Assembly (NCBI GenBank): GCA_026197075.1
Contig: JAPHQV010000020.1
Coordinates: forward strand, 1-32,021
Length of the DNA: 32,021 nucleotides
Direction: 5' to 3'
DNA from: Gammaproteobacteria bacterium
Lineage (GTDB): Bacteria; Pseudomonadota; Gammaproteobacteria; DSM-19610
Shown here: piece after piece, positions 1 to 32,021 of the stretch
How positions within the stretch are numbered: position 1 is the stretch's first letter
How the letters are laid out: the number at the start of each line of letters is the position of its first letter
Made by a program: the position numbers and the translations under genes
Notes under the pieces: generated by a model
Database searches by the model: none
What the model was told of the DNA's origin: nothing
The model's input: the letters and a program-made list of their open reading frames with translations, nothing else

Positions 1-84
1 ATCGATGCGGTGCTGCGGCTCACCCAGCAGGTGGTGGAGGATGCCGAGGGCCTCAATGGCGTAGCCCGCCAATTGGCGGGCTGA
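1..84 (+). CDS. C-terminal tail of an unidentified protein (partial)
   Basis: The window opens inside a reading frame that runs 27 codons to a TGA at 82-84. The visible tail ends in ARQLAG and looks amphipathic and helical (LTQQVVEDAEGL). It has the same strand and codon bias as the FimL-like gene that starts about 100 bp later. A helical tail beside a type IV pilus regulator could belong to a chemotaxis or pilus-signalling protein, but nothing here is diagnostic and I do not assign a family. Confidence 0.55.
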   Translation: MDAVLRLTQQVVEDAEGLNGVARQLAG

Positions 85-187
85 AGGGCAGACTGGACCA
101 CGGCGTGCGGAAGGATTAGCCTAGAACAGGTTGCCACAGACGCAACCGGGCGTTGCGTGATACAGAATAACAAATACAGGATGCGCC

Positions 188-1846
188 ATGGACATCCACA
201 CCCTGGCCCGACAGCGGCCACTCGCACTGGTACGGGAACAGATCCGGGACAGCCTGGACGAGGCTGCCCGCCACCTGGACCGTTTTCACCGCAACCCCGA
301 CCAGAACAGCGAACTCGAAGGCTGCAACGCACGGCTGCGCCAGGTGAGCGGTTGCCTGACCATGCTGGAACTGCCGGGCGCCCTGTGTCTGACCGGCGAG
401 ATGCAGGCCCTGCTGAGCGCCATTGGTGATCCGGACCGGCTCACGCACGAACGCTGCTGCGAACTGCTGATCTCCGCGACCCTGTTCCTGCCCCGCTACC
501 TCGACTACGTACACAGCCTGGGCCGGGAGACGCCTGCCCTGCTGCTGCCCACCATCAACCTGTTGCGCTACGTACGTCGCGCGGGGCTGATCCCGGAACA
601 TGCCTTCGTGGACCACCGCCTGCCGCTGCACGTGCCGCCCACGCCCGACCGTGGAACACCGGCGCATGACGACCTGCCACGCCGGATCCGCAGCCTGCGG
701 CACCAGTACCAGGTGGGGCTGATCGGGGTGATCCGCGACCATGCCCCGCAGAGTCATCTGCAGCTGCTTTCCCGAACCCTGGCGCAGCTACAGACCCTGT
801 GCGGCCAACAGCCCTTCAACGAGGTCTGGCAACTGGCCCTGGGCCTGCTGGAGGCCTTGCGGGACGACCAGTTGAAACTGGATTTCTCACTTCGACACAT
901 GCTCGGCCGCGTGGACCGGGAACTGCGCCGGCTCGTCGACCAGGGACCCGCCCTGCTGGCCCGGCCGATGGACCCGGAGCTGCGCACCCACCTGCTGTAC
1001 TACCTGGCCAAGGCCGACTCCGCCGCGGGTCAGGTACATGCCCTGCGAGTACGCTACCGGCTCAGCGATTGCGTGGACAGTCAACGGCATCTCGAGCAGG
1101 AGCGGCAGCGCCTGCAATCCCCGGACCGAGGCGCCACCGCGGCCGTGGCCGAACAGCTCCTGGACGACCTGGCACAAGTGAAGACCGGCCTGCTGGCCCT
1201 GCAATCCTCGACCGAGGATTCCTCGACCGGGCTGCGCACTCTGCTCGGCAACCTGGACCAGATCGCCCTGACCCTGGAGCTGCTGGGCCTCGACCAGGCC
1301 ATGCACCAGTGCCGACGCATCGCCCGGCAGCTCCCCGCGCTGGCCGCGGACGGCATGTCCGCCAACCTCACCGCCATGGCGGACCAGATGGTCAGCATCG
1401 AGATCGCCCTGCAGGCCTACGCCGAGGGAGTGCCGCTGCAATCCCTGAACCAGGATCACTGCGATCACCTGCGCCTGGCCGAGGAAAACACCCTGCGCGT
1501 GGCGCGCCAATCCCTGGCCGGCATCCGGGATACGCTGGAGGAGCACTTCGATCCCTATGGCCCCGCGGCCGGCCAAGGCCCACTGCCCGAGGCCCTGCTA
1601 CCCATGCTGCGCCAGGTGGAAGGCGCCTTGCGGATGCTGGAACTGACGGAGTTGGCGGAGTTGCTGCATCCACTGACGGCCCTGCTGGGAGAGCAGGGTC
1701 GGCCGCTGCCGGCCGTGGGCAGCCGCGAGCTGACGGACATGGCCGAGGCCATCGCCAGCGTGGAATGGTTCCTGGAGGATTACGGCCGCGAACGCCGGCA
1801 CGCGCCAGCGGCCAGGCCGGCGGAATCCGCCGCCATGCCGGACTGA
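188..1846 (+). CDS. FimL-like / ChpA N-terminal-like pilus regulatory protein
   Basis: This 552-residue soluble protein begins MDIHTLARQR and is rich in Leu, Arg and Gln helices. The layout near residues 20-130 (an early helical bundle, then LPRYLDYV and a LLLPTINLLRYVRRA stretch) matches my memory of Pseudomonas FimL, about 560 aa and related to the N-terminus of ChpA. FimL is a cytoplasmic scaffold linking the Pil-Chp chemosensory system to cAMP and twitching motility. It resembles degenerate Hpt domains that lack the phosphorylatable His motif, and I see no HENAHTIKG-like motif here. There is no signal peptide or membrane segment. The ATG at 188 follows an AGGA at 179-182 with short spacing. 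bolA converges on it 13 bp downstream. The FimL-like call is probable but made without alignment. Confidence 0.65.
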   Translation: MDIHTLARQRPLALVREQIRDSLDEAARHLDRFHRNPDQNSELEGCNARLRQVSGCLTMLELPGALCLTGEMQALLSAIGDPDRLTHERCCELLISATLFLPRYLDYVHSLGRETPALLLPTINLLRYVRRAGLIPEHAFVDHRLPLHVPPTPDRGTPAHDDLPRRIRSLRHQYQVGLIGVIRDHAPQSHLQLLSRTLAQLQTLCGQQPFNEVWQLALGLLEALRDDQLKLDFSLRHMLGRVDRELRRLVDQGPALLARPMDPELRTHLLYYLAKADSAAGQVHALRVRYRLSDCVDSQRHLEQERQRLQSPDRGATAAVAEQLLDDLAQVKTGLLALQSSTEDSSTGLRTLLGNLDQIALTLELLGLDQAMHQCRRIARQLPALAADGMSANLTAMADQMVSIEIALQAYAEGVPLQSLNQDHCDHLRLAEENTLRVARQSLAGIRDTLEEHFDPYGPAAGQGPLPEALLPMLRQVEGALRMLELTELAELLHPLTALLGEQGRPLPAVGSRELTDMAEAIASVEWFLEDYGRERRHAPAARPAESAAMPD

Positions 1847-1859
1847 GGGGCGGCCCGCG

Positions 1860-2180
1860 TCAGGCCTGCCGCTTGCCGCCACCCAGACAGGGTGGTGAAA
1901 GGGGCGCGCTGCCGTGCTTGTCCTCCCAGTCCTGGCGCGTATAGGTGTGCAAGGCCAGGGCATGGATACGGTTCTGCAGTTCGTCGGCCAGTATTTCATT
2001 GACCATGCGGTGGCGGGCCACCAGGCTTTTGTCCTCGAAGGCGTCGGTAACCACCACTACCTTGAAATGGGATTCCGAGCCCGGCGGCACATTGTGCCGG
2101 TGACTTTCGTTTTCCACCTGCAGGTGCAGGGGATGCAGGCCCTCGGCCAGCTTGGTTTCAATGGTTGCCTGTACAGTCAT
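1860..2180 (-). CDS. bolA: BolA family transcriptional regulator / Fe-S cofactor protein
   Basis: The protein has 106 residues, normal for BolA. It carries the family core: ESHRHNVPPGSESHFKVVVV, then RHRMVNEILADEL and a C-terminal HALALHTYTRQDWE. BolA proteins have a class II KH-like fold. They bind monothiol glutaredoxins, often with a shared [2Fe-2S] cluster, and act in morphology and stress responses. The ATG at 2180 starts MTVQATIETKLAEG; the open frame extends much further upstream but only non-BolA sequence lies there. It is divergent from gshA across a 216-bp gap, which is notable because BolA-glutaredoxin function depends on glutathione, the product line of gshA. The stop lies 13 bp from that of the convergent fimL-like gene. 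Confidence 0.95.
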   Translation of the reverse strand: MTVQATIETKLAEGLHPLHLQVENESHRHNVPPGSESHFKVVVVTDAFEDKSLVARHRMVNEILADELQNRIHALALHTYTRQDWEDKHGSAPLSPPCLGGGKRQA

Positions 2181-2301
2181 GTTGCGCAGCCCTCTGCAGG
2201 AATCGGATAGCGCACATTGTACGCAAACGGAGCGTCGAATAAGCCGCCAGTTCGCCGAGGAATCCCGCAAAAACACCACAACATACTGGGTAGAAAGGAA
2301 A

Positions 2302-2330
2302 TTGTACGCAATCCCCGCTTGGTGTAGCCT
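2302..2330 (+). promoter_or_regulatory. Candidate gshA promoter in the bolA-gshA divergent region
   Basis: The 216 bp between bolA and gshA is less GC-rich than its surroundings. A sigma70-like pair can be drawn: TTGTAC at 2302-2307, a 17-bp spacer, and TAGCCT at 2325-2330. On the other strand a TACAAT hexamer (2221-2216) could be the -10 of bolA, but it has no good -35. Both are weak matches and only the spacing is good. Confidence 0.25.
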
Positions 2331-2396
2331 AGCGCCCTCACGGCAGCCGACTCCGGCCCGCCACGACCCCGCCATTCGCAGAAGGACACACCCACC

Positions 2397-3971
2397 TTGG
2401 ATTCGCGCCTCGAAGAACGCCTGGCCCGCCTGTACAACCATGGCCAGCAGACCCTGCTGTGCGGGGGGCTGGTGGGACTGGAGAAGGAAAGCCTGCGCGT
2501 GGCCCCCGATGGCGGCATAGCCCAGACCCCCCACCCCGAGGCACTGGGTTCGGCCCTGACCCACCCCTGGATCACCACCGACTATTCCGAGGCGCTGCTG
2601 GAATTCATCACCCCGCCCTTCCCCGACGCCCTGGAGGCGCTGCGCTTTCTGCGCGATACCCAGCGTTTCGTCTACCCGCGGCTGAATGAAGAACTCCTCT
2701 GGGCCACCAGCATGCCCTGCGTGGTGAGCGGTGAAACCAGCATTCCCATCGCCCACTACGGCAGCTCCAACCCCGGCCTCATGAAGACCGTCTACCGGCG
2801 CGGCCTGGGACATCGCTACGGGCGCATGATGCAGGTCATCGCCGGCGTGCATTTCAACTACTCGGTTCCCGAAGCGTTCTGGCCGGTGTACCAGGCCCTG
2901 GAACAGGATGCGCGCGAACCGCAGGCATTCATCTCGGCGGCCTACTTCGGCATGACGCGTAACCTGCAGCGCTATGGCTGGCTCGTGCCCTACCTGTTCG
3001 GTGCCTCACCGGCAGTGTGCGCATCCTTCCTCGGCGAGCAGGAAGCGAGACTGCCCAAGTTCGACCCCCACACCTACTTCGAACCCTTCGCCACCTCCCT
3101 GCGCATGGGTGACATCGGCTACCAGAACAGTCGCGAGGACAAGGCCGGCGTCAAGGCCAACTATGACAGCCTGGAAGCCTACGTGGACAGCCTCAGCCGC
3201 GCCATCGAAACACCGCATCCCGAGTACGAAAAGATGGGCGTGGTGGTCAACGGGGTGTACGAACAGCTCAACGCCAACCTGTTGCAGATCGAAAACGAGT
3301 ACTACAGCACCATACGTCCCAAGCAGATCCTCGAACCCCTGGAAAAACCCACCCTGGCCCTGAAACGTCGCGGGGTGAAGTACTTGGAACTGCGCTCCCT
3401 CGATGTCAATGCCTTCGATCCCCTCGGCATCAACGAGGAACAACTGCGCTTCCTGGAAACCTTCCTGCTGTTCTGCCTGCTGGAGGACAGCCCGACCGTC
3501 AGCGCCGCCGAGCGGCGCGAAATCGATTACAACCAGAACGCCGCGGCCCACCGCGGACGCGACCCCCGGTTACGTCTGCAGCGCCAGGGTCGGGAAGTGC
3601 CACTGCGCGACTGGGCATTGGAACTGTTGAGCGCCATGGAAGGGGTCAGCGAGGCCCTCGAGGCCGGCCATCCCGAGCGCGGCTACCGGGCCAGTCTGGC
3701 CAACCAGCAGGAAACGGCGCGGGACCCCGACCGCACCCCCTCGGCGCGCATGCTGCGCGAGATGCGCGACACCGGCGAGGGCTTCCATGCCTTTGCCAAG
3801 CGCATGTCCATCAAACACCAGCATTACTTCAAAGCCCTGCCCGAGGATCCGGAGATCACCGCCCGCTTCGAGGCCCAGGCGCGCCAATCCCGGGAGACCC
3901 AGCGCGAGCTGGAGGCCCGCCCCCAGGCACCCTTCGGGGAGTTTCTGGCGGAATATTTCGCCCAGCGCTAG
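2397..3971 (+). CDS. gshA: Glutamate-cysteine ligase, gammaproteobacterial type
   Basis: GshA makes gamma-glutamylcysteine from Glu, Cys and ATP, the first step of glutathione synthesis, in the cytoplasm. The 524-residue length is normal. Strong family blocks are visible: GLEKESLRVAPDG and HPEALGSALTHPWITTDYSE near the N-terminus, ALLEFITPPF, then HYGSSNPGLMKTVYRRGLG, GVHFNYSVPEAFW, VPYLFGASPAV, LLQIENEYYSTIRPKQ and KYLELRSLDVNAFDPLGI. The start is a TTG at 2397 preceded by GAAGGA at 2381-2386; the next in-frame ATG would cut into conserved sequence. The gene stands alone on its strand, divergent from bolA. A second, unrelated ligase family member lies at 11818-13251. Confidence 0.98.
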   Translation: MDSRLEERLARLYNHGQQTLLCGGLVGLEKESLRVAPDGGIAQTPHPEALGSALTHPWITTDYSEALLEFITPPFPDALEALRFLRDTQRFVYPRLNEELLWATSMPCVVSGETSIPIAHYGSSNPGLMKTVYRRGLGHRYGRMMQVIAGVHFNYSVPEAFWPVYQALEQDAREPQAFISAAYFGMTRNLQRYGWLVPYLFGASPAVCASFLGEQEARLPKFDPHTYFEPFATSLRMGDIGYQNSREDKAGVKANYDSLEAYVDSLSRAIETPHPEYEKMGVVVNGVYEQLNANLLQIENEYYSTIRPKQILEPLEKPTLALKRRGVKYLELRSLDVNAFDPLGINEEQLRFLETFLLFCLLEDSPTVSAAERREIDYNQNAAAHRGRDPRLRLQRQGREVPLRDWALELLSAMEGVSEALEAGHPERGYRASLANQQETARDPDRTPSARMLREMRDTGEGFHAFAKRMSIKHQHYFKALPEDPEITARFEAQARQSRETQRELEARPQAPFGEFLAEYFAQR

Positions 3972-4099
3972 TGGGAACCCGCCGCAGCCGGACTTCAGCC
4001 CGACATGCAAAAAATGTTTTCCATTCGTTCTCCTTTCTGATATAAAAAGAACCAACAGAGAACAACGCCCGTCGGCGTTCACCAGAAAGGAGCAGCAGC

Positions 4100-4300
4100 A
4101 TGCCGCAACGTCCGAGCTACATCATGCGCGACCAGGTACGCAACCAGGTGGGCAACATCATGGCCTGGCGCCCCCATTGCGCCGGGGAGTCGCAGCAACC
4201 CGGCCTGGGCCGCCTGCTGGGTCGCCTCGCCATTCGTGCCGCCGACGCCCTCTACCGCAGCCTGCAGGAACCGCGCCGGCCCGCCCGCGCCATACACTGA
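4100..4300 (+). CDS. Small basic protein of unknown function
   Basis: This 66-codon ORF starts MPQRPSYIMRDQVRNQ and ends in a Pro/Arg-rich tail. I do not recognise it. In its favour are an excellent Shine-Dalgarno sequence (AGAAAGGAG at 4084-4092, ATG at 4100) and an AT-rich leader at about 4010-4060, unusual in this GC-rich region, that looks like promoter DNA. No signal peptide or membrane helix is evident. The centre (LGRLLGRLAIRAADALYRSL) could form an amphipathic helix. The stop is 11 bp before the long palindrome at 4312, which could serve as its terminator. It could still be a chance ORF. Confidence 0.45.
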   Translation: MPQRPSYIMRDQVRNQVGNIMAWRPHCAGESQQPGLGRLLGRLAIRAADALYRSLQEPRRPARAIH

Positions 4301-4311
4301 ACCAGACCGCA

Positions 4312-4433
4312 CAGCCCGCAGGACCGACCGGGAGCTGTTGTGGGACTCGCTGTGAATACATCCCTGTACGCTCGAAGGCCGCGTCCATGCGGCCTACGGT
4401 CCCACAACAGCTCCCGGTCGATCCTGCGGGCTG
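4312..4433. repeat. Long palindromic intergenic repeat, copy 1 (conserved core, variable arms)
   Basis: Two 35-nt arms (4312-4346 and 4399-4433) are inverted copies of each other with one mismatch that remains a G-U pair in RNA. They enclose a 52-nt core containing GTGAATACATCCCTGTA and a small hairpin, GGCCGC-gtccat-GCGGCC. The same core recurs at 20766-20817, where the arms have a different sequence. It lies between the stops of two convergent genes (4300 and 4443), so it would fold into a strong hairpin in transcripts from both sides and probably acts as a bidirectional terminator or mRNA end stabiliser. Confidence 0.85.
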
Positions 4434-4442
4434 GCCTGGCTG

Positions 4443-5348
4443 CTATACCCAGGCAAACCAGAGCGGCAGGGTGAAGAAGCTCAGCAGCGTGGTGACCGTC
4501 ACGGCGGCGGCGAACAGGCTGGTATCCAGGCCATAGCGCTCGCAGATCACGATGCCCAGCACCATGCTGGGCATCGCCCCCTCCAATACCACCGCGGTCA
4601 GCAGTACCCCCTCCAGTCCCGTGGCGGCGGCCACCCCCCATACCAGGGCCGGCATCAGGAACAGCTGGATGGCCACGATGGGCAGCAGGGCACCCACCCG
4701 CCTCGAACGCAGGACATCGGTCCGCAGGCTCAGGCCCAGGGACAGCAGCATGAGTGGGACCACCCCGCTGGACAGGTGCTCCAGTGTCCCCTGCAACAGC
4801 ACCGGCATGGCCACATCGCCCGCGTTGAGCAACAGAGCCAACAGCGCCGCCCAGAGGGCGGGCACGCGCAGGAAGCCGTACCAGACGAAGCGCCCCCCGT
4901 CACCCAGGCGCTGGGCCACCAGGATGCCCACGGTGAGCAGCAGGGGCGTGCAGGCGAACAGGTCGTACTGGATGGCCACACCCCGGGCCCAGGGGCCGAA
5001 CAGTCCCTCCAGCACCGGCAGGCCAAGATAGGTGACGTTGGGAAAGGCCGCCGCCAGCATGGCGGCACCGGTGGCCGGCCCCGGCATGCCACAGACCCGG
5101 CACAGCCCGGCGCTCAGCAGCAGGGCGCCCAGGACCCCGACGGCCGCCGCCAGGGCGATACGCAGGGAATCCAGGCCCAGCTCCGCCTGCCACAGCACCA
5201 GCAACACCAGTGCCGGCAACAGCAGGTGATACACCAGACCGGTGAGCACCTTGCGGGTCAGGGCGGCATCCAGGCCGCCGGGTCGCAGCCACTGCCAGGC
5301 CAGGCCGGCGCACACCAGCAGGGCCATCTGGCCGAGGATCAGGGTCAT
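4443..5348 (-). CDS. AEC family (auxin efflux carrier-type) permease
   Basis: A 301-residue, highly hydrophobic inner-membrane protein with about ten helices, the size usual for AEC transporters. Typical features are the N-terminal helix MTLILGQMALLVCAGL, LTGLVYHLLLPALVL, AAFPNVTYLGLPVLEGLFG (the conserved N-x-x-x-x-G-x-P region) and the C-terminal GAMPSMVLGIVICERYGLD. AEC members export or import small organic anions; the substrate cannot be read from the sequence. The ATG at 5348 is 7 bp downstream of the DUF2058 gene stop, so the two are probably co-transcribed. The neighbours give no clue to the substrate. Confidence 0.88.
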   Translation of the reverse strand: MTLILGQMALLVCAGLAWQWLRPGGLDAALTRKVLTGLVYHLLLPALVLLVLWQAELGLDSLRIALAAAVGVLGALLLSAGLCRVCGMPGPATGAAMLAAAFPNVTYLGLPVLEGLFGPWARGVAIQYDLFACTPLLLTVGILVAQRLGDGGRFVWYGFLRVPALWAALLALLLNAGDVAMPVLLQGTLEHLSSGVVPLMLLSLGLSLRTDVLRSRRVGALLPIVAIQLFLMPALVWGVAAATGLEGVLLTAVVLEGAMPSMVLGIVICERYGLDTSLFAAAVTVTTLLSFFTLPLWFAWV

Positions 5349-5355
5349 CGGCCGT

Positions 5356-5934
5356 CTACCACATCAGGTCGTCGGGGACGGGGTAATCCCGGTAGGGGTC
5401 TCCCTCCCCCGGCGTCTGCGCATCCGCGGGCGAAGCCGTGAAGACGAAGAGCCCGGGGTCCAGGGCGAGGGCCTCTTCTGCCTGCCGCGGCGTAATGAGG
5501 AAATCACGCTTGCCCAACACCGCCACCCGCAGCTCACCGGCCAGCAGGGCCTGGCGCTGGGCCGCGGTGACGAACAAACGCCGGATGCGCTCCCCGGCCT
5601 GGAAATGAAAGGGGATGTCGCCCGCCCGATCATTCTGCTGATGATCCAGGAGGAAGGCCCGCGCCGCGTCACGGCGTTGCTGAGTCGCGCGCGCCGTGGC
5701 CTGGGCCTGCTTTTCTTCCCGGATTCGTGCCTGTTCCATGGCACGCAGGTCGCGGCGCTCCCGTTCCAGCGCCGGGTCGCCGGACGCGACCCGGCGGGCC
5801 GGTTTCGGTTTCGCGGCCCGTTTCGGACGGGAAGGTTTACGGGTGCCGGGTTTGTCGGGACGTCCAGCGGACTTGGCCGGGGCCTGCTCCGCCAGCCCGG
5901 CCTTGATCAACTGGTCCCGCAGGGAATTGGCCAT
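5356..5934 (-). CDS. DUF2058 family protein (YaiL-like)
   Basis: 192 residues. It begins MANSLRDQLIKAGLAEQ, as in E. coli YaiL. A long Lys/Arg/Ala-rich charged helix follows (about 20-95), then a globular part with FHFQAGERIRRLFV, and it ends in the diagnostic PVPDDLMW. The family is cytoplasmic and uncharacterised; the basic coiled region suggests nucleic acid or ribosome contact, but that is inference. It is the first gene of a likely two-gene unit with the AEC permease. The AT-rich stretch at 5940-5970 just upstream is the probable promoter area. Confidence 0.92.
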   Translation of the reverse strand: MANSLRDQLIKAGLAEQAPAKSAGRPDKPGTRKPSRPKRAAKPKPARRVASGDPALERERRDLRAMEQARIREEKQAQATARATQQRRDAARAFLLDHQQNDRAGDIPFHFQAGERIRRLFVTAAQRQALLAGELRVAVLGKRDFLITPRQAEEALALDPGLFVFTASPADAQTPGEGDPYRDYPVPDDLMW

Positions 5935-6001
5935 GCTGCGCTCGCTGATAATGAATTGCGCGCCATTCTAGCAGCCTGCCACGGGGTTTCCGCAGGGAAG
6001 A

Positions 6002-6023
6002 CCGCCGGGGCAACGCCCGGCGG
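6002..6023 (-). terminator. GC-rich hairpin after the DUF3365 gene
   Basis: A stem CCGCCGGG / CCCGGCGG with a 6-nt loop lies 15 bp beyond the stop of the heme protein gene on the minus strand and before DUF2058 begins. No T-run follows, so it is not a classical intrinsic terminator; it may only slow polymerase or protect the mRNA end. Confidence 0.35.
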
Positions 6024-6037
6024 CGAAGGGAACGCCT

Positions 6038-6637
6038 TCAGTTGGTCTTGAGGGGCAGGTCCATGGGTTGCTTGATGCTCACCGCACCACGCAGTTCGCC
6101 CTCGCCATAGCCCACCGCCCGGTCCATGGGATAGTGGCTGGCCAGTTGCTCCTGGACGGCAGTGGGGATTTTCTCGACCGGACCATGGCAGTTGAGGCAA
6201 ACCGCCTGGACGGGAATGGCCTTCAGGAAGCGGAAATAACGGCCATCCGGTTCCTCCACCACGGCGCTGAAGCTCATGTCGGCCACCGCTTCGCCAGCGG
6301 CGGCGCGCACCTGGAAGTCCTGCAACACCTGCTGTTCCCAGGCGTCCGGGATACCCAGCAGGGGGTTACGCACCCGGGTACCGACGCGGGTCACCTGCCA
6401 GCCGTGCTCTCGGGACAGGTCGCCGGCGATCTTCGGCGCCAGGTCCCGGCACACGCCGATGGCCTGGGCCGGGCCACCGGCCTCCATCTCCTTCTTCAGG
6501 GCGCCGCCCAACTGCTGCACCAGGCCCTTGGTGGCCGCGACGGCAGCCTGTTTCCGCTGCTCCACATCGTCTCCGGCCTGGGCGGCGGATATCCCCAGCG
6601 CACACAGCAGGAGCAGGCAATTGCGTTGACTTCCCAT
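6038..6637 (-). CDS. Periplasmic one-heme protein, DUF3365 (Tll0287-like) family
   Basis: 199 residues with a clear Sec signal peptide (MGSQRNCLLLLCALGISAAQA, cut near residue 21). One c-type heme motif, CLNCH, is at residues 147-151. Around it the DUF3365 layout is visible: AIGVCRDLAPKIA, TRVGTRVRNPLLGIPDAWE, then FRFLKAIPVQAVCLNCHG and a C-terminal RGAVSIKQPMD. Such domains are PAS-like heme sensors or redox proteins in the periplasm. The ATG at 6637 has GAGGAGGA at good spacing; the frame stays open further upstream without coding character. It is divergent from the DUF493-lipB-lipA operon. No partner gene is adjacent, so sensing versus electron transfer is undecided. Confidence 0.85.
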   Translation of the reverse strand: MGSQRNCLLLLCALGISAAQAGDDVEQRKQAAVAATKGLVQQLGGALKKEMEAGGPAQAIGVCRDLAPKIAGDLSREHGWQVTRVGTRVRNPLLGIPDAWEQQVLQDFQVRAAAGEAVADMSFSAVVEEPDGRYFRFLKAIPVQAVCLNCHGPVEKIPTAVQEQLASHYPMDRAVGYGEGELRGAVSIKQPMDLPLKTN

Positions 6638-6807
6638 GGTCGTCCTCCTCATCATCACGATGTGCGAAGTGTAGCCATAAGCCGCCGGAAAACCACTGAC
6701 CGGGATCAAGAAATGGATCACTCGCAGGCCCGGGTGCAGCCTTGCATTCCCGGCAAACGACCCGATATAAAGGGCTGGACCCTCCACTCTTCCCTGCGGC
6801 AACCATA

Positions 6808-7074
6808 GTGAACGACACCGATACCCTGCTGGAATTTCCCTGCGACTTCCCCATCAAGGCCATGGGGCTGGCGACGGAAGGCTTCGACCTCCGGGTTGCC
6901 GAACTGGTGCGTCGCCATGCCCCGGACCTGGGCGAGGGCGCCGTGCGCACCCGTCCCAGCCAGGGCGGCAAGTACCTGGCCGTGACCATCACCGTGCGCG
7001 CCACCAGCCGTGCCCAGCTGGATGCCATTTACCGGGAACTGACCGCCTGCGAAGCGGTGTTGATGGCCCTTTGA
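6808..7074 (+). CDS. ybeD: DUF493 (YbeD) family protein
   Basis: 88 residues, the normal size, with the family pattern [30 protein letters not shown], and [28 protein letters not shown]. YbeD has an ACT-like fold and is proposed to regulate or assist the lipoate pathway. I chose the GTG at 6808 because it places the LLEFP block near residue 8 as in E. coli; the longer in-frame ATG at 6742 adds non-conserved sequence. There is no strong ribosome-binding site. The stop overlaps the lipB start (TGATG at 7072-7076), so translation of the two is probably coupled. First gene of the lip operon. Confidence 0.93.
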
Positions 7075-7739
7075 TGCCCGATGTCCGCGAGCAGCTATGC
7101 GTGCGCCACCTGGGCCGGGCGGACTACCTGCCCACCTGGCACGCCATGCAGACCTTCACCCGGGACCGCGGTCCCGACACCCCCGACGAGCTCTGGTTGC
7201 TGGAACACCCGCCAGTGTTCACCCTGGGGCTGAACGGCAAACCGGAGCACCTGCTGGATCCGGGGGACATCCCGGTGATCCCCATCGATCGTGGCGGCCA
7301 GGTCACCTATCACGGTCCCGGCCAGCTGGTGGCCTACCTGCTCGTGGACCTGGAGCGACGCCCGCTCGGCGTGCAGGCCCTGGTGCGCACCCTGGAGCAG
7401 GCGGTCATCGACCTGCTGGCGGACTACGGCGTCACGGCCCGGGCCCGGCGCGAGGCCCCGGGGGTCTACGTGGACGGGGGCAAGGTGGCGGCCCTGGGCC
7501 TGCGGGTCAAGAAGGGCCGTTGCTACCACGGCCTGGCCCTAAACGTGGCCATGGACCTGGAACCCTTCGCCCGTATCAATCCCTGCGGCTACCCGGGCCA
7601 GGCCGTGACCCAGCTGCGCGATCTGGGCATTTCCGCACCCATCGAGCAGGTTTCCACCCGCCTCCAGGCCCACCTGGAGGCCCTTCTGGGCTACACTGGG
7701 CGCCCCGAGGAACCCGTGGCCCCCACACCCCATGACTGA
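7074..7739 (+). CDS. lipB: Octanoyl-[acyl-carrier-protein]:protein N-octanoyltransferase
   Basis: LipB moves octanoyl from ACP to the lipoyl domain lysine of 2-oxoacid dehydrogenases and GcvH. 221 residues. The substrate loop [12 protein letters not shown] (73-84), the catalytic Lys137 in [10 protein letters not shown], and the nucleophilic Cys171 in NPCGYPG are all present. The ATG at 7074 overlaps the upstream TGA; a TTG one codon earlier is possible but unnecessary. The end overlaps lipA by 8 bp. The gene order DUF493-lipB-lipA is the classical arrangement. Confidence 0.97.
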
Positions 7740-8676
7740 ACCGGACAGCAAGCACCAGCGCGGTGCCGCCAAGGTGGCGCGCATCCCCGTCAAGATCGAG
7801 CCCAGCGTCAAGGTGGCCCGCAAGCCGGCCTGGATCCGCGCCAAATCACCCGCCAGCCCGGAAGTGGCGCGGCTCAAGAAGGTATTGCGCGAGCAGCGCC
7901 TGCACACCGTGTGCGAGGAGGCATCCTGCCCGAACCTGGGCGAGTGCTTCGGCCACGGCACCGCCACCTTCATGATCATGGGCGACATCTGCACCCGTCG
8001 CTGCCCCTTCTGCGACGTCTCCCACGGCCGCCCCGACCCCCTCGATGCCGAGGAGCCCCGCCACCTGGCCGAGACCATCGCCGCCATGGGCCTGCGCTAC
8101 GTGGTCATCACCTCCGTGGACCGTGACGACCTGCGCGACGGCGGCGCCGGCCATTTCGTGGACTGCATCCGTGCCGTGCGCGAGCAGACCCCGCACACCC
8201 GCATCGAGATCCTGGTGCCCGATTTCCGCGGCCGCATGGACCGCGCCCTGGAAATCATGGAGGCGGCCCCGCCCGACGTGTTCAACCACAACCTGGAAAC
8301 GGTGCCCCGCCTCTACAAGGCCGCGCGCCCCGGCTCCGACTATCACTGGTCGCTGCGTCTGCTGAAGGAATTCAAGGCACACCACCCCGGCGTGCCCACC
8401 AAGTCCGGTCTCATGCTCGGTCTGGGCGAGACCCTGGAAGAGGTTCAGGCGGTCATGCAGGATCTGCGCGCCCACGACTGCGACATGCTCACCCTGGGCC
8501 AGTACCTGCAGCCCAGCCTGCACCACCTTGCCGTGGAGCGCTTCGTGCATCCCGATGAATTCGCCGAGCTGGCGCGCATCGGCGAGGCCATGGGTTTCAC
8601 CCACGTGGCCAGCGGCCCAATGGTGCGTTCCTCCTATCACGCCGACGTGCAGGCGGCCGGGGTGCTGGAGGGCTGA
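7732..8676 (+). CDS. lipA: Lipoyl synthase (radical SAM)
   Basis: LipA inserts two sulfurs into the octanoyl chain made by LipB. 314 residues. The auxiliary cluster ligands are C61, C66 and C72 ([12 protein letters not shown]). The radical SAM cluster motif CTRRCPFC gives C87, C91 and C94. The C-terminal RSSY (299-302) supplies the serine ligand of the auxiliary cluster. [15 protein letters not shown] and [12 protein letters not shown] are typical internal blocks. The ATG at 7732 lies inside the end of lipB, so the genes are coupled. A lone half of the GTAG-type REP (CCGCTCCTAC at 8679-8688) follows the stop. Confidence 0.98.
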
Positions 8677-8715
8677 AGCCGCTCCTACAGGGGGCTACGT
8701 TCATCCGGGCAGGGC

Positions 8716-9741
8716 TCAATCACGCGGGTGTCCCGCCAACGGATAGCGCTCCATCACATAGCCCAGGCAGTCCTGGCGGATCACCCGTTCGTCCAGGGTG
8801 AACATGGAAGGCATGAACACCCGGATGGTGCGGATCTCGCCATCCTCGATGCGGAAAAACCGCTCCCCCACCTCGCCCCCCTCCTCGTCCCAGGCCTCCA
8901 GGGCCAGCCCATCCGCATCCCGTACCCGGCCCAGACTGGTGCCGGCGGGCAGTTCACGAAAGTTGAGATGGTCGAGATCGGAACTGAAGCGGATGTCGTG
9001 GTCCGTGGCATCAAAACCAAAGCTGAGCCGGGTGGGCACCTTCACCGTGGCCACGGTGTGAAACAGGTCGAGGTCGCGATCCGGCACCGGGTGATCCGGG
9101 AATTCATGCAGGTGCAGGCAGGCATCCAGGAATTGTTCCGCGTGCTCGGCGCCGAAGGCCTGATCGGATTTACCGCACTCCACCGTCACCGCCGGGCATA
9201 GTCCCGCAAAGGCCATGGACTGCACACCCAGGGGGCGCAGGAAGTACACCACGGTGCGACTGAACAGGGTGGCCAGGTGCAGAAAACGGTGATCCACGCG
9301 ATTGACGCAGGCGTAATGGGGATTGAGGCCGGTGTTGTTGTGCACATCCACGCTGGCGAACACCCGGCGCGCGCGCAGGTCTTCCACGATGCGCGCCATC
9401 ATGGCCGCCTCGGGGCTGCCGGACTCCGCGCTGCCGGGCCATACCCGGTTGTAGTCGGGCTGACCGTCGAGCCGGCGCAGGTGATAGCGCGCCGCCGCCA
9501 CATTGCCGATGAACCAGGACAGACTGCGCGGCAGCTCGCGGCCGCCCGCATGGCGACGCAACAGGGCCTGGACCGCCTGCAGGCCCGAATGTTCGTTACC
9601 GTGCAACAGGGTGGATACGAACAGGGGTTCGAGAATGCCGCCCTCCAGGTGGATCAGGGTCGGACCACCCAGCAGGTCCTCCAGCTCCTCCGCCCCGGCC
9701 TGCAACAGTCCCTCCGGCACCTGGTTCAGTACCCGTAACAT
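8716..9741 (-). CDS. Succinylglutamate desuccinylase/aspartoacylase-like zinc hydrolase (M14 superfamily)
   Basis: 341 residues, soluble, no signal peptide. Zinc ligands are visible: H47 and E50 in LLHGNEHSG, and H134 in DVHNNTG. VTVECGK (185-191) matches the region of the catalytic Glu in aspartoacylase. The family removes acyl groups from N-acyl amino acids or acts as carboxypeptidases; AstE proper lies in arginine-succinyl operons, and none of those genes are here, so the substrate is unknown. I chose the ATG at 9741 because GAGGGG sits at good spacing; an ATG 11 codons upstream (9774) is the alternative. It stands alone on the minus strand between lipA and the chemoreceptor. Confidence 0.82.
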   Translation of the reverse strand: MLRVLNQVPEGLLQAGAEELEDLLGGPTLIHLEGGILEPLFVSTLLHGNEHSGLQAVQALLRRHAGGRELPRSLSWFIGNVAAARYHLRRLDGQPDYNRVWPGSAESGSPEAAMMARIVEDLRARRVFASVDVHNNTGLNPHYACVNRVDHRFLHLATLFSRTVVYFLRPLGVQSMAFAGLCPAVTVECGKSDQAFGAEHAEQFLDACLHLHEFPDHPVPDRDLDLFHTVATVKVPTRLSFGFDATDHDIRFSSDLDHLNFRELPAGTSLGRVRDADGLALEAWDEEGGEVGERFFRIEDGEIRTIRVFMPSMFTLDERVIRQDCLGYVMERYPLAGHPRD

Positions 9742-9835
9742 GCCAACACCCCTCTGATTTTCCGTAGCCCCCATCCTACCATCCCCGCCCTGGCGGGGGA
9801 CCTCGTAACAGGACATAAACCGTACTGTTACTCCC

Positions 9836-9862
9836 TTAATACCGGGCCTGCGAGGTCGATAT
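9836..9862 (+). promoter_or_regulatory. Candidate sigma28 (FliA) promoter of the chemoreceptor gene
   Basis: TTAATACC and GTCGATAT, separated by 11 nt, lie 38 bp before the start of the methyl-accepting chemotaxis protein. The FliA consensus is TAAAGTTT, 11 nt, GCCGATAA. The -10 half matches well and the -35 half only in part. Chemoreceptor genes are usual FliA targets, which is why I report a weak match. Confidence 0.33.
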
Positions 9863-9899
9863 CCCCCCGTATCCGCAATCCTGCACCGAGGACCCCCAC

Positions 9900-11810
9900 A
9901 TGTTCCGCAACCTGCGTATTGGCACCCGCATCCCCCTGGCCTTCGCCATCATTATTCTGCTCACCATCGTCGCGGTCGTGTGGATCAGTCAGCACAATAC
10001 CTCATCCATCATCGAGGCCGCCGAGAAGCGGGAGCTGCAGAGCCATTACAGCGCCATGATGAGCCTGATCGACAATCAGGGTCAGCTGGCCCTGGGCCTG
10101 GCCCAGCTGGTTGCTCACCAACCCGACATGCAGGAGGCCTTCGCCCGTGGCGATCGTCAGCGCCTGCTGGAGATGGTGCGCGATGCCTACGAGGAGTTCC
10201 GGGACAACAACGGCATGGGGCAGTTCCAGTTCCATCTGCCCCCGGCCACGTCCTTCCTGCGCGTCCACAAACCCGAAAAGTTCGGTGACGACCTGTCCTC
10301 CTTCCGCCACACCGTCACCCGCGTCAACGAAACCCGGCAGCCCCTGCATGGGATCGAAGGGGGCGTGGCCGGCCTGGGCATTCGCGGCGTGGCACCGGTC
10401 TCCTTCCAGGGCCGGCATATCGGCTCGGTGGAGTTCGGCCTGTCCCTGGGCCAGGAATTGCTGGAACAGTTCAAGGAGATGAACGGGATCGATGCCGCCA
10501 TGTACCTGCCGGATGGCGAGGGCTTTCGTCAGCACGCCAGCACCTGGAACGCCGGCCTGCTGGCCAGCCACGACCAGATGCGCCGCGCCGTGGATGGTGA
10601 GGCGGTGATCGCCACCGTCGAGCACAATGGTCAGCCCCTGGCCACCTACCTGGTACCCGTTTTCGACTACACGGGTCAGGCCGTGGGTGTGATGGAACTG
10701 GCCATGGACCGCAGCGCCTACCAGGAACAACTGGCCGATGCCCGCAACAGCCTGCTGGCGGCCGCCGTGGTGGCCCTGCTGCTGGGCCTGCTGCTGTTCT
10801 ATTTCGTCAGCACCAGCATCGTGGCGCCGCTGCGCCGGGCCGTGGCACGCATGGAGGACATCGCCAGCGGTGACGGCGACCTGACCCGACGCCTGGCCAC
10901 CGACGGTAACGATGAAGTCGCCGAACTGGGACGCGGCTTCAACCACTTCGCCGACACCGTGCAAAAACTGGTGCAGCAGGTACAGGGCTCCACCACCCAG
11001 GTGGCCACCGCCGCCGAAGAGATGAGCGCCATCACCGCCCAGACCAGTGCCGGCGTGCAGCGCCAGCGCTCGGAAATCGACCAGGTGGCCACGGCCATGA
11101 CCGAAATGGCCGCCACGGTCCAGGAAGTGGCACGCAACGCCGCCGGCGCGGCCGAGGCCGCCCGCGAGGCCAACGGCGAGGCCGAGGATGGCAAGCGCGT
11201 GGTGGATGCCACCATCAGCATCATCCACGAACTGGCCAGGGAGGTCAGCCAGGCCGCCGGAGTGATCGATCAACTGGCCGCCGACAGCGAGGCCATCGGC
11301 AGTGTGCTGGACGTGATTCGCGGTATTGCCGAACAGACCAACCTGCTGGCGCTCAATGCCGCCATCGAGGCCGCCCGTGCCGGCGAGCAGGGTCGCGGCT
11401 TTGCCGTGGTGGCCGACGAGGTGCGCACCCTGGCCCAGCGTACCCAGGCTTCGACCCGGGAGATCCAGCAGATGATCGAGAAGGTGCAGGACGGCGCCCG
11501 CGGGGCGGTCGAGGTCATGCAAACCGGCCGGAAACGGGCCGAGGAAAGTGTGCACCAGGCCGGCGAGGCAGGCAGCTCACTGCAGACCATCACCTACGCC
11601 GTCTCGGCCATCAGCGACATGAATATGCAAATCGCCAGCGCGGCGGAGGAACAGAGCGCCGTGGCCGAGGAGATCAACCGCAACATCGTCAACATCGGCA
11701 CTGTGGCCGATGAGACCGCGACCGGTTCGGAGCACACCGCCAGCGCCAGCGCCGAACTGGCCCGGCTGGGTACCGACCTGCAGCGTGCCGCGGGCAAGTT
11801 CAAGGTCTAG
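9900..11810 (+). CDS. Methyl-accepting chemotaxis protein with a large periplasmic sensor
   Basis: 636 residues. TM1 is at about 11-30 ([19 protein letters not shown]) and TM2 at about 284-306 ([19 protein letters not shown]). The roughly 250-residue periplasmic part between them, with [30 protein letters not shown], resembles the dCache_3 sensor class; its ligand is unknown. HAMP follows at about 305-360 ([24 protein letters not shown]). The signalling hairpin tip [38 protein letters not shown] is near 475-515. The tail ends RAAGKFKV with no NWETF-type pentapeptide, so adaptation enzymes must be recruited by other receptors. The ATG at 9900 has GAGGA upstream. The stop is 7 bp from that of the convergent ligase gene. 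Confidence 0.95.
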
Positions 11811-11817
11811 GAGCCGG

Positions 11818-13936
<2,119 letters not shown>

Positions 13937-14006
13937 TTACCTTGCGCCAAGCGCCACAGGCAAGCGCGCGTCCGGGCCTACTCCCACAGTTATAGACTCA
14001 CCACCG

Positions 14007-14079
14007 GTAGGAGCGGGCTCTGCCCGCGAACGGTGTGTGCCGGATACCACGAACCTTCGCGGGCAGAGCCCGCTCCTAC
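14007..14079. repeat. Inverted pair of GTAG-type REP sequences, copy A
   Basis: Two perfect 24-nt inverted copies (14007-14030 and 14056-14079) lie 25 bp apart. Each begins GTAGGA and contains its own mini-hairpin GCGGGC-tct-GCCCGC, then ends GAA. A 5' GTAG next to a hairpin is the hallmark of REPs moved by RAYT (TnpA-REP) transposases. The pair sits between amgK and murU inside an apparent operon, where it could reduce murU relative to amgK. Confidence 0.85.
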
Positions 14080-14099
14080 GGGGGCAGTAGAGGCCAGGA

Positions 14100-15086
14100 T
14101 CACAGTCGCGGCAGTACTTGTTCACGGATCAGCTCACCGAGGAAGCCCAGCTCCGCATCGTGCTCCGCCACCTCGACGATGTACCCCAGGGTGCGGGGGA
14201 TGTCCGCCAGGTAGCCCGGCTTGCCATCGCGATGGTTGAGACGCGCGAAGATGCCCGCCGCCTTGAGGTGACGCTGCACGCCCATGCGATCGAACCAGCG
14301 CAGGAACTGCGCCTCGCCGACATCCTCACGCAGGATGCCGGACTGCTGCGCCAGCTCGCGGTAGCCCAGCGCCCAGTCCTCCACCCGCGCGCGCGGCCAG
14401 CGGATATAGCAATCGCGCAGCAGGGAAACCAGGTCATAGGTCACCGGCCCCACCACCGCGTCCTGGTAATCGAGAATGCCCGGGTTGTTGACGGCGGTGA
14501 CCATGAGGTTGCGCGAGTGGTAGTCACGGTGCACGAAGACCCGGGGTTGCTGCAGGGCATTGTCCACCAGCAGGGCGAAGGTTTCCCCGAGCAGACGCTC
14601 CCGCTCTTCGCCCAGTGTCAGGTCCAGGTGGGTCTGCAGCAGCCACTCGGGGAACAGTGCCATCTCGCGCAGCAGCAGCTCCCGGTCATAGGGGGGCAGG
14701 CGGCCATCATTGGGACCACAGGCCTGCATCACCACCAGGGCCGCCAGGGCATCGCCATAGAGGCGGTCCACGGTCTGTTCGTTGAGGGCCTGCAGGTAGG
14801 GGAGATCACCCAGATCCCCCAGCAACAGGAAGCCCTGGGCGGGATCGTTTTCCAGCAGTTCCGGCACGTTCAGGCCCAGGTCGAAGAGCAGGCGCGTGAC
14901 CTGGGTGAAGGGGCGGCAATCCTCCTGCTGCGGGGGCGCGTCCATGGCGATGTAGCTGCGACCGGCGCGCTGGATGCGGAAGTAGCGCCGGAAACTGGCG
15001 TCGCTGGAAGCGGGCTCCAGGCCGTAGTCGCTGAAGCCCAACTCATCCTGCAGCCACCGCCGCAGGGCTTGTATACGATCTGGCAC
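14100..15086 (-). CDS. amgK: N-acetylmuramate/N-acetylglucosamine anomeric kinase
   Basis: AmgK phosphorylates MurNAc at the anomeric carbon, feeding MurU. 328 residues of the aminoglycoside phosphotransferase fold. SSDASFRRYFRIQR is the N-terminal ATP lobe, VFVHRDYHSRNLMV the catalytic loop with Asp and Asn, and GILDYQDAVVGPVTYDLVSLL the metal-binding Asp region. I chose the GTG at 15086, giving MPDRIQALRRWLQDEL; an ATG at 15149 would add 21 residues and run into the lptD leader. It is divergent from lptD and upstream of murU, as in Pseudomonas, where this block adjoins the lptD-surA-pdxA-rsmA operon. Confidence 0.9.
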   Translation of the reverse strand: MPDRIQALRRWLQDELGFSDYGLEPASSDASFRRYFRIQRAGRSYIAMDAPPQQEDCRPFTQVTRLLFDLGLNVPELLENDPAQGFLLLGDLGDLPYLQALNEQTVDRLYGDALAALVVMQACGPNDGRLPPYDRELLLREMALFPEWLLQTHLDLTLGEERERLLGETFALLVDNALQQPRVFVHRDYHSRNLMVTAVNNPGILDYQDAVVGPVTYDLVSLLRDCYIRWPRARVEDWALGYRELAQQSGILREDVGEAQFLRWFDRMGVQRHLKAAGIFARLNHRDGKPGYLADIPRTLGYIVEVAEHDAELGFLGELIREQVLPRL

Positions 15087-15209
15087 GTGTCGGCCCCGGT
15101 CCCGGGGAGCAGGCCATGACCCCGGAAAAGTGATTGATTGATCAGCCATTCTATGCGATTTTACGCAGCGCCCGCCAGTCGCGCCGATCAAGCCGAGAGA
15201 AGCCTGTAC

Positions 15210-17615
15210 GTGAATCCACCACCCCTGCGTCTGACGCCCCTGTCCCTGGCCCTCGGCCTGTTGCTGGCGGGGCCTGTGGTGGCCCAGGAGTGGAACTGCC
15301 GGTCCTCGTCGCAGGGAGAGTGGGTCTGCACCGGCCAGGAAGCCACCACCCTGACCAGCCCGCCGCCGGCGGAACCGACCACATCCCCGGCAGCGCCAGG
15401 CCGCGTGGAAGCGACACCGGTGCCACGCGCCAGCACACCCCCCGCACCGATTTCCCCGCAGGCCACACCGGCCGGCCCTGTCGACCCGGCCTGGGTATTG
15501 TGCCCTCCCCTGCCGGAGCGCGGGCTGAACCTTGTCCCGGTCCCCGACCGGGAACTGGCCACTACCGCGCTGGAGGCCGACCGCGTCATCTCCCATGGCG
15601 ACGCGCGCTACGAACTGCTGGGTGAGGCCATCATCCAGCGCGCCGACCAGCGCGTGGCGGCGGATCACATCCTGTTCGATGACCGGCTGCGCAGCGTCGA
15701 CGCCACCGGCCAGGTGCGCTTCGACGAACCGAACCTGCACCTGGAGGCGCAACAGGCGCGGCTGGTGCTCGACACGGACGAGGGTGAGATACAGCCCGTG
15801 GACTACCTGCTCTATTCCGCCCATGCACGCGGCACGGCCGCCACCCTGTCCCTGGAAGGCCCGGAGCGCAAGCGCCTGCGGCAGGCAAGCTACACCACCT
15901 GCCCCCAGGGGAGTGATGCCTGGCGCCTGCGCGCCAGCCAGGTGCTGCTGAAGCAGGACGAGGGCTCAGGCGTGGCGCGCCATGCGCGCCTGGAAGTACG
16001 CAATATCCCGGTGTTCTACACCCCCTATATCAGCTTCCCCATCGATGACCGGCGCCGCTCCGGCTTCCTGATCCCCGGCTTCGGCAGTTCCGACCAGAGC
16101 GGTTTCGACCTGCGCCTGCCCTACTACTGGAACATCGCCGCCAACCGGGACGCCACCCTCACGCCCCGCTACATGGAGAAGCGCGGGCTGATGCTGGACA
16201 CGGAATGGCGCTATCTCAACCGCCGCAGCGCGGGCCAGCTGGACCTGGCCGCGCTGCCGGACGACGACGCCTTTGGCGCCGACCGCCACCTGGTGGCCAT
16301 CCGCCACCAGGGTACCCTGGGCGAGCGGCTGCGCCTGGAAGCGGACCTGAACGATGTCTCCGACGAGGCCTATTTCAACGACTTCGGGGAAAGCCTGGAA
16401 TTCACCAGCATCACCCACCTGGAACGGCGCCTCGAGGCCATCTACCAGGGGGATTGGTGGCGCCTGCAGGGGCGGGCACAGAACTTCCAGACCGTGAACC
16501 CGGCGATCCTCAGCCGCCCCTACGCGCGCCTGCCACAAATCAATTTCACGGCGCGCACTCCGGTACGGCCCTTCGGACTCGAAAGCAGCCTGGGCGCCGA
16601 GTTCACCGCCTTCGATCACAGCCGCTCCGACCAGGTGGACACGGGCAACCGCCTCGACCTGCGCCCGCGCCTGAGCCTGCCACTGCGCCGTACCGCCTAC
16701 GAGATCATCCCGACCCTGACCGTTGCCCACACCCAGTACGACCTCGAACGGGTGGATCCAAGCCTGGACAGCACGCCAAGTCGCACCACACCCATCGTCA
16801 GCCTGGACAACCGGGTGTATTTCGAGCGCCAGACCGAATTGTTCGGCCATGCCTACCAGCAGACGCTGGAGCCGCGCGCCTTCTACGTCTTTGCGCCGGC
16901 TCGCGATCACCGCGATATCCCCCTGTTCGACAGCGGCAACCGCAGCTTCCGCTTCCGGGAGCTGTTCACGGAGAACCGCTTCACCGGCGCCGACCGGGTG
17001 GGCGATGCCAACCAGCTGGCCCTGGCGGTGACCAGTCGCTACCTGGACCCGCTCAGCGGAACCGAGCGGGTGCGCGCCAGCATCGGCCAGCTGTTCTATT
17101 TCGAGGATCGCGAGGTGACGCTGCAGAATACCGCGGCGCTGGAGGAAGGACAGTCGGACATCGCCGGCGAACTGGAAGTCAACCTGCCCGGGCCCTGGTC
17201 CTTGTACAGCGACGCCCTGTGGAATCCCGATGATGGCAGCACGCGCCAGAGCAACACGGGTATCCACTACCGCGGCGGCGCGCGGCGGGTGGCCAACCTC
17301 TCCTATCGCTACACCAAGGGCAGCCTGGCGCAATTGGACGCCTCCTGGCTCTGGCCGTTGAGCCACCAGTGGCACCTGGCCGGGCGCTGGAACTATTCCC
17401 TGCAGGACAACCGCACCCTGGAAGCCCTGTTCGGCGCCGAATACGACAGCTGCTGCTGGGCCCTGCGCATCGCCTGGCGCACCCTGCTGCCGAGTGGCGC
17501 CGCGGGTGAATACAACCAGGGCCTGTACCTGGAATGGGAACTGAAGGGCATGACCAGCCTGGGGGACAAGGTCGAGTCCCTGATGAAAAGTGGTATCCTT
17601 GGCTATCATCCCTGA
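15210..17615 (+). CDS. lptD: LPS-assembly outer membrane protein LptD
   Basis: LptD is the beta-barrel that places lipopolysaccharide in the outer leaflet with the lipoprotein LptE. 801 residues. Signal peptide MNPPPLRLTPLSLALGLLLA is cut near VVA-QEW. N-terminal cysteines C30 and C40 and the adjacent pair C748-C749 (YDSCCW) are the disulfide cysteines known in the family. A Pro-rich linker at about 50-95 is an addition compared with E. coli. An OstA-like domain follows (ISHGDARYELLGEAIIQRADQRV), then the barrel. I chose the GTG at 15210 for its GAGAGAAG site and a proper signal peptide; ATG 15153 is the alternative. First gene of lptD-surA-pdxA-rsmA. Confidence 0.96.
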   Translation: MNPPPLRLTPLSLALGLLLAGPVVAQEWNCRSSSQGEWVCTGQEATTLTSPPPAEPTTSPAAPGRVEATPVPRASTPPAPISPQATPAGPVDPAWVLCPPLPERGLNLVPVPDRELATTALEADRVISHGDARYELLGEAIIQRADQRVAADHILFDDRLRSVDATGQVRFDEPNLHLEAQQARLVLDTDEGEIQPVDYLLYSAHARGTAATLSLEGPERKRLRQASYTTCPQGSDAWRLRASQVLLKQDEGSGVARHARLEVRNIPVFYTPYISFPIDDRRRSGFLIPGFGSSDQSGFDLRLPYYWNIAANRDATLTPRYMEKRGLMLDTEWRYLNRRSAGQLDLAALPDDDAFGADRHLVAIRHQGTLGERLRLEADLNDVSDEAYFNDFGESLEFTSITHLERRLEAIYQGDWWRLQGRAQNFQTVNPAILSRPYARLPQINFTARTPVRPFGLESSLGAEFTAFDHSRSDQVDTGNRLDLRPRLSLPLRRTAYEIIPTLTVAHTQYDLERVDPSLDSTPSRTTPIVSLDNRVYFERQTELFGHAYQQTLEPRAFYVFAPARDHRDIPLFDSGNRSFRFRELFTENRFTGADRVGDANQLALAVTSRYLDPLSGTERVRASIGQLFYFEDREVTLQNTAALEEGQSDIAGELEVNLPGPWSLYSDALWNPDDGSTRQSNTGIHYRGGARRVANLSYRYTKGSLAQLDASWLWPLSHQWHLAGRWNYSLQDNRTLEALFGAEYDSCCWALRIAWRTLLPSGAAGEYNQGLYLEWELKGMTSLGDKVESLMKSGILGYHP

Positions 17616-17633
17616 CCCTGAAGTTTGTCCCCA

Positions 17634-18929
17634 ATGAAGATGACCGCACTCCCTTCCCTGCTGGCACTCCTGGCAGGCCTGCTGCTCTCCCTCCCCGGCC
17701 AGGCCGAACAGGCCCTCAACCGGATCGTGGCCGTGGTCAACGACGGCGTGGTGCTGCAGAGTCAGCTGGACCGGCGCACCGACCAGATCCGTCAGCAGCT
17801 GCTCGAGCGGGACACCCGCCTGCCGCCCATGGATGTCTTGCGCAAGCAGGTGCTGGAACGCCTGATCCTGGAAGAAATCCAGCTGCAGCTGGCCGCGAGC
17901 ATGAACATCCGCATCGAGGATGAGCTGCTGAACGCCAACCTGCGCCAGATGGCCGAGGCCAACAACCTGGACCTGGCCGGCTTCCGCCAGGCGCTGGAGG
18001 CGGAAGGCTATTCCTTCACCGAATTCCGCGACGAGGTGCGCAAGCAGCTCATCATCGCCCGACTGCACGCCCAGCAGGTGGAAAACCGCATCCAGGTCAG
18101 TGAACAGGAAATCGAGAACCTGCTCACCAGCCAGGAGCAGGGCGCCGATGACCGTGAATACCTGCTGTCCCACATCCTGGTGGCGCTGCCGGAAGCCGCC
18201 AGCCCGCAACAGATCCAGGAAGCCCAGGCGCGCACGGAACGCCTGCTGGAACGGCTGCGCGCCGGCGAGGAGTTCAGCCAGATGGCGGTGGCCGAATCCG
18301 ATGGGCAGCAGGCCCTGGAAGGCGGCAGCCTCGGCTGGCGCAAGGCCAGCCAGTTGCCCAGCCTGTTCGCCGACGTGGCCCGGAACCTGGAGCGGGGCGA
18401 GATCAGCGAACCCATCCGCAGCGCCAGTGGCTTCCATATCGTGCGCATGGACGACCTGCGCGGCGGCGACGAACGCCATGTGATCACCCAGACCCACGCC
18501 CGCCACATCCTGCTCCGCCCCGATGAACTGCAATCCGCCGCCCAGGTGGAAAACCGCCTGTTGCAGCTGCGCCGGCGCATCGAGGGTGGTGACGATTTCG
18601 AAACCCTGGCCCGTGCCCATTCCCAGGATGCCGTATCCGCCGCCCGCGGCGGTGATCTCGGCTGGAGCAATCCCGGCGACCTGGTACCGGAGTTCGAGAA
18701 AGAGATGTCACAACTCCAGCCGGGCGAGGTGAGCCCGCCTTTCGAATCCCGCTTCGGCTGGCACATCGTGCAGGTCCTGGAACGCCGCGAGCGCGACAGC
18801 ACCGAGGAATTCCGCCGCGCCGAGGCGCGCGAGCAGGTGCGCCAGCGCAAGATCCAGGAGGAAAGCGCCAGCTGGATGCGTCGCTTGCGCGATGAATCCT
18901 ACGTGGACTACCGGCTCGAGGATGCCTGA
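17634..18929 (+). CDS. surA: Periplasmic chaperone and peptidyl-prolyl isomerase SurA
   Basis: SurA escorts outer membrane proteins, LptD among them, through the periplasm. 431 residues. Signal peptide MKMTALPSLLALLAGLLLSLPGQA, then the chaperone module starting ALNRIVAVVNDGVVLQSQLD. Two parvulin domains follow at about 175-280 (HILVALPEAASPQQ to GFHIVRMDDLR) and 285-390 (HARHILLRPDELQ to GWHIVQVLERR). A C-terminal helix SWMRRLRDESYVDYRL completes the chaperone core. The ATG at 17634 is 18 bp after lptD; a TTG at 17625 is also possible, and neither has a strong ribosome-binding site, so coupling to lptD is likely. Confidence 0.96.
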   Translation: MKMTALPSLLALLAGLLLSLPGQAEQALNRIVAVVNDGVVLQSQLDRRTDQIRQQLLERDTRLPPMDVLRKQVLERLILEEIQLQLAASMNIRIEDELLNANLRQMAEANNLDLAGFRQALEAEGYSFTEFRDEVRKQLIIARLHAQQVENRIQVSEQEIENLLTSQEQGADDREYLLSHILVALPEAASPQQIQEAQARTERLLERLRAGEEFSQMAVAESDGQQALEGGSLGWRKASQLPSLFADVARNLERGEISEPIRSASGFHIVRMDDLRGGDERHVITQTHARHILLRPDELQSAAQVENRLLQLRRRIEGGDDFETLARAHSQDAVSAARGGDLGWSNPGDLVPEFEKEMSQLQPGEVSPPFESRFGWHIVQVLERRERDSTEEFRRAEAREQVRQRKIQEESASWMRRLRDESYVDYRLEDA

Positions 18930-18953
18930 GTACGGCCATCCCGGAGCCCGGCC

Positions 18954-19940
18954 TTGACCCTGCGTCTCGCCCTCACGCCCGGGGAACCGGCCGGCATCGG
19001 CCCGGACCTGTGCATCCTGCTGGCCCGGCAGGCCCAGGCCGAGGAACTGGTGGTCATCGCCGACCCCGACCTGTTGCTGGCCCGGGCCGCCGAGCTGGGC
19101 CTGCCCCTGAAGATCCTCCCCTTCAACCCTGACCAGCCGCCGGCCCCCACACCGGCCGGCCAGCTACGGGTACTGCCCGTGGCGCTGCGCAGTCCGGTCC
19201 ACAGCGGACGCCTGGACCCCGCCAATGCGGCCTATGTGCTGGAGACCCTGGACGCGGCGATCGCCGGCTGCCGCGACGGCCGCTTCGCTGGCCTGGTCAC
19301 CGGGCCGGTGCACAAGGGCATCATCAACGATGCCGGCATTCCCTTCAGCGGGCATACCGAATACCTGGCGGAACGCACCGGCAGCGCCCAGGTGGTGATG
19401 ATGCTGGCGGCGCCGGGCCTGCGCGTGGCCCTGGCCACCACCCACCTGCCGCTGCGGGCGGTGAGCGACGCCATCACCGTCGAGGGCCTGCAGCAGGTAG
19501 TGCGGGTGCTGCACCAGGACCTGCGCACGCGCTTCGGCATTTCCTCCCCGCGCATCCTGGTGTGCGGCCTCAACCCCCACGCGGGCGAGGCGGGTCACCT
19601 GGGACGCGAAGAGATCGAGATCATCGCTCCGGCGCTGGAGGCCCTGCGCACCGAGGGCCTGCAGCTGTACGGGCCCCTGCCCGCCGACACCCTGTTCACG
19701 CCCCGCTACCTGGAGCAGGCCGACGCCGTGCTGGCCATGTATCACGACCAGGGTCTGCCGGTGCTCAAGCATCATGGCTTCGGCCAGGCCGTCAACATCA
19801 CCCTGGGCCTGCCCATCATCCGCACCTCCGTGGACCATGGCACCGCCCTGGAACTGGCCGGCAGTGGCCGCGCCGAGGTGGGCAGCCTGCAAGCCGCCAT
19901 CGCCACGGCGGTGCAGATGGCCCGGGCCGGCCGGCCATGA
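18954..19940 (+). CDS. pdxA: 4-hydroxythreonine-4-phosphate dehydrogenase
   Basis: PdxA oxidises 4-phosphohydroxythreonine in pyridoxal phosphate synthesis. 328 residues. Family motifs: [11 protein letters not shown] at the N-terminus, [52 protein letters not shown] and [14 protein letters not shown], which include the metal-binding histidines. The start is TTG at 18954 with GGAG at 18943-18946; no in-frame ATG exists near it. It follows surA by 24 bp and overlaps rsmA by 4 bp. Confidence 0.96.
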
Positions 19941-20719
19941 ACCACCAGCCGCGCAAGCGCTTCGGCCAGAATTTCCTCCATGACCCGCAGGTCATCCAGC
20001 GCATTCTTTCCTGTATCGCGCCGCGCCCCGACCAGTCCCTGATCGAGATCGGCCCCGGTCAGGGCGCCATCACCCTGCCGCTGTTGCAGGCGGCGGGCCG
20101 GCTTACCGTGGTGGAGCTGGACCGCGACCTGGTGGGGCCGCTGGCGGAACGCTGTCGCAATGTCGGTGAACTGCACATCCTCAACCAGGACGCCCTGAAG
20201 GTGGATTTCTGCGCCCTGGCGCCCAGCGGGTCGACGGCAGCCCTGCGCATCATCGGCAACCTGCCCTACAACATCTCCACGCCCATCCTGTTTCACCTGC
20301 TGAAGCAGGCCCCCTGCATCCGGGACATGCATTTCATGCTGCAAAAGGAAGTGGTGGAACGCATGGCCGCGGCACCCGGCACCGAGGCCTATGGCCGGTT
20401 GTCGGTGATGATCCAGTATCGCTGCCAGGTGGAACCCCTGTTCCACATCGGCCCCGGTGCCTTCCGGCCGGCGCCGCGAGTGGATTCCGCCTTCGTGCGC
20501 CTGCTACCCTTGGAGCAACCGGCCGTTACGGTGCGGGATGAAGCCCGCTTCGCGGAGGTGGTGCAGCGCGCCTTCGCCCAGCGCCGCAAGACCCTGCGCA
20601 ACGCCCTCAAGGGCCTGCTGGACGACACGGGCTTCGCCGCGGCCGGGGTGGATCCGGGGGCGCGGGGCGAGACCCTGTCGCTGGCGCAATTCGCGGCGCT
20701 GAGCAATCAGCCGGCATGA
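19937..20719 (+). CDS. rsmA: 16S rRNA (adenine1518-N6/adenine1519-N6)-dimethyltransferase
   Basis: RsmA (KsgA) dimethylates two adenines in helix 45 of 16S rRNA during 30S maturation; its loss gives kasugamycin resistance. 260 residues. N-terminal [11 protein letters not shown], the SAM site [11 protein letters not shown] (36-46), the acidic VELDRDL, and the catalytic NLPYNIS (108-114) are present. The ATG overlaps the pdxA stop (ATGA at 19937-19940). In many gammaproteobacteria apaG and apaH follow directly; here they are about 5.4 kb away at 26113, separated by the palindrome, stress and sugar genes and a MITE. Confidence 0.97.
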
Positions 20720-20738
20720 TTTAAACAATCACGGCGCC

Positions 20739-20844
20739 AGCCCGTGTCACGTACCGGCTGGCGGGACGCCGTGAATACGTCCCTGTAGGCTTGACGGCCG
20801 CGTCCATGCGGCCGACACCCGCCAGCCGGTACGTGACACGGGCT
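20739..20844. repeat. Long palindromic intergenic repeat, copy 2
   Basis: Perfect 27-nt inverted arms (20739-20765 and 20818-20844) flank a core that matches copy 1 at 4312-4433 almost base for base: GTGAATACGTCCCTGTA and GGCCGC-gtccat-GCGGCC. The arms share no sequence with copy 1 beyond an outer AGCCCG. It begins 20 bp after the rsmA stop and would fold into a strong hairpin at the end of the lptD-rsmA transcript. Confidence 0.85.
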
Positions 20845-20853
20845 TCTACCGGA

Positions 20854-20870
20854 TGATTGAGCGTCAATCA
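20854..20870. promoter_or_regulatory. 17-bp palindrome upstream of the universal stress gene
   Basis: TGATTGA-gcg-TCAATCA is a perfect inverted repeat 32 bp before the uspA-like start. It resembles an operator. It is not an FNR/Anr box, because TTGA and TCAA are 3 nt apart rather than 6. It lies just outside the long palindrome and is not part of its arms. Confidence 0.4.
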
Positions 20871-20902
20871 CCCGTTCTTGAACCGCACGAGGAACGCACG
20901 CC

Positions 20903-21343
20903 ATGGCAATCTACCGACACATCCTGCTGGCCGTCGATTTCGCCCCTGATTCCGAGGCCGTGATCCAGCGTGCCCGCGAACTGGCACAGCTGCACGGTGC
21001 CCGCCTGAGCCTGGTGCATGTAACGGAGTACGTGCCCGTGGACATGGCCAACGAACTGGTACTGCCCCAGGAAATGGAGCTGGACCAGGAGCTGAACGAG
21101 CTGGCCGTGAAACGGCTGGCGGAAGTGGGGGAAAGAATCGGGATCGCGGTAGTGGACCAGCATGTGTTGCAGGGCAATACACGCGGCGAGATCCAGCGCC
21201 TGGCAGAAGAAACGAAGGCCGACCTCATCGTGTTGGGCAGCCATGGCCGGCAGGGCATCCAGCGTCTGCTCGGGTCCACCGCCAATGGGGTCCTGCACGG
21301 CGCGCCCTGCGATGTGCTGGCGGTGCGCATCCGCGACGAGTGA
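20903..21343 (+). CDS. Universal stress protein, UspA family
   Basis: 146 residues, one Usp domain. N-terminal YRHILLAVDFAPDSE and C-terminal LIVLGSHGRQGIQRLLGSTANGVLHGAPCDVLAVR, which contains the G-2x-G-9x-G-(S/T) ATP-binding pattern, so it is of the ATP-binding kind. Usp proteins are cytoplasmic and accumulate under starvation, redox or respiratory stress. The ATG at 20903 has GAGGAA at suitable distance. It has its own upstream palindrome and is followed by a REP pair before a convergent gene, so it is probably a single-gene unit. Confidence 0.95.
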   Translation: MAIYRHILLAVDFAPDSEAVIQRARELAQLHGARLSLVHVTEYVPVDMANELVLPQEMELDQELNELAVKRLAEVGERIGIAVVDQHVLQGNTRGEIQRLAEETKADLIVLGSHGRQGIQRLLGSTANGVLHGAPCDVLAVRIRDE

Positions 21344-21355
21344 ACGACGCCCCCT

Positions 21356-21427
21356 GTAGGAGCGGCCTCTGGCCGCGAACATGCCTGGATCTGCCACCAA
21401 CCATTCGCGGCCAGAGGCCGCTCCTAC
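21356..21427. repeat. Inverted pair of GTAG-type REP sequences, copy B
   Basis: Perfect 24-nt inverted copies at 21356-21379 and 21404-21427. Each reads GTAGGA, then the mini-hairpin GCGGCC-tct-GGCCGC, then GAA. Compared with copy A at 14007, one stem pair has switched from G-C to C-G with both partners changed. It sits between the convergent stops of the universal stress gene and the phosphatase gene and can act as a terminator for both. Confidence 0.85.
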
Positions 21428-21450
21428 GGGGTCCGTGATCGTCCCACCCC

Positions 21451-22266
21451 TCAGAGGCGGTAGGCAATCACCGTGAGGTCGTCGCTGTGGCTCGGCTGGT
21501 CCGGCACCGGGTGGGTCATGCGCTCCCGGCAGGCGCGCACCAGTTCCCCCAGTGATTCCTCCAACCGCCCCTTGCGCATGATGGCGACGATCTCCTGCAC
21601 GGTGAGGTTGTCCGTCAGGCCATCACTGGCCACGAGCAGTGTGTCCCGGTCGTCGAGCCGCAGGGTACCACCCATCTCCACGCGCATGTCCGCCACGCCG
21701 ACGATGTTGGAGACCAGGTGGCGATCCTCGTGCTGCAGGGCCTCGTCCTCGTCCAGCATGCCCGACTCCACGGCATAGCCCACCGGTGAGTGGGGCACGG
21801 TCTGCAGCTTGATCCGGCCGCGCTGGCCGAATACCAGCACAATGGAGTCACCCGCATGGTAGGTGCGCACCTGGCGGCCCTGCACTTCCACCAGCACCAG
21901 GGTACTGGCACCGCCGCTGGTCTCGGCCATGATGCGCCGGTTGGCCACATCCAGGCCGTTGAGTATGGTCTCGCGCAGGTTGTCGCGGGTTTCCACTGGC
22001 AGTGCCTGCAGCTCCCCGGCAATGGTCTCGATCACCAGCCGCGAGGCGTCCTCGCCCGCCGGCAGGCCGCCGACCCCATCGGCAACCATCAGCACCGTGC
22101 TGGCATCCCCCATGCACAACACGCCGGCGGCATCCTCGTTCGGGGTCTCCTTGTGCGGAGCACGGCCGGAAAACACCGCCACCTGCCCCGGCATGCCGGC
22201 CAGGCGTAGCGGTGCATCGGTGTTCCATTGAAAAAAGGCTTCCAGCGCGGGTTTATTATTGCTCAT
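21451..22266 (-). CDS. PP2C-type serine/threonine protein phosphatase
   Basis: 271 residues. Metal-binding PPM motifs are in order: ETPNEDAAG, VLMVADGVGGLPAGE, HAGDSIVLVF, LLVASDGLTDNL and SHSDDLTVIAY. It is cytoplasmic with no membrane segment. It follows the kinase gene by 21 bp on the same strand; kinase plus PP2C pairs usually act on shared targets. PppA-PpkA of type VI secretion is one such pair, but no secretion genes are in view, so the targets are unknown. The ATG at 22266 gives MSNNKPALEAFFQWN. Confidence 0.93.
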   Translation of the reverse strand: MSNNKPALEAFFQWNTDAPLRLAGMPGQVAVFSGRAPHKETPNEDAAGVLCMGDASTVLMVADGVGGLPAGEDASRLVIETIAGELQALPVETRDNLRETILNGLDVANRRIMAETSGGASTLVLVEVQGRQVRTYHAGDSIVLVFGQRGRIKLQTVPHSPVGYAVESGMLDEDEALQHEDRHLVSNIVGVADMRVEMGGTLRLDDRDTLLVASDGLTDNLTVQEIVAIMRKGRLEESLGELVRACRERMTHPVPDQPSHSDDLTVIAYRL

Positions 22267-22287
22267 TGGATAAGAGATGGGCTTGCC

Positions 22288-23031
22288 TCAGTTCCACTGC
22301 ATGTTTTCGAGATAGGCGCGCAACTGGCCGGCACTGCGAAACTTGCTGCCGATCAGGGTATGGCGCAGGCCACAACAAATGGCCTTCACCTCGGCGGGCT
22401 GGCCGGCGTAGTAGCGACGCCCGCCCAGCACGTCATAGAAGATCCGGACCAGGTCGAACACATCATTGCGGATGTTCTGTGAACTGGGACGTCCCCAGTG
22501 GAACATGTCCAGCAGTTTCAGATCGAAGCCCAGGCCATGGCGCTGCACGATGATGTTGTCCATGTGCAGGTCGCCGTGGTACTCGCCGATGGCATGGATG
22601 CATTCGATGCCCCGGGCCAGGGCGTAGAGCAGGTGTACTCCCTGGAACGGGGTCAGACGCCGGCCGCGCTGGCGCTTGAGGAATTCGCTGAGCAGTTCCC
22701 CCTCGACGAACTCGGACACCAGGAAGGACACCTTCATACCCTTGAACTCCAGGGTGTCGCGGGTGTGATACTGGATGACGATGGGACACTGGCGCAGCTT
22801 GTGCAGCTTGCGGGCGTAGAAGCGCAGGGACTGGTTGCGGGGATTGCGCTGCGGGAAAAAGATCTTGGCGGTGCGCTCGATGCCGGTGGCGAGTTCCCGG
22901 ATCAGGTACACCTCCCCTTCCCAGCCGGTGCCGAGCAGGGCCTCGACCCGGTACTTGTCGCCAATCCGGAATCCCGGTTCCAGGCCAAAGCTGGACAGGC
23001 GACGAGGGGTATTCTTGTTCTGCACTGCCAT
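22288..23031 (-). CDS. Small protein kinase-like protein
   Basis: 247 residues, a kinase domain with nothing attached. The ATP loop is LGTGWEGEVYLI, the probable ATP lysine is in RTAKIFF, and the hinge is FLVSEFVEGELLSEFL. The catalytic loop reads HGDLHMDN, with the Asp and Asn in place, but in the style of APH/RIO kinases rather than the HRDLKPEN of Hanks kinases. The metal motif DFG is replaced by DMF (LLDMFHWG). Target unknown; the adjacent PP2C gene suggests reversible phosphorylation of proteins. I chose the ATG at 23031; the frame stays open to 23094 with another ATG there, and neither start has a clear ribosome-binding site. Confidence 0.85.
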   Translation of the reverse strand: MAVQNKNTPRRLSSFGLEPGFRIGDKYRVEALLGTGWEGEVYLIRELATGIERTAKIFFPQRNPRNQSLRFYARKLHKLRQCPIVIQYHTRDTLEFKGMKVSFLVSEFVEGELLSEFLKRQRGRRLTPFQGVHLLYALARGIECIHAIGEYHGDLHMDNIIVQRHGLGFDLKLLDMFHWGRPSSQNIRNDVFDLVRIFYDVLGGRRYYAGQPAEVKAICCGLRHTLIGSKFRSAGQLRAYLENMQWN

Positions 23032-23154
23032 GGCCGAAATCCGTAAATCCGCACAGGATCGCAGCACAGTAATGAAGATCGGCGCCGACGACAACTGCCA
23101 GGCGCGCCAGAAGGCGTGGCAGGCCGAGGCCGGCGGCGCCGGCCGGGAGGGTTA

Positions 23155-23520
23155 CTACCAGCGGTGCCGGTAGATCAGGGTCATGGCGGCCGGGGCCTCC
23201 ACCACGAATCCATCGGGATCATGGGAGCGGGCCAGGGCCGGCTCGATCTCGGGCGCGGCCAGGGACCAGCTCAGGCGGGTACCGACATCGCGGGACGCCG
23301 GCATACCGTCGGCCGCGCGCAGCAGCTCGTCGGTCTGCTCCTGCAGGCGCTTACGCAGGGCCGGCAATGCCCCCGAATAGCTCACCGCCAGGGCTTCGTG
23401 CCCCGTGGCGGGGCGCTCATCGGCCCGCGCGGTGGTCGTCACCACGACACCAAGGCCCACTACCAGGGCCAGGGCCAGCAGCGGATCGAGCCGCCAGTGC
23501 CGTCGATGTACTGTTTTCAT
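23155..23520 (-). CDS. Small exported or membrane-anchored protein of unknown function
   Basis: 121 residues: a basic N-terminus MKTVHRRHWRLD, a hydrophobic stretch LLALALVVGLGVVVTTT ending ARA-DE (likely signal peptide cut near residue 33), then a soluble part with SGALPALRKRLQEQTDELLRAADG and an ending LIYRHRW. I do not recognise a family. The ATG at 23520 has GGAGGAGGA upstream; an ATG 8 codons earlier also has GGAGGA. It lies 123 bp upstream of the kinase on the same strand and may share regulation. The 257 bp upstream (23521-23777) holds no gene I can support. Confidence 0.65.
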   Translation of the reverse strand: MKTVHRRHWRLDPLLALALVVGLGVVVTTTARADERPATGHEALAVSYSGALPALRKRLQEQTDELLRAADGMPASRDVGTRLSWSLAAPEIEPALARSHDPDGFVVEAPAAMTLIYRHRW

Positions 23521-23777
23521 GCGTCCTCCTCCACGAACCCTCATGGAGTCCTCCCTGCAAACCTGCAATCCCTGTACCAAACAATCGGTTCGTGTGTGAT
23601 TCCAGCATGCAACTGGCAACCGGAAACATCTGCCGACCGGATCACAATCCGGAAAAAAGCGCCACGGGCCAGGGTAATCCCGTGCCTGGGCAACATCGGC
23701 CGCTGGCGCGGCATCTTTACCCTGGTGACAGGGAAGGCGGATCAACCCGTCATGTCGGTATGACGATAACAGGTCCC

Positions 23778-23993
23778 CTAGGGCAATTCACCCCGATAGT
23801 CCGGGTCCATCCAGCAGCGCGGCAGCGGCTCTCCGGAGGGAAAAACCAGCTCCGCCTTGCGAAACGGCGCGGGTTCCTGCATTTCCTCACCGGCGTGGAA
23901 GCGTCCGCTCACCTCGGTCTGGAAGGGGTCAAACAGGGCTCCCGGCTCCAGGATCTCCACCAGATCGCCGCTGGCGGTATGTCGTAGGTACAT
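23778..23993 (-). CDS. Small conserved-looking hypothetical protein (71 aa)
   Basis: 71 residues beginning MYLRHTASGDLVEILEPGALFDPF and containing GRFHAGEEMQEP and LPRCWMDPDYRG. It is compact, acidic and soluble, with no signal peptide. I have the impression of having seen this in other sulfur-oxidising gammaproteobacteria but cannot name a family. The start is supported by GAAGGAG at ideal spacing before the ATG at 23993. It is divergent from pgl across an AT-rich 113 bp that probably holds both promoters. Confidence 0.65.
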   Translation of the reverse strand: MYLRHTASGDLVEILEPGALFDPFQTEVSGRFHAGEEMQEPAPFRKAELVFPSGEPLPRCWMDPDYRGELP

Positions 23994-24106
23994 GCACGGC
24001 TCCTTCTCGACAGATACGCGGGGCCTTTATTTTGCCCGCAACCATAGTAGATTGTAGTCCTTACAACCAGTTGTGCCGAATAAACCCCGGCCGGCAAGGA
24101 AGGCCC

Positions 24107-24838
24107 ATGACCACACCCCATGTATACCCCGACCCGGAAAGCCTGGCCCGGCGCCTGGCGGACCGCCTGATCGACCATGCCCGCCAGTGCATCGGGGCAC
24201 GCGGGGCCGCCCACCTGGTCCTGGCCGGCGGCTCCACCCCGCGCCACCTTTATGGGGAATTGGCGCGGCCGGAACGCCGCGGGCAACTGGACTGGTCGCG
24301 GGTACACCTCTATTTCGGGGATGAGCGCTGCGTCCCGCCCGATCACCCGGACAGCAACTACCACATGGCACAGGTCGCGCTGCTGGAGCAGGTGCCCATA
24401 CCGGAGGCGCAGGTCCACCCCATCCCGGCCCGCATGGAACGCGTGCGCCACGACGCCGCCGCCTATGCCCGGGAACTGGCCCGCCACGCCCCCGCCGGCA
24501 GCGGCGGCCAGCCCCGTTTCGACCTGGTGCTGCTGGGCCTGGGCGAGGATGGCCACACGGCCTCCCTGTTTCCCGGCACCTGTATCCTCAACGAGCGGGA
24601 ACGGGCGGTGGCGGCGGTCTATGTGCCACGCCTGAAAAGCTGGCGGATCAGCCTCACCTACCCGGCGTTGCGCCAGGCCCGGGCCCTGTGGATACTGACC
24701 ACTGGCGCGGCCAAGGCCGATATCCTGGGGCGCATCTGGCGGGAACCGGGCGCCGGCCTGCCGATCCAGGCCCTGGCGGACCTGGAGAACCTGGAATGGC
24801 ACCTCGACGCAGCGGCCGCGGAACAGATACCCCTATGA
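24107..24838 (+). CDS. pgl: 6-phosphogluconolactonase
   Basis: Pgl (DevB type) hydrolyses 6-phosphogluconolactone, the second step of the oxidative pentose phosphate and Entner-Doudoroff routes. 243 residues. LVLAGGSTPRHLYGEL, WSRVHLYFGDERCVPPDHPDSNY and LVLLGLGEDGHTASLFPGT are the family blocks. The ATG at 24107 follows AAGGAAGG. It overlaps glk by 4 bp (ATGA), so the two form one unit. No zwf or edd gene is in this window. Confidence 0.96.
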   Translation: MTTPHVYPDPESLARRLADRLIDHARQCIGARGAAHLVLAGGSTPRHLYGELARPERRGQLDWSRVHLYFGDERCVPPDHPDSNYHMAQVALLEQVPIPEAQVHPIPARMERVRHDAAAYARELARHAPAGSGGQPRFDLVLLGLGEDGHTASLFPGTCILNERERAVAAVYVPRLKSWRISLTYPALRQARALWILTTGAAKADILGRIWREPGAGLPIQALADLENLEWHLDAAAAEQIPL

Positions 24839-25830
24839 GCGAAACGGAACCCAACCTGCTGGCCGTGGACCTGGGCGGCACCCATACCCGGCTGCGCCTG
24901 GCGAATGGCGACGCCGAGGTGCCACACAGCCACCTTGAGCGCCATGTGCGCACCGCCGATTTCCCCGACCTTACCAGCCTGCTGCGGCATTTTTTCCAGG
25001 CCACCGGCCGCCCCCCGCCCCCTCGCGCCTGCCTGGCCGTGGCCGGCCCAGTGTGGGACGGTGCGGACGGGCAAAGGGCGCGGGTCACCCGGCTGCAATG
25101 GGAGATCGATGGCCGCGCCCTGCGCCGCGAGCTGGGCTTCGAGCGCTTGCGCCTGATCAACGATTTCGAGGCCATCGGCCACGCCCTGGCGGGCATCCCC
25201 CAGGAGGAACTGTACTGCCTGCAGGTCGGGGAGCCCGAGGCCCAGGGCACCCGCGCCCTCATCGGCGCCGGCACGGGCCTGGGCCAGGCGCTGCTGCCCC
25301 ATGACGGTCAGGACTACCGGGTACTGCCCACCGAGGGCGGTCACGCGGATTTCGCTCCTGGCGATGCCCTGCAACTGGAACTGCTGCGTCACCTGCAGGG
25401 ACGCTATACCCATGTCTCCTGGGAACGCCTGGTATCCGGACCCGGGCTGGCGCTGATCCATGATTTTCTCTGCCAGCGGGCCGGCCACCTGCCGGAGCTC
25501 GACCTGGAGGACCCGCGCACCCCGGCCCGCATCAGCGAACTGGCCTTGGACCAGGACGATCCCCTCGCCGGCCAGGCCCTGGACCTGTTCCTGCGCCTCT
25601 ATGGCGCCCAGGCCGGCAACCTGGCCCTCACCGCCATGGCCCGTGGTGGTCTCTACATCGCCGGCGGCATCGCCCCGCGCATCCTGCCCCGCCTCAGTAC
25701 CGACGGCTTCCTGGCGGCATTCCGCAACAAGGGCCGCATGACGGAACTGATGCGCCGTTTCCCGGTTCACCTGGTGCTGACCGAGCAACCGGGCCTGCTG
25801 GGCGCCGGTCTGGTCGCCAGCCGGCTTTAG
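24835..25830 (+). CDS. glk: Glucokinase
   Basis: Glk phosphorylates glucose with ATP. 331 residues of the bacterial Glk family. LAVDLGGTHTRLRL is the phosphate loop, INDFEAIGHAL holds the catalytic Asp, IGAGTGLGQALL follows, and LPTEGGHADFAP is the family signature. The ATG overlaps pgl. The stop codon TAG (25828-25830) coincides with the outer bases of the MITE-like repeat, so the end of the reading frame was probably set by that insertion; the C-terminus GLLGAGLVASRL looks complete. Confidence 0.96.
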   Translation: MSETEPNLLAVDLGGTHTRLRLANGDAEVPHSHLERHVRTADFPDLTSLLRHFFQATGRPPPPRACLAVAGPVWDGADGQRARVTRLQWEIDGRALRRELGFERLRLINDFEAIGHALAGIPQEELYCLQVGEPEAQGTRALIGAGTGLGQALLPHDGQDYRVLPTEGGHADFAPGDALQLELLRHLQGRYTHVSWERLVSGPGLALIHDFLCQRAGHLPELDLEDPRTPARISELALDQDDPLAGQALDLFLRLYGAQAGNLALTAMARGGLYIAGGIAPRILPRLSTDGFLAAFRNKGRMTELMRRFPVHLVLTEQPGLLGAGLVASRL

Positions 25831-25993
25831 GAGCCTGTCGGACTTGAGACTGATCTACTGCGCCGGTGGGAGAGCGGTCCATTTTTCCGATCCTTTTCGT
25901 CAAATAGCAAGACTATTCTCCTCAAACGATCGAAAAAATGGCCTCACTCTCCCACCTTGCTCGCTACGATCGCTCAAGTCCGACAGGCTCCTA
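25828..25993. mobile_element. MITE-like 166-bp palindromic element
   Basis: Perfect 21-nt terminal inverted repeats (25828-25848 and 25973-25993) start TAGGAGCCTGTCGGACTT. Pairing continues inward in patches (GGTGGGAGAG / CTCTCCCACC and CCATTTTT / AAAAAATGG) down to a central AATAG-caaga-CTATT. No transposase fits inside. If the outer TA is not counted, it is flanked by TA on both sides, a possible 2-bp target duplication. It is more AT-rich than the genes around it. It lies between glk and apaG and supplies the glk stop. The parent transposon cannot be identified here. Confidence 0.8.
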
Positions 25994-26059
25994 GCCATTC
26001 CAACCGTTGGTCTGTGGAATCTTGCCGCCGGCACGGCGGGACGCAGCCCCACAGGACAG

Positions 26060-26079
26060 GTAGAATGTGTCTATTCTAC
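26060..26079. promoter_or_regulatory. Palindrome over a possible -10 box before apaG
   Basis: GTAGAAT-gtgtct-ATTCTAC is a perfect 7-bp inverted repeat 33 bp before the apaG start. It contains TAGAAT, a good -10 hexamer, though no convincing -35 is present. Because apaG-apaH are cut off from the lptD-rsmA operon here, they need their own promoter, and this is the best candidate. Confidence 0.35.
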
Positions 26080-26112
26080 AACGCAATCCCCCCTTACCCA
26101 CGGAACCAGGCC

Positions 26113-26493
26113 ATGCAAGCCGAACGACACAACATCAAGGTGGAAGTGGACACCAGCTATATCGAGGAGCAGTCCCTGCCCCAGCAGGACCGCTACGTAT
26201 TCGCCTACACCATCACCATTCGCAACGAGGGCGAGGTGCCGGCCCGGCTGTTGACGCGTCATTGGGTCATCACCGACGCCAACGGCAAGATCAACGAGGT
26301 GCGTGGCGAAGGCGTGGTGGGCGAACAGCCCTATCTCAAGCCCGGCGAAAGCTTCCGCTACACCAGCGGCACCCTGCTGGAAACCCCGGTCGGCGCCATG
26401 GAGGGCAGCTACCAGATGGTGGCGGACGACGGTGAGCAGTTCGACGCCGCGATACCGCCCTTCACCCTGTCGATCCCGCGCACCCTGCACTAG
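26113..26493 (+). CDS. apaG: ApaG domain protein
   Basis: 126 residues, single ApaG fold (fibronectin III-like). [67 protein letters not shown] and [10 protein letters not shown] are typical. Its biochemical role is unsettled; it is linked to ApaH and to metal or nucleotide homeostasis. I chose the ATG at 26113 because it matches family N-termini; the frame is open further back into the MITE. The stop overlaps the apaH GTG by one base (TAGTG). Confidence 0.95.
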
Positions 26494-27323
26494 TGTCTGT
26501 ATACGCCATCGGGGATGTGCAGGGCTGCTTCGCGGAACTGCAGTCCCTGCTCGATCTCATCAACTTCGATCCCGCCCGCGACCGCCTCTGGTTCGCCGGT
26601 GACCTGGTCAATCGTGGCCCTCAGTCCCTGGAGGCCCTGCGCTTCGTGCACGGCCTCGGTGAGGCCGCCCTCACCGTGCTTGGCAACCACGACCTGCACC
26701 TGCTTGCCGCCGATTTCGATGCCCGCTACGCCCGCCCCAAGGACACCCTGCAACCCATCCTCGAGGCCCCCGACAAGGATGAGTTGCTGCAATGGCTGCG
26801 CTGCCGGCCACTGCTGCACCACGACACCGAGCTCGGCTTCACCCTCCTCCATGCCGGCCTGCCGCCCCAATGGGACCTGGCCAGGGCGCAAGCCTGCGCC
26901 GCCGAGGCGGAAGAGGTCTTGCGCAATGGCCACCATGGTGCATTCCTGTCGCGCATGTACGGTAATGAGCCGGATCTCTGGTCGGAAGACCTGGAGGGCT
27001 GGGATCGGCTGCGCTACATCACCAACTGCTTCACCCGCCTGCGTTACGTCGACCCGGAAGGCCGCCTCAACCTGCGCGACAAGGGCGCGCCCGGCAGCCA
27101 ACCGCGCGGCCACATGCCCTGGTTCGCGGTACCCGGCCGCGCCAGCGCCGGCCTGCGCATCCTGTTCGGTCACTGGTCGACCGTGGGACGGGTGCACGAG
27201 GAAAACGTCTTTCCCCTCGACACGGGCTGCCTGTGGGGCGGTGAACTGACGGCCCTGCGGCTGGAGGACCGCAAGTGGTTCCGGTTACCGTGCGCGGGTG
27301 CCAGAAGGCCGGGAGAGGAATAG
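26493..27323 (+). CDS. apaH: Bis(5'-nucleosyl)-tetraphosphatase, symmetrical
   Basis: ApaH splits Ap4A into two ADP and can remove Np4 caps from RNA. 276 residues of the metallophosphatase fold. GDVQGC (7-12), GDLVNRGP (36-43), GNHD (64-67) and LLHAGLPPQW give the metal ligands, and FGHWSTVG lies near the C-terminus. GTG start at 26493, overlapping apaG. It is convergent with the integron integrase gene 81 bp away and forms the chromosomal border of the integron. Confidence 0.97.
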   Translation: MSVYAIGDVQGCFAELQSLLDLINFDPARDRLWFAGDLVNRGPQSLEALRFVHGLGEAALTVLGNHDLHLLAADFDARYARPKDTLQPILEAPDKDELLQWLRCRPLLHHDTELGFTLLHAGLPPQWDLARAQACAAEAEEVLRNGHHGAFLSRMYGNEPDLWSEDLEGWDRLRYITNCFTRLRYVDPEGRLNLRDKGAPGSQPRGHMPWFAVPGRASAGLRILFGHWSTVGRVHEENVFPLDTGCLWGGELTALRLEDRKWFRLPCAGARRPGEE

Positions 27324-27403
27324 GCCGCATCACCGAGCGCGCTTCAAGGGTTGCCGGCTCGATCAGGCACGGCTGACTGCGCACTTACCATGCAGCAAAT
27401 GAA

Positions 27404-28390
27404 TCACCCCGCCCCGAGCACATCCGACAGCGGGCTGACCACCGCATTGCCGCCGCGCTGCAGTACATGCGTGTAAATCTGCGTGGTGCGAATATCCTTG
27501 TGCCCCAGTTGTTCCTGCACCGTACGAATGTCCATGCCGCGCTCCAGCAGGTGGGTGGCAAAGCAATGGCGCAGCGTATGGCAACTGGCCGGCTTGGTTA
27601 TGCCCGCCTTGCGAACCGCCAGCTTGATGGCCCGTTGCAGGCAGCTTTCATCCAGGTGATGACGCCGGGTAACCCCAGAACGTGGATCGACACTGCGCTT
27701 GCTGGCGGGAAACACATATTGCCAAGCGAATTCCGACGGAGCCCGGGGGTACTTGCGTGCCAACGCGTGCGGAAGCCAGACCGCGCCGAATCCGTCCTGC
27801 AAGTCCTTACCGTGTAATTGCCGCACCCGCGCCAACTGCTGTTTCAGCGGTTCGATGCAGGGATCGGGCAGGGTAACCACGCGATCCTTTCCCCCTTTTC
27901 CGCAGCGCACCGTGATGGCACGGTGGTCGAAATCCAGATCCTTTACCCGCAGACGCAGGCACTCCATCAGGCGCAAGCCGGAGCCATAAAGAAGGCAGGC
28001 CGGCAACCAGTGGGGGCCATCCAGGTGTGCAAACAGTCGCCGCACTTCCGCCCTGGTCAGAATTACAGGCAGCCGTTCAGGTCGTTTGGCGCGCACCGCA
28101 TCAAGGATGTCCCCCAGCGGCCGGTCGAGCACATAGCGGTAGAGAAACACCAGCGCATTCAGGGCCTGATTCTGGGTGCTGGGCGACACCTGACGATCGA
28201 CCGCCAGGTGCGACAGGAACGCCGCCACCTCGGTTTCACCCAGCTCGCTCGGATGGCGCTTGCCATGGAACAGAATGAAACGCTTTGCCCAATGAACATA
28301 GGATTGCTCGGTTCGGATACTGTAATGCCGGGTGCGGATGACCTCCCGCACACGGTTGAGAAACGGCGACTTTTCGTCAGCGTTCTGCAT
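27404..28390 (-). CDS. intI: Integron integrase (tyrosine recombinase)
   Basis: IntI recombines attC with attI to capture and shuffle cassettes. 328 residues. Catalytic residues can be placed: R140 in GSGLRLME, Lys in GKGGKDR (162-169), H271 and R274 in HTLRH, H297 in LGHKDI, and nucleophile Y306 in TTQIYTHV. The extra segment at about 213-255, with [12 protein letters not shown], is the IntI-specific patch that binds extrahelical bases of folded att[22 protein letters not shown] is the typical N-terminus. I chose the ATG at 28390 with GAGG upstream; the open frame to 28450 lies across the promoter. It looks intact and functional, and it carries a LexA box. Confidence 0.96.
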
Positions 28391-28408
28391 GATCAGATCC
28401 CTCCATGG

Positions 28409-28436
28409 ACTGTACACATTTACAGTAGTACGGCAA
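28409..28436 (-). promoter_or_regulatory. intI promoter with LexA (SOS) operator
   Basis: On the minus strand TTGCCG (28436-28431) and TACAGT (28414-28409) are separated by 16 bp, a fair sigma70 pair 19 bp upstream of the intI ATG. The LexA box CTGTAAATGTGTACAG (28425-28410) fits CTGT-N8-ACAG exactly and overlaps the -10 box. LexA bound here would block intI until the SOS response. Integrase genes of Vibrio cholerae and class 1 integrons are known to be controlled this way. Confidence 0.8.
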
Positions 28437-28538
28437 TGTCCAAATGGCAAGGGCGGGATAGGCGGGAAACCGAGGCTTATTCACGGCCGCCGGCCTGAAT
28501 GAAATCACGATACAGCAGGAAGCGGTCCGCGAATGTCC

Positions 28539-28567
28539 TTGAAATAATACGGAATTGCCGGTAGCGT
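28539..28567 (+). promoter_or_regulatory. Candidate cassette promoter (Pc)
   Basis: TTGAAA (28539-28544), a 17-bp spacer and TAGCGT (28562-28567) point toward the cassettes from the intI-attI gap. The -35 is good (5/6) and the -10 poor (3/6). The 338-bp gap between the intI start and the first cassette gene (28391-28728) otherwise holds the intI promoter, attI and the structured leader of cassette 1, and no supported gene. Confidence 0.3.
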
Positions 28568-28620
28568 TCGGCAAGATACCAACAATAATCCAACAAGCTA
28601 GGAGATGGGATATGTCGGAG

Positions 28621-28668
28621 TTTCACGTGTTTAAACACCGCAACATCCAACATACACACTGTTATGTT
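28621..28668 (+). other. attI recombination site (approximate extent)
   Basis: The exchange point is G28661/T28662 in CACTGTTATGTTG. It is fixed by the R'' arm of the first attC (CAACATAAC at 29147-29155), which is complementary to GTTATGTTG at 28661-28669. To its left is CAACATCCAACATACACACT; CAACAT (28641-28646) and ATGTTG (28664-28669) form an inverted pair like the L and R boxes of a simple site. The left limit is a guess. attI is recognised as double-stranded DNA by IntI. Confidence 0.75.
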
Positions 28669-28728
28669 GTCGAGCTGCCTACGAGAAGTAGAAGCACTTA
28701 TGAGCCTAAGTTGTAGGCAGTGAGTTAC
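28662..28728 (+). promoter_or_regulatory. Structured leader with a micro-ORF in cassette 1
   Basis: CTGCCTAC (28675-28682) pairs with GTAGGCAG (28713-28720), closing a loop in which two small hairpins exclude each other: AAGT/ACTT (28686-28699) and CTTA/TAAG (28697-28710). A 19-codon ORF starts at the ATG formed by the core site (28664) and stops at 28721-28723, five bases before the ATG of the cassette gene. This resembles the ORF-11 arrangement at attI1, which aids translation of cassette genes. Function here is inference. Confidence 0.35.
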
Positions 28729-29100
28729 ATGGGAATTCAGTCGCTGAAAATAGTTGCATCGGTTGTTGCCAGAATCATTTTGTTTGGTGTTGGCTATATG
28801 CTACTTGCTACAAGCCAGTTTCATGGTCTTGATTTTAATTTAGGGACATTATCAGGAATAGGAATAATCGTAGCTTCCTTAACTCCATATTCATCTGTGA
28901 GTGCCGCACGTAAAATTGGAAGCCTGCTCGTCATTTTAACGGGTTCTATTTTATATATTTTTATCTCGGTAGAAATACTATTTTTAGAGCATTCTGAAGG
29001 GCTATCTGCAGCGGATATATCGTATTTACTGCCCCTGGTATGCTTGGGATATCTAGCCTTTCGGCTTCTTCAACCGACAAATGAAAATACAAATGGGTGA
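28729..29100 (+). CDS. Cassette 1: four-helix membrane protein of unknown function
   Basis: 123 residues from the ATG at 28729 (a GTG at 28720 would add three). Four hydrophobic segments: about 6-27 (VASVVARIILFGVGYMLLA), 36-54 (GTLSGIGIIVASLTPYSS), 62-86 (IGSLLVILTGSILYIFISVE) and 95-114 (ISYLLPLVCLGYLAFRLL). The tail QPTNENTNG is short and polar. I know no family. It is AT-rich, unlike the chromosome. The stop is 48 bp before attC1. Small inner-membrane proteins are common in integron cassettes, with roles from efflux to phage defence, none of which can be read here. Confidence 0.8.
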   Translation: MGIQSLKIVASVVARIILFGVGYMLLATSQFHGLDFNLGTLSGIGIIVASLTPYSSVSAARKIGSLLVILTGSILYIFISVEILFLEHSEGLSAADISYLLPLVCLGYLAFRLLQPTNENTNG

Positions 29101-29148
29101 TCCCGTGTATAGGCCGTGCATTGCAATTATTCGCGATAGTGAAAGGCA

Positions 29149-29205
29149 ACATAACAAGGCGGCAAAGGCTGACGGCTTCGCCGCAGCTTGCCTTGGTCGT
29201 TACGT
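29149..29205 (+). other. attC site of cassette 1
   Basis: 57 bp. R'' ACATAAC (29149-29155), L'' CAAGGC, L' GCCTTG, R' GTTACGT (29199-29205). The inner part folds as a CGGC-ttc-GCCG hairpin. Exchange occurs after G29199. Only the bottom strand, folded, would be the IntI substrate. Confidence 0.88.
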
Positions 29206-29231
29206 GTCACCAGAATTTAAGTCATGATGAC

Positions 29232-29729
29232 ATGAAGAAGCACATAGAAAAAGGTGATCTGCTCAAATCTAATCCCCAGGAAGGCTGGTGGACGTGCTCA
29301 ATTGTTCTAACCTATCAACCAAAGAGCGACGATTTTAATTCAATGAGTCACGTGGCAATAACTAATGCGGTTTTTGAGCATGACTTTGATCTTTCAGAAG
29401 TGGATATAGGTAATCTGAAAATTCTCCACACCAAAAACAATGAAGATCATGTTGTGCCTTGTATCGAAATTCATACTTCTAAATTGGTCAAGGGCATAGA
29501 GGTGATTGGCCAGCTGAGTGCGGAATCATACTATCCACATAGTCTTGAATTTCGAATTGGTAATGGTTCTGATGGTGGGTGGCCACAATGTGGTCCGTTA
29601 ACCAAATCACTAGGCTATCAAGCTGTGCATCAATGGCGTGCGATCAATGATCGAGAAGCATGGTTAAATGACATTGCGGCTGCGGAGAAATCACATGCCG
29701 AAATGCTGGATCGCCTCAAACATGGGTAG
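29232..29729 (+). CDS. Cassette 2: soluble protein of unknown function
   Basis: 165 residues from the ATG at 29232: MKKHIEKGDLLKSNPQEGWWTCSIVLTYQP, then SHVAITNAVFEHDFDLSEVD, CIEIHTSKLVKGIEVIGQLSAESY, GNGSDGGWPQCGP and a helical end WLNDIAAAEKSHAEMLDRL. There is no signal peptide or membrane helix. Trp, His and Cys are frequent for its size. I recognise no domain. The frame is open upstream through attC1, but a cassette gene should start after 29199, and this ATG is the first in frame. No Shine-Dalgarno is visible; the start overlaps the stop of a three-codon ORF (ATGA at 29232-29235). Confidence 0.75.
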   Translation: MKKHIEKGDLLKSNPQEGWWTCSIVLTYQPKSDDFNSMSHVAITNAVFEHDFDLSEVDIGNLKILHTKNNEDHVVPCIEIHTSKLVKGIEVIGQLSAESYYPHSLEFRIGNGSDGGWPQCGPLTKSLGYQAVHQWRAINDREAWLNDIAAAEKSHAEMLDRLKHG

Positions 29730-29737
29730 CGCATCAC

Positions 29738-29825
29738 ACGTAACAAGCGGCTGCTGTCGGACAGTCAAAAGCTCCGGCCAAAAAGCGGCCTCCACTTTTG
29801 CCTGCCGCAGAGCCGGGCGTTATAC
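29738..29825 (+). other. attC site of cassette 2
   Basis: 88 bp, the longest of the array. R'' ACGTAAC (29738-29744) and R' GTTATAC (29819-29825). The R'' side reads CACACGTAAC and the cassette begins GTTACGTGTC: nine bases match. Inner stem pieces are CAAAAG/CTTTTG and GGCC-aaaaagc-GGCC. It starts 8 bp after the ORF stop. Confidence 0.88.
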
Positions 29826-29842
29826 CCAATGGAGAGCATAGT

Positions 29843-30466
29843 TTGACTTGTGCAGAGATCATTGCTTTATCAAAAGACTTAATAATAAGTGCGGCCGCTG
29901 TTGTTGGCGCAATTGTAGCAGTTAAAGGTCTAAGCACTTGGCAGCGTCAGTTAAAGGGTAAATCTGAGTATGATTTGTCAAGACGATTATTGGTTTCATT
30001 GTTTAAGTATCGGGATACGATTGATGGAGTAAGGCATCCTATAATGTGGGCTTACGAAATGCCATTACCATCCAAGGAAGAAGCCGACAAAATGTCGAAA
30101 GATCTAATACGCTTCTATGGTACGTCTAAAGCCTACCAAGAACGTTGGGATAAAGTGCAAAAAGAGCGAACCAGTATTTATGCGGACCTTTTAGAATCAG
30201 AGGCGTTATGGGGAAATGATTTAAAGAATTTATTCAAAGTTCTCTTTGATTTACAACATGAGCTTTTAATAAATGTAAGGCATTATCTTGAATTAATAGA
30301 CCCTGATGTTAGTCAAGCTAAAAAAGAAGCTGTGGAAAGGATTCAACAAAAAAAGCGCGACATCATGTATGACGATCTCTCTGATGAAGAAGATGAGTAC
30401 AAAAAAGAATTTAAGAAAGGGATAGATGATATTGAAAAGTACCTTAAGCCTAAACTCACTCATTAA
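29843..30466 (+). CDS. Cassette 3: membrane-anchored charged-helix protein
   Basis: 207 residues from a TTG at 29843, chosen because GGAGAG (29831-29836) lies 6 nt upstream and the cassette starts at 29820. One membrane helix at about 10-31 (LIISAAAVVGAIVAVKGLSTW), followed by WQRQLKGKSEYDLSRRLLVSLFKYRDTI and a long, highly charged, helical cytoplasmic part ending KKEFKKGIDDIEKYLKPKLTH. RHPIMWAYEMPLP interrupts the helices. The WxRQLKGKxEYDLxRRLL pattern seems familiar from accessory regions of other gammaproteobacteria, but I know of no function. Sensor or defence roles are possible and unproven. Confidence 0.8.
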   Translation: MTCAEIIALSKDLIISAAAVVGAIVAVKGLSTWQRQLKGKSEYDLSRRLLVSLFKYRDTIDGVRHPIMWAYEMPLPSKEEADKMSKDLIRFYGTSKAYQERWDKVQKERTSIYADLLESEALWGNDLKNLFKVLFDLQHELLINVRHYLELIDPDVSQAKKEAVERIQQKKRDIMYDDLSDEEDEYKKEFKKGIDDIEKYLKPKLTH

Positions 30467-30469
30467 AGG

Positions 30470-30541
30470 GTATAACAAGTCGCTCGTTCGGACGCAAACT
30501 ACGCTGCGCTTCGTTTGCGCCGCACAGCGTCAACGTTATGT
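30470..30541 (+). other. attC site of cassette 3
   Basis: 72 bp. R'' GTATAAC (30470-30476) within GGTATAAC, the complement of the cassette start GTTATACC. R' GTTATGT (30535-30541). The stem includes GCAAAC / GTTTGC around ACGCTGCGCTTC. Its AACAAGTC and CGACGC-type bases resemble attC5, so these two may come from related integrons. Confidence 0.88.
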
Positions 30542-30559
30542 TTCAAAAGGAGAGAGGTC

Positions 30560-30949
30560 ATGGGTAATCGAATAGCATCCATCATGCTTTCATTATTGTT
30601 TTCGGCCTCTGTGGTGGCATCAGATAGTTCGCTCGAAGAAAAAATACAAAGCCTGAATGATGCTTCGATTAAATCAGTTGGCATCTCCCTTAATGCGCTT
30701 GCCTACCTAGTAAGCGCTTCCCCGAATAGTTATATGCCGTTGTGGCATTTAGAGCAGAGCGGCGAAATTGCTTATATAAAAGAATTAGAGAAGGCTGGCT
30801 ATGTAAAAGTTAATATTACTGAGGGCCTTCCGGACGGACAAATGAGAGGAGAAAAGCAAGTAAATATAGTGCCTTTGCATTCCGGGCTCGAAGTCCAGCG
30901 GTGCATGCTGGCATTGAAACATAACAATTCAACCCAGCCGACGCAGTAA
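30560..30949 (+). CDS. Cassette 4: small secreted protein of unknown function
   Basis: 129 residues. Signal peptide MGNRIASIMLSLLFSASVVAS, cut near residue 20, so a periplasmic location is likely. The mature part has SLEEKIQSLNDASIKSVGISLNALAYL, PLWHLEQSGEIAYIKELEKAGYVKV and QVNIVPLHSGLEVQRCMLALK. No known domain. Strong AGGAGAG before the ATG at 30560. The last nine codons and the stop lie inside attC4, so HNNSTQPTQ is encoded by the recombination site. A nine-codon ORF from the core-site ATG (30538) stops at 30565-30567, overlapping this start. Confidence 0.82.
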   Translation: MGNRIASIMLSLLFSASVVASDSSLEEKIQSLNDASIKSVGISLNALAYLVSASPNSYMPLWHLEQSGEIAYIKELEKAGYVKVNITEGLPDGQMRGEKQVNIVPLHSGLEVQRCMLALKHNNSTQPTQ

Positions 30950-30977
30950 ACTGCGCGGCTGGTTTCAGACGTTATAA
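30919..30977 (+). other. attC site of cassette 4
   Basis: 59 bp. R'' ACATAAC (30919-30925) within GAAACATAAC, the complement of the cassette start GTTATGTTTC over ten bases. R' GTTATAA (30971-30977). A clean stem CCAGCC-ga-CGCAG-taaa-CTGCG-c-GGCTGG with unpaired bases on one side, as expected for the extrahelical bases that IntI reads. Confidence 0.9.
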
Positions 30978-30983
30978 CGCAAT

Positions 30984-31382
30984 ATGAAATGGATACTTCT
31001 AATAATTGGAGTGGGAATAATTAGAGGCTTAGTCTTTCCGGATTACCGGTTCCAACCGAACATAGTAATAATTCCATTTGTCATGCCTCTATTAATTGCT
31101 GCTCTTTCGGCCTACCTAGGCGCCACAAAGCGCTTAAGCTGGCGAGGTTCCGGTGGATGGGGTTTGTTGTCAGTTTATCTATCAACACTCATTGGAATAT
31201 TTGTTTACGGGGTTTCGGAAGGGTGGCAATACGTAACAGATGATACTGAATCACAGGCCGTATTTATGGCAACAATCGGTATTCAAACGGTTACATTTAT
31301 TGTTGGCTTTGTAATTTTGTCGCTATTGGTAAAGCGTTATAACAAGTCATTCAAACCGACGCCAAAAAGCGGCGCGGTTTAA
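30984..31382 (+). CDS. Cassette 5: four-helix membrane protein of unknown function
   Basis: 132 residues. Hydrophobic segments at about 3-18 (WILLIIGVGIIRGLVF), 27-47 (IVIIPFVMPLLIAALSAYLGA), 59-79 (GLLSVYLSTLIGIFVYGV) and 93-114 (FMATIGIQTVTFIVGFVILSLL). The final YNKSFKPTPKSGAV is encoded by attC5, not by the cassette's own coding body. The ATG is exactly 12 nt inside the cassette, with no Shine-Dalgarno. The previous ORF stops 34 nt upstream, within attC4, so coupled translation is plausible. No family recognised. Confidence 0.8.
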   Translation: MKWILLIIGVGIIRGLVFPDYRFQPNIVIIPFVMPLLIAALSAYLGATKRLSWRGSGGWGLLSVYLSTLIGIFVYGVSEGWQYVTDDTESQAVFMATIGIQTVTFIVGFVILSLLVKRYNKSFKPTPKSGAV

Positions 31383-31396
31383 TTCTAACGTTATAC
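31337..31396 (+). other. attC site of cassette 5
   Basis: 60 bp. R'' TTATAAC (31337-31343) within GCGTTATAAC, the complement of the cassette start GTTATAACGC over ten bases. R' GTTATAC (31390-31396). Stem AAACCG-a-CGCC-aaaaag-CGGCG-c-GGTTT. Read as protein in the cassette frame it gives NKSFKPTPKSGAV and then a stop. Confidence 0.9.
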
Positions 31397-31402
31397 GTTG
31401 CC

Positions 31403-31891
31403 ATGAACCTCTCTACGACATTGATGGTATTGCCTCTTCTGGCCGCGTCTGTGGAGGGTTACGCTACGGACGTTTCGTCAGAGTACAAGGAGTGTGCTGT
31501 TGTCCTGGATAATAGACCGAGGGAATCGCACATGAGCGTCCCTTGTTTGGTTGCGGCTGAACAGGGATACCCTGATATCCAGTATTCGGTAGGGATGTCA
31601 TTTGGTTATGCTGGAGATCATAAATCTGAGGAGAATTATTATAAGAAAGCAGCAGAGCAAAACTATGCCCCGGCATTCCTCGGGTTAGGTCACGTGTTGA
31701 GGTCAGAAGAGAATTCAGATGTTGAGGCCGCAATAGGCTGGTATGAGAGGTACGTGGAATCTAAAGAAGAAGGTTACGGATATGCTGCGTATTTACTTAG
31801 TGAGTTATATATGGAGCGGGGGGAATCTGAATTGTCTCAGCAATGGCTAGCTGTGTGTCGCGCGTCGCCGTACAAAGGTTGCAGTGAGTAA
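31403..31891 (+). CDS. Cassette 6: secreted Sel1-like repeat protein
   Basis: 162 residues. Signal peptide MNLSTTLMVLPLLAASVEGYA. After a Cys-containing segment (ECAVVLDN to SVPCLVAAEQGYPDIQYSVG), two to three Sel1/TPR-like repeats follow: NYYKKAAEQNYAPAFLGLGHVL, AAIGWYERYVESKEEGYGYAAYLLSELYMERG. The end is WLAVCRASPYKGCSE. Sel1 proteins are interaction scaffolds; the partner is unknown. Four Cys in a periplasmic protein suggest disulfides. The ATG is exactly 12 nt inside the cassette, as in cassette 5, with no Shine-Dalgarno; the previous ORF stops 20 nt upstream inside attC5. Confidence 0.82.
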   Translation: MNLSTTLMVLPLLAASVEGYATDVSSEYKECAVVLDNRPRESHMSVPCLVAAEQGYPDIQYSVGMSFGYAGDHKSEENYYKKAAEQNYAPAFLGLGHVLRSEENSDVEAAIGWYERYVESKEEGYGYAAYLLSELYMERGESELSQQWLAVCRASPYKGCSE

Positions 31892-31897
31892 AGCAAC

Positions 31898-31922
31898 GTA
31901 TAACCAATCGCCCCAGCCGGAC
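31898..31922 (+). other. attC site of cassette 6, interrupted
   Basis: R'' GTATAAC (31898-31904) within GCAACGTATAAC, the complement of the cassette start GTTATACGTTGC over twelve bases. The left stem strand runs on to about 31922 and then IS sequence begins; no L' or R' arm is present in the window. The other half may lie beyond the IS. Confidence 0.75.
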
Positions 31923-32021
31923 TGAACTAGCACCACTTTCGTGGACACTTTACGCGCACAGCTTTTCATATTTAATCGGCGATTGGTAGCCGATTCCCGA
32001 GTGGAGTCGATCCCGGTTGTA
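31923..32021 (-). mobile_element. IS3-family insertion sequence, end only
   Basis: From TGAACTAGCACCACTTTCGT onward the DNA no longer fits the cassette. It has the TG end and short non-coding tip usual for IS3-family elements, followed by the end of a transposase gene in reverse. The rest lies outside the window, so the second end and the target duplication cannot be seen. Confidence 0.75.
31950..32021 (-). CDS. IS3-family transposase (OrfB), C-terminal fragment
   Basis: Reading leftward from the window edge, 23 codons and a TAA give YNRDRLHSGIGYQSPIKYEK plus LCA. The YN-x-x-R-x-HSxxGYxSPxxYE pattern is the C-terminal signature of IS3-family integrase-core transposases (normally Y-N-x-x-R-x-H-S-x-L-G-Y-x-S-P). 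The rest of the gene, including most of the DDE core, lies outside the window, so intactness is unknown. Confidence 0.82.
   Translation of the reverse strand, partial: YNRDRLHSGIGYQSPIKYEKLCA

Follow-up and report, generated by a model that had tools for sequence, protein, structure and literature searches.

The stretch of DNA analysed here (the window, 32,021 nt from a member of the Gammaproteobacteria) carries an integron whose integrase gene, intI, is preceded by a palindrome resembling the LexA operator, raising the question of whether integrase expression belongs to the SOS response of the host. The first-pass annotation had reported an exact CTGT-N8-ACAG match at 28410-28425, overlapping the −10 element of intI. 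The exact match was borne out, and it is the sole exact copy in the window; sites with one mismatch number 5, versus about 9 expected by chance. The elements preceding intI, and intI itself, are as follows.

28445-28450, minus strand: predicted −35 hexamer TTGCCA, 5/6 consensus positions, from the sequence
28422-28427, minus strand: predicted −10 hexamer TACTGT, which doubles as the operator's left half-site, spaced 17 bp from the −35
28408-28427, minus strand: predicted LexA operator (SOS box), 20-mer TACTGTAAATGTGTACAGTC, 16-bp core at 28410-28425
28399-28404, minus strand: Shine-Dalgarno GGAGGG, 8 nt before the intI ATG, from the sequence
27404-28390, minus strand: intI, integron integrase, 328 aa, complete (TIGR02249, 497 bits; cut-off 265)

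The 20-mer reads from 28427 to 28408 on the strand of intI and includes two flanking bases on each side, and its core reads CTGTAAATGTGTACAG on that (minus) strand and CTGTACACATTTACAG on the plus strand. The start codon of intI is the ATG at 28390, leaving a gap of 17 bp from the end of the 20-mer and 20 bp from the end of the core, which falls inside the −100 to +50 range. The best −10 hexamer upstream of intI, TACTGT, is at the same time the left half of the SOS box, and the arrangement TTGCCA-17 bp-TACTGT puts the box across the −10, so that the proposed overlap held up as a consensus prediction. A generic sigma-70 scan misses the intI promoter, since TACTGT agrees with the −10 consensus at just three of six positions; for the cassette promoter Pc, the consensus scan returned no promoter-like site in 28250-28760. 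Of the 35 promoters of intI in relatives that carry a box, 9 have a TTGACA-like −35 (4/6 or better) 17 bp from the box, compared with 0-4 for other spacings. This commonest −35/box spacing fits the first six bases of the box serving as the −10.

Taken alone, the eight-base match is weak evidence, since the bare CTGT-N8-ACAG pattern occurs 14 times in the 2.99-Mb genome and its reversed control 15 times; for want of enrichment over this control, the bare count was dropped as evidence. The same parity speaks for the view that a 16-mer happens to lie upstream of intI without any function. The match becomes strong because of its location and its extended sequence. At 14 sites per 2.99 Mb, the chance of any copy falling within 100 bp before intI is about 5e-4 for the place alone. 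On a scoring matrix derived from 19 SOS boxes of E. coli, the intI box scores 18.6 and no other site in the window exceeds 9.6, the E. coli boxes themselves spanning 13.3-25.7 (9.2-24.9 in leave-one-out). No site reached 18.6 in a scan of 3 Mb of first-order Markov random sequence with this matrix, which separates bound from unbound sites imperfectly, three E. coli sites scoring below 14. Elsewhere in the host genome, a very strong SOS-like box (22.0) was located at G000:C47:20818-20833 (L168 3319-3334), in the gap between a gene for a 691-aa secreted-looking protein and short ORFs.

The first-pass annotation had also considered that the host might lack LexA or possess a LexA with a different operator, and neither turned out to be the case. 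The host genome holds two LexA genes, LexA1 (contig C1) and LexA2 (contig C16). LexA1 (TIGR00498, 237 bits) shares 66% identity with E. coli LexA, retains the AG cleavage site and the catalytic Ser/Lys dyad, and has a recognition segment (FRSPNAAEDHLKALARKGVIE) near-identical to that of E. coli (FRSPNAAEEHLKALARKGVIE), with one conservative change. Two E. coli-like boxes stand on the host lexA promoter (scores 18.8 and 12.3), and the box on the recA promoter, TACTGTATATTTACCCAGTC, scores 21.3; the CCAG half-sites seen in these host boxes occur in E. coli lexA and uvrD as well. From the recognition segment and the lexA and recA promoter boxes we infer that the SOS operator of this host is of the E. 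coli type and that LexA1 would recognise it. In quality, the intI box (18.6) equals the stronger of the two boxes on the host lexA promoter (18.8). LexA2, which is divergent (35% identity to E. coli LexA), was not favoured as the intI regulator, its recognition region being different (SSRGSLHKHISALVEAG) and its own upstream region containing no E. coli-like box. The LexA2 gene, at G000:C16:35503 (L006 1492-2097), has no imuA/imuB behind it, and the gene that does follow is one we take, by eye, to be polyphosphate-kinase-2-like.

Comparison with related genomes, which had been suggested as a check, gave a positive result. In the same family, 11 of 13 intI promoters were boxed (score at least 12, position −22 to −39 relative to the expected start), the set including the window's own gene and two genes from G006. 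The core hardly changes among these family boxes, which differ in their inner bases, as in TTCATCCA, TTCAAATA and ATATATCT. In the nearest relatives (G003, G017 and G140; IntI 74-76% identical) the box lies at −36 to −38, and here at −37. This recurrence at the homologous promoter, added to the placement and to a score never reached in random sequence, leaves a chance palindrome with next to no prospect of being the explanation. Boxed promoters in the family include those of genomes with the integron at another locus. The idea that the family inherited the integron vertically at a single locus was rejected: a long distance separates apaH from intI in G003 and G140, and the remaining relatives with intI that were checked have the two on different contigs.

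According to a published rule, an integrase tends to keep its SOS box where the host has an E. coli-type LexA (Cambray 2011, PMC3108266). We reproduced this rule among the genomes of relatives that had intI and a readable promoter, sorted by hand, an E. coli-type LexA being defined by at least 80 bits to PF01726 and G009, with a cut-off LexA gene, being excluded. The box was present in 18 of the 26 genomes with such a LexA, the other 8 having no box on intI, versus 1 of the 16 genomes without it (Fisher p=7.6e-5, uncorrected for relatedness). A same-genus sister genome (G001; apaH 89% identical) carries a truncated intI remnant beside apaH, in the same place as in the window (L179, reverse complement 2650-3447), where the box TACGGTAAAAAAACACAGTC has lost one core base (CGGT-N8-ACAG) and scores 13.8. 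The published correlation, in which integrases that have lost LexA control are usually broken (PMC3108266), leads one to expect just this combination of a truncated integrase and a decaying box. The rest of intI in G001 is replaced by two small genes. By eye, we take these to resemble a BrnT/BrnA toxin-antitoxin pair.

A different reading of the palindrome came from the host genome itself. The sole other exact copy of its outer part, ACTGTA-N6-TACAGT, lies in the sequence AACTGTAGGATCCTACAGTT at G000:C39:93338-93355 (L169 2339-2356), between a LuxR-type gene (Autoind_bind and GerE) and a LuxI-type gene (Autoind_synth), and this lux box scores 15.5 on the LexA matrix. The outer palindrome alone therefore does not tell LexA from LuxR, and the intI site could be read, wholly or also, by a LuxR-type regulator of the host, making intI follow cell density. 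The centres of the two sites differ: GGATCC in the host lux box and AATGTG at intI, the latter sharing only one of six positions with GGATCG, the centre of the V. fischeri lux-box consensus. Lux boxes lie upstream of the −35, whereas the intI site overlaps the −10, so that neither the centre nor the place is that of a lux box. LuxI was not seen in most relatives with boxed intI promoters (G002, G006, G009, G015, G017, G034, G052, G071, G096, G100, G129 and G138), and the persistence of the box in such genomes speaks for LexA; some of the relatives' intI boxes also have CCAG half-sites, normal for LexA. We therefore regard control by cell density as highly improbable, and scarcely less so a double control in which LexA would repress and a LuxR-type regulator would bind the same palindrome at the intI promoter. 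If double control were true, cassette shuffling would depend on both DNA damage and cell density. In practical terms, lux boxes may pass for LexA/SOS boxes in genome scans.

The reading as a LexA operator that places intI in the host SOS regulon is thus the one we consider very likely, judging from the sequence evidence. In the rest of the integron, the following sites were identified.

28661-28667, plus strand: attI crossover core GTTATGT, the start of cassette 1, complementary to the first attC R'' box ACATAAC
29149-29205, plus strand: attC 1, 57 bp, pairing R''/R' boxes, bottom-strand hairpin
29738-29825, plus strand: attC 2, 88 bp, located by R''/R' matching
30470-30541, plus strand: attC 3, 72 bp, located by R''/R' matching
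30919-30977, plus strand: attC 4, 59 bp, located by R''/R' matching
31337-31396, plus strand: attC 5, 60 bp, located by R''/R' matching
31898-32021, plus strand: start of attC 6 (GTATAAC), apparently interrupted; R'' box at 31898, contig end at 32021

The integron appears intact, with a complete IntI, an attI and five folded attC sites. Over its whole length IntI aligns with V. cholerae IntI4 (PDB 2a3v), and in this alignment the catalytic R, H-x-x-R, H and Y are all in place. The attC sites gave no Rfam matches and were located by R''/R' matching instead; all five (57-88 bp) form a bottom-strand hairpin and have an R'' box complementary to the sequence with which their own cassette begins. 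The six cassette ORFs gave no family matches in Pfam or NCBIfam. Positions 32021-31949 on the minus strand translate to YNRDRLHSGIGYQSPIKYEKLCA followed by a stop, recognised by eye as what is presumably the terminal part of an IS3-type element. The contig stops inside this apparent interruption of attC 6, so the cassette array may go on.

In favour of SOS control, the sequence shows the predicted box, a plausible promoter, a compatible LexA/RecA pair, conservation in relatives, and an integron with an intact IntI, an attI and five attC sites. That LexA binds the site, that SOS induces intI and that cassettes are affected is inferred from what is known of Vibrio and class 1 integrons (PMC3108266, PMC2958807, PMC8946536). 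Cassette shuffling is very probably switched on by DNA damage, as known for other integrons. In the unstressed cell, a LexA dimer lying over the −10 and the transcription start, predicted near 28415, would bar RNA polymerase from intI. Build-up of single-stranded DNA through damage, stalled forks or incoming DNA would lead to RecA filaments and to self-cleavage of LexA, upon which intI would be transcribed and give a burst of IntI. The integrase would then recombine attC hairpins with attI or with each other, so that cassettes would be shuffled or captured.

In several relatives, lexA itself was found immediately 3' of intI in the same orientation, an arrangement seen in 5 of the 144 genomes with intI in the class sample. 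The loci are L165 (G138; 3-3050, minus), L166 (G100; 1094-2808, minus), L175/L038 (G323; 373-1972, plus), L176 (G162) and L177 (G274), together with L076. In G138 the order is intI, lexA, imuA (NF033429) and an ORF with no NCBIfam match, which is probably imuB, as it resembles the frame behind imuA in another genome. The only strong LexA box in G138 and G100 is the one before intI, suggesting that intI would head a self-regulated SOS cluster there. In G323, intI and lexA almost touch, and in G162 and G274 an intI-lexA-imuA order (imuA being NF033429 in G162 and a close homologue in G274) comes with extra boxes before lexA. The window's own genome has no such arrangement. It is less familiar than an SOS-boxed intI, and no description of it was found in the literature searched, although an earlier one may exist.

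Among known systems, the class 2 integrase intI2 provides a precedent for doubting the box: it also has CTGT-N8-ACAG over the intI promoter, and its box, CTGTATAGGCAGACAG, looks good, yet it gave no gel shift with LexA and no SOS effect (PMC5559693). By this precedent the box described here could be a relic or too weak for LexA control, with a poor promoter giving steady, low expression of intI; the 3/6 match of the −10 is in keeping with this, as are the eight inner bases AAATGTGT, three of which deviate from a consensus of the TATATATA type. The two sites differ in their 10-bp centre, which has 4 G/C in intI2 and 2 here, and in their 16-bp core, which scores 14.7 in CTGTATAGGCAGACAG and 16.7 here, on par with the host lexA boxes (16.2 and 17.5). 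The higher core score and the fewer central G/C favour LexA binding, though they are not proof of it. Moreover, the usual intI2 is broken (PMC5559693) whereas IntI here is intact, which is not what usually accompanies lost LexA control, and it is the decayed sister copy in G001 that carries the damaged box. A relic or ineffective box is, on balance, unlikely.

The locus more closely resembles the SOS-controlled integrase promoters of V. cholerae intIA and class 1 intI1 (PMC3108266; Baharoglu 2010, PMC2958807), with which it shares an E. coli-type LexA box over the intI −10, a compatible host LexA, and an intact IntI, attI and attC array. It differs from them in belonging to another gammaproteobacterial lineage and in its short array of cassettes without family matches beside apaH; the V. 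cholerae system also has a CRP site. The intI box of the window is thus a new and well-supported case of an established rule. With it, a further gammaproteobacterial lineage joins those obeying the rule of Cambray et al., and a natural same-genus pair becomes available, in which the intact, boxed integrase described here has as its counterpart in the sister species a truncated intI whose box is damaged.
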